DNA from: Lactobacillus taiwanensis DSM 21401
Lineage (GTDB): Bacteria > Bacillota > Bacilli > Lactobacillales > Lactobacillaceae
Length of the DNA stretch: 64,000 nucleotides
NCBI RefSeq assembly: GCF_001436695.1
Contig: NZ_AYZG01000014.1
Coordinates: forward strand, 1-64,000
Direction of reading: 5' to 3'
Position 1 is the stretch's first letter. Each line of letters begins with the position of its first letter. The notes beneath the pieces were generated by a model. That model had not been told where the DNA came from. It ran no database searches and worked only from the letters and a program-made list of their open reading frames with translations. The translations under genes and the position numbers were made by a program. Below, piece after piece: positions 1 through 64,000 of this stretch.

Positions 1-15
1 TAGGACTTTTACATG

Positions 16-88
16 TGCTGACTAAAGGATTCGAACCTTCGACCTCATCATTACTAGTGACGTGCTCTGCCAACTGAGCTAAGTCAGC
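16..88 (-). tRNA. tRNA-Thr (anticodon AGT)
   Basis: The minus strand folds into a complete 73-nt cloverleaf. It has a 7-bp acceptor stem (GCTGACT/AGTCAGC), U8, a D stem GCTC/GAGC, an anticodon stem CGTCA/TGATG (one G-U pair) around the loop CTAGTAA, and a T arm GAAGG-TTCGAAT-CCTTT. The discriminator base is A73. Anticodon AGT reads ACU and probably wobbles through inosine. CCA is not encoded, so it must be added after transcription. A weak promoter may lie in the 89-135 gap (TTGTGT, 17 nt, TTAAAT on the minus strand). Confidence 0.93.
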
Positions 89-224
89 ATATCCATATGA
101 CAGTTAATTATTTAACCATATTATCTGTTTCTACACAAGAGTTTTTTTACTTTTTACTTAAATGAATATCTGACTAAATCTAGGCTACAATAAAAACGTA
201 TCTGTTAAATAGAAAGGTTTTATT

Positions 225-926
225 ATGGTAAGTTTAACATCACTTTCAACTGAATTAGATTGGTTACTAAGAATTTTGGTTGCTGCTCTTTGCGGGACAG
301 CAATTGGTTATGAACGTGCAACTCAAAGAAAAAGCGCAGGCATTAGAACTCACATGGTTGTTGCTGTAGCTTCTGCTCTATTTATGCTAGTTTCAAAATA
401 TGGTTTCTTTGACCTATTATCACTCCATGATGTTTCACTCGACCCATCAAGAATTGCAGCTCAGATTGTAACTGGTATTTCATTTATTGGTGCGGGTACA
501 ATCCTAGTTAGACGAGAACAGATTTCTGGTTTAACTACTGCAGCTGGTGTTTGGGCAACTGCTGCAATTGGTATGGCAGTTGGTGCTGGAATGTATGTCA
601 TTGGGATTGTCAGCACAGTCTTTTTATTTATCATCCAAATTATTTTTCACGATGATACATTTATTAACTTTATTATTCTTCATGTTCGATTCAATGTTCA
701 AATTGAAGCTAATAATCATCCAGACATTCTTAATGAACTGAAAAAAGAGCTTTCCTTAAATGAAGTTGAACAAATTTCTATCAAAATTATTGACGTAACT
801 TCTGCACATATCGTCGTTAATGTTGACGGAGTAATCAGAAACAGAAAAGATGAGAATGATATTATCCTAGCCCTTGAGAAAAACCAAAATATTCATCGAA
901 TTAATTCTACTCATGGAGCTAAATAA
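225..926 (+). CDS. mgtC: MgtC/SapB family membrane protein
   Basis: This 233-residue protein has four to five hydrophobic helices in residues 1-145 and a soluble C-terminal domain of about 85 residues. The signatures GTAIGYERATQRKSAGIRTH near residue 24 and the ISFIGAGTILV...GLTTAAGVWATAAIGMA segment near residues 85-115 are typical of the MgtC family. MgtC proteins act in the cytoplasmic membrane and are linked to growth at low magnesium and to modulation of ATP synthase in pathogens; the role in lactobacilli is not settled. The ATG follows AGAAAGG. A possible -10 TACAAT lies at 186-191. The gene is monocistronic and ends at a strong terminator. Confidence 0.88.
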   Translation: MVSLTSLSTELDWLLRILVAALCGTAIGYERATQRKSAGIRTHMVVAVASALFMLVSKYGFFDLLSLHDVSLDPSRIAAQIVTGISFIGAGTILVRREQISGLTTAAGVWATAAIGMAVGAGMYVIGIVSTVFLFIIQIIFHDDTFINFIILHVRFNVQIEANNHPDILNELKKELSLNEVEQISIKIIDVTSAHIVVNVDGVIRNRKDENDIILALEKNQNIHRINSTHGAK

Positions 927-962
927 AAGTATAATAACCGCTTTCAAAATATGCTAAGATAT

Positions 963-998
963 GCATGTAGCTTAATATAATAAGTTACATGCTTTTTT
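963..998 (+). terminator. intrinsic terminator after mgtC
   Basis: An 11-bp stem (963-973 with 982-992, one G-U pair) with an 8-nt AT loop is followed by six T residues. It lies 37 nt after the mgtC stop codon. Confidence 0.85.
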
Positions 999-1034
999 AA
1001 ATATTAATTGATTAGAAATACTGAGGACTTTATT

Positions 1035-2068
1035 ATGAGCGATATTTACACTTTATGGTATGTCTTCGATCCACGGACAACTATTATGCACTCTGATCGA
1101 GGCTTTAGTGTTAATCCAAAAATTGGCTTTAACACTTTCGTCGATATTAATGGTAACAAGGCTAAAGATATGGCTTGTCCTGCGCATCCTACCTGGCGCA
1201 AATATTTAGCTGATCGATACGCGCAATATGCTTCAATACATCCTCGTCGTTTGTGGAGGGAGGATGACTTTAGTAAAACACCAGAAGAATTTCTTCCACA
1301 TGAAAAGAATTGGGCCAGTCTTTTATCGAGTTTTGGTTTTGCGACAACTATTATTCCTGTTCAAGCTGATCTAACAATCGAAAATCAAATTATTGCAATC
1401 GCCAGTCAACTATTGTGAAACCTCATAAACGAACAAATCACAAACCTAATCACTAAAAACAGGGCTCTTCTTGATGGTGAAAGTATCCAAGTTTTACTAG
1501 ATAGAAATTTAGGCAATTTACTTCATATTCAAGATGCACAATAGCATCTAGCCAAGAGTAGCTATCAATCATTTGAACAAGCTGATGGCGTTACTGTTCA
1601 AAGTGTGAAGAATCCTCGCATTACTATGCTTCAACATACAGGTAACTATTTACAACTTACTTATCAAACAGATAGTAATGTTAAAATCTGGAGTTCAGCT
1701 TATACTTTTATTGATCAAAAACTTGGTAATTTCATGGCAGTTATCGATGATCATATAATTGTCTTTCCTATGGATCAAGATCCAAAACACGGTTGGGACT
1801 CACAATTTTCATCTTATAAATAAGGTCTAATGCAATAAATGTTAACGAGCATTACACCTATTGATTATTTAATTAACATGCCTCATGTGAAACTAAACAT
1901 TCAAGAAAATGGCATTTAAGTCGTGATTTGCCATCTGATACTGCAACATTAATTCGAAAACATAATAATAGTGTTGACAAAGAAGTAATTAAAATCAAAG
2001 TAGTAAACGGAATCACTACTATTAAAGCTCCCCTTTCTCCTCTTGAAACTATTCAATTGATATTCTAA
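1035..2068 (+). pseudogene. decayed hydrolase-like gene (unidentified, glycosidase-like)
   Basis: A single reading frame can be followed from an ATG at 1035 through in-frame stops TGA (1416-1418) and TAG (1542-1544) to TAA at 1821-1823. The translation stays protein-like between the stops. After 1830 the frame degrades, and a last fragment ending in PLSPLETIQLIF stops at about 2068, just before a terminator. The pattern of a (W/R)REDDF segment, then LLDGESIQVLLDR, then a beta-rich tail recalls the end of large glycoside-hydrolase-type proteins, but I cannot name the family with confidence. The N-terminus also looks truncated. The two nonsense codons plus a damaged C-terminal part indicate a dead gene, not a sequencing slip. 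Confidence 0.7.
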
Positions 2069-2074
2069 TTATTG

Positions 2075-2101
2075 ATAAGAGCCAAATGGCTCTTATTTTT
2101 T
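2075..2101 (+). terminator. intrinsic terminator after the 1035-2068 pseudogene
   Basis: A 9-bp stem ATAAGAGCC/GGCTCTTAT with an AAAT loop is followed by T residues. It survives although the upstream gene is broken. Confidence 0.85.
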
Positions 2102-2191
2102 GTTGAAAGAACAAAAAGCTTCCTCTTTTATCTTTAACTAAAAAAGCATTAAAATGAAAGTACTACAACCGTTAACGAAAGGATTTTTATC

Positions 2192-3334
2192 TTGGGTAAA
2201 ATACTTGACTACGTTCGCTGGCGGGGTGACTTAACATTAGATCGAGAACCATTTAATAGTTTAGATGCTGGTTTGTTTGCCGCTTTTGCTTATCTTCCAT
2301 TCGATCCCAGTGTTAAGGATCATACGCTCGAAGTAGCTACAAAACGTTTAATACAAAAAAAGACACTTATTCCTTCAGATAAACTTGAAGCTCAATTAAT
2401 AAATCTAAGTGATCGATATAAAAATATGCGATTTTTAGACTGGTCGCATCTTTCTCAAAAAAAGCCACCTGTACAATTTACAGCGATGACAATTGAATTA
2501 GATCCTGAAACCATTCTAGTCGCCTATCGTGGAACTGATGGATCGATGGTTGGTCTCAACGAAGATGTAGATATGAGTTATCAGCCAGAAATTTTTGGTC
2601 AAAGTGTTGCTGCAGATTATTTAGATAGAATTGCACAAACTTATCCCGACAAAAAAATATACACTACCGGTCACTCAAAAGGCGGAAATTTTGCAGCTTA
2701 TGCATTATACGCAGTATCACCGAATATTCAGGATCGAGTAATCAAAGCTTACAGTTTTGACGGTCCTGGTTTCATGAAAGAAATGTATGACCGGATAGAA
2801 TTTCAACGCGTTATTCCAAAAATGATTACTTACGTACCTGAAGGCTCAATTTTTGGTATGATGCTTGACCATCCAGAACGTGTAATAGTTGTTAAAAGTA
2901 GAATGAAACACTTAATGAAACAACATAATCCTTTACACTGGGAAGTAGCGCGAAGTAGTTTCGTTATGGCACCAGGTTTAAGTAATGCAAGCAGAATTAT
3001 TAGAAGTACATTTATTTCCTGGAATACCAAAATTCCACGTGAAAAACGTGAAGCATTTTGGTTGGCATTCTTTACTGCATTAGAATCTCATAAAATCACT
3101 GAAGCTAGTCAATTAACAACTAACAAAATTCGTGGTGCCATTCAATTTAGCCATGCTTATCTTTCGCTTGATCCAGACGCACGTTTAATTGCTAATGAGA
3201 TTATCTCTGATATTACGGCAACTGCTCGCCAATACATCAATCTTCCCTTCCTTAGTCATAGTGAACATTTAGAACCACTGGGTAATGATTCAAGTAAGGG
3301 GCCCATCGTTGACGATTCTTATGATGGTAGTTAG
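2192..3334 (+). CDS. DUF2974 (Mbeg1-like) alpha/beta-hydrolase family protein
   Basis: This 380-residue protein has a nucleophile elbow GHSKGGN near residue 160, the GxSxG pattern of lipases and esterases. A preceding strand reads LVAYRGTDG, a common oxyanion-side motif in lipase class-3-like folds. The arrangement matches the DUF2974/Mbeg1-like family found in many Firmicutes. No signal peptide is visible, so it is probably cytosolic. The substrate is unknown. The start is TTG at 2192, preceded by GAAAGGATT. The gene stands alone between two terminators and is convergent with the ROK kinase. Confidence 0.8.
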   Translation: MGKILDYVRWRGDLTLDREPFNSLDAGLFAAFAYLPFDPSVKDHTLEVATKRLIQKKTLIPSDKLEAQLINLSDRYKNMRFLDWSHLSQKKPPVQFTAMTIELDPETILVAYRGTDGSMVGLNEDVDMSYQPEIFGQSVAADYLDRIAQTYPDKKIYTTGHSKGGNFAAYALYAVSPNIQDRVIKAYSFDGPGFMKEMYDRIEFQRVIPKMITYVPEGSIFGMMLDHPERVIVVKSRMKHLMKQHNPLHWEVARSSFVMAPGLSNASRIIRSTFISWNTKIPREKREAFWLAFFTALESHKITEASQLTTNKIRGAIQFSHAYLSLDPDARLIANEIISDITATARQYINLPFLSHSEHLEPLGNDSSKGPIVDDSYDGS

Positions 3335-3339
3335 TTATT

Positions 3340-3355
3340 TGTTTCATGTGAAACA
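3340..3355. promoter_or_regulatory. parS-like ParB-binding palindrome
   Basis: TGTTTCATGTGAAACA is a perfect 16-bp palindrome except at the centre and matches the Firmicutes parS consensus TGTTTCACGTGAAACA at 15 of 16 positions. It lies about 16 kb from oriC in a gap between convergent genes. ParB binding is inferred. Confidence 0.65.
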
Positions 3356-3360
3356 ACAAA

Positions 3361-3393
3361 AAAGTCAACTTCAAAATTGAAGTTGACTTTTTT
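3361..3393. terminator. bidirectional terminator
   Basis: A 12-bp stem (3361-3372 with 3379-3390) with a 6-nt loop has an A tract on one side and a T tract on the other. It separates the convergent DUF2974 and ROK genes. Confidence 0.9.
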
Positions 3394-3409
3394 ACTAATC
3401 GTACAATGA

Positions 3410-4294
3410 TTATTTATTTTTTAATGCTTCTTTAGCTAATTCAAAATCACCTAAAGTTGCGGAGCCATTATCTGCAACTGCTGGGCGCACAATCAATTCG
3501 TCAACGTCTGGAGTTGCAACATAATTATTGTTAAATTCCTTGAAGAAGCCACGAACTTGGACCAAGTCTTGATCATTTAAAACTGATCCACCAACAACCA
3601 TTACATCAGGGCGCATAGTCATGTAAGCATTAAATAATAACTGTGCTACATAATAGGACACATAGGTGAATACTTTATGGTCTCTAGGTAATTTTTCACC
3701 TGGAATACCCGTTCTTCCTTCTAGCGAAGGACCCGCTGCCATTCCTTCAACACACTTATTGCCATGGAATGGACATTTTCCAGTATAGTTATCGCCTGGA
3801 TAAGGAGTTACTAACATATGCCCCATTTCTGGATGGTTATTTAAGCCAATGAATTTACCTGCTTGAACAGCACCTGCACCAACACCAGTACCAATTGTTA
3901 CATAAAAGTAAGTTTTAGAATCATCTTTGCCACGAGCAATATATTCGCCATAACAAGAAGCATTAACGTCAGTAGTCATTACAACAGGAATACCAAGTTC
4001 TTTTTCAAAAGTACCTTTAACATTAGTTCCAGACCAACCGCGTTTAGGTGTATCCAAAATGTATCCAAAAGTTCTTGAATTCGGATTAATATCAATTGGA
4101 CCAAATGTTCCAATTCCCAAAGCAGATACCGGATGTTCCTTAAAGAATTCTACACTCTTAGCTAAAGTTTCTTTTGCATCTGTTGTTGGAATTCTTTTTC
4201 TTGCTACAATTCCACCATTTTTAGTATCTTGTACTGCCAAAATAAATTTGGTTCCACCAGCTTCAATACTACCTACATATTTATTTTCTACCAT
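3410..4294 (-). CDS. scrK: ROK-family sugar kinase, probable fructokinase
   Basis: This 294-residue protein begins with the ROK phosphate-binding segment GSIEAGGTKF. It has a TDVNASCYGEY catalytic-base region near residue 105, and a Zn-binding cluster around residues 155-182 with ligand pattern H...CPFHGNKC. ROK kinases of this length in Bacillus and lactobacilli (GmuE/ScrK type) phosphorylate fructose to fructose-6-phosphate, though mannose or glucose remain possible. It is cytosolic. The ATG is preceded by AGAAGGTG. Its promoter overlaps a cre-like site (4352-4380), which suggests CcpA control. It follows dnaB on the same strand after 95 nt, but with its own promoter. Confidence 0.85.
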   Translation of the reverse strand: MVENKYVGSIEAGGTKFILAVQDTKNGGIVARKRIPTTDAKETLAKSVEFFKEHPVSALGIGTFGPIDINPNSRTFGYILDTPKRGWSGTNVKGTFEKELGIPVVMTTDVNASCYGEYIARGKDDSKTYFYVTIGTGVGAGAVQAGKFIGLNNHPEMGHMLVTPYPGDNYTGKCPFHGNKCVEGMAAGPSLEGRTGIPGEKLPRDHKVFTYVSYYVAQLLFNAYMTMRPDVMVVGGSVLNDQDLVQVRGFFKEFNNNYVATPDVDELIVRPAVADNGSATLGDFELAKEALKNK

Positions 4295-4351
4295 TCAACT
4301 TACACCTTCTCATTTGATTGTTTCTTAAAAAGATAGACTTTTAACTCTTAT

Positions 4352-4380
4352 AGTATAGCTAATTAATGAAACGCTTACAA
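4352..4380 (-). promoter_or_regulatory. promoter of the ROK kinase with overlapping cre-like site
   Basis: On the minus strand TTGTAA (4375-4380) and TATACT (4352-4357) are separated by 17 nt. The -35 hexamer overlaps TGTAAGCGTTTCAT (4366-4379), which matches 12 of 14 positions of a cre consensus. Carbon-catabolite repression by CcpA is inferred from this overlap. Confidence 0.6.
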
Positions 4381-4389
4381 ATCATTTTC

Positions 4390-5763
4390 TTAAGATTCAC
4401 TATGAGTATAATCTAGATTCGAAAAACGATTATATGGTTTCGAGAACATCAATTTAACTGTTCCACGTGTACCAGAACGGTTTTTTTCGATAATTACTTC
4501 AACTTCGCCATTATCTTCTTCTGCTTCAACTTCGCCTTCATCATCTTCATCACGCTCATCACGGTAATAATCATCACGATATAAGAAAGCTACAATATCC
4601 GCATCCTGCTCAATAGACCCCGATTCACGAATATCTGATAATACAGGACGCTTATCTTGACGCTGCTCAACAGAACGAGAAAGCTGTGATAAAGCAATAA
4701 CGGGAATATGCAATTCTTTAGCTAGTTTTTTAAGCTGTCTAGAAATTGCAGAAACTTCTTGCTGACGTGATTCACTACGTGGTCCTTCAATCAACTGTAA
4801 ATAGTCAATTACAATTAATCCTAAATTGCCTTTTTCTTTAGCTAATCTACGTGCTTTAGCACGAATTTCGCTCATTTTAATTCCAGGAGTGTCATCAATA
4901 TAAATACTTGTATTATCTAATGATCCAGCTGCAACAACTAGTTTACGCCATTCTTCATCAGTTAACTGACCAGTTCTAAGATGCTGTGAGTCAATCAAAC
5001 CTTCTGAAGCTAGCATTCTTTGAACCAATTGCTCAGCTCCCATTTCTAGTGAAAACATTGCAACCGTCTTATCGGTTTTAAGTCCAACAAATTGTGCAAC
5101 ATTCAGCGCAAAGGCAGTTTTACCAACCCCAGGACGAGCAGCTAAAATGATTAACTCATCATCATGAAAACCAGTAGTCATCTTATCTAATTCAGAAAAT
5201 CCCGATGGAAGTCCTGTAACTGTATTCCCATCATCTGGAATAGAGTTAATTTCCTCCATAGTCGTGTTTAATACATCATGAATAGACTTAAACCCACCAC
5301 TTGCATTATCCTGTGAGACGCCCATTATTTGACTTTCAGCGTCATCTAGAATGTCTGTTACATCATCAGAACCTTCAATCGCATTTTGAATAATTCTCTG
5401 ACTAGTAGCAATCAAATTTCTAAGAATTGCCTTACGTTTTACAATTTTAGCGTAATAAGTAACGTGTACTGCCGTCGGCGTTGCCATTGACAATTCCGTA
5501 ACATAAGCAATTCCGCCAATATCATCTACCTGATTATTTTTCTTTAACTCATCTTGCAGAGTAATAGGGTCAATTACTTCCTCACGATCTGAAATATTAA
5601 GCATGGCCTGAAATACAATACGATTTGCATGTTCATAAAAATCATCAGGCTGCAATACATCCGATGCATCAATAATTGCTTCGGGATCTAAAAAGACGGC
5701 CCCTAGGACCGCCTTCTCTGCTTCACTATCATGGGGAATTTGTTGAGAAACAACATTATCCAT
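4390..5763 (-). CDS. dnaB: replicative DNA helicase
   Basis: This 457-residue protein has the usual size of bacterial replicative helicase (called DnaC in Bacillus). It has an N-terminal primase-interaction domain (residues 1-110, starting IPHDSEAEKAVLGAVFLDPE), a linker, and a RecA-like motor with Walker A ARPGVGKTAFALN near residue 215. Later motifs are LIVIDYLQLI (Walker B) and DIRESGSIEQDAD. It forms the hexameric helicase at the fork. It starts 2 nt after the rplI stop, so it is the last gene of the gdpP-rplI-dnaB operon. No convincing terminator lies between it and the ROK gene. An acidic insert rich in Asp/Glu sits near residues 405-422. Confidence 0.97.
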   Translation of the reverse strand: MDNVVSQQIPHDSEAEKAVLGAVFLDPEAIIDASDVLQPDDFYEHANRIVFQAMLNISDREEVIDPITLQDELKKNNQVDDIGGIAYVTELSMATPTAVHVTYYAKIVKRKAILRNLIATSQRIIQNAIEGSDDVTDILDDAESQIMGVSQDNASGGFKSIHDVLNTTMEEINSIPDDGNTVTGLPSGFSELDKMTTGFHDDELIILAARPGVGKTAFALNVAQFVGLKTDKTVAMFSLEMGAEQLVQRMLASEGLIDSQHLRTGQLTDEEWRKLVVAAGSLDNTSIYIDDTPGIKMSEIRAKARRLAKEKGNLGLIVIDYLQLIEGPRSESRQQEVSAISRQLKKLAKELHIPVIALSQLSRSVEQRQDKRPVLSDIRESGSIEQDADIVAFLYRDDYYRDERDEDDEGEVEAEEDNGEVEVIIEKNRSGTRGTVKLMFSKPYNRFSNLDYTHSES

Positions 5764-5765
5764 TA

Positions 5766-6221
5766 TTAGTCTTGCTCCGTAATGTGAACGCGAATTACCG
5801 CTTCTACGCCTTTAAATAGTTTAACAGGTACATTTGTGTATCCTAAAGATTTAATTGGCTCTGGAAGCTCCAATTTACGCTTATCGACTTTAATACCGTA
5901 TTGCTTTTCAAGTCCTTCAACAATCTTCTTACTTGAAATAGAACCGAATAAACGAGAGTCGGTGCCAGCTTTAGACTTAAAGTTTACGATTGTCTTGTCA
6001 TCTTCAAGTTTTTTCTTAATATCTTCAGCTGCTGCTTTTTCTGCTTCGTAAGCATCTTTTTCTGCCTTTTGAACACGTTTTAGGGTGTTTAAGTTAGAAC
6101 TAGTTGCTTCCTTAGCATAGCCATTTTTAATCAAGAAGTTTTGAGCGTAGCCATCAGGTACATTCTTAACTTCTCCGCGTTTACCTTTACCCTTCATGTC
6201 TTTAATAAAAATAACTTTCAT
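5766..6221 (-). CDS. rplI: 50S ribosomal protein L9
   Basis: At 151 residues it has the standard length of L9. The N-terminal domain carries [20 protein letters not shown], the conserved rRNA-binding segment. A lysine/glutamate-rich central helix and a C-terminal domain follow. The frame extends three codons further upstream, but the ATG at 6221 is chosen because AGGAGTG lies 6 nt before it and the protein then starts MKVIFIKD as in relatives. It lies between gdpP (11 nt upstream) and dnaB (2 nt downstream), the conserved Firmicutes order. Confidence 0.97.
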
Positions 6222-6232
6222 GAATTTCACTC

Positions 6233-8251
6233 CTATTCATTTTCTTTCAAATACTCATTAATTGCTGCCAGTAACTTATCTTTAGCTTCGTCAACTGTTA
6301 CGCCTTTAATTTGAGTTGCCGCATTAGATAAGTGCCCACCACCACCTAGTTTTTCCATAATGACTTGGACATTAATATTTCCCATTGAACGAGCCGAAAT
6401 TCCAACTGTATCTTTGCTTCGTCTCGTCAAGGCAAAACTAGCATCAACATGTTCAAGTGACAAAGCAGTATCTGCTGCTTGAGCGGTAATGATAGGATCA
6501 TAAATCTTATTATCTTCTCCCATCAAAAGCGCCATGTCTGGTTCAATCATGTCAATAGTAGAAACTAAGTGACTTCTTTGCAAATAATTATCAATGTTTT
6601 CCTTCAGAAGTTCAGATACAACTTGAGTATCAGCCCCAATTGATCGTAAATAACTTGCTGCATCAAACGTTCTAGTACCAGTTCTTAAGGAGAATTCTTT
6701 AGAATCCACCGTAATACCTGCAAGCATTGCTGAGGCTTCTAAGTCAGTAAGAACTCCTTCACCGCCTTGTGGCTGGTATTCAATCATTTCTGTTACCAAC
6801 TCACAAGTCGAAGAAGCATAAGGTTCAATATATACTAACATTGGATTTTCTGGGAATTCTTCTCCGCGGCGGTGGTGATCGATAATAATTAATCGATTCT
6901 TCAACCGATCATACAATTCAGGATCATAGGTAATACTGTGCTTAGAGTGATCAGTAAGAACTAAAAGTGATTCATCCGTTGCTTCTTCAAGTGCGTCTTT
7001 AGGAGAAATAAAAATATTCTTATCAATCCCAGCAGCCTGCATCTTAGCAATTAAACGCCCCACATCATAGTTGACATGATCAACATCTAATACAACATTC
7101 GCCTTTACACCATGTATTTTAGCAATCTTAACAATTCCAATTGCTGAGCCGATTGCATCTAAATCCGGATTTCTGTGACCTTGAACATAGACATGATCAA
7201 CGCCTTTAAATAATTCTACCAAAGCTTGCGAAACCATTCGAGCTCTTACACGAGTTCTCTTCTCCATTGGATTAGATTTCCCACCATAGAAACGTGCTTC
7301 ATGACCTGATTGTTTTACAACTACTTGGTCCCCACCACGACCTAAGGCTAAATCTAAATTCGATTGTGCTTGATCCGCAATTTCGTTTAAACTTTCAGAA
7401 CCAAAAGCAATACCAATCGATAATGTTAATGGCATATTCTTTCGACTCGATTCGGTTCTAACCTTATCCAAAATAGAAAACTTATCCTCTTCCATTTTAG
7501 CCAAATCGTGCATATGCGTTAACAAAATAAAATGATCTTCATCAATTCGTTTTAGATATGAATTAAATTGGCCTGCATAATTGCTAAGTGCATTTTGAAC
7601 GTATGAGCTCATATTTGTTAGATTTTGATCACTCATTGATTGACTTAGTTCATCATAATTATCAATAAATATTAATCCAATTGCCAATCGCTCTTGCTTA
7701 TACTTCTCTTCAATATTTGCATAGCGCGTAATATCAAGTAAATAAACAACTCCTAAGTCGTCTTGAACCACCATTTCAAATTTTCGGTCGCCCCACTTGA
7801 TAATTTTATTTTGATTACTATTAGATTTAATAGCATCATCAACATATTTTGCTAATTCTTTATCTACAGACGATATTGAGGAGCCAATAACGTCTTCACC
7901 ATGTAAATACATCTGCAGATAAGGATTTATCCATTGAATCTGCCGATCTTTATCATAAAGCATAATCCCAAGAGGCATCTTTATCATTGCCTCTTGTTCC
8001 CCACGCTTTATTCGATATGAAAGATTAGCAGCATAGTTATTTGTATTTCCCGCCAGAACATAAATTCCATATACTACAAAAATAACTGTCAAGATGAATA
8101 ACAATACCATTGCTAGTCCAAAAAGTGGACTAATTAGCATCCCAATAATAGCTCCTAATAAAGAAAGAACTAAAACAATGACTAATGATGCTGTTAATCT
8201 AGTATCTTTAACAAATTCAGGCAATTCTAATTTGCGTAAAAAGCCTTTCAT
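6233..8251 (-). CDS. gdpP: GdpP-type cyclic-di-AMP phosphodiesterase
   Basis: This 672-residue membrane protein hydrolyses c-di-AMP to pApA and so tunes potassium, osmotic and cell-wall homeostasis. It has two transmembrane helices (about residues 18-70), a PAS-like sensory domain (about 80-180) and a degenerate GGDEF domain (about 180-305). The C-terminal catalytic part has [12 protein letters not shown] near residue 365, the DHH signature in [12 protein letters not shown] near 435, and a DHHA1 segment ending [13 protein letters not shown]. Length and domain order match YybT/GdpP. It heads the gdpP-rplI-dnaB operon. The ATG is preceded by AAGGAATTTCA. Confidence 0.95.
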
Positions 8252-8317
8252 TGAAATTCCTTCCTGTATAGCATTAATATCATAAAATAATACACTACAT
8301 CAGTTTATATTATACAT

Positions 8318-8356
8318 CAAAAAATGCTTGCTTATCATCTAAGCTAAGCAAGCATT
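8318..8356 (-). terminator. intrinsic terminator after corA
   Basis: On the minus strand a 12-bp stem AATGCTTGCTTA/TAAGCAAGCATT with a 10-nt loop is followed by a T tract. Its first arm overlaps the corA stop codon. Confidence 0.85.
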
Positions 8357-9272
8357 ATAGCATATTATGCCGACGTAAATACCAGAGTAAAATTGCCATT
8401 ACTATAATTGACCCAACGGTAATTATTATCCAATCAAAAGGATTATGAAAAATAGGTAAATCTACGTTCATTCCAAAAAAACCTGTTACAATTGTTGGAA
8501 TAGTTAATAATAGAGACCACACAGTCAAAAATTGCATGGTATTGTTCAGGTTATTATTCAAAATGTTATTAGACGTTTTAGAAATTTCTTCAGTCACTTC
8601 ACTATAAATTTTGATCATTTGTGAGGACTGCTGAACTTCGATGATAATGTCATCACACATTTCCTCTTCAGAAGCATTCATATGAAGACCAGATTTTTTA
8701 TTCTTCAAACTCTCAAGCATCATTAAATTAGTTCTAATTGAACTAGACAAATAAACTAAACTTTTTTCAACTTGAGATAATTCTTGTAAATCTTTATTAT
8801 GAATTCTTTCGCTCAAATGGTTATCCAAAACTAAACGTTGACTATTTAGCTGGCTTAATGCCCTTTGAAAGTATTTGGTGACAGCAAAAAGAATAGCAAA
8901 AATTAATTCTTTTTCACTGTGAATATATTCGTCAGGCTTTTGTCTAAATTCTTCGATCATATAAGTTGTATCAGGAGAGTGAACTGTAAAAAGCGTATGA
9001 TCTACCATTAAAAACTTAATTGGCAATGTAGTAAAATGGTCTGCATCCGCAGTTGGCCAAACTGGAACATCATACACAAGCAAGTCACTATTAGTAATAT
9101 AGTCATGATCAAAGTGTGGCCGTTCGTGAAGGTCGGTGATATAAGATATAATCTCTGAGGTTAGATCAAATTCATCCTTTAATAATCTTATATCGTGATC
9201 ATCACAGTTATAAATGTCATACCATTTGTAGTCAAAAGATATCTTTCCGGCTAGTTTTTGTTTAATAATCAT
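8355..9272 (-). CDS. corA: CorA-like Mg2+/divalent cation transporter
   Basis: This 305-residue protein has a long cytosolic N-terminal region with coiled-coil-prone helices, then two C-terminal transmembrane helices. The first ends in the diagnostic GMN tripeptide (TGFFGMNVDLP near residue 263). CorA proteins form pentameric magnesium channels in the membrane. The tail RRHNML is basic, as expected for the cytosolic end. The frame is open for 50 more codons upstream, but ATG 9272 is chosen because GGAGGGATTGTC precedes it and the upstream part overlaps rpsR and a terminator. It is transcribed separately from the ribosomal operon. Confidence 0.9.
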   Translation of the reverse strand: MIIKQKLAGKISFDYKWYDIYNCDDHDIRLLKDEFDLTSEIISYITDLHERPHFDHDYITNSDLLVYDVPVWPTADADHFTTLPIKFLMVDHTLFTVHSPDTTYMIEEFRQKPDEYIHSEKELIFAILFAVTKYFQRALSQLNSQRLVLDNHLSERIHNKDLQELSQVEKSLVYLSSSIRTNLMMLESLKNKKSGLHMNASEEEMCDDIIIEVQQSSQMIKIYSEVTEEISKTSNNILNNNLNNTMQFLTVWSLLLTIPTIVTGFFGMNVDLPIFHNPFDWIIITVGSIIVMAILLWYLRRHNML

Positions 9273-9313
9273 GACAATCCCTCCGTTTGCTTCTTTTATG
9301 ATACCGCAAAAAA

Positions 9314-9345
9314 TAAAATAAAAAGAGTAGCTAGTGCTACTCTTT
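9314..9345 (-). terminator. terminator of the rpsF-ssb-rpsR operon
   Basis: A 10-bp stem AAAGAGTAGC/GCTACTCTTT with a 4-nt loop is followed on the minus strand by TTTATTTTATTTTTT. It lies 22 nt after rpsR. Confidence 0.88.
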
Positions 9346-9366
9346 TTATTATTTCTTGATCTGTTA

Positions 9367-9603
9367 TTAGTCTTCTGCGACGAATGGCAATAAGCCCATA
9401 ACACGAGCTCTCTTGATAGCAACAGTCAACTTACGTTGATTCTTTGCGCTAGTGCCAGTGACACGACGTGGTAAGATCTTACCTCTTTCAGAGATAAAAC
9501 GTTTCAACAAATCAACATCTTTGTAGTCGATGTAGTCAATGTGGTTAGCTGCAATAAAGTCAACCTTACGACGACGACGGCCACCTCTTCTTTGTTGAGC
9601 CAT
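9367..9603 (-). CDS. rpsR: 30S ribosomal protein S18
   Basis: This 78-residue basic protein begins [16 protein letters not shown] and has the conserved core [13 protein letters not shown]...[15 protein letters not shown] and [13 protein letters not shown]18 binds the 30S platform next to S6. It is the third gene of rpsF-ssb-rpsR, with 25 nt between ssb and rpsR. The ATG is preceded by AAAGGATCTTTG. Confidence 0.98.
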
Positions 9604-9628
9604 ATCAAAGATCCTTTCTAATTAAAAG

Positions 9629-10147
9629 TTAAAATGGGAGATCATCATCTGAGATGTCAATAGTGCTACCTGAATCTGCAAATGGATCTTGCGGTTTATT
9701 GCTTTCTCCACCAGCAGGGGCATTATTAGTGCTCGGTGCACTTGATCCACCAAAGTTATTGGTACTTGGTGCGTTTCCTCCTTGTGGAGCAAAATTACCA
9801 CCATTAGTCTGACGATTCTCACGATCACGACGCGATTCGAGTAAAGAGAAGTTATCAACGATGACCTCAGTCACGTACACTCTCTTACCATCCTTATCAT
9901 CATACGTTCTAGTTTGAATCCGACCTTGAATACCAACTAGTGAACCTTTTGAGGTAAAGTTAGCAAAATTTTCTGCAGCTTTACGCCAAATTACACAGCT
10001 GATGAAATCAGCACCACGTTCACCTTGACTATTGGTATATTGACGGTCAACAGCTAGAGTAAACGTAGCAACTGAGATTCCACTCCCGGTTGTACGTAAA
10101 TCAGGATCACGTGTTAAACGGCCAACAAGTACAACATTATTAATCAT
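9629..10147 (-). CDS. ssb: single-stranded DNA-binding protein
   Basis: This 172-residue protein has an N-terminal OB fold starting [18 protein letters not shown] with FTLAVDR and [15 protein letters not shown]. It continues with a Gly/Asn/Ser/Pro-rich flexible linker (about residues 112-160). It ends in the acidic tip DISDDDLPF, which binds replication and repair partners. It coats single-stranded DNA at the fork. It is co-transcribed with rpsF and rpsR, the standard Firmicutes arrangement. The ATG follows GGAAGGGGAC. Confidence 0.98.
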
Positions 10148-10180
10148 ACTTTTGTCCCCTTCCTAATTCACGAAAACAAA

Positions 10181-10477
10181 TTACTTGTCTAATTTTACAG
10201 TCATTGAACGTAAAATTTGGTTATCAATACGAGAAAGACGACCAAATTCATCAACTGGTTCAGAGTTTTCTGCAACGAAAGTCATAATGTGATAAGTACC
10301 TTCACGGTATTTTTCAATTTCGTATGCGAAACGTCTCTTACCCCAATCTTTAGATTCAAGTTCTTCAGCACCGTTGTCTGTAACAACCTTGTCGAAACGA
10401 TCGATCAATGCTTTCTTTGAATCTTCGTCAATATCAGGCTTGATGATGTAAGTAACTTCGTACTTAGTTTTTGCCAT
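10181..10477 (-). CDS. rpsF: 30S ribosomal protein S6
   Basis: At 98 residues this is a standard S6, beginning [15 protein letters not shown] and containing the [18 protein letters not shown] core. S6 pairs with S18 on the 30S platform. The open frame extends 31 codons further upstream. ATG 10477 is chosen because AGAGGAGGTG precedes it at good spacing, and because the upstream part contains the promoter and a leader hairpin. It is the first gene of rpsF-ssb-rpsR. Confidence 0.97.
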
Positions 10478-10506
10478 AATAATTGCACCTCCTCTTGGAC
10501 TAAATG

Positions 10507-10526
10507 GTTCTTGTAAAATCAAGAAC
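10507..10526 (-). promoter_or_regulatory. hairpin in the rpsF leader
   Basis: In the leader between promoter and rpsF, GTTCTTG and CAAGAAC form a 7-bp stem with the loop ATTTTA. Many Firmicutes use an S6:S18-binding leader for feedback, but the CCG element typical of that motif is not evident here, so a regulatory role is only possible. Confidence 0.35.
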
Positions 10527-10560
10527 AAGGAGTAATGAATAATATTACTCACAATGCTTG

Positions 10561-10589
10561 ATTTTATCACAAAAACAAAAAATTACCAA
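10561..10589 (-). promoter_or_regulatory. promoter of rpsF-ssb-rpsR
   Basis: On the minus strand TTGGTA (10584-10589) and TAAAAT (10561-10566) are separated by 17 nt. TGA directly before the -10 fits an extended -10. The -35 hexamer lies inside the 3' arm of the gyrA terminator. Confidence 0.6.
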
Positions 10590-10652
10590 ATGTTTTTTCA
10601 CGTGATCCTGAGTTTCATTACTCAATTACTATTACGCAAAAACTTTGGTAAT
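10575..10652 (-). terminator. probable gyrA terminator
   Basis: The arms ATTACCAAA (10644-10652) and TTTGGTAAT (10582-10590) pair around a long loop that holds a small TGAGT/ACTCA hairpin. Seven T residues follow on the minus strand. The large loop makes it less certain than the other terminators. Confidence 0.55.
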
Positions 10653-10663
10653 TTTTTTATTTA

Positions 10664-13153
10664 TTAATTTTCTTCTACTGAGTCTTTTTCATCAGATGAT
10701 TCTTCATCCTCTTCACTAGCCTTAGGCACTGCCGTAATGCTTGCAACCTGTGCCCCGTCATCAACCTTAATTAAACGTACACCTAAAGTAGCACGACCAG
10801 TTTGAGAAACATCATCTACATCAAAACGAATCATAACACCTGCACTAGTAATTAGCATAATATCTTCATCGCCATTTACTACAGTTACACCAGCTAAAGG
10901 TCCATTCTTCTCAGTTATATTGGCAGTTTTAATTCCTTTACCACCACGTCCCTTAACTGGATATTCAGATGCTGCAGTTCGTTTTCCGTATCCCTTTTCA
11001 GAAATTACTAATACTTCTGAATCAGGTTTCAAAATATCAGATCCAACAACATAGTCATGGTCTCTTAAATTGATTCCACGTACACCAGCTGCTGTTCTTC
11101 CCATCGAACGAACATCTTTTTCATTGAAAGTTACTGCATAGCCTAAGTGCGTACCAATCAAAATATTTTGCTTACCATCAGTAGTCAAAACATTGTTCAA
11201 TTCATCCTGATCGCGAAGAGTAAGGGCAATTAAGCCACTACGACGAATGTTTTGGAATTCACTAACTTTAGTACGTTTCACTGTTCCCATCTTAGTTACA
11301 AAGAAGAGATAATTATCATCTGCACCTTCAGGAACATTAATTACAGCCTGGATCTTTTCACCCTTATCAAGCTCTAATAAGTTAACGATTGGTAAGCCTT
11401 TAGCATTTCTACCAAATTCTGGAATTTCATAGGCCTTCTTTGAGTATACTTTTCCTAAATTGGTAAAGAATAACAAAAAGTCATGAGTACTTGAGAAGAT
11501 CAAATGATTAATAAAGTCATCATCTTGAACTCCCATACCCTTTATTCCGCGTCCACCACGGTTTTGTACTTTAAATTCATCAGCTGGCATACGTTTAATA
11601 TAACCGTTATGAGTTAAAGTTAAGAGTACGTCCTTTTGTTCGATCAAATCTTCGTCTTCAATTGAAACTGCTTCGCCTTCGGCAATCTTAGTACGACGAT
11701 CATCACCAAAGCGCTTCTGAATATCAAGCAATTCATTATAAATAATCTGATCAATTCGTTCAGGTTTAGCAAGAATATCTCTGTAGTCTGCAATTTTAGC
11801 TTGTAGATCTTGATATTCAGCTTCAATCTTGTCTCGCTCCAAGCCAGTTAAACGAACTAAACGCATATCCAGAATAGCTTGAGATTGACGATCGTCTAAA
11901 CCAAAGTTTTGGATCAATTGTGCTTTAGCTATATCACTATTTTGTGAACCACGAATAATCTTAATGATTTCATCAATGTGGTCTAAGGCAATTCTTAATC
12001 CAGCTAAAATATGCGCTCTAGCTTCTGCCTTCTTCAAATCAAACTTAGTTCTGCGAGTAATAACATCTTCTTGGTGGTGAAGATAGTATTCAAGCATTTG
12101 TTTCAAAGTTAGGAAATGAGGAGCTCCATTGACAATAGCAACCATATTCATTCCAAAGTTTGCTTGCATTTGGGTTTCTTTAAATAAATTATTCAAAACC
12201 ACACTTGCACTTGCATCCCTACGAATATCAATGGTAATTCTCATACCTGTCTGGTCAGATTCATCACGAACCCCAGTAATGCCATCAATAACTTTTTCAC
12301 GAGCTAGGTCAGCGATTTTCTTAACCAATTCAGCCTTATTTACTAAGTAAGGTAACTCACTTACTACAATTCGTTCACGGCCACTTTTTTCAGTTTCAAT
12401 ATTGGTTTTAGCACGGACAACAATATTTCCTTTTCCAGTCTCGTAAGCACGATAAATTCCGCCGCGTCCCATTACAATACCACCGGTTGGAAAATCAGGC
12501 CCAGGTATTACCTTCATCAAATCCTTAGTTGTAACGTCAGGGTTATCCATTAACATGTGAATACCGCGAATTACTTCAGACAAGTTATGCGGTGGGATAT
12601 TAGTAGTCATACCAACAGCAATACCACTAGCACCATTTACTAATAAATTAGGAATTCTAGCTGGTAAAACTGCAGGTTCATTTTCAGTATCGTCATAGTT
12701 ACGTTGCCAATCAATAGTTTCTTTATTGATATCACGAAGCATTTCAACCGCAATTTTACTCATTTTTGCCTCAGTATAACGCATTGCGGCTGGCTCATCC
12801 CCATCGACAGAACCAAAATTTCCGTGTCCATCAACTAACATATAGCGATATGAGAAATCTTGAGCCATGTGAGCCATAGCTAGATAAATTGAAGAGTCAC
12901 CATGTGGGTGGAATTTACCCATAACTTCACCGACAATTCTGGCACTCTTTTTATATTGCTTGTCTGGCGTAACACCTAATTCATGCATTCCGTAAAGAAT
13001 ACGACGCTGTACAGGCTTTAGACCATCACGAACGTCAGGTAGGGCACGAGCCACAATAACTGACATTGCATAGTCTAAGAATGAGCTACGCATCGTATGG
13101 GTTAAATCAACATTACGTATTCTATGATCTTGGGGTTGATTTTCGTTAGCCAT
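10664..13153 (-). CDS. gyrA: DNA gyrase subunit A
   Basis: This 829-residue protein is the breakage-reunion subunit of gyrase. The 5Y-CAP region carries [20 protein letters not shown], the quinolone-resistance region [12 protein letters not shown] near residue 80, and the catalytic tyrosine in [10 protein letters not shown] near residue 123. The GyrA box [11 protein letters not shown] near residue 530 starts the six-bladed DNA-wrapping C-terminal domain. The acidic tail is rich in Ser/Asp/Glu. It follows gyrB after 10 nt, and its ATG is preceded by AGGAGGC. Confidence 0.98.
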
Positions 13154-13163
13154 CTAAAGCCTC

Positions 13164-15131
13164 CTAAGCATCTAAATTCTCAACGTATTTAGCGTTCTTT
13201 TCAATAAATTCTCGTCTTGGACCTACTTCATTACCCATTAACAAGTCAAAGACCTTATCTGCGTCTTCGGCATATTCAGGACTTACTCGATCTAAACGAC
13301 GATTTTCTGGATTCATAGTAGTTTCCCATAACTGTTCTGGATCCATTTCACCAAGTCCCTTGTAACGTTGAACCACTGGTTTAGGACTTGGTTGCAAAGT
13401 ACCTAAATAATCATGTAATTCTTCATCTGTATCTAAGTACTTTTCTACTTTACCCTGACGAACTTGATATAGAGGCGGACGAGCAATGTAAACATATCCC
13501 TTCTCAATCATTGGTCGCATGTAGTTGTAGAAGAGAGTTAAAAGTAAAGTTCTGATGTGAGCTCCATCGACATCGGCATCTGTCATGATGATCAACTTAT
13601 GATATCTTGCTTTTGAAACATCAAAATCAGCCCCAAATCCAGTACCTAAAGCAGTAAATAATGATCTAATTTCTTGGTTAGCAAGAATTCGATCCATTGA
13701 TGCTTTTTCAACATTCAAAATCTTACCTCTAATTGGTAAGATAGCTTGCGTCAATCGAGAACGTCCTTGTTTTGCGGATCCACCGGCAGAATTTCCCTCG
13801 ACAATAAATAGTTCAGAAATACTTGGATCATTACTGGTATTGTCAGCTAATTTACCTGGTAAGTTTGCAATTTCAAGACCAGACTTTTTACGCGTAACTT
13901 CACGTGCACGTTTAGCAGCAGTTCTAGCTCTTTCTGCAAGCTGTCCCTTTTCAACGATCTTACGACCTACAGACGGATTTTCCATTAAGAAACGACTAAA
14001 GGTTTCTGAAAATGCGCGGTCTACCGCAGTTCTAGCATCTGAGTTTCCAAGCTTAGTCTTGGTCTGTCCTTCAAATTGAGGATTAGGGTGTTTAACAGAT
14101 ACAACGGCGGTAATACCTTCACGAATATCTTCACCAGAAAGATTATCGTCTTTATCCTTGAGAATTTTGGCTTTGTGAGCATAGTCATTAACTACACGAG
14201 TTAAAGCGGTCTTAAATCCAGCTTCATGCATTCCACCTTCATAAGTGTGAATGTTGTTTGCGAAGGTCATGAGTGTTGTCTTATATCCGTTGGTGTATTG
14301 AAGAGCAACTTCAACGTCAATTCCCTCATAATTTCCTTCGACATAAATTGGCTCATCAAATAATACATCTTGACCCTTATTCAAAAAGGCAACGTATTCC
14401 TTAATTCCACCCTCAAAATGATATACATCAGTTTCGGTAGTTTCTTTACGTTTATCAGTAAACGTAAGTTTTAAGCCCTTGTTTAAAAAGGCAAGTTCAC
14501 GAATTCTATTTTTTAAAATCTTATCGTCAAAGGTAGTAGTTTCGGTGAAAATATCTGGATCAGGATAAAAATGAACAATAGTACCATGTTCTTCAAGTGG
14601 AACCGTACCAATTTGTTTCATTTCACCTACTACTCGGCCATGATCAAAAGAAATTGCATACTTCTTTCCGTCTCTCATAACTGTAACATCAAGTTTAGTT
14701 GAAAGAGCGTTTACTACAGAAGCACCAACACCGTGAAGTCCACCAGATACTTTGTATCCGCCACCGCCGAATTTACCACCAGCGTGTAAAACAGTAAATA
14801 CAGTTTCTAGAGCTGGACGACCAGTTTTTGATTGAATATCTACTGGAATACCACGTCCATCATCTTGGACTGTAACACTACCGTCTTCGTTGACAGTAAT
14901 CTCAATCTTAGTAGCAAAACCTGCTAAGCGTTCGTCAATACTATTATCAATAATTTCCCAAACAAGGTGGTGTAAACCTTGGCTACTAGTTGAGCCAATG
15001 TACATACCTGGACGTTTTCTAACTGCTTCAAGTCCGCCTAGAACTTGAATTTGACTTGCGTTATAAGTATCGGCACGTTTTTCAAAGTCTTTAGCTTTAT
15101 TTAATGCTGCCTTACTCTTATCTTCTGCCAT
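13164..15131 (-). CDS. gyrB: DNA gyrase subunit B
   Basis: This 655-residue protein is the ATPase subunit of gyrase. The GHKL fold carries EIIDNSIDE (motif I), [10 protein letters not shown] and the [18 protein letters not shown] lid. The TOPRIM domain has [17 protein letters not shown] near residue 430 and the acidic [14 protein letters not shown] near 505. The tail [18 protein letters not shown]...[11 protein letters not shown] is normal. Its ATG directly follows the recF stop codon (TAAATG), which suggests translational coupling. AAAGGAG lies upstream. Confidence 0.98.
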
Positions 15132-16256
15132 TTAACTCTCCTTTGCACTGATCGTTCCAGCAGAAATGTGATAAATCTTAGGTTCCTTCACAATTTCCCA
15201 AGAAATACCTTCTAAATCTGTTGTTGTTATAAAAGTTTGTGTCTTTCCATGAATATAATCTAGTAACCTACTTTGTCTTCGATGGTCTAATTCGCTCATC
15301 ACATCATCTAGAAGTAAAATTGGATATTCTTGTGTTAATTCATGAACTAGTTGAATCTCTGCTAATTTTACACTTAAAGAAATCGTTCTTTGTTGCCCTT
15401 GAGATGCAAAATCATGAGCATTTTTATCATTAATCACAAAATCCAAATCATCCCTATGAGGTCCACTCAAAGTGGTTCCTTTTCGAATTTCATTAGGTCG
15501 ATTTCTTTTATAGCTAGCAATTACTTTTTTATAAATGGTCTCTACATCATCATTCGATGCAATTTCTTTCACTGATGGGCGATAAAAAATCTGCAAATTT
15601 TCAGCTTGACCACTAATTTCACTATGAGCAACTTGAGCATATGAATTAAGTTTTTTGACGTATTTAATTCGACGAGATATTATCTCCGCCGCAACTCCTG
15701 CGAGTTGATCCGATAAGACATCTAAAAAGATTTGATCATGTGCCTTTTTTTGACTTAGCTGCTTCAAATAGTTGTTTCTTTGCTGCAGTACCTGTCGATA
15801 CTGACTAGAATAATATAGATACTCTGAATTAATTTGCCCAAACTCTAAGTCCATAAATCTTCGTCTAACAGATGGTGCCCCTTTAACAAGAGCGAGGTCT
15901 TCAGGAGAAAATAAAATTGCATTCATTTGTCCTACATAAGCTGAAAGCTTTTTTTGCTCCAGTCGGTTTACCCAAGCTTTTTTGCCATTGGGCGTTAAAC
16001 GAAGCTTAAGCTCAACCTCTAGTTGGCTTTTATGAACTTTCCCCTGCAATCCAGCGAACTTACTTCCAAAACGAATTAATTCTTTGTCGCTATTAGTACG
16101 ATGAGACCGAGTTAGTGCTAAAAAATAAATTGCCTCAAGTAAATTAGTTTTTCCTTGAGCATTTGGCCCAATAAAAATATTTACATGAGGATCAAAATTT
16201 ATTTTTAATTCTTCAAAATTCCTAAAGTCCTTCAATTCAAAGTTTGCAAGATACAT
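15132..16256 (-). CDS. recF: DNA replication and repair protein RecF
   Basis: This 374-residue SMC-like ATPase loads RecA at gaps with RecO and RecR. It has Walker [16 protein letters not shown] near residue 30, the signature region [13 protein letters not shown] and [16 protein letters not shown] near residue 300, and Walker [15 protein letters not shown]. Length is normal. It lies 3 nt after yaaA and abuts gyrB in the yaaA-recF-gyrB-gyrA transcription unit. Confidence 0.97.
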
Positions 16257-16259
16257 TGG

Positions 16260-16475
16260 CTACTCTGAAATAAATTCATACTCTTCTCCAGCCAATTTCA
16301 ATATATCACCTGAATGTAGCTTCTTTCCTCGGCGATCTTCAAGTTCGCCATTTAATTGAACTGGATTTTCTTTTAGATACCATTTAGCCTGACCACCAGA
16401 AGATATTACACTTTCTTCTTTTAAAAATTGAGCAAGCGTAATATATTCTCCCTTAATTGTGAATTTTTTGATAAT
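16260..16475 (-). CDS. yaaA: YaaA/RlbA family S4-domain RNA-binding protein with ATT start
   Basis: The reading frame encodes 71 residues, the normal YaaA length, with the S4 motif ITLAQFLKEESVISSGGQAK, then LNGELEDRRGKKL and the end GEEYEFISE. YaaA is a small S4 protein implicated in ribosome assembly and sits between dnaN and recF in most Firmicutes. No ATG, GTG or TTG occurs in frame between the upstream stop (TGA, six codons before) and the last quarter of the gene. The best start is ATT at 16473-16475, or the next codon ATC, just after GGGGTGAT, which resembles a Shine-Dalgarno sequence. A strong promoter lies about 30 nt upstream. Confidence 0.85.
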   Translation of the reverse strand: MIKKFTIKGEYITLAQFLKEESVISSGGQAKWYLKENPVQLNGELEDRRGKKLHSGDILKLAGEEYEFISE

Positions 16476-16505
16476 ATCACCCCGTTTACCTTGTCATACC
16501 TAGCT

Positions 16506-16534
16506 ATTATACCGTTTTTTTATGTGAAATTCAA
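16506..16534 (-). promoter_or_regulatory. promoter of yaaA-recF-gyrB-gyrA
   Basis: On the minus strand TTGAAT (16529-16534), a 17-nt spacer and a perfect TATAAT (16506-16511). The predicted transcript starts about 25 nt before the ATT start of yaaA. Confidence 0.75.
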
Positions 16535-16647
16535 TTTTGTGACGCATTATAGTCTTTTTTAAGCCATTTTTTCACAAATTAATATGGTTATACTTAACCA
16601 GTTAAAAATTCGCTTATTCGGCCTAAATTTAGCTTTTAAGTGTGAAA

Positions 16648-16680
16648 AGCAAAAAAAGAGCTGCTAAAGCAGCTCTTTTT
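16648..16680 (-). terminator. terminator of dnaN
   Basis: A 10-bp stem AAAGAGCTGC/GCAGCTCTTT with a TTTA loop on the minus strand is followed by seven T residues. It starts 12 nt after the dnaN stop and has T runs on both sides. Confidence 0.88.
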
Positions 16681-16691
16681 TAGTTTTTTAA

Positions 16692-17822
16692 CTAAAAGGT
16701 TCTAACTGGAGTAATTAATTGAGTAAAGTTGACGTCTTGTTTTGCTGGAACAACAGTGAATGGTCTCAATGGTTGAGTAAAGTTCATGATAATAGAATCC
16801 GTAATGGATGCACGTAATGCTTCTCTTAAATAATCAGGGTTAAAAGAAATTGTCAATCCATCACCTTCAAGATTCTTAAATCCAATCTCTTCTTCAACAT
16901 TACCGATTTCTGGTGAATCACCCTGTAGTTTAACCAACTGATTTTGAACATCTAAGGTCATTTTAACTACATTATTACGACTTTCATGAGTAAGCAAACT
17001 AGCGCGTTCTAATGATCGAGCTAGAACTGGTAGTTCAAATTCAACTGAAGTTGTAGATTCAGTTGGAATTAAGCGATCAGTATCTGGATATTGACCATCA
17101 AGTAACCGGGAATAAAATGCAATGTTTCCTACTTCAAATAGTACCTGATTTTCTCCCGGATTTACTGTAATTTCAGGATCGTTTTCTCCAATAATTCTAG
17201 CTAATTCTACCAAGCTCTTTCCTGGAATAATTAAATCAGTACTAGTTTGAGGACCATTTTCTAAAGAAATTTGACGTTGTGACAAACGGTGACTGTCAGT
17301 AGCTACTGCTTTAATTGATGAATTATTAAAAATAAAGTTAACACCAGTTAAAGTTGGACGGCTTTCTTGAGTAGCAACAGCAAAGACAGTTTCATTAATA
17401 ATTTCTCTAAAAGTTTTTCCAGAAATTTTAAATGAAGCATCCGTAGAAATTTCTGGTAGGTGTGGATAGTTATTGGCGTCTAATCCGTTAATCATAAATT
17501 CTGTATTTTCAGAAACGATCTTTGTTTGAAAGCTTTCTTTTACTTCAAATGAAAAATCTTTACCTGGTAATTTTTTAACAATTTCGCTGAAGAAACGTGC
17601 TGGCAAAACAATTGAACCAGTTGACTGAACAACTAAATCATCATTTACCGGTATTTGAATCTCAATAGAAATGTCAGTATCACTACCAGTTAAAGTAAGC
17701 ATTTCGTCGGTAAGATTAAGTTTAATACCACTTAAGATCGGAATACTTGCACGTGAAGAAATTGCACGCATTGCATTGTTTAGGTTTTCGAGGAATAAAT
17801 TACGATTAATTGTAAACTGCAT
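16692..17822 (-). CDS. dnaN: DNA polymerase III sliding clamp (beta subunit)
   Basis: This 376-residue protein begins MQFTINRNLFLENLNNAMRA and has three clamp domains of about 120 residues each. Conserved points include PILSGIKL, ATDSHRLSQRQ near residue 178 and the C-terminal LITPVRTF. It forms the dimeric ring that tethers the replicative polymerase. The ATG has CAGGAGG 6 nt upstream. It is 180 nt from dnaA and that gap carries DnaA boxes. Confidence 0.98.
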   Translation of the reverse strand: MQFTINRNLFLENLNNAMRAISSRASIPILSGIKLNLTDEMLTLTGSDTDISIEIQIPVNDDLVVQSTGSIVLPARFFSEIVKKLPGKDFSFEVKESFQTKIVSENTEFMINGLDANNYPHLPEISTDASFKISGKTFREIINETVFAVATQESRPTLTGVNFIFNNSSIKAVATDSHRLSQRQISLENGPQTSTDLIIPGKSLVELARIIGENDPEITVNPGENQVLFEVGNIAFYSRLLDGQYPDTDRLIPTESTTSVEFELPVLARSLERASLLTHESRNNVVKMTLDVQNQLVKLQGDSPEIGNVEEEIGFKNLEGDGLTISFNPDYLREALRASITDSIIMNFTQPLRPFTVVPAKQDVNFTQLITPVRTF

Positions 17823-17963
17823 CGTTTACCTCCTGTGAAGTTTTATGTACTTTGTTTTATTTAATTATATATTTAAATACTTAGAAGTAGTAGTAGGGCC
17901 AGTGGAATCTGTGGGAAAGTAGACAAACACCTGAATAAAACGGACTTTTGTCTGTTTAACAAA

Positions 17964-17990
17964 TGTGGACAAAAGCAAAAGTTATCCACA
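17964..17990. promoter_or_regulatory. DnaA boxes between dnaA and dnaN
   Basis: A perfect box TTATCCACA (17982-17990) and a one-mismatch box TGTGGACAA (17964-17972) lie on opposite strands, just after the dnaA stop. They may add to origin function or control dnaN. Confidence 0.75.
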
Positions 17991-18002
17991 TGTTATTAAC
18001 TT

Positions 18003-19367
18003 TTAGTGTTCTAGCATGGCTTTCAAATCATAGATAGCTGCTTTAATTTCAGCATCTGTTTTTAGAGCACGAGAAATTTTATCGCAGGCATGCATAACTG
18101 TTGTATGATCTTTGCCACCAAATTCTTGACCAATTTTTGGCAAACTAGAATCTGTTAACTCACGTGAAAGATACATTGCAATTTGGCGGGGAACGACAAT
18201 TTGCTTAACTCGCTTTTTTCCTTTTAATTCAGTGGTTGAAGTTTGGAAATAGTTTGCAACAACCTCTTGAATTTTCGAAATCTGAAGTCCTCTATTTTTT
18301 TGTACAAGTTTTAAATCGGCCAAAGCTTCTTTAGCTAGATCAACGTTAATATCTTCTCGTTCAATAGTGGCATGAGCTTGGACCTTGACTAAGGCTCCCT
18401 CAAGTTCTCGAATGTTGGTATCAACTTGTGAAGCAATGTAGTCAAGCGTACTGTCATCGATTGACAACCCATCAGTTTCGGCTTTTTTACGTAAAATTGC
18501 GATTCTAGTTTCTAAATCAGGCGGTGTAATTTCTACTTGTAGTCCCCATGCAAACCGAGAGACTAAACGTTCTGATAATTCAGGAATTTCAGTTGGTAGA
18601 CGATCACTAGTCATTACAATTTGTTTTTGATCATTATAAAGAGTTTCAAAGGTATGGAAGAACTCTTCTTGAATTCCCTCTTTTTTAGAAAAGAATTGAA
18701 TATCATCTACTAGTAAGAGATCACAGTTCCTATATTTATTACGAAATTCAGCTTGAGTTTTATTTTTTATTGAATTAATAAAGTCATTTACAAAGGTCTC
18801 GCTTTGAATATAGACCACTTTTGCATGTGGCTTTTCAGCGAGCATTTGGTGTCCAATAGCTTGCATTAGGTGAGTTTTACCTAAACCAACTCCACCAAAA
18901 ATAAATAAAGGATTATAGAAACTACCTGGATTATCTGCTACGGCTAAAGCTGCCCCGGCAGCAAGTTTATTTCCCTCACCTTGAACAAATGTGTCAAAGG
19001 TATACTTACTATTTAATTGAAGATCTTGAGCAAATTCATTACGACGATCTTCTAATATTTCTTGATTAGTTTTAATTCTTGGTTTTGGTGTAACTAAACG
19101 TTCAGGACCTTCTTTGCCAGCAACTTCGAACTTAGGTTGAATTTCCATATCCGCATAAGCGTAAGCTTCCTGGATTAATTGTGATGCTAAATTCTTTTCC
19201 CAATATCCTTTTGCAACAGGAGATTCAACAGCAATTATCATTTCTTTTGTCTTTTTATTAAAGGAAATAGGTTTAGTATTTTTAAACCAAGCATTATAGG
19301 CAACTGTGCTGTAGCTTTTTTTCATCTCAGCATTAAAAAATTGCCAAAATTTATCTAGATCAAACAA
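18003..19367 (-). CDS. dnaA: chromosomal replication initiator DnaA
   Basis: This 454-residue protein has an N-terminal domain I (DKFWQFF...YNAWFKNTKP), AAA+ Walker A GGVGLGKTHLMQAIGH near residue 160, Walker B LLLVDDIQFF, and sensor II. The C-terminal DNA-binding helix-turn-helix has the DnaA signature GGKDHTTVMHACDKI. It binds the boxes on both sides of its own gene and opens oriC. The frame extends 26 codons further upstream, but TTG 19367 is chosen because GGAGG lies 8 nt before it and the protein then starts FDLDKFW as in relatives. A DnaA box at 19390-19398 sits in the leader, which suggests autoregulation. Confidence 0.98.
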   Translation of the reverse strand: MFDLDKFWQFFNAEMKKSYSTVAYNAWFKNTKPISFNKKTKEMIIAVESPVAKGYWEKNLASQLIQEAYAYADMEIQPKFEVAGKEGPERLVTPKPRIKTNQEILEDRRNEFAQDLQLNSKYTFDTFVQGEGNKLAAGAALAVADNPGSFYNPLFIFGGVGLGKTHLMQAIGHQMLAEKPHAKVVYIQSETFVNDFINSIKNKTQAEFRNKYRNCDLLLVDDIQFFSKKEGIQEEFFHTFETLYNDQKQIVMTSDRLPTEIPELSERLVSRFAWGLQVEITPPDLETRIAILRKKAETDGLSIDDSTLDYIASQVDTNIRELEGALVKVQAHATIEREDINVDLAKEALADLKLVQKNRGLQISKIQEVVANYFQTSTTELKGKKRVKQIVVPRQIAMYLSRELTDSSLPKIGQEFGGKDHTTVMHACDKISRALKTDAEIKAAIYDLKAMLEH

Positions 19368-19770
19368 AAAAATTCCTCCAAATACTGTATTATCCACAGA
19401 ATAAGTCAAAATAAGTTTAGCATGAATTAAAAAAGTTTTCCACAAGTAATAAAAGAAACTAACATATTCACAGTGCTGTGGAAAATAAAAAGATAAAAAT
19501 CCACCAGGGTATGAAATAAAATTTCATAAAATAATTATCCACAGTATCTTGTGGGACTTTATTATGCTATAAATCAATGTTTGAATATCTTTTTATTAGA
19601 TTATACACAGGGTGTTTATTATATTCTAAACAGGGTGTGAATTGTGCATAACTTTGAGAATTATGCTGTTAATAAAAATAGATAGAAAAAACAAAATAAA
19701 GATATCCACAAATTGAAACTAGAAAAATCTTTTAAAAACACTTTTCTTTTCAGGAAAATTTTGATAAGGA
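19368..19770. other. oriC: DnaA-box cluster and AT-rich unwinding region
   Basis: The dnaA-rpmH gap contains TTATCCACA at 19390-19398 and 19535-19543. One-mismatch boxes lie at 19436-19444, 19477-19485 (TGTGGAAAA), 19601-19609 (TTATACACA), 19643-19651 (TGTGCATAA) and 19702-19710 (ATATCCACA). The 9-mer ACAGGGTGT occurs twice in direct orientation (19607-19615 and 19630-19638) between boxes. The stretch 19655-19800 is almost pure A/T and is the likely unwinding element. The strand switch of genes here supports this as the replication origin. Confidence 0.92.
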
Positions 19771-19771
19771 C

Positions 19772-19800
19772 TTGGTTTTTTTGTTTAAATATGCTATTCT
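19772..19800 (+). promoter_or_regulatory. promoter of rpmH-rnpA
   Basis: TTGGTT (19772-19777), a 17-nt spacer and TATTCT (19795-19800) with TGC before it (extended -10). The gap to rpmH leaves a leader of about 45 nt ending in a strong GGAGGTG ribosome site. Confidence 0.65.
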
Positions 19801-19850
19801 ATCTTAGAAATTATGCTTATTAAGCATTGAAAAACGGAGGTGCAACATTA

Positions 19851-19991
19851 ATGTCAACTAAGAGAACTTACCAACCTAAGAAGCGTCACCGTTCACGCGT
19901 TCACGGTTTTATGAAGCGTATGGCTACAGCAAACGGCCGTAAGGTTTTAGCAAGACGCCGTAAAAAGGGTAGAAAAGTCTTATCTGCTTAA
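19851..19991 (+). CDS. rpmH: 50S ribosomal protein L34
   Basis: This 46-residue highly basic protein reads [20 protein letters not shown] and continues with [14 protein letters not shown] and GRKVLSA, the normal L34 sequence with a short N-terminal Ser-Thr extension. GGAGGTG lies 10 nt upstream of the ATG. It is the first gene of the rpmH-rnpA-yidC cluster on the plus strand, which marks the right side of oriC. Confidence 0.98.
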
Positions 19992-19992
19992 G

Positions 19993-20016
19993 CCACTGAA
20001 GCTCAGTGGTTTTTTT
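19993..20016 (+). terminator. terminator/attenuator between rpmH and rnpA
   Basis: A 7-bp stem CCACTGA/TCAGTGG with an AGC loop plus seven T residues lies directly after the rpmH stop. It probably lowers rnpA expression relative to L34. Confidence 0.85.
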
Positions 20017-20039
20017 AATTTAAGTAAGGATGAACCAGA

Positions 20040-20408
20040 GTGAGAAAAAGCTACCGTGTAAAAACTGAACGAGACTTTCAAAAAGTTTTTAAGGAAGGTC
20101 AGTCAATGGCTAATAGAGGCTTTGTTGTCTATACCTTACCTAAAGAAAACCAAAAGCATTTTCGTGTTGGAATTTCTGTAGGGAAAAAAGTAGGTCATAC
20201 CGCGGTAGCAAGAAATCGCCTAAAAAGGTTTATTCGTGCTACACTGACGGACCTTAAGCCTGAGATAAGATCTGATTTAGACTTTCTAGTAATTGCTCGA
20301 CCTTATGCACGTGATTTTGATATGGTACGAACCCAAAAAAATCTTATTCATGTGCTAAGGCTAGCTAAAGTCTTATCAAACGAAGAGACGGAAATTGAGG
20401 AAAAGTAG
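20040..20408 (+). CDS. rnpA: ribonuclease P protein component
   Basis: This 122-residue basic protein begins [17 protein letters not shown] from a GTG. It has the RNase P signature [17 protein letters not shown] near residue 50, and [10 protein letters not shown]. It is the protein cofactor for tRNA 5'-end processing. AAGGATG precedes the start at 20040. The stop codon lies 1 nt before the preferred yidC start, so the two are translationally linked. Confidence 0.97.
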
Positions 20409-20409
20409 A

Positions 20410-21285
20410 GTGAGAAATCATTTGTCGAAGAAAAATTGGAAACTTATTCTATTAGGTTTAGGGATGCTTACCTTAGCTTTAGTAGTTACAGGTTGTGCAT
20501 CAACTAATGGATCAAGTGTTGCTCCTATTTCTCATACTAGTGGCAATTGGTGGGATCGGTATATTGTTTACTATATTTCCCAATTTATTCTTTGGATTGC
20601 AAGTTTAGTTCATGATTCGTATGGTTGGGCAATCATTATCTTTACTATTATAGTAAGAGTAATTTTGCTACCATTGAATGCCATTTCTATTAGAAGCATG
20701 GCTAAGCAACAAAAAGTGCAACCACAGATGGATGCATTGCGTAAAAAATATCCTGGTAAGGATGTTGAGTCACGTCAAAAGCTACAAGAAGAAACTAGTA
20801 AGCTGTATAAAGAAGCAGGTATTAATCCATATACTGGATGTTTACCAATGCTAATCCAGCTTCCAGTTATGTATGCTTTGTACCAAGCAATTTGGCGGAC
20901 GCCACAGTTGCAGAATGGTCGGTTTTTGTGGATGGATTTGGGACGTCCCGATCCATATTACATCATGCCTATCTTGGCAGCTGTATTTACTTTTATGAGT
21001 ACATACATCAGTCAGATGTCAACGCCTCAATCCTCGCAAAATGGAATGACTAAAGGAATGACATATTTGATGCCTCTTATTATTGGGGTTTCAGCAATTG
21101 GTATCCAATCTGCAATTTCCCTTTACTGGGTGATTTCAAACTTATTCCAAGTAGTTCAGACTTTTATTTTGCAAAATCCATTCAAGTATCAACGTGAATT
21201 AGAAGAGCAAAAGAAGGCTGAACGTGAACGTCAGCGCCAAGTTCGTCGCGCATATAAACGTTTGGGACGTAAAAAACAAAAATAA
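20410..21285 (+). CDS. yidC: YidC/OxaA membrane protein insertase, lipoprotein form
   Basis: This 291-residue protein has a lipoprotein signal ending in the lipobox VTGC near residue 30 and then five membrane segments of the Oxa1 core. The core includes GWAIIIFTIIVRVILLPLN, with the hydrophilic-groove arginine, and PYTGCLPMLIQLPVMYALYQA. The basic tail RRAYKRLGRKKQK binds ribosomes. It inserts proteins into the membrane with or without Sec. GTG 20410 is preferred because GAGG lies 9 nt before it; a TTG at 20395 in the same frame is less likely. A khpB (jag) gene usually follows yidC, but here mnmE comes next. Confidence 0.95.
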   Translation: MRNHLSKKNWKLILLGLGMLTLALVVTGCASTNGSSVAPISHTSGNWWDRYIVYYISQFILWIASLVHDSYGWAIIIFTIIVRVILLPLNAISIRSMAKQQKVQPQMDALRKKYPGKDVESRQKLQEETSKLYKEAGINPYTGCLPMLIQLPVMYALYQAIWRTPQLQNGRFLWMDLGRPDPYYIMPILAAVFTFMSTYISQMSTPQSSQNGMTKGMTYLMPLIIGVSAIGIQSAISLYWVISNLFQVVQTFILQNPFKYQRELEEQKKAERERQRQVRRAYKRLGRKKQK

Positions 21286-21314
21286 ATTATCTTTAATTTT
21301 AAGATAAAGTAGTC

Positions 21315-21367
21315 AAAGTGCTTTATCCATCATTATTTGTTGTAGTGGTGGAGTGGGCACTTTTTTT
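21315..21367 (+). terminator. terminator after yidC
   Basis: A two-part stem (AAAGTGC 21315-21321 with GCACTTT 21357-21363, and an inner CCATCA/TGGTGG) is followed by T residues. Confidence 0.8.
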
Positions 21368-21393
21368 ATTTAGATATTTATGTAGGTGAAAAA

Positions 21394-22779
21394 ATGGCAC
21401 AAGTATTAACGCAATTTGATACAATCGCTGCAATTTCTACTCCTATTGGCGAAGGAGGAATTTCAATTGTTCGTTTGTCTGGTGAAGATGCTGTAGCGAT
21501 TGCTAATAAGCTTTTTAAGGGAGCAGATTTGAGTAAAGTTCCTACTCATACAATTCATTATGGACACATTATTGATCCTAAAACAAAAGAAGTTATTGAT
21601 GAAACGATGGTCAGTGTACTTCGTGCGCCAAAAACATTTACTAGGGAAGACATAGTAGAAATAAATTGCCATGGAGGAATGATTGTAACTAACGATATTT
21701 TGCAGCTACTTTTAGCAAATGGGGCTAGGATGGCTGATCCAGGCGAATTTACTAAGCGCGCGTTTATGAATGGGCGGATTGATTTAACTCAGGCTGAGTC
21801 AGTAATGGATATTGTTAGAGCTAAAACTGATAAATCTCGTCAAGTAGCTATGACTCAATTGGCTGGTGGATTATTGGATAAAATTAAAGTAATGCGTCAA
21901 GAATTGTTGGATACGATGGCCCACGAAGAAGTGAATATTGATTATCCAGAATATGACATGGATGATTTAACTTCTCAAGAAATGAAAAAGAAAGCCCAAG
22001 AAGTTTCAGAACAAATCAACAAATTACTTGAGACTGCTCAAGAAGGAAAAATTATTCGTAATGGTTTAGCTACGGCTATTGTTGGTAGACCAAATGTTGG
22101 AAAATCTTCACTCTTAAATTATTTAACTCAAGATGATAAAGCGATTGTAACTGATATCGCCGGAACAACTCGGGATACTTTAGAAGAATATGTTTCTGTG
22201 AAAGGCGTACCACTTAAATTGATTGATACTGCTGGTATTCACCATACAGAAGATAAGGTTGAGAAAATTGGAGTAGAACGTTCAAAAAAAGCTATTACAG
22301 AAGCTGATTTAGTACTTTTGCTTCTCGATGCAAGTCAATATTTGACAGAAGAAGATAAAAAACTTCTGGATTTAACTGCTAATAAAAAGCGAATTATTAT
22401 TTTGAATAAGCAAGATCTAGGGACAAAGATTTCCCGGGAAATGATTGAAAAAATTACGGATAATCCAATTATCGTTACTTCAATTTTGAAGCAAAAGAAT
22501 ATGGACGCACTTGAAAGTGCAATTGAAAAACTTTTCTTTAGTGGCATTGAAAATTCTCAAAACCAAATTTTAGTAACTAATCAAAGACAGGCTGGTCTTT
22601 TAGCTAAAGCTAGGCAGTCATTAGAAGATGTAGTAAATGGGATTGATGATGCGATGCCGTTAGATTTAGTTCAAATTGATTTAAAAAATGCATGGGATAC
22701 TTTAGGTGAAGTTACTGGTGAAAGTACGCCTGATGAATTAATTACACAATTATTTAGTCAATTCTGTCTTGGAAAGTAG
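21394..22779 (+). CDS. mnmE: tRNA modification GTPase MnmE
   Basis: This 461-residue protein has a formyl-THF-binding N-terminal domain ([19 protein letters not shown]) and a helical domain. An inserted G domain has [14 protein letters not shown] near residue 229, the K-loop/switch [18 protein letters not shown] and NKQD. It ends with the Cys motif FCLGK, normally FCIGK. With MnmG it forms the 5-carboxymethylaminomethyl modification on U34 of tRNAs. mnmG follows after 8 nt. An exact Noc-box palindrome lies inside the gene at 22429-22442. Confidence 0.97.
22429..22442. promoter_or_regulatory. Noc-box palindrome, exact consensus (in mnmE)
   Basis: ATTTCCCGGGAAAT matches the 14-bp Bacillus subtilis Noc-binding consensus at every position. 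It lies within coding sequence about 3 kb from oriC. Binding by a Noc-like protein is inferred. Confidence 0.65.
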
Positions 22780-22787
22780 GATAAATA

Positions 22788-24683
22788 ATGAAGACTTACG
22801 AATCAAACGAGTATGACGTAATAGTCGTAGGAGCTGGTCATGCTGGTGTAGAAGCAGCATTAGCAGCAGCGCGAATGGGAGAAAAAACACTTCTTTTAAC
22901 TATTAATCTGGATATGGTAGCTTTTATGCCATGTAATCCATCAGTTGGAGGACCAGCAAAAGGTACTGTTGTTCGCGAAATTGATGCTCTTGGCGGAGAA
23001 ATGGGTAAAAATATCGATGCAACTTATATTCAAATGAGAATGCTTAATACTGGTAAAGGCCCTGCTGTTAGGGCTCTTCGTGCTCAAGCTGATAAGTGGC
23101 AATATCATGAACATATGAAAGATACTATCGAAAATGAACCTAATTTAACTTTACGTCAGGCTGTTGCTGATGAATTAATTGTTGAAGATGGTGTATGTAA
23201 AGGCTTAATAACTAATACTGGGGCAAAGTATTACGCTAAGAGTGTTGTGTTAACTACCGGAACAGCTGCCAGAGGAAAAATTATTATTGGTGAATTAACC
23301 TATTCATCTGGTCCTAATAATTCCTTGCCATCGATTAAGTTGCCAGAAAATCTTGAAAAGTTAGGCTTTAAATTACGTCGCTTTAAGACTGGAACTCCTC
23401 CACGTGTTGATGGTAATACCGTTGATTACTCGAAAACTCAGGAAGAACCCGGTGATAAGGAACCAAGACATTTTTCTTACACAAGTAAAGATAGCGATTA
23501 TTTAAAAGATCAGATGTCTTGCTACATGACTTATACTAACACCGTAACTCATGACATTATTCGTGCAAATCTTGATCGTGCACCAATGTTTTCGGGCGTT
23601 ATTAAAGGTGTAGGACCTCGCTACTGTCCTTCAATCGAAGATAAAGTAGTTCGTTTTGCAGATAAGGATCATCATCAAATTTTCTTAGAACCAGAAGGAC
23701 GTAATACTAAAGAAATTTATGTTGGTGATTTTTCTACTTCAATGCCAGAAGAAGTACAATTGAAGATGCTTCATAGTGTTGCTGGATTAGAGAAAGCTGA
23801 ATTAATGCGTCCAGGATATGCTATTGAGTACGATGTAATTGAGCCATGGCAGTTAAAGCATACGTTAGAAACTAAGAATATTAAGCATCTCTTTACTGCT
23901 GGTCAAATGAACGGAACATCGGGCTATGAAGAAGCAGCTGGACAAGGCTTAATTGCTGGAATCAACGCTGCTTTAAGTGCTCAAAATAAGCCTGGTTTTA
24001 CCTTACAGCGTGATGAAGCATATATTGGTGTTTTAATTGATGACTTAGTAACTAAAGGAACAAATGAGCCATATCGTCTACTTACTAGTAGAGCAGAATA
24101 TCGGCTTCTTCTTAGACATGACAACGCAGATCTACGCTTAACTGAAAAAGGTCATAATTTAGGATTAATTTCAGAAGAACGTTATGCGAAATTTGAAGTT
24201 AAAAAGAAGGCTATTTCCCAGGCAATGGAAGCTATTAAAAAAGTAACTATTCATCCTACAGATGAAGTTCAAGATTATCTCGCTAGTGTTAAGCAGGATA
24301 GACTAAATGCTGGCGTTAGTGGCGCAGACTTCTTAAAACGTCCCCGTGTGACTTTTGATGCAGTTGAGAAATTAAGTGGAGAAACTTTAGCTACTGATCG
24401 TTACGTAAAAGAACAAGTAGAAATTGCTCTGAAATATGAAGGCTATATTAAGAAAGAAAAGACTTTAGTTGATCGTTTGCATCGTCTTGAATCAAAGAAG
24501 GTTCCAGTAGATATTGATTACAATGCGATTCCAAGTTTGGCTACTGAAGCACGTCAAAAATTTGAAAAAATTCGTCCTGAATCGATTGCCCAAGCGGAAA
24601 GAATCTCAGGTGTTAATCCAGCCGACTTAGCAATTTTAACTGCATATATTCAACAAGGAAGAATTGCAAAAATCAAAAAATAA
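22788..24683 (+). CDS. mnmG: tRNA uridine modification enzyme MnmG
   Basis: This 631-residue FAD enzyme has the dinucleotide-binding motif [21 protein letters not shown] at the N-terminus. GidA signatures follow: [15 protein letters not shown] near residue 280 and [16 protein letters not shown] near 375. It works with MnmE on U34 of tRNAs reading NNA/NNG codons. The full length is kept. It is the second gene of the mnmEG operon, and its ATG is preceded only by a modest GTAGGAT site. Confidence 0.97.
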
Positions 24684-24707
24684 ATACTTACTTAAAACAA
24701 AAAAAAT

Positions 24708-24730
24708 CAAAAAAGTTTTTTGCTTTTTTG
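24708..24730 (+). terminator. weak terminator after mnmG
   Basis: CAAAAAAG (24708-24715) and CTTTTTTG (24723-24730) can form an AT-only stem. The stem is weak, so this is a modest call. The rest of the 247-nt gap to pyruvate oxidase shows only the promoter and cre-like site described next. Confidence 0.4.
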
Positions 24731-24851
24731 TTGAGTATGATCACTTAATCACACTTTGAAAGTGCATTCGAATAATAAGTTAGAAGAAAAGATAAAAAAG
24801 TTTGTGAAGTAATTATTTTTAAAAATGATCAAAATATTGATATAGAGCTGT

Positions 24852-24890
24852 TGGCAAACGCTTTCAATTAGTTAACAAATGTGCTTTAAT
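24852..24890 (+). promoter_or_regulatory. promoter of pyruvate oxidase with overlapping cre-like site
   Basis: TTTCAA (24862-24867) and TTTAAT (24885-24890), 17 nt apart, with TGC before the -10. The -35 is overlapped by TGGCAAACGCTTTCAA (24852-24867), which differs from a cre consensus mainly at one position. CcpA repression of pyruvate oxidase is plausible. Confidence 0.6.
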
Positions 24891-24930
24891 CAAAGTGTAA
24901 GAAAAATCATTAAGGAGATGCTTATATACT

Positions 24931-26739
24931 ATGACAAAGATTAGCGGCTCAGATGCAATGTTCCAAGTCTTATATGATTGGGGTATTGATCATATATACG
25001 GTTTTCCAGGCGGTTCATTTGACTCAACAATGAATGCAATTCATAACTGGAAAGATAAGATAAAATTTATTGAAGTAAGACATGAAGAAGCTGGTGCTTT
25101 AGCAGCTTCTGCTGAATATAAGATTAGTGGCAAAGTTGGAGTTTGTTTTGGTTCTGCTGGCCCAGGTGCTGTTCACCTGATGAATGGTCTTTATGATGCC
25201 AAATATGATAAGACACCAATGGTTGCAATTGTGGCTAACGTTCCAACTAGTCGTCAAGATATCGACTTCTTCCAAGCCTTTGATGAAAAACCATGGTTTG
25301 ATCCAGTTGCGGTTTGGAATCACCAAGCAAAGACTGCAGAATCTATTCCAGTTTTGATGGATGAGGCAATTCGTCAAGCTTACCAAAGAAAAGGTCCAGC
25401 AGTTTTAATCTTACCTAAGGACTTTGGTTGGGATAAAATTGAAGACAACTTCCGTAATAATGCGGCAGCTCACAAAGTTGTGCCTAACTTTCCTGCACCA
25501 CGCAAAGAACAACTTGATAAGGCACTTGAATTAATTAAGAATGCTGAAAATCCAATTGTTTACTTCGGTCATGGTGCGCAAGATGCGAGTGCAGAATTAA
25601 AGGAATTTTCTAATAAATTCAAGATGCCTTTAGTTTCCTCAGTCTTGGGTAAGGGAATTGTTGAAGACGAGTTCCCAGCATATATGGGCTCAATTGGTCG
25701 TGTTGGTGCTAAACCAAGTAATGATATTCAAACTCATGCTGATTTAGTTGTTTGGATAGGTAATAACTCTCCATTCTCTATCTTCTTCTTCAATCCTAAG
25801 GCAAAAGTAATTCAAATTGATATTAATTCTGAAAGATTAGGCAAACGTCATGCTGTAACTGTTCCAATGTTAGCAGATTCTAAGAAGACTTTGCATGCTT
25901 TAATTGAAGCGGGCGAAAATCGTTCAGAGTCTCCATTGTATAAGGCAGCGCTTGCTGATCGTGAAAACTGGGAGGCTTGGATTGAAAGCTTTAACAATTC
26001 AGATGAAATGCCGATGAGAGTTGAGCCAATCTTTGATGTAATTAATAAAAAGGCAGCTTCAGATGCAGTATTTGCAGTTGATGTTGGTAACGTAAATATT
26101 AATTTTGACCGCTTAATGCATTTGCATGATGATCAAAAGTGGACTACTTCTGGTTTATACGCAACTATGGGATATGGGGCTCCTGCTTCTTTAGCAGCAG
26201 CAACTATTTATCCAAACCGTGAAGTATGGAACTTAGCTGGTGATGGCGGTTTTGCAATGATGAACCAAGAGCTTTTAACTCAAGCACGCTACAACATGCA
26301 TGTTATCAATGTAGTCTTTACAAATGAAACTTTAGGTTACATTGAAGCTGAACAAGTTGATGAATCGCATCAACCATTGTCAGGGGTTATTTTGCCAGAT
26401 AATGATTGGGCTATGTCTGCTGAAGGTATGAATGTAAAAGGCTTTACTGTTCGTACCAAGAGAGAATTTGAAGATGCAGTAAACGCTGCTCAACAAATGG
26501 AAGGTCCAGTTTTAATTGACTGTAAGATTACTCATGAAATGCCATATTCAACTGAATTAAATACTTTAGATGATCCAGCATTTGTTGAAAAATATGATGC
26601 TCAAGCTTTAAAGCCATTTAGTTACTTTGCTGGTAAATATGGTGTTGAAGCTGATGCTGCATCAGGTGCTTCTGAACATACTGAGCCAGAAGCAGTAGAA
26701 GCTAAGGAAGACGCTTCATCAGGTGCATCTCGTCATTAA
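24931..26739 (+). CDS. spxB: pyruvate oxidase (ThDP- and FAD-dependent)
   Basis: This 602-residue enzyme converts pyruvate, phosphate and O2 to acetyl phosphate, CO2 and H2O2. The N-terminal ThDP domain has YGFPGGSFDSTMNAI and EVRHEEAGALAA, with the catalytic Glu. The central FAD-binding domain spans about residues 190-340. The C-terminal ThDP domain has GDGGFAMMNQEL near 440. The end adds about 30 low-complexity Ala/Glu/Ser residues (GASEHTEPEAVEAKEDASSG). AAGGAG lies upstream of the ATG. Lactobacilli of this group excrete H2O2 partly through such enzymes. The gene is monocistronic with its own terminator and a cre-like promoter. Confidence 0.93.
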   Translation: MTKISGSDAMFQVLYDWGIDHIYGFPGGSFDSTMNAIHNWKDKIKFIEVRHEEAGALAASAEYKISGKVGVCFGSAGPGAVHLMNGLYDAKYDKTPMVAIVANVPTSRQDIDFFQAFDEKPWFDPVAVWNHQAKTAESIPVLMDEAIRQAYQRKGPAVLILPKDFGWDKIEDNFRNNAAAHKVVPNFPAPRKEQLDKALELIKNAENPIVYFGHGAQDASAELKEFSNKFKMPLVSSVLGKGIVEDEFPAYMGSIGRVGAKPSNDIQTHADLVVWIGNNSPFSIFFFNPKAKVIQIDINSERLGKRHAVTVPMLADSKKTLHALIEAGENRSESPLYKAALADRENWEAWIESFNNSDEMPMRVEPIFDVINKKAASDAVFAVDVGNVNINFDRLMHLHDDQKWTTSGLYATMGYGAPASLAAATIYPNREVWNLAGDGGFAMMNQELLTQARYNMHVINVVFTNETLGYIEAEQVDESHQPLSGVILPDNDWAMSAEGMNVKGFTVRTKREFEDAVNAAQQMEGPVLIDCKITHEMPYSTELNTLDDPAFVEKYDAQALKPFSYFAGKYGVEADAASGASEHTEPEAVEAKEDASSGASRH

Positions 26740-26752
26740 TTTCCTAGGAAAT
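26739..26752. promoter_or_regulatory. Noc-box-like palindrome after pyruvate oxidase
   Basis: ATTTCCTAGGAAAT is a perfect 14-bp palindrome starting at the last base of the stop codon. It differs from the Noc consensus only in the central CG pair (TA here), 12 of 14. Confidence 0.4.
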
Positions 26753-26760
26753 AATTAAGT

Positions 26761-26794
26761 AAAGAGTTCACATAGTTGAACTCTTTATTTTTTT
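26761..26794 (+). terminator. terminator of pyruvate oxidase
   Basis: A 10-bp stem AAAGAGTTCA/TGAACTCTTT with a 6-nt loop is followed by A and seven T residues. Confidence 0.92.
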
Positions 26795-26885
26795 GATAAA
26801 AAGTAAGCAAAGTTGTGCGAAATTTGTAATAAAAAAGTATACTAGTAGATGAATGAATTTTATTAAATTATGTGGAGGCAAAAAT

Positions 26886-28274
26886 ATGCAACAATTTGGG
26901 GTTATTGGCTTGTCCGTTATGGGTAAAAACCTTGCCTTAAACGTTAAAAACCATGGATACTCTGTCTCTGGATTTTCGATTGATAAACCAGAGGTCGATG
27001 CTTTAGCGAAATATGAAGATAAAGATTTAAAGCCAACTTATACTTGGGAAGAATTTGTTAATTCGCTAGAAAAGCCACGTAAAATCTTAGTTCAAATTAT
27101 GGCTGGAAAACCAGTTGATGAAACTTTACAAAAATTATTGCCTCTTTTAGATAAGGGCGATATTGTGATTGATGGTGGCAATTCTAATTTTCATGATACT
27201 AATCGTCGCTATAAAGAAATGGAAAAGCATGGTATTCACTTTATCGGAATGGGTGTATCTGGCGGTGAAGAAGGTGCTTTGAATGGACCAGCCTTAATGC
27301 CAGGTGGGGACGAAAAAGCCTATGAAGAAGTATCTCCAATTCTTGAAGCTATGGCCGCAAAAACACCTACTGGTCAACCTTGTGTTGGTTATATTGGACC
27401 AGCTGGAAGTGGTCACTATGTGAAGATGGTTCACAACGGTATTGAATATGGTATTATGCAAGTTATTTCTGAAGTATACGATGTTTTGCGTACTGTTGGT
27501 CACTATTCAAATGATGAAATGAGCGAAATTTTTAAGAATTGGGATAAAGGCGCACTTCAAGCTTATTTAATTGAAATCACTGCTAAGGTTTTGAAGCAAA
27601 AAGATGATTTAACTGATGATCATATTATTGATCATATTTTAAATGAAGCTTCTTATAAGGGAACTGGTAACTGGATGCTTGAAGACGCAATTCGTCTTGG
27701 TGCCCCAATTACTGTTATTGCAGAAGCTGTTCTTGCACGTTTCATGTCAAAAGCAACTTTAAGAGATGATCCTGAACCAACGATTGATCCAGAAAGGGCT
27801 CCAAAAGACTTGGTTGATCAACTTGCAAAAGCTTTATACTTAGCAATGGCTGTTTCATATGGCCAAGGATTTGAACAATTAACTATGGCTGCAAAAGCTT
27901 ATAACTGGCGTTTGCATTACTCAACTATTGCTCAAAACTGGGAAGCTGGTTGCATTATTCGTTCTCAAATGCTTCATGATATTAAGTTTGCCTACAATTC
28001 TGATAAAGATTTACCAAACTTATTTAAGGCTCCATTCTTTGATAAGGTAAAGAAAGAAAATATTGGTGCTCTTAGAGAAATTGTGAAAATTGCTGCTGAT
28101 GCTGGCGTACCAACACCAACTCTTAGTGCAGCTTTGAACTACTTAGAATCAATCTTTAACCCACGTTTACCTCAAAATATTATTCAAGGACAACGTGATT
28201 ACTTTGGTGCTCACACTTACCAAAGAAACGATCGTCCAGGTACTTTCCATACTGAATGGTATGAAGAAAAATAA
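26886..28274 (+). CDS. gnd: 6-phosphogluconate dehydrogenase (decarboxylating)
   Basis: This 462-residue enzyme oxidises 6-phosphogluconate to ribulose-5-phosphate with CO2 release in the pentose phosphate pathway. The Rossmann motif is GVIGLSVMGKNLALN; the first Gly position is usually Ala in the common GLAVMG form. Further motifs are the substrate-binding DGGNSNFHDTNRR, GMGVSGGEEGALNGP near residue 125 and the catalytic Lys region GSGHYVKMVHNGIEYG near 180. The frame extends 11 codons upstream, but ATG 26886 is chosen for the GTGGAGG site before it. A parS-like palindrome and a terminator follow. Confidence 0.96.
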   Translation: MQQFGVIGLSVMGKNLALNVKNHGYSVSGFSIDKPEVDALAKYEDKDLKPTYTWEEFVNSLEKPRKILVQIMAGKPVDETLQKLLPLLDKGDIVIDGGNSNFHDTNRRYKEMEKHGIHFIGMGVSGGEEGALNGPALMPGGDEKAYEEVSPILEAMAAKTPTGQPCVGYIGPAGSGHYVKMVHNGIEYGIMQVISEVYDVLRTVGHYSNDEMSEIFKNWDKGALQAYLIEITAKVLKQKDDLTDDHIIDHILNEASYKGTGNWMLEDAIRLGAPITVIAEAVLARFMSKATLRDDPEPTIDPERAPKDLVDQLAKALYLAMAVSYGQGFEQLTMAAKAYNWRLHYSTIAQNWEAGCIIRSQMLHDIKFAYNSDKDLPNLFKAPFFDKVKKENIGALREIVKIAADAGVPTPTLSAALNYLESIFNPRLPQNIIQGQRDYFGAHTYQRNDRPGTFHTEWYEEK

Positions 28275-28277
28275 TAA

Positions 28278-28293
28278 TGTTTCACATGAAACT
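28278..28293. promoter_or_regulatory. parS-like ParB-binding palindrome after gnd
   Basis: TGTTTCACATGAAACT matches the parS consensus at 14 of 16 positions and is nearly palindromic. It sits 4 nt after the gnd stop codon. Confidence 0.55.
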
Positions 28294-28295
28294 GA

Positions 28296-28323
28296 AAAGT
28301 CACTACATTAGTAGTGGCTTTTT
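28296..28323 (+). terminator. terminator of gnd
   Basis: An 11-bp stem AAAGTCACTAC/GTAGTGGCTTT (one G-U pair) with an ATTA loop is followed by T residues. It makes an upstream start at 28314 for the next gene unlikely. Confidence 0.88.
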
Positions 28324-28367
28324 GCGTTAAAATAGAACAGTATTTAAAAGTAGGGATGTGGGTAAGG

Positions 28368-29921
28368 ATGAGAAAAGAAGAAAAAAGCAATCTTAAGTTA
28401 ATGCTTCAAGCTTTGATTGTTGGATTGATTGCAGGAACAGTAGTTGGATTGTTTAGGTTTGGAATTGAAAAGACTTCTGCTTTTTGGTTATATCTCTTTA
28501 AGCAAGCTCATAAAAATTCGGCTTGGTTTATGGCAATAGTAATTGGTTTAGCAGCAGTTGGAATTATTGCAGGTTACTTTGTAAAACAGTATCCTCATGT
28601 TGGTGGATCAGGTATTCCAGAAGTTAAACTGCAACTTCAAGGTAAATTACAACTTAAGTGGTGGCAAATTCTTTGGAGAAAACTTATTGGTGGTATTTTG
28701 GTAATCGGGACTGGTTTATTCCTAGGTCCGGAGGGACCATCACTTCAACTAGGATCTTCTATCGGTCAAGGACTTGGAGAAAAACTAAAGCAGAATAAAT
28801 ACAATCAACGTGTTCTACTTGCTACTGGGGCCGCTAGTGGTTTATCAGCTGCTTTTGGTGCACCACTTAGTGGGGCTTTGTTTGTTTTAGAAGAAATCTT
28901 TCATAATTTCTCTCCTCGTGTTTGGATGAATGCTTTAGTTGGTGCTATTGCTGCTAATTTTATGGTGTCAAACTTTTTTGGAATTCATCCAGCTCTTGCC
29001 TTACCGTATAAACATGCCTTTCCTTTAGGTTTATATTGGCATTTGATTATTTTAGGTGTCATTTTAGGATTACTGGGGCATTTTTATAAAAAAGGATTAT
29101 TTGGATTAAAAAAAGTTTATTTGAAAATCACATGGTTACCAAGATGGCTTCATGGATTAATTCCGTTAGCTATTTTAGTTCCTATTATGTATTATTGGCC
29201 ATTAATTACGGGACCAGGTAATCGATTAATTTTATCTATGCCTACTATGCTTACAAAAACAGGCTGGGCATTGGTAGGGATGCTTGCTTTTTACTATGTA
29301 ATGCGAATTGCTTTTTCAATTGTTTCTTATGATTCAGGCTTACCTAGTGGTATTTTTCTGCCTATTTTGACAATGGGAGCTTTGGTTGGAGCGGCCTATG
29401 GTATGTTAATGGTTCAATTAGGACTAATGCCAGCTCATTTAGTAATTAATTTGGTTATTTTCTCAATGGCTGGCTACTTTGCTGCAATTATTCGAGCACC
29501 GTTTACGGCAATTATTTTAATTACTGAAATGGTTGGATCGCTACTTCATTTAATGCCATTAGCAGTTGTGGCATTTATTGCTCTGCTGGTTGATCAAGTA
29601 TTAGGTGGCAAGCCAATTTATGATAGTTTGGCAAATGCAATGATGCCAGCTACTAAAACTGAGACAGTTGCTGGAGAAGAGGATGAACTTGATATTCCAG
29701 TTTATGAAAATAGCAAATTGGTAGATCAAGAGATTAAAAGTATTGCTTGGCCCGATAATGTTTTAGTGAGAACGATTAGAAGAGGAAGCCAAGAAATTAT
29801 CCCACATGGTGATACAGTGATTGCGGCGGGAGATTTATTGGTTTTAGGTGTGGACCATAATCAACGTGCAGCAGCGTATGATGCTATCCGCAAACTACAG
29901 GATGTTGAATTAGATGGATAA
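28368..29921 (+). CDS. ClC-family chloride channel/antiporter with RCK_C domain
   Basis: This protein has about 517 residues and ten or more membrane helices. ClC ion-pathway motifs are present: GGSGIPEVK, FLGPEGPSLQLG (the gating Glu is kept), GAASGLSAAFGAPLSGALFVLEE and YDSGLPSGIFLP. After the membrane part, residues from about 440 on form a TrkA-C (RCK_C)-like regulatory domain. A chloride/proton exchange role is likely; the GPEGP motif argues against the fluoride-specific subclass. ATG 28368 or 28356 is the likely start. It is convergent with the MutS2-like gene. Confidence 0.88.
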   Translation: MRKEEKSNLKLMLQALIVGLIAGTVVGLFRFGIEKTSAFWLYLFKQAHKNSAWFMAIVIGLAAVGIIAGYFVKQYPHVGGSGIPEVKLQLQGKLQLKWWQILWRKLIGGILVIGTGLFLGPEGPSLQLGSSIGQGLGEKLKQNKYNQRVLLATGAASGLSAAFGAPLSGALFVLEEIFHNFSPRVWMNALVGAIAANFMVSNFFGIHPALALPYKHAFPLGLYWHLIILGVILGLLGHFYKKGLFGLKKVYLKITWLPRWLHGLIPLAILVPIMYYWPLITGPGNRLILSMPTMLTKTGWALVGMLAFYYVMRIAFSIVSYDSGLPSGIFLPILTMGALVGAAYGMLMVQLGLMPAHLVINLVIFSMAGYFAAIIRAPFTAIILITEMVGSLLHLMPLAVVAFIALLVDQVLGGKPIYDSLANAMMPATKTETVAGEEDELDIPVYENSKLVDQEIKSIAWPDNVLVRTIRRGSQEIIPHGDTVIAAGDLLVLGVDHNQRAAAYDAIRKLQDVELDG

Positions 29922-29923
29922 GA

Positions 29924-29972
29924 AAAAGACTACAATTTAGATTTATTACAATCTTTGTTGTAGTCTTTTATT
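29924..29972. terminator. bidirectional terminator
   Basis: AAAAGACTACAA (29924-29935) pairs with TTGTAGTCTTTT (29958-29969), with A/T runs on both sides. It lies between the convergent clc and mutS2-like genes. Confidence 0.85.
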
Positions 29973-31837
29973 TATTTGTTTTTCAATTTTTTCCAGGCTT
30001 TTTTAGAGCCACGATTTAAATCTCTGTTTAATTTATATTCTTGCCAATCCTGAACAAATAATAAATTGAGATTATAACCTGTAGGATAAAGTTCCTCAGC
30101 TTTCCGAACTAATTTTGCTCCTTTTAAGGGTACAGTTTCAAAAGTCTTATTAACGAAAATCACAATCTGATTAGCTATATCAGAGTTCTCGTAGAAGAGG
30201 ACTTCTTGATGATATTTTGGCACTTTGATTCGATCACCTTTTTTAAAAGAAGGTAGAGACTTAATTTTTTTCTGTTTATTTTTAAATTTAATACTAGCTT
30301 GTCTTAGAGGAAAGATACCAGTATTTAAGAAATCTTTAGCTTCCGACAATACGTCTTCTGGCATCCCACTTTTCTCTGCAATCCAGAGAGCACGACTAGC
30401 ACCCACTTGATTTAAAAGTAGTTTATATGTGGGATGTAGTGTTTGTAAGTCAAAATCCATTGCTGCTGTAATAAAAGCAGGATTTTTAGTTGAATAATCT
30501 TTTATGGCACTATAGTGGGTAGTTGCTAAGATTAGGCAACCTTTCAGTTGTAGTGTTTGTAAAAGAGCAATAGCGAGTGCTGCACCTTCATTGGGATCCG
30601 TTCCACTACCTAGTTCATCTAACAAAATCAGACTACTTGGGGTGGCTTTTTGAACAATCTCTGCCATTTTTTTCATTTCAGCAGAAAATGTTGAAAGGGA
30701 GTTATCTAAATCTTGATGATCACCAATTGAAGTATAGATTTCAGTCATAATTGGAATGGAACACGGTGCTGTACTAGGTAAGAAGAGACCAAATTCAGTC
30801 ATTGCAGTGGCTAAGCCAACAGTTTTGAGTGTGACAGTTTTCCCACCTGCATTCGGTCCAGTAATAATTAAGCCATGTTTAGTTGGATCTAACTTAAGAG
30901 ATAAAGGAACGGGGTTACTTAACAAGGGATGCTTCATTCCATTCAATTGAAGCTCATTTTGTTCATTTAAAATTGGTCGTTTGCCACCAATAGCATGCGA
31001 ATATTTTGCGCGTGCTAAGATACAATCTAGATCAACAATAACGTTAAGATTGGCTTCAAAATTAGGTAGTTCATTATAGACTTTAGCTGTTAAATTCCCC
31101 AAAATTTGAGATTCAATTAAGTAAATCTGATTTTCAACTGTAGTTTTTTCTTGGGTAAGGTGAAGGATCTTAGTTGGCTCAATGAAAACAGTTGTCCCAT
31201 TATTAGATTGATCAATAATATTTCCACCAAAAGTATGCTTAAAGCTTGCCCTAACAGGAAGAGTATAGTGATTATCTTTTTGAATAATCTGAAAATCTTG
31301 CAACATTGATTGATACTTTTTTGTCTGTAAGTATTTCTGTAGGGTTTCTTTGATAGTTGTATTTAATTTGCCACTTCTTTGGCGTAGTTTAGTCAGCTCG
31401 TTATCTGCTCGGTCTGAAACCTGTCCGCGCTCAATATCTTGATAAATTAATTCTTCTAATCTATCTAGAATAGTTAACGTACCACAATAGCTGGCCATAA
31501 TTGGAGCATTAATTCTTTGTTTATCAAAAAAGCGTACTAATAAGCGGGTAACTCTAATAAAATCAGCAACTTGTTCTAGTTCGCGGGGATTTAAGATATA
31601 TCCCTTTTTCACTTTATTGATAATTGGGGTAAAGGCATCTGAACTAATAAAAGGAATGTGTAGGCCGTGATCTAAAATCCAGAGCATTTCTTCCGTTTCG
31701 TCTAATAATGCATTTGCCTTAACTAAGCTAGTTGTAAGGGGCTGAGCTAAAATTTTATCCTTAGCTTCTGGTGAAACGGCACAGTGGGCTACAAGTTTAC
31801 GTACACGTGAAAATTCGATTTCGTCAGTATTATTCAA
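29972..31837 (-). CDS. MutS2-like ATPase lacking the Smr domain
   Basis: This 621-residue protein has the MutS2 plan: an N-terminal region homologous to the MutS core (about residues 1-290), then an ABC-type ATPase. Walker A is GPNAGGKTVTLKTVGLA near residue 325 and Walker B is LILLDELGSGTDPNEG near 403, followed by the HYSAIK switch. Standard MutS2 is about 780 residues and carries a C-terminal Smr nuclease domain. This one stops after a short KOW-like basic region ending SKKAWKKLKNK. MutS2 proteins act on collided ribosomes or recombination intermediates. This form is a paralogue or truncated variant. The start is TTG at 31837, with AAGGAG 12 nt upstream, a longer spacing than usual. Confidence 0.82.
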   Translation of the reverse strand: MNNTDEIEFSRVRKLVAHCAVSPEAKDKILAQPLTTSLVKANALLDETEEMLWILDHGLHIPFISSDAFTPIINKVKKGYILNPRELEQVADFIRVTRLLVRFFDKQRINAPIMASYCGTLTILDRLEELIYQDIERGQVSDRADNELTKLRQRSGKLNTTIKETLQKYLQTKKYQSMLQDFQIIQKDNHYTLPVRASFKHTFGGNIIDQSNNGTTVFIEPTKILHLTQEKTTVENQIYLIESQILGNLTAKVYNELPNFEANLNVIVDLDCILARAKYSHAIGGKRPILNEQNELQLNGMKHPLLSNPVPLSLKLDPTKHGLIITGPNAGGKTVTLKTVGLATAMTEFGLFLPSTAPCSIPIMTEIYTSIGDHQDLDNSLSTFSAEMKKMAEIVQKATPSSLILLDELGSGTDPNEGAALAIALLQTLQLKGCLILATTHYSAIKDYSTKNPAFITAAMDFDLQTLHPTYKLLLNQVGASRALWIAEKSGMPEDVLSEAKDFLNTGIFPLRQASIKFKNKQKKIKSLPSFKKGDRIKVPKYHQEVLFYENSDIANQIVIFVNKTFETVPLKGAKLVRKAEELYPTGYNLNLLFVQDWQEYKLNRDLNRGSKKAWKKLKNK

Positions 31838-31882
31838 TTTTTTATTTTTCTCCTTAAGAAAATAGATTTTAAATATGGTTTT

Positions 31883-31911
31883 CTCAAGGGAAGGTATATT
31901 AGTCCCTTGAG
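31883..31911. repeat. inverted repeat in the leader of the MutS2-like gene
   Basis: CTCAAGGGA (31883-31891) and TCCCTTGAG (31903-31911) form a perfect 9-bp inverted repeat with an 11-nt spacer, about 45 nt upstream of the TTG start. There is no T tract, so it could be an operator or an RNA hairpin. The rest of the 31838-32053 gap is AT-rich with nothing else evident apart from the terminator at 32012-32042. Confidence 0.45.
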
Positions 31912-32011
31912 ACTAAAATACAATTAGCATCATATAGCAATATGTCCTTTTCTAAATTATTGATTTCAATGATATAACATTTTTAGAAAAAAATCATTAT
32001 AAATTAGGGTA

Positions 32012-32042
32012 AATAAAAACTCTCAAATTTATATTTGAGAGT
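32012..32042 (-). terminator. terminator of the HesB/IscA-like gene
   Basis: A 10-bp stem ACTCTCAAAT/ATTTGAGAGT with a TATA loop region is followed on the minus strand by TTTTTAT. Confidence 0.85.
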
Positions 32043-32053
32043 AAAACTATTAA

Positions 32054-32452
32054 TTAACAATTTTTTTGACTTATAATACCTTTTTTAGCTTGCTCGGCAA
32101 GAAAGCTTGCCTTAGCAATCTTAACAGCACCAGTTAAGATGCCAGAATCGTTACGAAGGCGTAAGGTAGTATCGTGGATATCTAGAACCAAGTTATCACC
32201 TAAAAAAGCTAAATCATAGTCAGAAGTATAAATTTCAAAATTAGCATTATTTTCAATTTTTACTGAGTAGCGTGGATCGTGTTTCATTGTATCGAGCGAG
32301 ATTAATGAATAATCCATTCCGATATTACATGATCCGCCTTCAATTGAGTAGTCGCCACCACCGCCATCAACAATTAAAAGTATTTCATGTTTGTTATAAC
32401 CACGTTTTTTAAGAAAATCGATTGCATCTTGGCTAATTGTCATTTTTACCAT
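32054..32452 (-). CDS. HesB/IscA-like (Fe-S biosynthesis domain) protein
   Basis: This 132-residue protein starts MVKMTISQDAIDFLKKRG and has a glycine-rich stretch LIVDGGGGDYSIEGGSC. It resembles the HesB/YadR/YfhF (FeS_biosyn) proteins of lactobacilli. The three-Cys pattern of canonical A-type carriers is not evident: Cys occurs once in the core and once at the very end (SQKNC). A role as an Fe-S carrier is therefore unproven. The ATG at 32452 is preceded by AGGAGAGGG. It is monocistronic. Confidence 0.6.
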   Translation of the reverse strand: MVKMTISQDAIDFLKKRGYNKHEILLIVDGGGGDYSIEGGSCNIGMDYSLISLDTMKHDPRYSVKIENNANFEIYTSDYDLAFLGDNLVLDIHDTTLRLRNDSGILTGAVKIAKASFLAEQAKKGIISQKNC

Positions 32453-32505
32453 AGTACCCTCTCCTAACTCTTTCTATTTTTATTTTAGAAAAAAGTAGAA
32501 CAGAA

Positions 32506-33849
32506 TCAATTATTTTGCTTAAATTTTGGTGAAGTTTCAGGTGCCCAAATTAAGCAGATAATAAAGGCAGTCAAAAGAACAATTGCGCAGATTAGCATTG
32601 ATAAGCTTGCACCACCTTGATTAGTCAAAATAGGCAGTAAAAAGGTTCCTGCCGCAGCACCAAATCTGCTGATAGTAATACAAGTTCCAACTCCGGTTCC
32701 GCGAACCTTAATATCGAATAGTTCAGTTGGGTATGGGTAATCAAGTACTAAACCAGAAGATAAGATAATCGCAAAAATACAAAAGATAGCAAGTTGAATA
32801 TTGGAATTAAGGCTTTTATTAATAGCTAAAAAGCCGATTAGGATACCTGAAAGTAAAAAGTTGCTGATAAGGAATGCGCGTCGACTAATTCTGTTAAAAA
32901 GTAAGATTCCTAAAATGACGCCGATAAACATACCACCATTGTAGATAATCCCAGAAATCTTTTGATCGGTAACATGCATACTTTGTAAAAGAATTGGAAG
33001 GAAAATACTGATACCAAAGAATGCAAAGGCTTGGCAAGCATAAAAGAGACCACCGACTAGAGTACGACGTAAATATTTCCCGGAAAATAATGTTGTCCAT
33101 GAAACTTCTTTGATAGGCTTAGCCTTTTTTAGTTTTTTAGAAATTCCCCATTTGCGACCCATGTGCTTTTTAATAACTTTATTAGCTGTTTTGATCTTAC
33201 CACGACTCGCAAGCCAGCTAGGGGATGCAGGTAAAGGAAAAATAGATCTAAAAATAGCTGCAATAAATGCTGGAATAGCACCAGTTGCTAAAATAATTTG
33301 CCAAGTATGTGAACCAAGGCCCGTAATGAAAGTACCTGCTATATATGAAGCAATAAATCCAATTGTCCAGTAAATAAGCAAATGACTTTGTTTTTTGCTG
33401 TCCTCTCCTTTAGGAAGCCATTCAGTTAAAAGGGCATTTCCAACAGTATAGTCAACGGCAATCATTAATCCAATCAGTACTCTGATGATGAAAAGAAAGA
33501 GAAAATCATTAATTAATAACTGTGTTAAAGATAAGGCGCCTAAAACATACATATTAATCATTAATAGTTTTCGTCTACCAATCTTATCGGATAAACGACC
33601 AATTAAGATACTACCTGCTAATCCAATTAAAGATCCTGCTCCAATTAATCCAGTCCAGAGATCACTAATTTGAATATATTTACTTGCATTAGAAAGAGCA
33701 GTACCAGATATACCTAAAGCAAAACCACAAGCGATTTGACCTAATACTACTGCAATAAATACTCGTAAGTGAATAGACATGAGGGGGGCTTTTTTATAAT
33801 TCTTCTTTTCTTTGACGTCCTTGGTATTGTTTTGATTTTCTTTTAGCAT
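32506..33849 (-). CDS. MFS transporter, sugar-porter family
   Basis: This 447-residue protein has twelve predicted membrane helices. The loop 2-3 signature is GRLSDKIGRRKL near residue 85, a second RISRR appears in loop 8-9, and the end WAPETSPKF is related to the PETKG sugar-porter motif. The central segment LPASPSWLASRG corresponds to the PESPRWL motif. A proton-coupled uptake of a sugar, inositol or organic acid is likely, but the substrate cannot be read from sequence. A one-mismatch Noc-box palindrome lies within the gene at 33075-33088. Confidence 0.83.
   Translation of the reverse strand: MLKENQNNTKDVKEKKNYKKAPLMSIHLRVFIAVVLGQIACGFALGISGTALSNASKYIQISDLWTGLIGAGSLIGLAGSILIGRLSDKIGRRKLLMINMYVLGALSLTQLLINDFLFLFIIRVLIGLMIAVDYTVGNALLTEWLPKGEDSKKQSHLLIYWTIGFIASYIAGTFITGLGSHTWQIILATGAIPAFIAAIFRSIFPLPASPSWLASRGKIKTANKVIKKHMGRKWGISKKLKKAKPIKEVSWTTLFSGKYLRRTLVGGLFYACQAFAFFGISIFLPILLQSMHVTDQKISGIIYNGGMFIGVILGILLFNRISRRAFLISNFLLSGILIGFLAINKSLNSNIQLAIFCIFAIILSSGLVLDYPYPTELFDIKVRGTGVGTCITISRFGAAAGTFLLPILTNQGGASLSMLICAIVLLTAFIICLIWAPETSPKFKQNN
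33075..33088. promoter_or_regulatory. Noc-box-like palindrome (in the MFS gene)
   Basis: ATTTCCCGGAAAAT matches the Noc consensus at 13 of 14 positions within coding sequence. Confidence 0.5.
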
Positions 33850-33969
33850 AACATGAGTTAAATCATCTAGATTAACTCGAAAAAATCCTCCTTAAAAATT
33901 TATAGTATACATTCCACCCTAACAAAGATTTTAAATTGATGCAAAATTAAGTTAATTTTTTATTAGATA

Positions 33970-33998
33970 TTTACAATTATTTAATGGCATGCTAATAT
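33970..33998 (+). promoter_or_regulatory. promoter of the leader ORF and GNAT gene
   Basis: TTTACA (33970-33975), a 17-nt spacer and TAATAT (33993-33998) preceded by TGC. This is one of the best promoter matches in the window. Confidence 0.75.
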
Positions 33999-34027
33999 TA
34001 CTTAAAATTAAGAAGGGTAGTAATAAG

Positions 34028-34066
34028 ATGAGATTGCGTAGAAAAGCTAGCCAATTTGGTCATTAA
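34028..34066 (+). CDS. candidate leader peptide MRLRRKASQFGH
   Basis: A 12-codon ORF starts about 25 nt after the predicted transcript start, with AAGAAGGGTAG upstream. It starts with MRLR, the short arrest sequence known from ErmDL-type macrolide-dependent stalling peptides (the +X+ motif). The stop codon abuts a hairpin (34067-34086), and a GNAT gene follows. The order promoter, short peptide, hairpin, gene is typical of attenuation control. Whether it is translated or stalls is unknown; it could be a chance ORF. Confidence 0.45.
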   Translation: MRLRRKASQFGH

Positions 34067-34095
34067 TCAGGAGCTATTTCTCCTGATATTTTATA
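34067..34095 (+). terminator. hairpin between leader ORF and GNAT gene (possible attenuator)
   Basis: A 7-bp stem TCAGGAG/CTCCTGA with loop CTATTT is followed by TATTTTATAT. The T tract is interrupted, so termination would be partial, as suits an attenuator. Confidence 0.55.
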
Positions 34096-34112
34096 TAGAA
34101 TTTAGGTTAGTT

Positions 34113-34526
34113 ATGTCAGAAGAAGTAATTATTAGAAAATATAAAAATACGGACTATGTCCAATTATGTAAAGTACATGATGAAGCGAGAATGCAGGAAT
34201 TAATTGTAGGTAATGTAGTTGATCTGTATGCTCCACTTGAGGTTGCGATATATAAAGGAGAACTATTTTCAGAAACAATTTATGTAGCTGAGGTTAATAA
34301 TCGGATAGTAGGTTTTGTTGCTTTTAAGGAGAACGAACTGGGCTATATTTATGTACTAAAAGACTTTCAAGGAAAAGGGATTGGTGGTAAATTATTGGAT
34401 ACTGTAATTCCTTATTTAGAACGTCCAGCTTTTTTAGAAGTCTTTCCTTCAAATATCAAAGCAAAAAGGTTATATAAGAGTCGCGGATTTGTAGAAGAGA
34501 CTAAAGAAAAAATGATTTTAGATTAA
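34113..34526 (+). CDS. GNAT-family N-acetyltransferase
   Basis: This 137-residue protein has the GNAT acetyl-CoA-binding signature in LGYIYVLKDFQGKGIGGKLL near residue 80 (Q/RxxGxG/A pattern QGKGIG) and the C-terminal strand AKRLYKSRGFVEE. The substrate cannot be read from sequence; small-molecule or protein acetylation are both possible. The frame is open further upstream, but ATG 34113 gives a normal GNAT start. A weak AGGTTAG site precedes it. It is preceded by a leader ORF and hairpin and followed by a strong terminator. Confidence 0.85.
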   Translation: MSEEVIIRKYKNTDYVQLCKVHDEARMQELIVGNVVDLYAPLEVAIYKGELFSETIYVAEVNNRIVGFVAFKENELGYIYVLKDFQGKGIGGKLLDTVIPYLERPAFLEVFPSNIKAKRLYKSRGFVEETKEKMILD

Positions 34527-34544
34527 ATTTAATAAGAAAAATAG

Positions 34545-34578
34545 AAACGGCCAGTGAACATAATTCACTGGCCGTTTT
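34545..34578. terminator. bidirectional terminator
   Basis: A 14-bp perfect stem AAACGGCCAGTGAA/TTCACTGGCCGTTT with a 5-nt loop has A and T runs outside. It separates the convergent GNAT and PLP-enzyme genes. Confidence 0.93.
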
Positions 34579-34594
34579 GAAGTTATTAATAATA

Positions 34595-35863
34595 TTAATT
34601 CTTTTTATAGAAAGTTTCTTCTACTGCATGAGTGATTGCAATCTTATCATGAGCGTAAGATAAGCCACCTTGAATGTATAGACGATAAGGCGCACGAAGG
34701 GGACCATCGGAAGATAATTCAATGGTAGAACCTTCAGTAAAGCTACCTGAAGCCATAACAACATCATCTTCATAACCATCTTGGTGGTATGGAATAGGAT
34801 CAACGAATGAGTTCATTGGTGAATAGTGTTGAATTGCAGCACAGAATTTAACCATTGGATCCGGTTCACCGAAGGTTACAGTTTGAACGATATCGGTTCT
34901 TGGATCATTCCACTTAGGAGCAACTTTCATTCCCATCTCTTCGCAAAGCGCAGCCGTATATATCATACCTTTTAGGGCTTCGCCAGTAGTGTGAGCTGCC
35001 ATAAAGAATCCTTGGTACATGTCTCTTAAATAGCCCCATGTAGCACCTTCGCCTTTACCAGCGCCAGGTACATTAAGACGAGAACCAGCACCTTCGATAA
35101 GCTCCTTTTTACCAACTAAGAAAGCACCAGCTTTAACAATACCAGCACCGGCATTCTTAAATAAAGATCCTGCCATCATATCAGCACCGTAGAAAGTTGG
35201 CTCTTCTGTCTCAGAAAATTCACCATAGCAGTTATCAACGAAAATCTTTACATCAGGACGCACTTCTTTGATGAATTTAAGCATCTTCTTGATTTTTTCC
35301 ATTGTGAAGCTTGCACGTACGGCGTAACCAAGAGAGCGTTGAATCGTTACGACTTTGATCTTGGGATCTTGCAAGTCTTTTCTAGCCTGGTCATAGTCTA
35401 CTTCGCCATTATCAAGTAAATCGGTATGCTTAAAGTCAATACCCCATTCTTTCATGTTACCTGGTTTGTTACCAGCTAAACCAATAACTTCTTGAATTGT
35501 GTCGTATGGCATACCCGTTAAGTAGTAGAGGGTATCACCAGGACGAAGCATACTGAAAAGTCCAACAGCAATTGCATGAGTTGCTGAAGAAAATTGTGGA
35601 CGTACTAATGCGTCGTCAGTCTTAAAATAATCTGCATACATTGCTTCAAGCTTATCGCGGCCTACATCATCATAGCCGTAACCAGTTGAAGGGACTAAGT
35701 CTTCTTCTCCTACGCGGTGCTTTCTAAACAAGTCTAAAACGCGTTGTTGATTATAAAATACTTGCTCGTCAATTTCTTCTAGACGAGGTTCAATCATTTT
35801 GTCGACTTTATCGACTTTTTCTTTTAATTCGATTGGTAAGTTTTCTTTCCAAGATAAAACCAT
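34595..35863 (-). CDS. methionine gamma-lyase-family PLP enzyme (YnbB/aluminium-resistance type)
   Basis: This 422-residue protein matches the Met_gamma_lyase family once called aluminium-resistance proteins. Features are STGYGYDDVGRDKLE, RPQFSSATHAIA near residue 90, a PLP-type FVDNCYGEF near 210 and a likely Schiff-base Lys in SLFKNAGAGI near 235. The physiological reaction is uncertain; C-S lyase activity is expected from the fold. Its start overlaps the ornithine decarboxylase stop by one base, so the two genes are co-translated. Confidence 0.85.
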   Translation of the reverse strand: MVLSWKENLPIELKEKVDKVDKMIEPRLEEIDEQVFYNQQRVLDLFRKHRVGEEDLVPSTGYGYDDVGRDKLEAMYADYFKTDDALVRPQFSSATHAIAVGLFSMLRPGDTLYYLTGMPYDTIQEVIGLAGNKPGNMKEWGIDFKHTDLLDNGEVDYDQARKDLQDPKIKVVTIQRSLGYAVRASFTMEKIKKMLKFIKEVRPDVKIFVDNCYGEFSETEEPTFYGADMMAGSLFKNAGAGIVKAGAFLVGKKELIEGAGSRLNVPGAGKGEGATWGYLRDMYQGFFMAAHTTGEALKGMIYTAALCEEMGMKVAPKWNDPRTDIVQTVTFGEPDPMVKFCAAIQHYSPMNSFVDPIPYHQDGYEDDVVMASGSFTEGSTIELSSDGPLRAPYRLYIQGGLSYAHDKIAITHAVEETFYKKN

Positions 35864-37965
35864 TAATTTTTCTCCTTTAATACTTCTGCTTGTACTCTTA
35901 TTTTACCATCTGATTTTTGATTCCAATATACTCCTTGAATTTCGGGAACAAAGCCAGGGAAACGTTCAATAGCTTCTACTAAAACTTTAAAGTACTTTTG
36001 ATCAATGTCGCTCCATTTTTCTCCTGGTGCAACAATAAAGACCCCGGGTGGATAAGGAAGCGCACCTTCTGCGGCTATTCTATCCTTAACCTCATCTAGG
36101 TTAACTAACTCGCTTTTATTTTTCATAAAGAGATAGTCAGCATGTTCTGGAGTCATTGGATAATTTTGCATGTCCGGTTTAGCAAATAGTTCTTGTTGTA
36201 ATGTGAAAGTTTTATTTCCCCGGTAATAATTATGCATTTCCTGGCAAAGTTGCTTTAAAGTATAACCTTTGTAGCGATCACCATATACCTTAGCCAATTT
36301 AGGTAATACTTTTTCTAATGGTGCATCTTCATCGTAGTAATGTTCAAATTCTAGAAATGCATTAAGTAATGTATCTAATTCCTCTTTTGTATCGCCGGGG
36401 GTAAGTAAGAAGAGCAGTGAGTATAGATCATCTTTTGCGCGAATAATTCGCTTCTCCATTAAGAATTCAGCTACTACTGGACCTGGAATACCTGTATCTT
36501 CATATTTTGCTTTTTTAACATCAATACCGGGTGTGACTACTGTAATCTTTAGTGGATCAAGCATTGCTTGTCCCGTTGCAATTTTACTAAAGCCATGCCA
36601 AAGATTATTTGGATCAAAATTCCAATATTTTTCATTGGTGGCTAACTCACCAGTACTAATATTTTCGAAGTTATCAATTACTAATGGCCTAAATAATTTG
36701 GACTTTCTAATTAATTCTTTACGCCATTCGATTCCTAATCGTAAAATCTTATCCCACCATTTTTTGTTACCTTCACCACTCGTTAAGTAGGAATTGACTG
36801 TTAGAGAAGCATAAAGAGGGTAAGAATAACTAGAAGTTACAAATTTAAGATAAGCATGGTTAAAGTGTTTATGGTCAACATAACGCTCTTGTCCTTTAAT
36901 ATGAGCATCTTTTTTTAGTATTTGAGAAGCTTGTCCCATACCAGCCTGTTGCTTATGAAGCGATTGAGTTACTAAGATTCCTGGATCTTCTGGTCCAAAT
37001 TCTAAATTAAGAGGAGACAAGTGATTCATAACTGGGACAAATTGTTCAAAGCCGCCCCAAGCACAATCGAATAAAATATAGTCGCAAAGCTTGCCAATCT
37101 TGTTAATCATCCATTTAGCATCATAAAAAAGACCATCATAAGTTTCTGATTGAATAATAGCTAGTCTAAAGGGACGCTTGGCTTTTGCTTTTTCAGGAGC
37201 GATTTTAGCAACTTCAGCACGAATTTTTTCTTCACTTAAAAAATCAGGATCCATCTCGCCGATTAATCCCAGTGCATTTCGGTCAGTTGGAATATAAACT
37301 GGTTTTGCGCCACTCATTACTAGCGCACTGTTATACAGTGATTTATGGTTGTTGCGGTCAAAAAGGACTAAATCGTCTCTTGTGAGGAGTGCACTAGCAC
37401 AAATTGAATTAGCACTAGTTGTACCATTAGTACAAAAATAAACTTTATCGGCGTGGTAAGTTTCAGCAGCCTTTTGTTCAGCAGTTAGCGGTGTCCCTTC
37501 ATGTGTCATCGTATCACCCAGTTCAGGAACAGTGTCGCTCGTATCTGCAAACATTAGATTTTTACCAAAAAAACGGTTAAAGACAACACCGGCAGGATGT
37601 TTTTCATAATATAAACCATTATGATGCCCTGGCGTTGTAAAGCTGAGTGGATGTTCTTCAGCGAAGTTTACTAAATCAGTTAAAAAGCCGGGAACCATTT
37701 CTTTAGTATAATTATTAGCTGCACTAATTATTTTTTCTTTTTCATTGTTAGAAATTGTTTCATGTGAAACTTTAAGAATAGGAATCCCAAGGCCAGATGT
37801 CTTTTGTAAATCTTGAGCAGTTTTAAGACTATCTTGATCAGTATCTGCTACAACGATTGCGGCAAGTTCACTAGCTTGAGGATTATCGTTCAAATTAGTA
37901 GTTTGCCATGAATTAAAACTATTATTTTTAAGTCCATTGCTTAGCGCAATTTTTAGAAAATTCAT
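35863..37965 (-). CDS. ornithine decarboxylase (biodegradative type)
   Basis: This 700-residue protein belongs to the Orn/Lys/Arg decarboxylase class I. It has an N-terminal wing (residues 1-100), the PLP domain with FTTPGHHNG near 112 and CTNGTTSANS near 185, DCAWGGFEQF, and the PLP lysine in QSLHKQQAGMGQAS near 350. The C-terminal domain has LPYPPGVFIVAPGE. It converts ornithine to putrescine and consumes a proton, which aids acid tolerance. Lactobacillus 30a ornithine decarboxylase is slightly longer. It is divergent from an APC permease that could exchange ornithine and putrescine. Lysine specificity is less likely but not excluded. Confidence 0.88.
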   Translation of the reverse strand: MNFLKIALSNGLKNNSFNSWQTTNLNDNPQASELAAIVVADTDQDSLKTAQDLQKTSGLGIPILKVSHETISNNEKEKIISAANNYTKEMVPGFLTDLVNFAEEHPLSFTTPGHHNGLYYEKHPAGVVFNRFFGKNLMFADTSDTVPELGDTMTHEGTPLTAEQKAAETYHADKVYFCTNGTTSANSICASALLTRDDLVLFDRNNHKSLYNSALVMSGAKPVYIPTDRNALGLIGEMDPDFLSEEKIRAEVAKIAPEKAKAKRPFRLAIIQSETYDGLFYDAKWMINKIGKLCDYILFDCAWGGFEQFVPVMNHLSPLNLEFGPEDPGILVTQSLHKQQAGMGQASQILKKDAHIKGQERYVDHKHFNHAYLKFVTSSYSYPLYASLTVNSYLTSGEGNKKWWDKILRLGIEWRKELIRKSKLFRPLVIDNFENISTGELATNEKYWNFDPNNLWHGFSKIATGQAMLDPLKITVVTPGIDVKKAKYEDTGIPGPVVAEFLMEKRIIRAKDDLYSLLFLLTPGDTKEELDTLLNAFLEFEHYYDEDAPLEKVLPKLAKVYGDRYKGYTLKQLCQEMHNYYRGNKTFTLQQELFAKPDMQNYPMTPEHADYLFMKNKSELVNLDEVKDRIAAEGALPYPPGVFIVAPGEKWSDIDQKYFKVLVEAIERFPGFVPEIQGVYWNQKSDGKIRVQAEVLKEKN
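37756..37771. promoter_or_regulatory. parS-like palindrome (in ornithine decarboxylase gene)
   Basis: TGTTTCATGTGAAACT matches the parS consensus at 14 of 16 positions within coding sequence, about 18 kb from oriC. Confidence 0.5.
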
Positions 37966-38207
37966 TTAATCACCTTGTTTTCCTATATATTTTCTAAAAT
38001 AGACTTGCAAATTTTTTATAAATCTTTATAATTTTGTGCGAACGTTTTTGTACGCAGTTTGATTTGCAAGTAGACTACGGCATAAATTATAGCGATTTAT
38101 AGAGGATTTCTACAAGTGGATTTAAATACTTTGATGATAGTTTTAAAACCTCCAAATTTGAGACATTGGATTTAGATAAATATTTTAATTTTGGAGGAAA
38201 TTGAAAA

Positions 38208-39689
38208 TTGGATAAACCAGATGTCTTAAATGATTTAGAACCGAATAAAAAGCACTATATGAGTTGGCCAGTTATTGCATTGATTGACTTTGTAACGATT
38301 ATTAGTTTTGAAAATATCTTCTATCCATTTCAAAACCAAGGTCTATCAGTTGTAATTTCTTGGATTTTTCTTCTATTTACTTATGTTATTCCTTACGCAT
38401 TGATTAGTAGTCAGATGAGTTTGACTTTTGATAATCAGGATGGTGGTCTTGCTTCTTGGGTAAGAAGAAGTACTAATGATACTTTAGGCTATTGGACCTC
38501 ATGGATGTATTGGGTCCAAAGTGTACCGTATATTGTCGACGTGTCAAACTCAGTTATTGTTTCATTCAGCTGGATGATTTTTGGAAACAATAGTTTAGAT
38601 AAAAAAATGTCAACATTCTGGTTTGGAATTTTGACATTCGTAATTATTTTGATTTTTATTTTATTAGAAAATAAACTACGCAATTCACTAGAAATTCTTT
38701 CTTTAATTGGTGGGGGAGCAATGTTTATTATGTCTATGCTCTTTGTTTTGCTTGCTGCCTGGTCAGTAATGCATGGACATCATATTGCAACACAACCATT
38801 TAACTGGGGCGCATTTAAGCCTTCGTTTAGCTTGAATTACTTCTCAACTACTGGTCTTTTGATCTTTGCAATGTCAGGTGCTGAACTTGCTGCGCCTTAT
38901 GTGCAACAAATGAAGAATCCCAAGCGCGACTTTCCTAAAGCAATGTGGATGCTAGCAATTATGACTGGATTCTTAACCATCTTTGGAACTTTGGCTTTAG
39001 CAATGTTCTTTAATGCTCACCACATTCCACATGACTTTAAGATGAACGGTCCTTACTACGCTTTCCAATTACTTGGTGAAAGCTTGGGTGTAGGTAAAGT
39101 GCTAATGTACATTTTTGCAGTTGTCCAAGCAATCTTTATGATGGCACAACTTGCAGTATTACTTGATGCATCAAGTCGTGTATTTGCAGGGGATGTTGGT
39201 TCTAAGTTCATGCCTAAATGGCTTACTAAGAAAAACAAGAACGGACGTCCAATTCATTCATACACATTCACTGTCGGACTTAGTTTGTTCTTGCTTCTAT
39301 TGACTGGAACTTTGCCGAACATCAATACTATTTATAACTGGCTTTTGAATGTTAACGGAATTATTTCGCCATATAAGACTTGTTGGGTATTCTTTGCCTT
39401 TGTAGCAATGAGAATGCACCAAGATAAGTATCACTCAGACTATGTCTTTATTAAAAATAAGGCCGGTGCTTTAACTGTTGGTGGGTGGTGCTTACTCTTT
39501 ACCTTTGTTTGTGCTACTTTAGGATTTATTCCTCAAAACGTGGCAGTGGGTACTAAGGCATTTACTCATCAATTATGGATGAACATTATTACTGTTGTTG
39601 TATTGTTTGGCTTAGGATTTGTTTTACCATGGCTCCGTAAGATTGAACAAAAATCTGAAGAAGAAGATATGGTCGAGATTAAAGAATAA
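38208..39689 (+). CDS. APC-superfamily amino acid permease, possible ornithine/putrescine antiporter
   Basis: This 493-residue protein has about twelve membrane helices. The APC pattern starts at WPVIALIDFVTIISFENIFYP, and helix 6 carries LLIFAMSGAELAAPYV near residue 225. The protein resembles glutamate/GABA-type and amine antiporters more than simple importers. Because ornithine decarboxylase is divergent next door, an ornithine/putrescine exchanger is a reasonable inference. The start is TTG 38208, with GGAGG 10 nt upstream. The 242-nt divergent gap holds the promoters for both sides, with no clear operator. Confidence 0.78.
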   Translation: MDKPDVLNDLEPNKKHYMSWPVIALIDFVTIISFENIFYPFQNQGLSVVISWIFLLFTYVIPYALISSQMSLTFDNQDGGLASWVRRSTNDTLGYWTSWMYWVQSVPYIVDVSNSVIVSFSWMIFGNNSLDKKMSTFWFGILTFVIILIFILLENKLRNSLEILSLIGGGAMFIMSMLFVLLAAWSVMHGHHIATQPFNWGAFKPSFSLNYFSTTGLLIFAMSGAELAAPYVQQMKNPKRDFPKAMWMLAIMTGFLTIFGTLALAMFFNAHHIPHDFKMNGPYYAFQLLGESLGVGKVLMYIFAVVQAIFMMAQLAVLLDASSRVFAGDVGSKFMPKWLTKKNKNGRPIHSYTFTVGLSLFLLLLTGTLPNINTIYNWLLNVNGIISPYKTCWVFFAFVAMRMHQDKYHSDYVFIKNKAGALTVGGWCLLFTFVCATLGFIPQNVAVGTKAFTHQLWMNIITVVVLFGLGFVLPWLRKIEQKSEEEDMVEIKE

Positions 39690-39717
39690 ATTAGATATTT
39701 AGAATAAACTATTACTT

Positions 39718-39748
39718 CCGAGATTCAGAAATGAGTCTCGGTTTTTTT
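39718..39748 (+). terminator. terminator of the APC permease
   Basis: A 10-bp stem CCGAGATTCA/TGAGTCTCGG (one G-U pair) with a GAAA loop is followed by seven T residues. Confidence 0.92.
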
Positions 39749-40089
39749 GTGCTTCAAAATAGCAAAGGAGTAATTAAAATAATAAAGATAACTATAATCT
39801 AAGGATTGTTATATAACGAAAATAACTTAAATAAAAAACAAGTTAAGTAAGATAAAGCACTTTAAGATAAACGTACTGATGAAAAAGTGAATTTTGAAAA
39901 TATATTCTGTTAATTCTTTCCACGTATATGATTATCCGAAGACAACACTAGATTATTCCAGATATTATGAATTACAAATAGTGATTATAATAATCTGTTA
40001 ATAACATCAAAATATTATTATAAATAACATTGAATTAGAAAAAGTGAAGTGATAACATAACACTTGTAATAGCGTAGGAGGGAATAAAG
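39749..40089. other. AT-rich intergenic stretch before the repeat-protein locus
   Basis: About 340 nt of AT-rich DNA carry no convincing ORF. The only readable elements are the promoter at 40030-40058 and the ribosome site GGAGGG before 40090. The long upstream region may hold regulator sites for the 40090-42675 locus, but I see no clear palindrome. Confidence 0.5.
40030..40058 (+). promoter_or_regulatory. promoter of the collagen-like/glycosyltransferase locus
   Basis: TTGAAT (40030-40035), a 17-nt spacer and TAACAT (40053-40058) with TGA in front. The leader of about 25 nt ends in AGGAGGG. Confidence 0.6.
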
Positions 40090-40509
40090 ATGAAGATTAA
40101 GAACTGGAAAAAGATAGTTTTTGCTTTAGGTACAGTAATTATCTTAGGTCAACTTGATGTTTATCAGGTAATAGCGAATAGTTTAACCTCAGGTGAAACA
40201 GCAAAAACAGCTCCCAAAGCATTAGTGGCAAAAACAGCTGCTCTAGGTAAAGTGGCAGAAACTGCTAAAGGTGGAGTAACTGATGGTAAATGGATTATTA
40301 TTCCAGGTATCCCAGGAAAACCAGCTATCCCAGGCAAGCCTGGAATTCCAGGAAAACCAGGTATCCCGGGCAAACTCGGCATTCCTGCAAAAGGGTCTCT
40401 TGCTGCAACTGCGCCCACAGCAGCTACAGCTGCGACTGCAGCCACAGCCCCAACGGCAGCTACAGCTGCAACTGCGGCGACGGCTCCTATAGCAATTCGA
40501 GTTAAGTAA
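40090..40509 (+). CDS. secreted low-complexity protein with collagen-like and Ala/Thr repeats
   Basis: This 139-residue protein has an N-terminal signal-like segment (KNWKKIVFALGTVIILGQ). A Lys/Ala/Thr-rich stretch follows. Residues 75-103 are then collagen-like, with repeated GIPGKP units, and residues 104-135 are Ala/Thr/Pro-rich with ATAPTAATA units. There is no LPXTG motif or other wall anchor. The DNA repeats behind GIPGKP are 18 nt long. Function is unknown. It shares its Ala-Thr-Pro composition with the protein at 41800 and precedes a glycosyltransferase gene, which suggests a glycosylated secreted or surface structure. Confidence 0.75.
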   Translation: MKIKNWKKIVFALGTVIILGQLDVYQVIANSLTSGETAKTAPKALVAKTAALGKVAETAKGGVTDGKWIIIPGIPGKPAIPGKPGIPGKPGIPGKLGIPAKGSLAATAPTAATAATAATAPTAATAATAATAPIAIRVK

Positions 40510-40531
40510 ATGACTTGTCTGTTAGGAAGTG

Positions 40532-40559
40532 ATCAAAAATAGAGTCTATTATTTTTGAT
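40532..40559 (+). promoter_or_regulatory. hairpin just before the glycosyltransferase start
   Basis: ATCAAAAATA (40532-40541) and TATTTTTGAT (40550-40559) form a perfect 10-bp stem with an 8-nt loop. It ends 9 nt before the ATG at 40569, which lacks a clear ribosome site. It may limit translation or transcription of the glycosyltransferase relative to the first protein. Confidence 0.45.
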
Positions 40560-40568
40560 ATTTCAGCA

Positions 40569-41798
40569 ATGGGGATTTTTATTTATGTACTTTGGGTTGT
40601 TTTATTAATAATATGGGGTAAAAATACTAAATCTTTCTTATCAAAAAATATAAGCAAAATTGATCCTAAGTATCATTTAGTAGTATTAGTTCCCGCAATG
40701 AATGAAGAGGCGGTAATTAGTCGAACCATAAAACAATTTTTAAAAAGTACGGCAGGACTTTCTCAGGTTGAAATGGTAATTATTGATGACGATTCTTCCG
40801 ATAAAACGTCGTCTATTACTAAGATGGTAATAGCTCAAGAAAAAACTGATCGAGTTAAGTTGCTTGAGCGAAAAAAGCCAAATGCACAAATTGGTAAAGG
40901 TGAAGCCCTTAATTGGGCCTATAGTCGACTCATTTCACAGAATAATTATGATCCTCGATACTTGATTATCGAAGTTATGGATGCAGATGCCTATATGACA
41001 GCAAAAGGCTATCGAAAGATTTTACAGTACTTCTCTTTAGATGAAAATTTAGATCTTTTGCAAACTAGAGTAGGTATGATAAAGATAACTAATTGGCTAC
41101 ATATTTTACAGGATATAGAGTTTGCCTTAATTAATGATTGGATCCAAAATACACGAAATATCATCTCTAATGCAGCAGCTTCTGGAAATGGTCAATGTAT
41201 TCGTGCAAGTGCAGTTGATACTAATCGACCTTGGGGAAATGCTTTGCTTGAAGATTTTGAATTTAGTACACGTTTTCTTTTGAATGGAAAAAAGACTCTG
41301 TATGCTCACGATATCGTGGTGTTTCAGGAAGCCGTAAGTCATCCTCTAGCTTTTATTAGACAACGAAGTAGATGGGTGCAGGGCGGATTAGATTGCTTAG
41401 TAAATTATTGGGGAAAAATAATATCTAACGACAATCTTAATTTAAGAGCAAAATGTGAAATGACTTTCTACATGATTTTACCAATAATTACGTTAATTAC
41501 TGGGGCAAGTCACTTGATAGTCCTTGGATTTGTGAGCATTAATGCAGAGGGATATTGGCGCTTACTAGTTCTACTGATAAGTATTAACATAATTTGGTGT
41601 GGCTACTTGGGATGGAAATATTGGAAATTAACATTGTCTAAGCAGTACGTATTAATGGCAAGTATGCTGATATCTTTTCCAATATATAATTTGTTGTTAT
41701 ATATTTCTATAATTATCGCTTTTTATAAGAAAATACGTGGCAACTCATATTGGGTAAAAACAACTCATGGTGAAGATGAATTAAAGAGGAAAAAATAA
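40569..41798 (+). CDS. family-2 membrane glycosyltransferase, processive type
   Basis: This 409-residue protein has one N-terminal membrane helix, a cytosolic GT-A domain (about residues 35-290) and about four C-terminal helices. Catalytic signatures are VIIDDDSSDKT near residue 75, the DxD motif in EVMDADA near 140, the ED pair in LLEDFEFSTRF near 222, and QRSRWVQGG near 262. The last is the Q/RxxRW motif of synthases such as hyaluronan, cellulose or poly-N-acetylglucosamine synthases. It probably makes and exports a polysaccharide, or glycosylates an exported partner. The ATG at 40569 is plausible because the first helix starts there. Its stop is one base before the start of the repeat protein, so the two are coupled. 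Confidence 0.85.
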   Translation: MGIFIYVLWVVLLIIWGKNTKSFLSKNISKIDPKYHLVVLVPAMNEEAVISRTIKQFLKSTAGLSQVEMVIIDDDSSDKTSSITKMVIAQEKTDRVKLLERKKPNAQIGKGEALNWAYSRLISQNNYDPRYLIIEVMDADAYMTAKGYRKILQYFSLDENLDLLQTRVGMIKITNWLHILQDIEFALINDWIQNTRNIISNAAASGNGQCIRASAVDTNRPWGNALLEDFEFSTRFLLNGKKTLYAHDIVVFQEAVSHPLAFIRQRSRWVQGGLDCLVNYWGKIISNDNLNLRAKCEMTFYMILPIITLITGASHLIVLGFVSINAEGYWRLLVLLISINIIWCGYLGWKYWKLTLSKQYVLMASMLISFPIYNLLLYISIIIAFYKKIRGNSYWVKTTHGEDELKRKK

Positions 41799-41799
41799 A

Positions 41800-42675
41800 A
41801 TGAAAAAGTATAGATTAGCTCTGACTACAGCAGCATTATTAATGGCTTTTATCTTAAATACCGGTAAGGCGAAGGCAGCTGAAAATGATAATAACTTACA
41901 AGATGAACACAATATAGGCTTAGTTGCAGAAACAGCTGATGTAAGAGAAACTGCTCCACTTACAGCAAATATAGCAGGCACAGCCGCTACAGCTCCAACA
42001 GCAGGCATAGCTGCCACAGCCCCAACAGCAGGTACGGCAGCCACAGCTCCGACAGCAGGCACAGCAGCCACAGCCTCAACAGCAGGTACGGCAGCTACAG
42101 CTCCAACAGCAGGTACGGCAGGCACAGCCCCAACAGCAGGCACAGCCGCTACAGCCCCAACAGCAGGTACGGCAGGCACAGCTCCAACAGCGGGCACAGC
42201 CGCTACAGCCCCAACAGCAGGCACAGCAGCCACAGCTCCGACAGCAGGTACGGCAGGCACAGCTCCAACAGCGGGCACGGCAGCCACAGCCCCAACAGCA
42301 GGCACGGCAGCCACAGCTCCGACAGCAGGCACGGCAGCCACAGCCCCAACAGCAGGCACAGCAGCCACAGCTCCGACAGTAGGCACAGGCGCCACAGCTC
42401 CAACAGCAGGCACAGCAGCCACAGCCCCAACAGCAGGTACGGCAGCCACAGCTCCGACAGCGGGCACGGCTGTCACAGCCCCAACAGCAGGCACAGGCGC
42501 CACAGCTCCAACATCATCTACTAGATATTACTATGTTTCAATTAGTGTGAGAGTATACTACTCATATTCATACTCTTACTTTGGTTCTTACTCATATTAT
42601 AGAGACTGTAATTTTTTAAATTATTACTACTCTTCTATAATGTGTCCGCAAGGGGTCTGCTGGTATTTCTTATAA
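41800..42675 (+). CDS. secreted Gly/Thr/Ala/Pro nonapeptide-repeat protein with Tyr-rich tail
   Basis: This 291-residue protein has a signal peptide (residues 1-26, ending GKAKA). A short spacer follows, then twenty tandem 9-residue units of consensus GTAATAPTA (residues 60-239). The last 50 residues are Tyr/Ser-rich with two Cys in MCPQGVCWYFL. The repeat is mucin-like and resembles the Ala-Thr repeats of antifreeze glycoproteins in composition. With the upstream glycosyltransferase, its Thr residues are candidates for O-glycosylation. No wall anchor is visible. I cannot name a family. The start follows AGAGGAAAAA, one base after the glycosyltransferase stop. Confidence 0.8.
   Translation: MKKYRLALTTAALLMAFILNTGKAKAAENDNNLQDEHNIGLVAETADVRETAPLTANIAGTAATAPTAGIAATAPTAGTAATAPTAGTAATASTAGTAATAPTAGTAGTAPTAGTAATAPTAGTAGTAPTAGTAATAPTAGTAATAPTAGTAGTAPTAGTAATAPTAGTAATAPTAGTAATAPTAGTAATAPTVGTGATAPTAGTAATAPTAGTAATAPTAGTAVTAPTAGTGATAPTSSTRYYYVSISVRVYYSYSYSYFGSYSYYRDCNFLNYYYSSIMCPQGVCWYFL
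41977..42516 (+). repeat. 27-bp tandem repeat array, 20 copies
   Basis: Twenty in-frame 27-nt units encode GTAATAPTA with rare changes (GI, AS, GTAG, GTGA, VT). The units are much richer in G+C than the flanking DNA. The frame on the opposite strand is also open because of the repeat. Such arrays vary in copy number by slippage. Confidence 0.95.
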
Positions 42676-42734
42676 ACTAGTATGATTTAAATCTTTTTTA
42701 ATCAAAAATATCTTTAAAAATCTTAATTCAAATT

Positions 42735-42787
42735 AAAAACTCTATTAAATCGAGGCTTATTAACACCAAAATTTAATAGAGTTTTTT
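42735..42787. terminator. bidirectional terminator
   Basis: AAAACTCTATTAAAT (42736-42750) pairs with ATTTAATAGAGTTTT (42771-42785), with a T tract after it. It lies between the convergent repeat-protein and prsA genes. Confidence 0.85.
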
Positions 42788-42810
42788 CTATATATATTAA
42801 TTCTTAGTAT

Positions 42811-43707
42811 TTAAAAATTTGCTTTATTGGAACCTTTATACATATCAAGAGCTGATTCTAAATCTTTGTCTTTAATTGATACATGCTGTTCCTTTAATAC
42901 TTGACTGATAACATTATTCATCATTCTAGAGTTGCTAGCCCATTTATTATAAATTGCGTCAGTTAATTCTTTTTGCTTATCAGCAAAGTTACCTTTTTTA
43001 GGATGGTTAATCATTTTAATGACTTCATAACCATTTGTAACTTTGATAGGTTCTTTGGTATATTCATCATTTTTTAATTTATAGGCGGCCTTTTTGAAAG
43101 TAGAATCGTACCGTCTATTTTGCATATCAAAAGCGGACAATTTTCCACCATTGGAACTGGTTAGACTATCGACAGAATATTTACTAGCTAAACTAGCAAA
43201 GCTCTCACCATTATTAAGTTTCTCAATAACTGTATTTGCTGTATCACGGCTAGTAGTTGAAATATGCTGAACTGTGATCTTCGGTTGATAATCTTTCCAC
43301 TCTTCTTTTAATTGGGAAGTGGTTGGCTTCATTTGCTTTTTTAAAGCAATTTTACTTAGATAATTTAATTCAATCATTTGTTTAAACGATTTTTTTGTAT
43401 AGGAGTTTTCTTTTAAAAAGGAATCGAATTGAGATCCATATCTTTTTTTGTAACTATTATAGTCGGCTTCTACCTGATCTTTATTAAGCTTACTTCCGTA
43501 CGCTTCTTTAAGAGCCCCGTAGATCAACATATTAGCTAGAATTGTTTTGCTAGTTGGGGAGCTCTTTAGTTCCTGATAAAATTGCTCCTGCGATATTTTT
43601 TTATCGCCATATTGTGCAACTTCCTGATTATTTGAAGAGCAACCAGCTAAAAATAATAAGGAAAAGCTACTTGCTGCTAAAGCACCAACTTTAATTATTT
43701 TTTTCAT
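42811..43707 (-). CDS. prsA: foldase PrsA/PrtM lipoprotein
   Basis: This 298-residue lipoprotein has the lipobox LAGC near residue 22. A parvulin peptidyl-prolyl isomerase domain (about residues 138-230) carries [27 protein letters not shown] and a variant GGKLSAFD. PrsA/PrtM foldases help exported proteases fold outside the membrane. ATG 43707 is chosen because GGAGG lies 5 nt upstream. It is divergent from the PrtP-type proteinase gene, the same arrangement as lactococcal prtM-prtP, which suggests that it matures that proteinase. Confidence 0.9.
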
Positions 43708-43984
43708 ATAAACCTCCAATGAAAAAGCTTTTATTATGCTAATATTTATTTAATAATTTAAACAGTTATTTATTTATAAATCAATGTTAATTTTTTCGGC
43801 ATTAGTAGCATAATTTGGAAGAAATTAATAAATAATGTACATTTGATAGTTATTTTTTTGTATAAAAAAGCATTGAACTTTAATATAAAATGGATATAAT
43901 ATTAAAATAAAAATATATTAAAATGCATTTTTATTATAAATTAGTTACAAGGGTCAGTTAATCAATTCTTTAAGGAGGATTTAA

Positions 43985-46900
43985 ATGAAAAAGAAGAGAG
44001 AAAAATATGCTTGGTTATTGCTCAGTACAGCTCTTATAACTACTGGTCAAGTACTTGGTGGAGGAGAACAAGTCGTAAAGGCAAGTGTAGAAGGCCAAAC
44101 TAACAGCGTTAAAAAATCTAAAGCAGCTGTAGAACATTCTACGACCGCTCTCTCGAGACAAGCTATTGAGGCGCAACTTGCTGCTCAAGGTGTTAATTTT
44201 GAACGACTAACACCCGAAGAACAGCAAGAGGTCTATGTAGATGTGATTGTCCAACTCGACGCTCTACCAGCTTCTGAAAATGGATCAATTGATTCACAAA
44301 CAGCAAGTAGAGTCGAAATTGAGCAAGCATCGAATAAAGTAATTGCTGCTCAATCTGGAATTAAGAATGAAGTTCAAAAAATTACAAATCAAGCCATTGA
44401 TAAAAGTTATGGGTATGTAGTTAATGGTTTTGCAACAAAAGCAAAAGTTGGAGATATTAAAAAATTAAGAGAAATTAAGGGTGTAAAATCAGTTACTTTA
44501 GCTAAGGTATATTTTGCAGCCGATACCTCAGCAAATAATATGGCCAATGTTTCGACGGTTTGGTCAAACTATCAATATAAAGGTGAAGGAACAGTTGTTT
44601 CAATTATTGATACTGGTATTGATCCTAATCATAAGGATTTGAGATTAAGCAACGAATCTAAAGCTAAATTGACTGCTAAGGATGTTGATGGCTTTACTGA
44701 AAATAGTGGCTACGGTCGTTACTTCACCAGTAAAGTACCATTTGGTCATAACTATTCTGATAATAACGATATTATTACGGATGATGATCCAAAAGAACAA
44801 CACGGTATGCATGTTGCGGGTATCGTTGGTGCAAATGGTACCGGAACTAATCCAGCAACTTCAGTAGTTGGAGTGGCTCCCGAAGCACAATTACTTGCCA
44901 TGAAAGCTTTCTCTAACTCAGATAGTTCTGCATCTACTGATTCAACCAGTATAATTGGTGCAGTGGATGATTCAGCTAAGCTAGGAGCAGATGTTCTGAA
45001 TATGTCTTTGGGATCAGTTTCAGGTGAACAGACTGAAGATGATCCAGAAATTGCAGCTGTAGAAAAAGCTGTTAAGCATGGAACAGCAGCTGTAATTTCA
45101 GCAGGAAACTCTGGTACTTCAACGTCAGATCAAGAGGGAAATAATAAAGATTTTTACGGTAATCCAGATATGGAAACTATTGGTAGTCCGGGTACAAGTA
45201 GAGGGGCAACAACAGTTGCATCAGCTGAGAATACGAAAGTGACTACTGATGGAATGACTATCTCTACTGCAAGTGGAGAAAAGCTGTTTGGACCAGCTGT
45301 TACCCAGCTTTCTCCTAACACTGATCTTTCTGCATTTGATAATAAAAAATTCTATCTTGTAAAAGACGTAGCTGGAAAGTTAGGTGTGGGAACACCGGAT
45401 CAGTATACCGATGATGTAAAAGGAAAAATTGCCGTAGTAGCTCGTGGAGCAATTGCTTTTACTGATAAACAAAAATATGCTCAGGAAGCTGGTGCAGCTG
45501 GACTTCTTATTATAAATAATGCTGGTGGAAATACCCCACTAACATCAGTTTTGTATAACGAAGGATTTCCAACAGCCGGTTTATCAACTGATGATGGTAA
45601 AAAGCTTGTTGATTATCTTGAATCTCATCCTGATGAAGTATTGCAAGTAAACATTGCAGTTCAACCACTGAATAATGTGGTACGTGAAGAAGATTTGATG
45701 TCTGATTTTACGTCTTATGGTCCTGTTTCTAATTTGGCATTTAAGCCTGATATTACCGCTCCAGGTGGAAATATTTGGTCTTTGCAAAATAATAATGGCT
45801 ACACTAATATGTCCGGGACTTCAATGGCATCACCATTCATTGCCGGTTCTCAAGCTTTACTTGTGCAAGCAATGAATGACAAGAATGGAAAATTTTATGA
45901 ATTATATCAAAAGATGCCTAAGAGTGAACGAGCAGCTTTAATAAAGAATATTCAGATGAATACAACAAATATTGAAGTTGACCTTGATCATGATTCAGTT
46001 ATTGAATCACCTCGTAGACAGGGGAGTGGATTAGTTAATGTAGAAGCTGCAATTAATGCAATTTTGCATAATCCTTCAACAGTTAGTGGTGGGAATGGAT
46101 ACCCAGGAGTTGAATTGAAAGACTTCAAGGATCGTAAACATCAATTTACTCTTAAATTTACAAATCGTACTAATAAAGAGATCGAATATAGTTTAAATAG
46201 TAACGGAAAGTTTTCGGATGTATATACTTCAGCAACAGATTCCAAAACAGGAAAATTATTTGAAAAGAAAATTGAAGGTGCTACGCTTACTCCAGATGAA
46301 AAAATAATAGTTCCAGCAAATTCAACTAAAGACGTAGGAGTAACTTTATCATTACCGGACAATTTCAAAGAAAACCAATATGTTGAAGGATTTATGGCCT
46401 TTACTGGATCAGATAATTCCCACTTAAAAATTCCATACATGGGCTTCTTTGGTGATTGGGCTGAGCCAGCTATTTTTGACGGATTGAATGGATTAGCATT
46501 TAATCCGGAAAACAATAATTTAGGTACAATTGTAACGGCTGGAAATAAAAATGGAGCAAGCGGATATGCTGGATTAAGCCATGTTGGAAATTATCGTATT
46601 GATCCAGATGCAATTGCATTATCTACGGCAGATGGGGCATCCGTAACGTGGTTGAAGCCACAGTATTTCTTATTTAGAAATGCCAACAATGTTAAAGCTG
46701 AAATTTTAAATCAAGATGGTGAAGTAATTAATACTTTGGCCTCTTTAGCGCATGTGACCAAGTCATATTGGGCTGCTAGCAGTCAAAGATATGCTAAGTT
46801 CAATTATGCTCCAGCTTGGGATGGTACATATTTCAACCAACAAACTAATAAAACTGAAAAAGTACCTGATGGAACTTACACTTATCGTGTAACGGGTACA

Positions 46901-49900
46901 GTCGATGGAACGAACAAGCAACAACACTATGACATTAAAATTAAGGTTGATAGTGTTAAACCAGAAGTTAAGAATTTGAAGCTAGGATCGCATAAAGATC
47001 AGAACAGGAAAATATCGTATGTCCTTAAAGCTGAAGCAAAAGACAATTTTAGTGGTCTAAATGGTCAAGCAAATACTTACGTAAATGGTGAGCTCAATAG
47101 AAATGTATCATATGACATTGTAGGTTCAACAAATTCTGGATATCAAAAGATTGAAATTCCACTTAGTGATGAGCAAGTTAGAACGCTTAAAGCAGGAAAA
47201 AACGATTTGTCTATAGCTGTCTTTGATAATGCTACTAATGCCGGAACTACTTCAGGTGTAGCTAATAAGCCAGGTGAAATAAACTTTGGACTAATTATCG
47301 ATAAGAACTTACCAAGCAAAATAACAACACTTAGTGATGCATATAATGCAAGTGATAATTCTTACACGATTTCAGGTACATATCCAGAAAAAGTATATGG
47401 TACATATACTGGTAAAGATGGGAAAGAGCATGAGCTTAAGATAAGCTATGATGAATCTAGCGAACGCTTTGTTACAACATTACCATTATCAGTTAGTGAT
47501 TATGATACCCAGGTTAAATTCTATGCTGATGAGGAACATGAGACTTTAATTACTAAAAAAGATATTAAAGTTAGTCTAGTGCCAGCTAAAATTGAGAGTC
47601 TTAAAATTGATAATCAAGAAACCTATGCTGGAGATGGAGAAGTTAAGTTAAGTCAAACTTCTGAAGATACAGTGGAAGTATCAGGAAAAGTTAGTGCCGA
47701 TGCTGATAAAGTTGCTGTAAAAATTAATGATAAAACATATAGCGCTAAGCCAAATAGTGAGCATGAATTTACAGTCAAAGTCCCAGTAAGTTATGGCGAA
47801 AATGTAATGAATATTGTAGTTAGCGATGAGGATGGTAATAGCTCATCAGTTAAGCAAATTGTTAAATCGAGTGATCGTGGTAAAACTGTTGTTTCAGCAG
47901 CTAATGTTACTTTTGATAATGGAGTTAAATTTGGAACAAGTAGTGTTAACGCAAAAACAAAGAACTATGATCCTAAAACTGGTAAGTTAACATTAACTGG
48001 AAAGGTTAGCCGTCCAACTACTACGCTTAGAATTGGTAATCAAGATGTTAGAGTGAAGTCAGATGGAACATTTAAACTAGTTTTGGATCTTGGTAATCAC
48101 GGTTCTAAGGTGTTTCCAGTTTTAATTGGAGATACGACGATTGGAGACACTGTTCAAGAAAGACTAACCTTCTATGTAGATGCAAATACTCCAGAAGTAA
48201 CCCTTAACCACGAAAAGGATAAACAGGGACACTACACACCAATTTATACAAATAAGGAAGAGTTTGAAGTTCAAGGTACAATTAGCGACGATTACCCATA
48301 TTATAGTTTGTTTATAAATGATAATAATGTTGATGCAAATTGGGATGATATCGATTATAATGGCACCAAGAATTTGAGAAAGAAATTTACTCATACTGTT
48401 AAACTTAAAGAAGGGAAAAATACTTTTAATGTTGCAGTAGCTGATAATAATGATAATCAGAGTGAAGTTCAGACTTTGGTCGTACACTATAAGAAAGCTC
48501 AAAAATTGACAGCGCCACAAATTACTGCTACAACTGCATCAGATAAAAAATCAGTGACAATAACTGGAAAAGGTGAAGACGGCAACGTCTTATATAGTAC
48601 TGATGGCGGAAATAAATATGCAGTTTTGCCAGAAGAAGGGCTGACTGTTACAGAGAACGGAAAGATTTTATTTAAGACTACTGATAAATATGGTAATGAA
48701 TCAGATGTTGTTGAATATGCCGTTAAGACAATTGAAAAAGATCAGCCTAATACAGATGAGAGTACAGCTCAGGCACGAAAAGAGCTAAGAAAGAAACTCG
48801 ATCAAGCAAGATCTTTAGGAAGCGCTGGTAAATACACACATGAATCAGCTAAAAACTTAGCTCAAGCGCGTCAAGAAGCAAGCAAAGTATTAAGAAATAA
48901 GACGGCAACTCTTCAAGAATTGACGCACGCAATTGAAAGTTTAGATACGGCAATTAAGAATTTAATTGAAAAACCAGCAGAACATGAAGTTAATAAGGAC
49001 TTACAGGCACTTAAAGAAAAACTGGAAAAAACAATTAAAGAAAATGAAGAATTTGATCAAAGTAAATACACTGATGATTCAGTAGCAGAAATGACTAAGG
49101 TTCTTGATCAGGCAAGGAAGACTTTATCTGATAAAGACGCGAATGTAGCTGTCCTTCAAGAAGCATTTGACTCTATTGTTAATGCAAAGAAGGCTCTTAA
49201 GGAGAAACAGGTATCTCCAGAAAAGCCAACACAGCCAGCTGATACAAAAGAAACCAATGTTGAAGAGATTATGGCCGCCAAAAATGCCTTAAAAGAAAAG
49301 GCAGAAAAACTTAGTCAACTTGATACCACCAAATATACTTCTGAAAGCGTAGAAGGCTTAAGTAATGCGCTGAAAAAAGTAAATCAAGTTTTAACTAATA
49401 CGCAAGCAAACACAAGTGAAATTCAAGAAGCCCTTGATAGTTTGACACAGGCTGAAAAGGCTTTGGTTGAAAAAACAGTTTCCGATCCTGATGTTGAAAA
49501 AGCTAAAGATCAATTAAAAGAAGAGCTTAATAAGCACAAAGATGAAGATAAATCGCAATATACTGATGATTCAGCTAAAGTAAAAGAAAATGCTGAGAAA
49601 ACTGCAGAAGGAATATTGGATTCAAAAGATGCACAAGTAGAAGAAGTTAATAAGGCCACAGAAACTCTAGTTGAAGCAGAAAAAGATTTAGTTAAAAAAG
49701 ATGAAACAAAATCCACTAATGATCAAGAAGCAGAGCATGTTCGAGCAAGTTTGCAGGAAGAAGTCAATAAGAATAACAGTTTGAATTTAGATGGTTATAC
49801 TGCTGAATCACAAAATAAATTCAAAGAGATACTGAATAATGTACAGGAAATTTTGAATGATAAAGCCACATCTTCAACTAGCTTAGAAAATGCAAAGGCT

Positions 49901-50437
49901 GTTCTGGAAACTGCTAAGGGTATTTTGACGAAAACAGAGCATCAAGTAGTCCTACCTAAGTTTGAACAATCAGTAAACGTATCAACTACAGAAAAGAAAA
50001 ATGAGGATAACACTAAAAAAGTAAGTGAAGTTTCTAAAGATGAGTCTTCAAGTAAACAAGTGGAACCAGTTGAAAAGCAAAATGAAACAGCCTCTACTCA
50101 AAATAAAGACAACGTAATAGGAACAAATCAACAAACTTCAATTAAAAATAGTAAAGAATCTTCAAATCAGAATGATGCTGCTAATGTACAAACACCAATA
50201 AAGAAGAATGCAATCCATGAAAAGACAAGCGGTTCTATTTCAGTAAAGCCTCATACTCATGGCCAGAATAATAAACAAGTAGCTACTAAGACGAATTCTT
50301 CGAAATCTAACAATGGAAATAATAAAGAATTACCAAAGACAGGAGAAAAAGAAACATTAGTTAGCTTGATTGTCACTGGTGTGACTACATTACTTGCTAG
50401 TGTAGGAATCGTTATAAAGAGAAGAAATAAGAATTAA
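43985..50437 (+). CDS. prtP: cell-envelope subtilisin-like proteinase (PrtP type) with FIVAR repeats and LPKTG anchor
   Basis: This 2150-residue protein has a signal sequence (about 1-33), a propeptide, and an S8 catalytic domain with Asp209 (IIDTG), His273 (EQHGMHVAG), Asn375 (SAGNSG) and Ser613 (SGTSMASP). A PA domain (about 450-560) is inserted. Fn3-like and other beta domains follow up to about 1590. Then come five FIVAR-like three-helix repeats (about 1592-1995, each with a KYT(D/S)DS core), a Ser/Asn/Lys-rich wall spacer and LPKTG (2116-2120) with a membrane helix and basic tail. Casein-degrading proteinases in lactobacilli have this plan, but the FIVAR block is typical of adhesins, so it may also bind host or wall polymers. 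AAGGAGG precedes the ATG. Confidence 0.93.
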   Translation: MKKKREKYAWLLLSTALITTGQVLGGGEQVVKASVEGQTNSVKKSKAAVEHSTTALSRQAIEAQLAAQGVNFERLTPEEQQEVYVDVIVQLDALPASENGSIDSQTASRVEIEQASNKVIAAQSGIKNEVQKITNQAIDKSYGYVVNGFATKAKVGDIKKLREIKGVKSVTLAKVYFAADTSANNMANVSTVWSNYQYKGEGTVVSIIDTGIDPNHKDLRLSNESKAKLTAKDVDGFTENSGYGRYFTSKVPFGHNYSDNNDIITDDDPKEQHGMHVAGIVGANGTGTNPATSVVGVAPEAQLLAMKAFSNSDSSASTDSTSIIGAVDDSAKLGADVLNMSLGSVSGEQTEDDPEIAAVEKAVKHGTAAVISAGNSGTSTSDQEGNNKDFYGNPDMETIGSPGTSRGATTVASAENTKVTTDGMTISTASGEKLFGPAVTQLSPNTDLSAFDNKKFYLVKDVAGKLGVGTPDQYTDDVKGKIAVVARGAIAFTDKQKYAQEAGAAGLLIINNAGGNTPLTSVLYNEGFPTAGLSTDDGKKLVDYLESHPDEVLQVNIAVQPLNNVVREEDLMSDFTSYGPVSNLAFKPDITAPGGNIWSLQNNNGYTNMSGTSMASPFIAGSQALLVQAMNDKNGKFYELYQKMPKSERAALIKNIQMNTTNIEVDLDHDSVIESPRRQGSGLVNVEAAINAILHNPSTVSGGNGYPGVELKDFKDRKHQFTLKFTNRTNKEIEYSLNSNGKFSDVYTSATDSKTGKLFEKKIEGATLTPDEKIIVPANSTKDVGVTLSLPDNFKENQYVEGFMAFTGSDNSHLKIPYMGFFGDWAEPAIFDGLNGLAFNPENNNLGTIVTAGNKNGASGYAGLSHVGNYRIDPDAIALSTADGASVTWLKPQYFLFRNANNVKAEILNQDGEVINTLASLAHVTKSYWAASSQRYAKFNYAPAWDGTYFNQQTNKTEKVPDGTYTYRVTGTVDGTNKQQHYDIKIKVDSVKPEVKNLKLGSHKDQNRKISYVLKAEAKDNFSGLNGQANTYVNGELNRNVSYDIVGSTNSGYQKIEIPLSDEQVRTLKAGKNDLSIAVFDNATNAGTTSGVANKPGEINFGLIIDKNLPSKITTLSDAYNASDNSYTISGTYPEKVYGTYTGKDGKEHELKISYDESSERFVTTLPLSVSDYDTQVKFYADEEHETLITKKDIKVSLVPAKIESLKIDNQETYAGDGEVKLSQTSEDTVEVSGKVSADADKVAVKINDKTYSAKPNSEHEFTVKVPVSYGENVMNIVVSDEDGNSSSVKQIVKSSDRGKTVVSAANVTFDNGVKFGTSSVNAKTKNYDPKTGKLTLTGKVSRPTTTLRIGNQDVRVKSDGTFKLVLDLGNHGSKVFPVLIGDTTIGDTVQERLTFYVDANTPEVTLNHEKDKQGHYTPIYTNKEEFEVQGTISDDYPYYSLFINDNNVDANWDDIDYNGTKNLRKKFTHTVKLKEGKNTFNVAVADNNDNQSEVQTLVVHYKKAQKLTAPQITATTASDKKSVTITGKGEDGNVLYSTDGGNKYAVLPEEGLTVTENGKILFKTTDKYGNESDVVEYAVKTIEKDQPNTDESTAQARKELRKKLDQARSLGSAGKYTHESAKNLAQARQEASKVLRNKTATLQELTHAIESLDTAIKNLIEKPAEHEVNKDLQALKEKLEKTIKENEEFDQSKYTDDSVAEMTKVLDQARKTLSDKDANVAVLQEAFDSIVNAKKALKEKQVSPEKPTQPADTKETNVEEIMAAKNALKEKAEKLSQLDTTKYTSESVEGLSNALKKVNQVLTNTQANTSEIQEALDSLTQAEKALVEKTVSDPDVEKAKDQLKEELNKHKDEDKSQYTDDSAKVKENAEKTAEGILDSKDAQVEEVNKATETLVEAEKDLVKKDETKSTNDQEAEHVRASLQEEVNKNNSLNLDGYTAESQNKFKEILNNVQEILNDKATSSTSLENAKAVLETAKGILTKTEHQVVLPKFEQSVNVSTTEKKNEDNTKKVSEVSKDESSSKQVEPVEKQNETASTQNKDNVIGTNQQTSIKNSKESSNQNDAANVQTPIKKNAIHEKTSGSISVKPHTHGQNNKQVATKTNSSKSNNGNNKELPKTGEKETLVSLIVTGVTTLLASVGIVIKRRNKN

Positions 50438-50445
50438 GATGATAA

Positions 50446-50459
50446 ATTCCCCGGGAAAT
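50446..50459. promoter_or_regulatory. Noc-box-like palindrome after prtP
   Basis: ATTCCCCGGGAAAT matches the Noc consensus at 13 of 14 positions, 8 nt after the prtP stop codon. Confidence 0.5.
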
Positions 50460-50497
50460 ACATTTTGATGAATTAAAATTCTTTTCCTTAATATAAG

Positions 50498-50536
50498 AAA
50501 AATGCGTTAAGATATTGAATCTTAGCGCATTTTTTG
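50498..50536. terminator. bidirectional terminator
   Basis: A 15-bp stem (50499-50513 with 50519-50533, one mismatch/G-U pair) is followed by T residues on one side and A residues on the other. It lies between prtP and the convergent surface-protein remnant. Confidence 0.88.
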
Positions 50537-50549
50537 TGGATTTGAATAA

Positions 50550-51227
50550 TTAGCTATTCTTCTTTTTTCTATCGCCAACTAATCCTAGAAGTATCCCTAA
50601 TCCTGCCAGTGCTAATCCAATTAGTTGACCTTGATTTTCTTTTCGTCCGGTTTGTGGAAGAGTTGCAGCCTTTTGTGAAGAATTAGCTTTAATTGTTGTA
50701 GCCTTTTTAGTCTTCACAGTGCTGTGTTCTTTAACTGGCTTGAATGAAACTGTAGAAGGCACACGCTTATTTGGAGTAGTAGGTATTTCAGCTTTAGAAT
50801 TGGAAGCTGGTTGTTCTGGAACAGGTTTAGGAGTAACTGGACCAGTAGGTTTATTTGGAACTACATCTGGAACATATTTCACAGGAACATTTTCACCAGG
50901 TTTACCCGGAACAGGATCTACAGGATCGCCAGGTTTACCAGATTCTGGGTGGTAACCAGGAACATCAGGAACTTGACTCGGAGTAGTTTCAGTAGGGCTA
51001 TCAGGACTAGTAGGGAACTGAGGCTGTGGAGCATCGAGAATTGGCTTACCGTCTGGGCCTACTGGAATGATGTGACCATTTGTTGTATATGTCACAGTAA
51101 TTGTGGCGTCAGAGTTGTTCTTCGTTACTGTTGCCCCACCAGCAGTAGTTTCAGTTGTAGTGTAGCCCTTAATGACAGGAGTATTGATCTTACCAAATGT
51201 GTGGTCACCAGTTAAGTGATCAGCAAT
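50550..51227 (-). pseudogene. 3' remnant of an LPXTG surface protein (MucBP-like)
   Basis: The minus-strand frame runs from just after a TAA at 51228-51230 to 50550, about 225 codons, without a proper start. A fragment resembling a mucin-binding domain comes first (KINTPVIKGYTTTETTAGGA, then TVTYTTNGHIIPVGPDG). A Pro-rich wall-spanning region with GKPGDPVDPVPGKPGENVP follows, and the gene ends in LPQTG with a membrane helix and DRKKKNS. Sortase-anchored mucus-binding proteins end this way. The signal peptide and the bulk of the protein are gone. The cut end lies at the same point as the cut end of an rgg remnant on the other strand. Confidence 0.8.
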
Positions 51228-51683
51228 TTAAGAAATAAGCTAAAAGAAAAGATATTTTTAATGCCAGAATATGATACCCATAAATTATCAGTCTATGCGA
51301 ATTTCGTGGATTTGTATGATTTTGATAGTAATCGGCAAATAATTAAATAGATTGTTAAAGCTTTAGAAAAGAAAAAAGTTGAAAGACAAGATGAAATATT
51401 ATTTGCGATTTTGTTAAATGTGTTACAACAAGGAATTGAAGAAAAGAAGGATAGGGAAGCAAAAGGACTTATTGATTTAGGTAAGCAACTTAATGTACTT
51501 CCTGAATTTTTTCTTTATCGGGAAATGCTCACTTTTTACGAAGAACTGATTGCTTATCACGGTGATAAAAAAGAGATGCATTTAAAAAAGTGTGAATTGA
51601 TTTTAGAAAGTTTTGAATGGGGCGGGATGCCTACTTTTGGTAAAGAAATGACAAAATTTTTTAATAAATATAAAGAGAAATAG
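51228..51683 (+). pseudogene. 3' remnant of an Rgg/GadR/MutR-type regulator
   Basis: The plus-strand frame encodes the C-terminal helical part of an Rgg regulator (KIFLMPEYDTHKLSVYANF, then ILFAILLNVLQQGIEEKK and KCELILESFEWGGMP). An in-frame TAG at 51348-51350 interrupts it, likely a former CAG. The DNA-binding half and promoter are missing. It starts exactly where the surface-protein remnant ends, so one deletion appears to have removed the 5' parts of two divergent genes. A 90-codon TTG-started ORF at 51411 is only a fragment of this remnant. Confidence 0.75.
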
Positions 51684-51688
51684 ACAAA

Positions 51689-51723
51689 AAAACGACTTAG
51701 TAAATAAATTACTAAGTCGTTTT
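51689..51723. terminator. bidirectional terminator
   Basis: A 15-bp perfect stem AAAACGACTTAGTAA/TTACTAAGTCGTTTT with a 5-nt loop. It lies between the rgg remnant and the convergent ydcF-like gene. Confidence 0.93.
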
Positions 51724-51733
51724 GTAAATAAAG

Positions 51734-52786
51734 TTATAATCCTAAAATGATCGATAAGTAATACATCCCTGCTAGCAGCAAGGTCATCAAGCCGATAAGA
51801 CCAATCATAGTTGCCTGCAATTTCTTAGTTATCACAAGATAAGCAATGAATTCGCGGATAAAAGCATTCAAGGTGAAGTACCACTTGGTTTTTGCGCCAT
51901 AACCGATGCATTGCAATCCTTGGCGTTTTGCTAAAACAAGCGCACGATAAACATGATAAGAGTTGGTGACTAGGCAAAAGCGTGAGTCGGGTTTCATTAA
52001 TTTGTGGGAAAACTTGAGATTTTCGTTAGTTGTTTTAGATTTATTTTCAATGATGATATCAGATTTAGGAACGCCGTGCTCCTCAGCATAAGCAGTCATT
52101 GCATGAGATTCAGGAATTGCTTCATCTGGACCTTGTCCGCCAGACATGATAATTTTTGAGCCAGGATTCTGCTTATAAATTTCAATTCCGCGGTTAATGC
52201 GACTGGCTAAAAGTGGTGTAACTTTTTTGCCGATTAATCCAGCACCAAGCACCACAACGTAGTTTAATGGTTTTTGTCGAATATTAATTAAGTTAAGCCA
52301 AGACGTTAAAGTGTACATCACCATAATAAAGATCAGATAGAAGATGCTGAGTGACAAAAATAGATAAATGAAACGAAACCATGGCTGTGTATTAAAGCGA
52401 CCAAGCAAGGGAAAACCAAAAATTAAAAATAGTATTGCTACTCCCATCCCTAAAGAGAGAAAGTTAGTCCATTTAGTTCCTTCTTTGAATAATATTTTAA
52501 TGCCGTTATAGACAAACATTAAAATGAGTAAAATCACGAATAAAAAGATTAATAATGCAATGCCGACAGCGAGTAAGAGTAAGATTTGCGAGATTATTTG
52601 ATGATGACCGGGAAATTTGGTATCGATAATAATAATCGTATCAATAGATAAAAATCCTAAAAACATCAAAGTGGTAGTCAAAGTGAATCCAGCCCACATT
52701 GACCGTCTTTCGTGAGTTAAAACAAAAATAAATATTCCTAAACTTGCTAGGAATAGTCCTAGAGACCAATAAAAAATTTCAAACAT
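51734..52786 (-). CDS. YdcF-family (DUF218) membrane protein
   Basis: This 350-residue protein has four to five N-terminal membrane helices (residues 1-165). A DUF218 domain follows, with VVVLGAGLIGKKVTPLLASR near residue 178, SGGQGPDEAIPESHAM near 215, ENKSKTTNENLKFS, and VTNSYHVYRA near 275. A last membrane helix ends the protein. YdcF/SanA-like proteins are linked to envelope biogenesis; the exact reaction is not known. It is monocistronic. Two near-identical 19-bp elements lie upstream (52812-52870). Confidence 0.82.
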   Translation of the reverse strand: MFEIFYWSLGLFLASLGIFIFVLTHERRSMWAGFTLTTTLMFLGFLSIDTIIIIDTKFPGHHQIISQILLLLAVGIALLIFLFVILLILMFVYNGIKILFKEGTKWTNFLSLGMGVAILFLIFGFPLLGRFNTQPWFRFIYLFLSLSIFYLIFIMVMYTLTSWLNLINIRQKPLNYVVVLGAGLIGKKVTPLLASRINRGIEIYKQNPGSKIIMSGGQGPDEAIPESHAMTAYAEEHGVPKSDIIIENKSKTTNENLKFSHKLMKPDSRFCLVTNSYHVYRALVLAKRQGLQCIGYGAKTKWYFTLNAFIREFIAYLVITKKLQATMIGLIGLMTLLLAGMYYLSIILGL

Positions 52787-53108
52787 AGAATTCCGCCTTT
52801 TAGTCGAGTATATTTTCTCTATAAAGTAAATTTTAACAATATTTCAATGCAATTTGCTTTATAAGGTAAATTCATATGACTTTATGCAAATAATTTCTTT
52901 ATGAAGAAAATATATTCTGAATAAAAAATCTATTTTGTCCCCCATGAGTGCATAGTGTGGGGTATAAAATGGATAAATTATATACTAGGTAATAAATAGA
53001 ATAATCTAAAAATATAAATGGAAACAAGTTTTGGAGAGAAAATACAATATTTCGGTGATTAAGAATTATAAAATGATAGTTAATTCTAAAAAAGGCATAG
53101 TCAAGTGA
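52787..53108. other. intergenic region with two 19-bp direct repeats upstream of ydcF
   Basis: The two plus-strand copies, ATTTTCTCTATAAAGTAAA (52812-52830) and ATTTGCTTTATAAGGTAAA (52852-52870), match at 15 of 19 positions and start exactly 40 nt apart, about four helical turns. A related inverted copy lies near 52908-52927. They sit just before the ydcF start and may be operators. The remaining part is AT-rich without an ORF, ending in the terminator of the copper ATPase gene. Confidence 0.45.
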
Positions 53109-53118
53109 CTATGCCTTT
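53085..53118 (-). terminator. terminator of the copper operon
   Basis: A 13-bp stem AAAGGCATAGTCA/TGACTATGCCTTT with a 2-nt centre overlaps the ATPase stop codon and is followed by TTTTTT on the minus strand. Confidence 0.85.
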
Positions 53119-55043
53119 GCTGTATCACCAGCAATTTTTGTTTTATTAAGCATTAATGAACTACCAACAACTGAAACAGATGAAAATGCCATAGCTAAAC
53201 CTGCTAGCTCAGGGCTTAGAGTAAAGCCCAAACTAGCGAATAATCCAGCTGCAATTGGAATACCAATTGTATTATAAATGAGGGCCCAAAAGAGGTTTAA
53301 TTTAATACGATTGAAGGTCTTCCTTGAGATATCTAGGGCACGTACTACACCGCGTAAGTCATTTTGAACTAAAACAATACCACCAGAATCAATTGCAATA
53401 TCAGTACCAGAGCCCATGGCAATTCCAACATCAGCTGTTGAAAGAGCAGGGGCATCATTGATACCATCCCCAACAAAGGCTACCTTGTCGCCATGTTGTT
53501 GAAGTTCTTGAATATGCTCAGCTTTTTCGTTTGGTAAAACACCAGCAATAACTTGGTCAATTCCAACTTCATTAGCAATTGCTTGAGCAACTTTTTCATT
53601 ATCGCCTGTAAGCATTACTGTCTTTAATCCACGTTTCTTAAGTTCGCTGATAGCTTCTTTAGAGCTTGGCTTAGGAACATCTTGAATAGCAATTAAGCCA
53701 ATAATTTCACCGTTTAGGCCGACATAAACAACAGTTTTAGCTTCTTCTTGTAATTTTGTAGCTTTTGTATTCATTTCCGGGGAAATATTGACATCAGCTA
53801 ATAAACGATTACTTCCTACAAAAGCTGTTTGATCATGATAATTAGCCTTAACGCCTTTACCTTCAATAGCTTCAAAGTCATCAACTTTTTCAATTGCTAA
53901 TTTTTCAGCTTCGGCTTTTTTGATAATTGCTGTAGCAAGAGGGTGTTCAGAGGATTCCTCAAGACTTGCAGCAATAGTTAAAACTTGTTTTTCGTCACCG
54001 ACAATATCAGTAACTTCAGGTTTACCAACCGTGATAGTACCTGTTTTATCAAAGACAACAGTATTTAAGTCACTAACTTCTTGAAGAACTTCACCATTCT
54101 TGATCAAAACTCCCATTTTAGCGCTACGAGCAGTACCCACCATTAAAGCGGTTGGAGTAGCAAGTCCTAAAGCACATGGGCAGGCAATAACGATCACACT
54201 AACTGCAAAAAGCATTGCTTTAACAGCGGTTGCTCCAAGGAATGAATACCAAATGATAAAAGTTAAAATGGCAATAATCATAACAGCAGGGACAAAAATA
54301 TTAGAAATTTTATCTGTTAAGTTTTGAATTGGGGCATGACTAGTTTGAGCTTTTTTAACTAAGTCAACTATTTGAGCAAGCATGGTGTCAGAACCAACTT
54401 TAGTAGCCTTGAAAGTAATTGTGCCATTACTATTAATAGTTGATCCTACAACGGTGTCACCAACTTTTTTGACAACTGGCATACTTTCACCAGTAACCAT
54501 TGATTCATCAAGTGTAGTAACCCCTTCTAGAATTTCACCATCAACTGGAATTTTTTCACCTGGCTTAACGCGAATAATGTCACCAACTTGAACTTGATCC
54601 AATGGAATTTTTACAAATTTACCATCTCTTTGAACTTCTGCATCTTTTGCTTGTAAACCCATTAATTTACCTAAGGCATTTGATGCGTTATCGTGCATCT
54701 TTTCTTCCATAGCGTCGCCTAATAAGACGAAGACCGTAACAAATGCTGCACTTTCAAAGTAAACGGGGCGGTTAGTGATCATGGCAAAGATACTATAGAA
54801 ATACGCAACAGCTGTGCCAGTAGCCACTAAGGTATTCATATTAGCACTATGCTTTTTAAAAGCAGCAATAGCACTTTTCCAGTAAGGAAGTGCAGAGATT
54901 GCCATAATGATTGTGGTTGTAATCAGAGCAATCCAATTATAGCCTGGCATCATCCAATGGAATGGCATTGCAAACATTTGAATAAGCATGGGGATAGAGA
55001 GGATAAACGATATCCAAAATCGTTTAATGTTTGATAACTTCAT
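53109..55043 (-). CDS. copA: P1B-type copper-transporting ATPase without N-terminal metal-binding domain
   Basis: This 644-residue protein has eight predicted membrane helices. Motifs are the metal site [16 protein letters not shown] near residue 285, the phosphorylation site [13 protein letters not shown] near 332, [10 protein letters not shown] near 365, and GDGINDAP near 530. The last helices carry LIYNTIG and [13 protein letters not shown], the Cu(I) P1B-1 signature. It exports copper using ATP. The usual N-terminal HMA domains are absent, since membrane helix 1 begins at residue 9. Two cupredoxin genes directly upstream may replace that domain. Its start overlaps the stop of the first of them by one base. 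Confidence 0.9.
53773..53786. promoter_or_regulatory. Noc-box-like palindrome (in copA)
   Basis: ATTTCCGGGGAAAT matches the Noc consensus at 13 of 14 positions within coding sequence. Confidence 0.5.
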
Positions 55044-55330
55044 TATTTAACAACAACCTTCCCGTGAAACATGTCCATTCCGCAACTCCAATTATAAGTA
55101 GCAGGCTTGTCGGTAGGAATATTGACAATAACTTCTTTTTTGTCATCAAGTTTGTCATCTATATCCAAGTCTTTAAAAACTACTTCGTTCATACAGCCCA
55201 TATTGTCAGAAGGAATAAATTTTAATTGAGCTGGTTTACCTTGTTTAAAAGTAATAGTATCCGGTTTATAGCCATGATTTTCTGCATTGACGACGACTTT
55301 TTTAGTTTGTTTTTTTGAAAAAATACTCAT
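55043..55330 (-). CDS. small cytosolic cupredoxin-like protein
   Basis: This 95-residue single-domain protein has the cupredoxin pattern [19 protein letters not shown], a first Cys in [10 protein letters not shown] near residue 45 and the C-terminal ligand loop [15 protein letters not shown] with Cys, Met, Met and His. No signal peptide or membrane helix is visible, so it is probably cytosolic, which is unusual for cupredoxins. It lies third in copY-cupredoxin-cupredoxin-copA and overlaps copA by one base. It may act as a copper chaperone or docking partner for the ATPase. Confidence 0.82.
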
Positions 55331-55347
55331 TTTAGTAGTTCCTTTCT

Positions 55348-55725
55348 TTATTTAACAATTACTTTTCCATGAAACATGTCCATTCCGCAGGCAAAGTTAT
55401 AAGTACCAGGCTTGTCGGTTGGAATATTAACTGTAGTGATTTTTTGTTTAGTTAGATCTTTATTAACGCCCAATTGTTCAAAGACAACATGTGATAAGCA
55501 GGCAGTAGAATCGCGCATATCAAAGTTGACTTGTGCAGGTATCCCTTTCTTCAAAACTACAGTTGAGGGAGAGTATCCACCGTTAACTACAATTGTTGCA
55601 GTTTGTTCATCATTAACAATAGTTCCGCTTCCCGTAGCTTCTTTATGTTTGCCAAAGAACCACCAAACAATAAAGCCAATTAAAATTATTCCAATAATTA
55701 AGACAAGCATTTGACTAATATTCAT
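55348..55725 (-). CDS. membrane-anchored cupredoxin-like protein
   Basis: This 125-residue protein has an N-terminal membrane helix (residues 5-24, LVLIIGIILIGFIVWWFFGK). A cupredoxin domain follows with NGGYSPSTVVLKKG, a Cys in STACLSHVVF near residue 76 and the ligand loop [15 protein letters not shown]. It is a paralogue of the next gene, sharing the same Cys/Cys-Met-Met-His ligand pattern. By the positive-inside rule the domain side is ambiguous. It is the second gene of the copper operon, 12 nt after copY. Confidence 0.83.
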   Translation of the reverse strand: MNISQMLVLIIGIILIGFIVWWFFGKHKEATGSGTIVNDEQTATIVVNGGYSPSTVVLKKGIPAQVNFDMRDSTACLSHVVFEQLGVNKDLTKQKITTVNIPTDKPGTYNFACGMDMFHGKVIVK

Positions 55726-55737
55726 TTTTAAGACCTC

Positions 55738-56172
55738 CTAACAAATGGTAGAGCCGTTTTTTAAACAGTTACATGGGACCATGTTGGGGGCTGTTTTTTC
55801 TTTTTGACTAATTTCTTCTTGCATCTTCATTAAATCGCCTTTAGAAATGGGTGAGTCCTTTAAAAGTTTTAGGATCACTTCGCCCTTATGCATGTCACAC
55901 ATTCGGTTTAATAAGGTTTTAGCTTCGTTGTACATCATGTCTGTCTGACTAACAGTAGCAGTGTAGGTATAACGTCGTCCTTCGTGCTTAGCAGTTAACC
56001 AGCCTTTTTGAACTAAACGTCTAATTAGTGTTTTGATAGTTGAATCTGACCAATCTTTTTTTGCCCGAAGTTCTTTTAGGATTTGCTTTGTATGAGTTTC
56101 ACCTAATGTCCAGACAATACGCATTACTTCCCATTCACTGTCTGAAATGGAAGATAAATTTTTTTCGTTCAT
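55738..56172 (-). CDS. copY: CopY/BlaI-family copper-responsive repressor
   Basis: This 144-residue protein has a winged-helix domain (ISDSEWEVMRIVWTLGETH, DWSDSTIKTLIRRLVQKGWL) and a C-terminal cysteine cluster PCNCLKNGSTIC, a variant of the CopY CxCx4CxC metal motif with three Cys visible. CopY represses copper export genes until copper displaces zinc. ATG 56172 is chosen because AAAGGAAAG precedes it. It is the first gene of the copper operon, and its promoter carries two cop-box-like sites. Confidence 0.9.
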   Translation of the reverse strand: MNEKNLSSISDSEWEVMRIVWTLGETHTKQILKELRAKKDWSDSTIKTLIRRLVQKGWLTAKHEGRRYTYTATVSQTDMMYNEAKTLLNRMCDMHKGEVILKLLKDSPISKGDLMKMQEEISQKEKTAPNMVPCNCLKNGSTIC

Positions 56173-56190
56173 TATTACTTTCCTTTCGTT

Positions 56191-56230
56191 TACAAATGTA
56201 ATCATATAACTTTTAGTTTACGTTTGTCAA
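56191..56230 (-). promoter_or_regulatory. copY promoter with two cop boxes
   Basis: On the minus strand TTGACA (56225-56230), an 18-nt spacer and TATGAT (56201-56206). An exact cop box TACANNTGTA lies at 56191-56200 just after the -10, and a one-mismatch version (GACAAACGTA) lies at 56219-56228 over the -35. This is the classic two-operator layout for CopY. Confidence 0.82.
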
Positions 56231-56274
56231 CATAAAATTATTAAAAAAATAGTTCTTATTCAAATAGAAATATT

Positions 56275-56922
56275 TTATTTATTTAAGTAAATTATTCGAT
56301 CAGCCTGCTGAGCCTGCTCTAAATTATGGGTAACCATGATTACCGTTTTTTGATATTTGTCACGTAGCTGAATAATGTAATTTAAGGCTTCTTTAGCATG
56401 CTGATCGTCTAAAGCTCCAGTTGGTTCATCTGCTAAAACGAGATCCCCAGGCTTTAAAATAGTTCGAGCAAGGGCGACACGCTGCTGTTCTCCACCAGAA
56501 AGAATAGAAACTTGTTCATCTTTAGTATGGAATATGTCTAGCTCAGTAAGGATTTGATCAATTAATTTATCACGCCTATTATTATCTATTTTTTTAAAGT
56601 AAGTAGCCAAATAAAGATTTTCTTTGACTGTTTTATTAGAAATTAGGGCAAAACTTTGAAAGAGATAGTTAATCGTATTACGTCTTAACATGATTGCTCG
56701 TTTACTGTTGAGTGAAGGAAGAGGCTGTCCGAATAATTCGACTGTTCCATCGCTCCAATCTTCTAGTAAACCTAAAATATTGAGCAGGGTGGATTTGCCA
56801 CATCCTGATGGACCTACAATTGCGACGAATTCTTGTTGCTTGATTCTCATATTTAAATTATCAATGATAATTCTTTTTCCAAAATTTTTGGTAAGATTTT
56901 GAACTTTGATTACATCGATCAT
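56275..56922 (-). CDS. bacteriocin-associated ABC transporter ATP-binding protein
   Basis: This 215-residue ATPase has Walker A GPSGCGKSTLLNILG near residue 35, signature LSGGEQQRVALARTI near 138, Walker B LVLADEPTGALD and the H-loop MVTHN. It resembles MacB/LolD-type and lactococcin-972-associated ATPases. It is the last gene of the bacteriocin operon and lies 6 nt after the DUF1430-type gene, so the two form the transporter. In lactococcin-972 systems such a transporter serves export or self-protection. Confidence 0.88.
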   Translation of the reverse strand: MIDVIKVQNLTKNFGKRIIIDNLNMRIKQQEFVAIVGPSGCGKSTLLNILGLLEDWSDGTVELFGQPLPSLNSKRAIMLRRNTINYLFQSFALISNKTVKENLYLATYFKKIDNNRRDKLIDQILTELDIFHTKDEQVSILSGGEQQRVALARTILKPGDLVLADEPTGALDDQHAKEALNYIIQLRDKYQKTVIMVTHNLEQAQQADRIIYLNK

Positions 56923-56928
56923 ATTAGT

Positions 56929-59115
56929 CTAATTCCTTTCTATCATTTTTTGAGCAAAGTGAGTTTTTAATGCTAAATAAAAAATTAAAAGCTGTAAAAT
57001 TAAATTTAAAATTTCTATTAGAACTCCAATCTTACTGTGGCTAATTAAGATAATGAGTAAAGCTCCTCCATTAATTGTGCTAATCATAATGAGTGGTAGA
57101 GTGTAAAGCTGTCTGAATGAGAAACCTAAAAACTGTTTAATCAGTAGAGTCTCATAGTTAAGCTTTTTGTAAGTAAAGGCTAAGACACCTACAAGTAAGA
57201 TTAAGAGAATAATCAATAATATAATCACCAAACCGAAGATAGCTAGAGTTTGCCAGAGTGATTTTTGAACCCCATCTATGTACTGCTGGACAGTCGCAAA
57301 GTTCAATTTATTGTCTGCTAAGTGATATTTAGATAAATTATCTGGAGAAAGAACTTGTTTACGCACTGCAGAATCTTTAAATTTAAACGAACCTCCTAAT
57401 CCCGATGCAAATAAGTTACCTATTTCTACAAAAGAAAAGTTTTCTGGGCTGGCAACATAGATAATTGGAGAGTTGTTTAGCGTTGGTTCTTGCGGAGTAT
57501 TGTTCCAAAGAAAGATAGATTTTTGAGGATAATAGGTTATAAATTTGAATTTACGAGATCGAGTAAATTTAGTTGAAATATCTGAAGATCGAATGCCTTC
57601 TTGCATACTTTCTTTTATATAAGAGATAGTTTTTCTTTTCTCAGCTCCGGAAATGTTATCAGGTAAGTAAATTACACGAATTCCATTTTGAGTAGCTTTT
57701 AATACTTGATTGGAGAGGGTAAAGTTAATCGTTTTTAGGTAGTTGGGAGAGGCAGTTAAGATAGTGAAGGGATGAGAGGGCATTTCCTTATAGCCATCTG
57801 TCATTTGTTCAATATAAGTTTTAGAAGCATAAAAAGAGTTCACGAAATAAACTCCATCTTTATTAGCATAATGCCGGTAAAGATCATAGAAATCGCGATT
57901 GATCTTAGAGGAGGTGTCGGCGTAAGAACGTACACTATCATTACCACTATCCATTGAAGCGAGAACTTCCATTTTAGAAACTGTATGCCATTGATGAGCT
58001 TGAGTTGCAGTTTCTGAAATTGATTTTGCAGGCTGGTCAATGTAAAGACAGGTACCAATAACAACGCTCGTTAGTAACAAATAAAATCCAAAAAAGAAAG
58101 AATAAATTAATTTTTTAGGATAATATCCCTTAATTAGAGCAATATTTTTTGAAATAATAACTAAGCTTGCAGCACAGAAAAAAGTAAGACTAAAAATAAA
58201 TGACGTAACAATTCCTGTCTTAATTCCTAAAGTAATGAAGCTAAGAGGAAAACGTAGATTAAAAATTGTTGAAAATACACAAAGAAAAAGTGCAGTCAAA
58301 CTCAGGATAACTAAATATGGTTTAAAGATTTTAAACAAGATATCTTTTTTCGACCAACCTAATAAGATAAGATTTCCATATTCTTTGAGATTGTTTAAAA
58401 AAACTATTAGGAAAGAAGCTAAAAGTCCACAAGAAGTTAAGATAATTCCTAAAATAATGCTATCTTTAAGCAGGTCACCATTGCTAGCACTCCCGCTTTG
58501 AATAAATGTGAAGTCGCTTTTTTCGATGTCAGTTATTTTATGAAGCTGATTAATAATATTATCATAGGTCTGTTTATCGTTTACGCCAACAAGTTGATAG
58601 CTTCCACGAAGAGTATCTTCATTTTTTACTAGGCTTTCTAATTTTGAAACAGTAATTAGTGGAGAAAACCAAAAGCTTGAAATTGGAGCAAGTTGATTAA
58701 TGGTTCCATTAGCTTGACCAATACTAGCATTAGGATTAGAAGACTGGAGAACTTTGTTAATCTTAGACTTGTCTAATAGGGATTGGCCTCCAAAACTAAG
58801 TTGGACATCGATAGTTTTAGGAGTTCCCATAACACCAATATTAAATAGGTCGTCATTATTTTCTTTACGAACTAAGAGAAAGTTCTTCTGGTGAGAAACC
58901 TGATTCAAATAAGCTAGAATCTCATCTTTCTTTGTCGGTGGAATGTTATTAAGATAAAGAGTATAGGGGGACTGGTCGTTTAAATAATTGGTCCAGGTAG
59001 AAATGTATTGATCGCGTAAGCCTAAAAGGAGCCATAGAAAAATAAGAAAAGTTTGTAATATAAGTAAAGCGTACCCGACAAGAGAGGTACGCTTTGTTAA
59101 CGTGCGCTTATTCAT
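56929..59115 (-). CDS. bacteriocin-associated integral membrane protein (DUF1430 type)
   Basis: This 728-residue protein has an N-terminal membrane helix (about residues 13-33), a large extracytosolic domain, three central helices (about 215-360), a second large domain and three C-terminal helices. This layout of FtsX/MacB-like permeases is typical of the lactococcin-972-associated DUF1430 family. ATG 59115 is chosen because it overlaps the bacteriocin stop (TAATG), implying coupling; the frame extends 16 codons further inside the bacteriocin gene. It partners the ATPase at 56275. Confidence 0.85.
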   Translation of the reverse strand: MNKRTLTKRTSLVGYALLILQTFLIFLWLLLGLRDQYISTWTNYLNDQSPYTLYLNNIPPTKKDEILAYLNQVSHQKNFLLVRKENNDDLFNIGVMGTPKTIDVQLSFGGQSLLDKSKINKVLQSSNPNASIGQANGTINQLAPISSFWFSPLITVSKLESLVKNEDTLRGSYQLVGVNDKQTYDNIINQLHKITDIEKSDFTFIQSGSASNGDLLKDSIILGIILTSCGLLASFLIVFLNNLKEYGNLILLGWSKKDILFKIFKPYLVILSLTALFLCVFSTIFNLRFPLSFITLGIKTGIVTSFIFSLTFFCAASLVIISKNIALIKGYYPKKLIYSFFFGFYLLLTSVVIGTCLYIDQPAKSISETATQAHQWHTVSKMEVLASMDSGNDSVRSYADTSSKINRDFYDLYRHYANKDGVYFVNSFYASKTYIEQMTDGYKEMPSHPFTILTASPNYLKTINFTLSNQVLKATQNGIRVIYLPDNISGAEKRKTISYIKESMQEGIRSSDISTKFTRSRKFKFITYYPQKSIFLWNNTPQEPTLNNSPIIYVASPENFSFVEIGNLFASGLGGSFKFKDSAVRKQVLSPDNLSKYHLADNKLNFATVQQYIDGVQKSLWQTLAIFGLVIILLIILLILLVGVLAFTYKKLNYETLLIKQFLGFSFRQLYTLPLIMISTINGGALLIILISHSKIGVLIEILNLILQLLIFYLALKTHFAQKMIERN

Positions 59116-59414
59116 TAGCGACAGTTCCAATAAGCAGTTGCGTGAGTACGAGGGGCGATCCAAGTATTAGCTACTGCTAAAGTACCCCTGCCTTTCCATC
59201 CAGACCAAACGCCGTTTGCAGTTGTACAATGTTGATAAATATGGCTTTGAACTTTTGAATAAGACCAAACTCCTGCTGTTCTACCATGTTCCCAGTATAC
59301 AGGCGTTCCCCTATAGTAGACTGTTTGAGATGCCGCAAAAGCTGTTCCGGATGTGGTTAGTCCAAGAGTAACAAGACCTAAAACCGCCCATTTTTTTAAA
59401 GATTGTTTTTTCAT
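59115..59414 (-). CDS. lactococcin-972-like bacteriocin precursor
   Basis: This 99-residue precursor has a Sec signal (residues 1-27, ending TSGTAFA) and a predicted mature part of 72 residues starting ASQTVYYRGTP. The mature part is rich in Trp, Tyr, Gly and His, with GVWSYSKV, NGVWSGWKGRG and a C-terminal AYWNCR, the pattern of the lactococcin-972 family. It has two Cys (in YQHC and WNC), which could form a disulfide; lactococcin 972 itself, as I recall, has none. Family members block septum formation through lipid II. ATG 59414 follows GGAGGAAAG; an in-frame TTG lies five codons earlier. Its stop overlaps the membrane-protein start. Confidence 0.87.
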   Translation of the reverse strand: MKKQSLKKWAVLGLVTLGLTTSGTAFAASQTVYYRGTPVYWEHGRTAGVWSYSKVQSHIYQHCTTANGVWSGWKGRGTLAVANTWIAPRTHATAYWNCR

Positions 59415-59451
59415 TTTTCTTTCCTCCAAAAATATACAATTTAATTACTTG

Positions 59452-59478
59452 TTAAAAATTTGGGATAGTAGGATACAT
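59452..59478 (-). CDS. 8-residue ORF, candidate leaderless signalling peptide
   Basis: The minus strand has ATG TAT CCT ACT ATC CCA AAT TTT TAA, encoding MYPTIPNF. AAAGGAG lies 7 nt upstream, one of the best ribosome sites in the window. The ORF lies between an rgg gene and the bacteriocin gene, 37 nt before the bacteriocin start. In Streptococcus pyogenes the 8-residue leaderless peptide SIP (MWLLLLFL) activates the Rgg-family regulator RopB, so size and setting match. The peptide is less hydrophobic than SIP. It could also be a simple upstream ORF affecting bacteriocin translation. Confidence 0.6.
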   Translation of the reverse strand: MYPTIPNF

Positions 59479-59521
59479 AGAATATCTCCTTTCCTTTTCT
59501 GATTCTGATAAGATAACTAAA

Positions 59522-59527
59522 ATTATA
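59522..59527 (-). promoter_or_regulatory. -10 element of the bacteriocin operon promoter
   Basis: A perfect TATAAT on the minus strand lies about 44 nt upstream of the 8-codon ORF. The -35 position reads TTATTT, a poor match, which suggests dependence on an activator such as the neighbouring Rgg. Confidence 0.55.
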
Positions 59528-59540
59528 CGGACTATATTAT

Positions 59541-59576
59541 AAAAAAATAAGAATGCTCGTATTTGAGCATTCTTAT
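59541..59576 (-). terminator. terminator of rgg
   Basis: A 12-bp stem ATAAGAATGCTC/GAGCATTCTTAT with a 6-nt loop overlaps the rgg stop codon and is followed by seven T residues on the minus strand. Confidence 0.9.
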
Positions 59577-60385
59577 TTGGGCAATAAAGAACTAATTCGA
59601 GTATCTCCGCATTCTTCCAAGAGAGATTTAATAGCCTGTAGTTTAATAAAATCTTTCTTTAGAAAAGCTTTGAAGTATAAATTGATTATTCTGTAATGGC
59701 TTAAAGAGGGGTCAATAGAGAGATTATCAAGTAGGGTAAAGCATTGATACCAAATTTTTTTGTTAGGGAAAGAATGTGTGTAATAAAGATAATTAAGAGT
59801 GACAGATGAAATAAGTTTTTGAACTTTTAGAGAGAAAGTACTAATATTTGAATATCTTTTGATGACACTTGTCATATGAATATCTAAACTTTCTGGAGAA
59901 AGAAACATTGTTGCGCTTCCAAAGAAGGAAAGCATCATTAAATCGTTTGACCAATTTTCATTTTTGAAAAGTTGAAATTGAATATAATTTTTTACTTCAC
60001 TAGGAATATCTTTTACATTTTGAATTAGCATAGCTTTTAAAAGAATTATTTGGTAAATCGTGAATTTTGATAAAGACATTTTTTCAGATTTACCAAATAA
60101 ATAGTTTAACTCATTTGTATTTTGTTCAAAAAATGCAGTCTTTAATTCATGTAGTAGCTGTGTTTCAGAATCTTTTCCTGTTTGTGGTGATAATACTTGC
60201 TTAAAAAAGAAGTCAGGAGAGATATGGTGAAATTCAAGGAGCTTGAGTAAAACCGAGGCAGAAATATCATGTAAATCTTTCTCAACTTTACCATATTGAG
60301 ATCGAGACATGATATTTGCTGCCATTTCTTTTTGAGTTAAATTTAGTTTTAAACGTTCATCTTTTAAAGCTTCGCCAATTGTCAT
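59573..60385 (-). CDS. Rgg/GadR/MutR-family regulator
   Basis: This 270-residue protein has an N-terminal XRE helix-turn-helix (IGEALKDERLKLNLTQKEMA, ISRSQYGKVE-type segment) and an all-helical TPR-like C-terminal domain (about residues 70-270), the plan of Rgg regulators that bind short peptide pheromones. It stands between the bacteriocin operon and a divergent pair of membrane-protein genes, and so is the likely regulator of one or both. The ATG follows TTGGAGAATGAACG. A remnant of a second rgg gene lies at 51228. Confidence 0.87.
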   Translation of the reverse strand: MTIGEALKDERLKLNLTQKEMAANIMSRSQYGKVEKDLHDISASVLLKLLEFHHISPDFFFKQVLSPQTGKDSETQLLHELKTAFFEQNTNELNYLFGKSEKMSLSKFTIYQIILLKAMLIQNVKDIPSEVKNYIQFQLFKNENWSNDLMMLSFFGSATMFLSPESLDIHMTSVIKRYSNISTFSLKVQKLISSVTLNYLYYTHSFPNKKIWYQCFTLLDNLSIDPSLSHYRIINLYFKAFLKKDFIKLQAIKSLLEECGDTRISSLLPK

Positions 60386-60410
60386 CGTTCATTCTCCAAA
60401 ATAAAATTTA

Positions 60411-60489
60411 TTTTTAGATTAAAACATTATTAATAAAATATTGCAAATATTTTCTAAGATGATATTATTTTAGATAAAATAATCTAAAA
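60411..60489. promoter_or_regulatory. repeated TTTTAGAT elements in the divergent rgg promoter region
   Basis: TTTTAGAT (60468-60475) and ATCTAAAA (60482-60489) form an inverted repeat with a 6-nt spacer. A further TTTTAGATTAAAA lies at 60412-60424. They sit between rgg and the divergent membrane-protein pair and may be Rgg-binding sites. Confidence 0.4.
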
Positions 60490-60548
60490 AATTGTGGTAA
60501 TCTGTGTATTTGTTTCTAAATTAATCAGATAAAAAGGAAGGTGAGTAG

Positions 60549-61106
60549 ATGGACGATAAAAGATGGATTGAACTAGCAAAAAGAAAAAAGCAAGATAAGT
60601 ATTTTGGCATTATCAGCTTGTTGATTGCTTTGATGATGGTTTTCTTCACATTGAAAAATATTGGTTGGCTACTTACTTTCATTGTCGTAGCAGTTATTCT
60701 CTACTACTGGATTGATGTGGAACAGATGCTTGAAGATAATAAGGCAATTAATAGGACGCAGAAGATTATTTTTATTATCCTTGGAATAATTTATGAGCTG
60801 ACTAGTATTGTTTTTGCTTTCATTAATTTAGATTATTTATTACTAGCTTTTGGCATTATAAGTGCAGGATATTTAGGCTTTAAGACAAATACGGTATTTC
60901 GTAAAGATTTGAAGAATAAAAAACTGAAATTTGGGGAAAGTATAGTCGCAATTTGTCTCGGGCTTGGAGCTGCAATCTTGCTTATATTACTTACTCCTAA
61001 AGACATTCTTTGGCTCTTCCTTTTGATTTTTGCTTTAGCCTATAATCTGATTCACCTAATTGTCAGAATTAAGGTTGAACATGACGGAACTAACCGAAAA
61101 CTATAG
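60549..61106 (+). CDS. uncharacterised small membrane protein, paralogue 1
   Basis: This 185-residue protein has about five membrane helices. The cytosolic-looking N-terminus is DDKRWIELAKRKKQDK, and conserved points are LKNIGWLLTF, IYY/LYYWIDVEQMLED, AGYLGFK and LIHLIVRIKVEHDGTNRKL. I do not recognise a family. The next gene encodes a clear paralogue. Their position beside an Rgg gene and a bacteriocin operon makes an immunity role possible, but nothing in the sequence shows it. AAGGAAGGTGAG precedes the ATG. Confidence 0.7.
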   Translation: MDDKRWIELAKRKKQDKYFGIISLLIALMMVFFTLKNIGWLLTFIVVAVILYYWIDVEQMLEDNKAINRTQKIIFIILGIIYELTSIVFAFINLDYLLLAFGIISAGYLGFKTNTVFRKDLKNKKLKFGESIVAICLGLGAAILLILLTPKDILWLFLLIFALAYNLIHLIVRIKVEHDGTNRKL

Positions 61107-61127
61107 GAAAAAGAAAGGAATGATTAG

Positions 61128-61673
61128 ATGCGCCCAGACTTAATTATTAAAAATAGAAAGTTAAACCATATGATCGGTGTGATTGGGATCATTCTGAGTA
61201 TAATCATAATCTTTTTAGCTTTAAAAAATTTAAGTTGGTTGTATCGATTAGTGGGCGTATGTGGAATTATTTATTATCTTATTGATATGGAACAAAAATT
61301 AGAAGAAGACCATGTGATTACGAAAATAGTGCGAATTTTTATGGTTGTAATTGATATTTTTTACATTGTATTTAGTATGATTTTTGCTTTTGTAAACGTT
61401 GATCTTTTACTAAGACTATTTGGAATTGCGGGCTCAGGCTATTTAGGATTTAAGTTCTATCAATTAGTTAGAGAGGAAATTCTTAATAAGAATCTGAAGT
61501 TAGCTGATAGTTTAGTAGCAACTTTTTTAGGCGTTTTTCCAGCTATTTTACTAATTATTTATGCGTTTATTGCGTTTTGGATAATTTTATTAGCATTAAC
61601 TTTGCTATATAATTTAGTCCATTTGATAGTTAGAATTAAAATCGAACGTGGTCCAACGAATCGACAATTCTAA
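61128..61673 (+). CDS. uncharacterised small membrane protein, paralogue 2
   Basis: This 181-residue protein is a paralogue of the preceding gene product. It shares LKNLSWLYRL, IIYYLIDMEQKLEED, AGSGYLGFKFY and the end LVHLIVRIKIERGPTNRQF, with the same five-helix layout. The two genes lie 21 nt apart and form an operon ending in a strong terminator. The tandem pair probably arose by duplication and then diverged widely. Function is unknown; bacteriocin immunity is one possibility from context. Confidence 0.7.
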   Translation: MRPDLIIKNRKLNHMIGVIGIILSIIIIFLALKNLSWLYRLVGVCGIIYYLIDMEQKLEEDHVITKIVRIFMVVIDIFYIVFSMIFAFVNVDLLLRLFGIAGSGYLGFKFYQLVREEILNKNLKLADSLVATFLGVFPAILLIIYAFIAFWIILLALTLLYNLVHLIVRIKIERGPTNRQF

Positions 61674-61678
61674 AACAA

Positions 61679-61725
61679 AAAAAGGTAGAGTATTCGATTT
61701 TCAGGTCGAGTACCCTACCTTTTTG
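61679..61725. terminator. bidirectional terminator
   Basis: AAAAAGGTAG and CTACCTTTTT arms enclose an imperfect inner stem (TATTCGA/TCGAGTA). It separates the membrane-protein pair from the convergent deformylase gene. Confidence 0.85.
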
Positions 61726-61755
61726 TGAAAAATACTATACGTAAAAATTTTTTAA

Positions 61756-62169
61756 TTAAATCAAAATTCCATTACAATGATCAACCTCATGTTGAATTAC
61801 CTCAGCAGTAAAATCAGAGAAACTTTGTTGCCGAGTTTCTAAATTTTCATTTTGATATTTAACTGTGATGTTCTTGTATCTTTTAGTTGGGCGTTCGCCA
61901 GTTAAAGAAAGACATCCCTCGTACGCTAAATATTTATCATCTTGGGTCACAATGATTGGGTTAAGCATCACAATTGGGAGTGGTCCAACAAATAAAGCAA
62001 TAATTCGCTTTTGAACACCAATCATATTTGCGGCTAGACCAGCTGCTCTATCCTTATTAGCGAGTAAAGTGTCCTTTAAATCAGTAGCTGCTCCTAAATC
62101 TTGTTTAGTTGCTGGTAGAGACTTAAATTTTAAAGAAAGTTCATCATGAACAATAGGTTTGACTGCCAT
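61756..62169 (-). CDS. def: peptide deformylase paralogue with altered motif 1
   Basis: This 137-residue protein has deformylase motif 2 in YEGCLSLTGERP near residue 82, with the metal-binding Cys, and motif 3 in QHEVDHCNG near 127, with HExxH. Motif 1 reads GLAANMIG, where the usual GLAAxQIG has a catalytic Gln, here Met. Deformylases remove the formyl group from nascent proteins. This short form is typical of second copies in lactobacilli, and the Met substitution makes activity uncertain. It is monocistronic. Confidence 0.82.
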   Translation of the reverse strand: MAVKPIVHDELSLKFKSLPATKQDLGAATDLKDTLLANKDRAAGLAANMIGVQKRIIALFVGPLPIVMLNPIIVTQDDKYLAYEGCLSLTGERPTKRYKNITVKYQNENLETRQQSFSDFTAEVIQHEVDHCNGILI

Positions 62170-62233
62170 AAAAATAATTCTCCATTGTTATTTTTATCCT
62201 AATTATCGCATATTACTTACAGAAAATTTAAGT

Positions 62234-62725
62234 TTAATTATTTTTTCTTTCTTTAATTGCAAGACGAATCGAATTTATTACCCGGGCAATAATGATCAAT
62301 ATCCCTACAAATAATGAAAGATAGCCTAATGGAACTAAGAAAAAGTTTTCGTGTAAAACACCGCTACGATCAATGTAAGAAACAGAAGTAGCACTAATTA
62401 AGAAGAAAATAATTCCTAAAATAATGAATACACTCCCGATAATAGTAGTGACCATATTAAATTTTTCCGCACGTGTTCTTTTACCATCATTAATCAAAAT
62501 TTGCTCAATTTTATTCATCTTTTTATCTTCTAAAATTAATTCATCGAGGGAAACATCAAATGTTTCTGCGATCAAATAATCATTTCAAAATCTGGAAGGT
62601 TACGATTATTTTCCCAGTTAGAGATCGCCTGTCTAGTTACATTCAGTTTCTTGGCCATCTCTTCCTGAGTTAAGTTCTTTTCTTTTCTAAGGCATTTTAT
62701 TTGTTCGTTGAATTTCTTTTTGCCT
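62234..62725 (-). pseudogene. broken XRE-family regulator with C-terminal membrane helices
   Basis: The minus strand encodes an XRE helix-turn-helix (LTQEEMAKKLNVTRQAISNW, then ENNRNLPDFEM). The frame then meets TGA at about 62576-62578. The continuation IAETFDVSLDELILEDKK lies in the next frame and runs to 62234 with two membrane helices. A one-base deletion in a T run near 62578 explains the shift. No ATG, GTG or TTG opens the first part: AAG occupies the expected start after GTGAGGC. Regulators with such a membrane tail are common in lactobacilli. Either the gene is dead or the sequence has an error here. Confidence 0.75.
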
Positions 62726-62757
62726 CACTTCATAATTTAATTTAATGAAAATTGAGT

Positions 62758-62810
62758 CAAAAAAACAAGCTAGCAATGCTTGCATCTTAAGAGATAGCGT
62801 TACTAGCTTG
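62758..62810 (-). terminator. terminator of the NCS2 permease gene
   Basis: CAAGCTAG (RC 62803-62810) and CTAGCTTG (RC 62766-62773) pair around a partly structured loop. Seven T residues follow on the minus strand. Confidence 0.85.
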
Positions 62811-62825
62811 AAAAAAGATTATTAA

Positions 62826-64000
62826 TTAGCCCATATTAGTAATTAAGAAGAAGATAACGAAGATTACAAACAAAATATACATCATTGGTGATACTTCTTT
62901 ATAGCGCTTAGAAGCAATCATTGTAATTGGATAAGCAATCATCCCTAAGGCTAAGCCATCAGAAATTGAGTACGTTAAAGGCATACCAACTACTACTAAG
63001 AAGGAGGGGAAGGCAATTTCAAAGTTGTCCCAATGAATGTATTTAAGATTTCCTGCCATCAACACTCCAACAATGATTAAGGCTGGAGCTGTTACAGTGG
63101 TTGGAATTACTGCTAAAAGTGGACTGAAGATCATTGAGATTAAGAATAGAATACCAACGAAAATAGCAGTTAAACCAGTTCTACCGCCCATTGCGATACC
63201 GGCACTTGATTCAACAGAGGTACCAAGTGGAGCGGTACCTAGAACAGACCCTTCAACCATAGCTAGGGAATCTGACAAGAAAGCTTTTCCGATCCGTGGA
63301 ATTTTGCCGTTTTTATCAACCATTCCAGCTTGTTGTGTCATCCCAATTAAGGTACCAGCAGTATCAAAGAATGTAACAAGTAAGAATGTTAAAACAACCA
63401 TAAATAGTTGTGGTGTATTGATATCTTTTAAGTGGAATACTGCTTGACCGAAAGTAGGTGCAATACTTGGAGCTCCAGAAACGATACCATGTGGCATTGG
63501 AATTTGACCAATAACCATTCCGAAAATAGCAGTTACAATCATTCCGATGAAAATTGAGCCCGGGACTTTAGCTGCCATTAAGATGACTGTTAAGATTAAA
63601 CCAAATAAGGTGATCCAAACTGCTGGATTGTTAAATGAACCAAGACCAACAAGAGATGATTTATTGTCGACGATCAATTTACCGTTTTGTAAACCGATAA
63701 AAGCAATGAATAGACCAATACCTGCTGAGATTGCATACTTTAGGTCTTGAGGAATTGCATCAACAACTTTTTCACGAAGTTTTAAAACAGTAATCAAAAT
63801 GAATAAAATTGAAGCTACTAACACACTAGCTAGAGCAGTTTGCCAATTGATATGCATCCCGATAACAACGTTGTATGAGAAAAAGGCCGCACTACCAAGT
63901 GTTGGTGCTAAGGCAATAGGATAATTTGCAATAAATCCCATTAAGAAACAACCAATTGCTGTTGCAATTGCAGTAACAGTAAAGGCAGCTCCTTTATTAA
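62826..64000 (-). CDS. NCS2 purine (hypoxanthine/guanine) permease, 5' end outside window
   Basis: At least 391 residues are visible and the frame stays open to the end of the window, so the start lies beyond it. The visible part resembles the AzgA/PbuG branch: IGCFLMGFIANYPIALAPTLG (shown in two adjoining pieces), a helix with LTFLLVTFFDTAGTLIG, and GTSVESSAGIAMGGRTGLTA near the middle. About twelve membrane helices are expected for the whole. The usual ALAPGMGLNAFF segment reads ALAPTLGSAAFF here, as in a divergent paralogue. It imports a purine base with protons. Confidence 0.88.
   Translation of the reverse strand, partial: NKGAAFTVTAIATAIGCFLMGFIANYPIALAPTLGSAAFFSYNVVIGMHINWQTALASVLVASILFILITVLKLREKVVDAIPQDLKYAISAGIGLFIAFIGLQNGKLIVDNKSSLVGLGSFNNPAVWITLFGLILTVILMAAKVPGSIFIGMIVTAIFGMVIGQIPMPHGIVSGAPSIAPTFGQAVFHLKDINTPQLFMVVLTFLLVTFFDTAGTLIGMTQQAGMVDKNGKIPRIGKAFLSDSLAMVEGSVLGTAPLGTSVESSAGIAMGGRTGLTAIFVGILFLISMIFSPLLAVIPTTVTAPALIIVGVLMAGNLKYIHWDNFEIAFPSFLVVVGMPLTYSISDGLALGMIAYPITMIASKRYKEVSPMMYILFVIFVIFFLITNMG

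Follow-up and report, generated by a model that had tools for sequence, protein, structure and literature searches.

A candidate leaderless pheromone between an Rgg gene and a bacteriocin-type operon of Lactobacillus taiwanensis, and its look-alikes across the genus

What does an open reading frame of eight codons do between the gene of an Rgg-type regulator and a bacteriocin-type operon? This question is raised by a 64,000-nucleotide stretch of the Lactobacillus taiwanensis DSM 21401 genome (here, the window), in which a first-pass annotation had proposed that the ORF encodes an unprocessed pheromone of a new type, which with the adjacent Rgg activates the operon. Comparison across lactobacilli favors the proposal, through a syntenic peptide, recurrence in the genus and the spacing of a palindrome from a promoter without a -35, while the claim of novelty goes too far. 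We consider it probable that this ORF (here, like others of its kind, a usORF) encodes a leaderless pheromone, which would be bound by the adjacent Rgg and is predicted to turn on the promoter of the very bacteriocin-type operon that carries its ORF. The locus comprises the following features.

60385-59573, minus strand: rgg, Rgg-type receptor/regulator of 270 aa with an HTH and a helical repeat domain (HTH_3, PDB profiles, AlphaFold, Foldseek)
59545-59578, no strand: palindrome of 34 bp (arms of 14 bp; TGCTC-N6-GAGCA core at 59554-59569), the proposed operator of Rgg and intrinsic terminator of rgg
59527-59522, minus strand: -10 element TATAAT of the proposed usORF/operon promoter, without a good -35
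59492-59486, minus strand: ribosome site AAAGGAG
59478-59452, minus strand: usORF MYPTIPNF, proposed leaderless pheromone (L. hominis counterpart, genus-wide excess)
59414-59115, minus strand: bacteriocin-like secreted protein of 99 aa (ORF with a signal-like N-terminus; no PF09683 or TIGR01653 match)
59115-56929, minus strand: bacteriocin-associated membrane protein, a permease (TIGR01654, 7.3e-14, below the curated cut-off)
56922-56275, minus strand: ABC ATPase of bacteriocin-export type (TIGR03608, 4.7e-68, the best family, below the curated cut-off)

The usORF reads ATG TAT CCT ACT ATC CCA AAT TTT TAA on the minus strand; it has no leader, and AAAGGAG precedes its ATG by 7 nt. The first-pass annotation had placed it between rgg and a lactococcin-972-like gene, and its coordinates and letters are correct. 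The usORF stop lies 37 nt before the bacteriocin ATG, and the stop of the bacteriocin gene is overlapped by the ATG of the membrane-protein gene, as read from the sequence. Also borne out is the perfect -10 without a good -35: TATAAT ends 43 nt before the usORF ATG, and the hexamers 16-18 nt from it are TATTTT, TTATTT and CTTATT, for which reason we see no good -35. A sigma-70 scan did not include the usORF promoter among its predictions, and a second TATAAT starts 14 nt farther upstream (by eye). The palindrome lies just 3' of rgg, with its center 34 nt before the -10. Its core, TGCTC-N6-GAGCA, has one exact copy in the 64 kb and in the 1.87-Mb genome, and a terminator scan assigned the palindrome a terminator form, the sole such site in 59100-60450. 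The bacteriocin gene had earlier been labeled lactococcin-972-like, but its 99-aa product matches no lactococcin-972 model (Pfam PF09683 searched to E = 1, NCBIfam TIGR01653 to 0.1), so the label rests on the operon partners of TIGR01654 and TIGR03608 type.

Adjoining rgg on the plus strand are genes for two tandem, mutually alike membrane proteins of 181-185 aa (60549-61106 and 61128-61673), without a Pfam or NCBIfam match at 1e-3. An HTH regulator with a membrane tail (62234-62720, minus strand) seems to be frameshifted near 62575, as judged by eye.

Is the regulator an Rgg? It matches HTH_3 (1.2e-9) and, by profile, Rgg2, Rgg3, Rgg144 and NrpR in the PDB. AlphaFold, run on 14 sequences, returned an all-helical model (pLDDT 87.6, pTM 0.65), for which the Foldseek matches at E <0.001 were Rgg2 (the best), PrgX, a Listeria regulator, NrpR and Rgg144, at TM ~0.4-0.5. 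TIGR01716 did not match it at E 1e-3 and did match 6 of 10 relatives (A1 members). The earlier identification as an Rgg is therefore sustained by HTH_3, profile and fold and qualified by the missing TIGR01716 match. NrpR, the receptor for a leaderless communication peptide (LCP) in Streptococcus salivarius, is 52% identical to RopB and contacts its peptide through N152 and N192, according to the part of PMC12186490 drawn on here. N192 aligns with N198 of the window Rgg, a position that is Asn in 28/28 Lactobacillus rows; N152 aligns with Ser157, which is Asn in L. hominis and in 11/28 Lactobacillus rows, and the NrpR pH sensor H144 aligns with Asn147. Of the Rgg/RRNPPA hallmarks, the window protein has the N-terminal HTH, the C-terminal helical domain and the pocket asparagine N198, with Ser157 in place of the second asparagine.

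Plasmid records searched with the window Rgg yielded only distant Rggs, among them locus L144 on an L. paragasseri plasmid. Phage records gave no match, and a genome-contig scan with this single Rgg gave 128 pattern matches, none of them confirmed. A PDB search with a paralogue from the same genome found nothing. In a 39-row tree built without RopB itself, the Lactobacillus Rggs form a starred clade apart from the SHP receptors, NrpR and four RopB-like plasmid receptors, and the window Rgg does not group with the RopB clan; NrpR and the four RopB-like receptors group together (92/89, not starred). For sisterhood of the two LCP-bearing groups, the AU p was 0.104 with L144 grouped in and 0.005 without it; a variant restricted to NrpR and L. 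sakei (p 4.6e-5) breaks up the RopB-like group and counts for little. A SIP-like peptide pattern had three matches in 395 Lactobacillales genomes, none of eight codons, and no Rgg was seen in those stretches.

Absence of the ORF from homologous loci was to count against a pheromone, according to the first-pass annotation. The syntenic L. hominis locus (L032) encodes MYPTFPRFP in the same spot with its own ribosome site, beside an Rgg 51% identical to that of the window. The codons for Pro3 and Thr4 differ between the two ORFs; the residues are the same. By sequence, the order rgg, palindrome, -10 without a -35, usORF, bacteriocin-like gene, permease and ABC ATPase is the same in L. hominis, where the genes behind MYPTFPRFP code for a PF09683 bacteriocin (1.2e-4) and a TIGR01654-type protein (3.7e-10), and a TIGR03608-type ATPase begins after them. 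The two loci also share a neighboring peptide deformylase, whose family was confirmed for the window, and, by eye, a permease. The downstream proteins are of the same type without being alike (BLASTP E 0.34 for the permeases and 3.0 for the bacteriocins), and thus conservation is stronger for receptor and peptide than for the cargo. The L. hominis permease is split over two ORFs and the bacteriocin there shows no obvious signal start; the operon may therefore be in decay.

The Rggs of the window and of L. hominis form a starred pair, with L003 as sister. This third closest relative (L003/L033, same Rgg, 36% identical) has the palindrome and a secreted-protein gene, with no usORF and no ABC genes. 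In L033, from an uncultured Lactobacillus MAG (3001-4691), the secreted-protein gene immediately follows the palindrome TGCTCAAATTCGAGCA, and we saw neither a permease nor ABC genes within the fetched stretch. ORFs resembling the tandem membrane proteins of the window adjoin rgg in L032 and L033 as well (by eye). The Rgg of L002 (genome G013) is identical to that of L032, and the 98%-identical cluster of the window Rgg has 162 member sequences.

Do other Rggs of the genus have such an ORF? We collected 102 Lactobacillus loci and, after removing five without a full-length Rgg and three duplicates, retained 94 distinct rgg genes. A usORF was defined as 6-15 codons on the same strand as rgg, starting 50-130 nt 3' of it, with a Shine-Dalgarno match of at least 5 bases. 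Twenty of the 94 genes had one and 74 did not, compared with a mean of 2.6 and a maximum of 7 in 200 dinucleotide shuffles; the opposite strand gave 0 and the upstream side of rgg 1. For alignments by peptide class we used a list, curated by eye, of 25 usORF-bearing Rggs out of the 94, from which L016, L054, L055, L062, L074, L078, L082 and L095 were set aside. At L047, L049 and L055 the filter overlooked additional ORFs of MFIP- or IPWYP-like kind. In ten usORF pairs, pS was 0.44 and pN 0.13, values that are indicative only because the pairs were picked for similar peptides and reuse L012, L044 and L051.

The peptide classes, assigned by eye (including the placement of MIYTLPVILG/N, MVIEFPILV and other rows), go with Rgg clades. 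PW[FY]PL-like peptides (MYPLFPF, MYPWFPL, MDPWYPL, MFIPWYPL and MGPWFPL) belong to Rggs in one starred clade, LPVLP-like peptides (MIIVTLPILP, MIIVTLPVLPKSN, MVIVVLPVLSN and MVIIVLPVLPHDFNK) to Rggs in another, and MDLLRxxIII-like peptides stand beside Rggs of a third. Seven held-out loci (L148, L150, L153-L155, L174 and L178) supplied further candidates after rgg: MDLLRNVIIILPEP, MSLALFKPVIIIVTD, MLWELPVIIN, MWEWEPPVLP, MDWWTTLPIITA, MDLLKTVVIILPDP and MDWFQFPFIG. Such look-alike regulator-peptide pairs suggest a wide candidate signaling repertoire across the genus.

Several usORFs lie ahead of bacteriocin or lanthipeptide genes. MGPWFPL, in another species, is followed by a clear lactococcin-972 bacteriocin (PF09683, 3.8e-11) and then by the genes of a TIGR01654 permease and of an ATPase of TIGR03608; this is the layout of the window, beside an Rgg only 27% identical to the window Rgg. 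The L108 bacteriocin matches both PF09683 and TIGR01653. Behind MIIVTLPVLPKSN, at locus L110 in the window's own genome (G000:C3), come LanB (Lant_dehydr_N, 1.7e-60), LanC and an ABC exporter. Behind MFIPWYPL are a RamC-like kinase and a LanC-like protein, and behind MYPWFPL an ATP-grasp peptide maturase (TIGR04187, 1.4e-30, below its cut-off) and transporters. Some other usORFs have ABC exporters or a LanC-like gene behind them; the gene after MVIVVKPTF is on the other strand, and that after MNLLRGLIIIMPDP is oxidoreductase-like (both by eye). This survey covered L112-L114 in part.

Two of these loci are further Rggs of the window's genome. L110 (G000:C3:65264 onward) is the second, with the palindrome TTTGCAAATTTGCAAA and class I lanthipeptide-type genes behind it, which make it a second candidate LCP-controlled cluster. 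The third, L049 (G000:C4:97745-98533, minus strand), has MFIPCYPL with a weak ribosome site and the palindrome GTGTTAAATTTAACAC; the genes behind it look eroded by eye when compared with the MFIPWYPL loci L106/L107.

The spacing between palindrome and -10 recurs at other Rgg loci of the genus. Among 67 non-redundant loci, 36 had a dyad score of at least 5; with at least 5/6 matches demanded of the -10, the distance from dyad center to -10 was 33-36 nt in 21 of these 36, while nine other windows of offsets gave 1-8. A second selection placed the -10 at 33-36 nt in 20/37 loci (random offsets: mean 3.7, maximum 11). The same rule applied to a held-out set of 41 loci (40 further Rgg loci and L144) found 9 of the 18 dyad-bearing loci at 33-36 nt and 1-3 in ten other windows; this set contains loci that resemble each other (L149/L180, L147/L177, L154/L175 and L151/L153/L181), L168 and L041 seem to be one locus, and at L169 the frame is poorly located. 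L002 has TATAAT at offset 35 though its dyad, at 4.8, is below the 5.0 cut-off. Just below it too is L144 (4.9; GAGTCAAATATGACTA, offset 34, TATAAT, AAAGGAGG, MKPEDVVIIVIKG). Where there is a palindrome and no usORF, a gene starts near the usORF position in L003, L015, L026, L028, L029, L078 and L094, as expected if the palindrome promoter is the receptor's target; at eight other such loci the same filter found nothing at that position. In L005/L120, the stop of the usORF MVIVPEPYGLIPEIKLYK is immediately followed by an inverted copy of TTTTCAAATTTGATAA, the dyad found behind rgg, so that two candidate operators flank this usORF.

The letters of the palindrome tend to follow the recognition helix of the Rgg. 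SR[SA]QYGK goes with GCTC-N6-GAGC in 3/3 rows, TKS[YF]YSK with GTGTC-N6-GACAC (one row, L101, having an imperfect GAGTC half), TKSHYSK with GTGTT-N6-AACAC, SVSQYSRVE with TTTGCAAATTTGCAAA and SPAQYSRIE with TTTCATATATGAAA; the held-out, mutually close TKSYYSK receptors L149 and L180 again have GTGTC-N6-GACAC. A Mantel test of helix against operator gave r 0.343, reached by 0/5000 permutations, and 0.203 (16/5000) with C-terminal similarity held constant. C-terminal similarity itself correlates at 0.424, so the helix-operator signal is partly common descent, and the palindrome-to-promoter distance is the stronger evidence. We conclude that the palindrome is likely an Rgg operator, which here would double as the terminator of rgg.

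These data bear on three other explanations of the locus. Repressors exist among streptococcal Rggs, and the peptide could be a signal for an Rgg that represses until the peptide removes or converts it, in the manner of Rgg3. Rgg3 is related to the window Rgg by profile and fold, and a palindrome near -46 alone cannot tell activation from repression. Against a repressor are the promoter itself, with its perfect -10 and no usable -35, and the position of the palindrome, which at the scored loci is upstream of the -35 region and not over the -10; we regard repression as unlikely.

The usORF could instead be a leader peptide that works by attenuation, ribosome stalling or translational coupling, since it comes first in the transcript, shortly ahead of the bacteriocin gene. 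Yet the only terminator-like site nearby precedes the usORF, the RNA spanning usORF and bacteriocin gene shows no more structure than its shuffled versions (z 0.84), and the two Rfam matches are both far below gathering scores, on which grounds we rejected an attenuation leader. As related peptides also stand ahead of quite different genes, we give a leader function of any of these kinds very little credence. Chance is harder still to believe. Such an ORF turns up in about 2.8% of shuffled regions downstream of rgg (2.6/94), and the palindrome could on its form be a terminator of rgg and nothing else, but we reject a chance ORF with a mere terminator in view of the L. hominis peptide, the genus-wide excess, the fixed palindrome-to--10 spacing and several palindromes elsewhere that are AT-rich dyads with little or no loop.

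Under the preferred reading, a leaderless pheromone with an activating Rgg, MYPTIPNF would be translated, leave the cell and be re-imported, a step that six SBP_bac_5 proteins, our candidates for it, could serve. It would then bind the C-terminal groove of the Rgg, which, probably as a dimer, would sit on the palindrome centered near -46 (the offset of 34 plus the usual -12). The peptide-bound Rgg may make up for the missing -35 and recruit polymerase. As first cistron of the operon that it controls, the usORF would make the circuit self-reinforcing at high density, and the palindrome, being also of rgg terminator form, would separate receptor from pheromone expression.

How does this compare with known systems? 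Aggarwal et al. 2023 (PMC10518010) extended LCPs to Lactobacillaceae, and mention members of the class that contain proline, polar or charged residues. To call the window peptide a new type for the family, as the first-pass annotation had it, is thus too strong. The receptor filter described there required a TIGR01716 match, and TIGR01716-positive relatives of the window Rgg might already be in its supplement. The titles and abstract starts of the open-licence literature yielded no description of these Lactobacillus systems or peptides.

On the parts of PMC10518010 and PMC12186490 consulted, the window shares with RopB-SIP and NrpR-NIP a usORF for eight residues, preceded by a ribosome site and adjacent to the gene of an Rgg-type receptor, and a peptide adjoining its target operon. 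With NrpR-NIP of S. salivarius, an LCP system with an antimicrobial target (PMC12186490), it further shares a palindromic operator ahead of the -35 of the peptide promoter and the equivalent of the pocket asparagine N192. It differs in that its receptor belongs to a separate Lactobacillus clade, its palindrome also ends rgg, and its usORF follows rgg in the same direction, whereas the LCP genes that those parts describe are divergent from the receptor. LCPs are typically hydrophobic, mostly aliphatic and aromatic; the window peptide (Tyr, Ile, Phe, Met plus two Pro, Thr and Asn) is Pro/aromatic instead of mostly aliphatic, and PMC10518010 notes deviating LCPs with proline. Rgg/SHP systems (Rgg2, Rgg3, Rgg144) have receptors of the same family by profile and fold; the window ORF, of eight codons, is unlike a propeptide with leader and cleavage site, and the receptors are apart in the tree. 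Lactococcin 972 operons likewise combine a small secreted protein with a TIGR01654-like permease and a TIGR03608-like ATPase, but the window protein matches neither PF09683 nor TIGR01653, and its operon has a usORF first and rgg ahead. Taken together, the window system is best read as a putative member of the published LCP class whose receptor belongs to a separate Rgg clade of Lactobacillus. On the Latilactobacillus sakei plasmid pL13-1 (L142), the gene of one of the four RopB-like receptors in the tree lies beside lactocin S and lanM with a divergent 9-codon ORF, MYLIGLFLL, that has a ribosome site; it is apparently a classical LCP for lactocin S in the published divergent layout.

More broadly, and with only slightly more conviction than doubt, we propose that Lactobacillus has its own large Rgg clan, apart from the RopB clan, in which many rgg genes have a palindromic operator of their own at the 3' end and then, at a fixed distance, a promoter that depends on an activator and a ready-made pheromone of 7-15 residues. 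A cell would then hold several insulated channels, often wired to bacteriocins or lanthipeptides; helix, operator and peptide class would change together as a readable code, and the module would be kept while its cargo is exchanged. The window's genome has three such candidate systems, one with MYPTIPNF, one with MIIVTLPVLPKSN and a decaying one with MFIPCYPL, and no two of them share an operator. We know of no trigger for many bacteriocin and lanthipeptide clusters of lactobacilli. If the proposal is true, the trigger of a cluster could be read from the DNA beside rgg and bought as a short synthetic peptide, so that silent antimicrobial clusters would become directly testable. These loci also offer more material on how a signal-less peptide exits the cell, an open question for the whole LCP class as the cited part of PMC12700828 puts it. 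With operators, receptors and peptides in matched sets, the genus would be a good system in which to study the evolution of insulated peptide channels.
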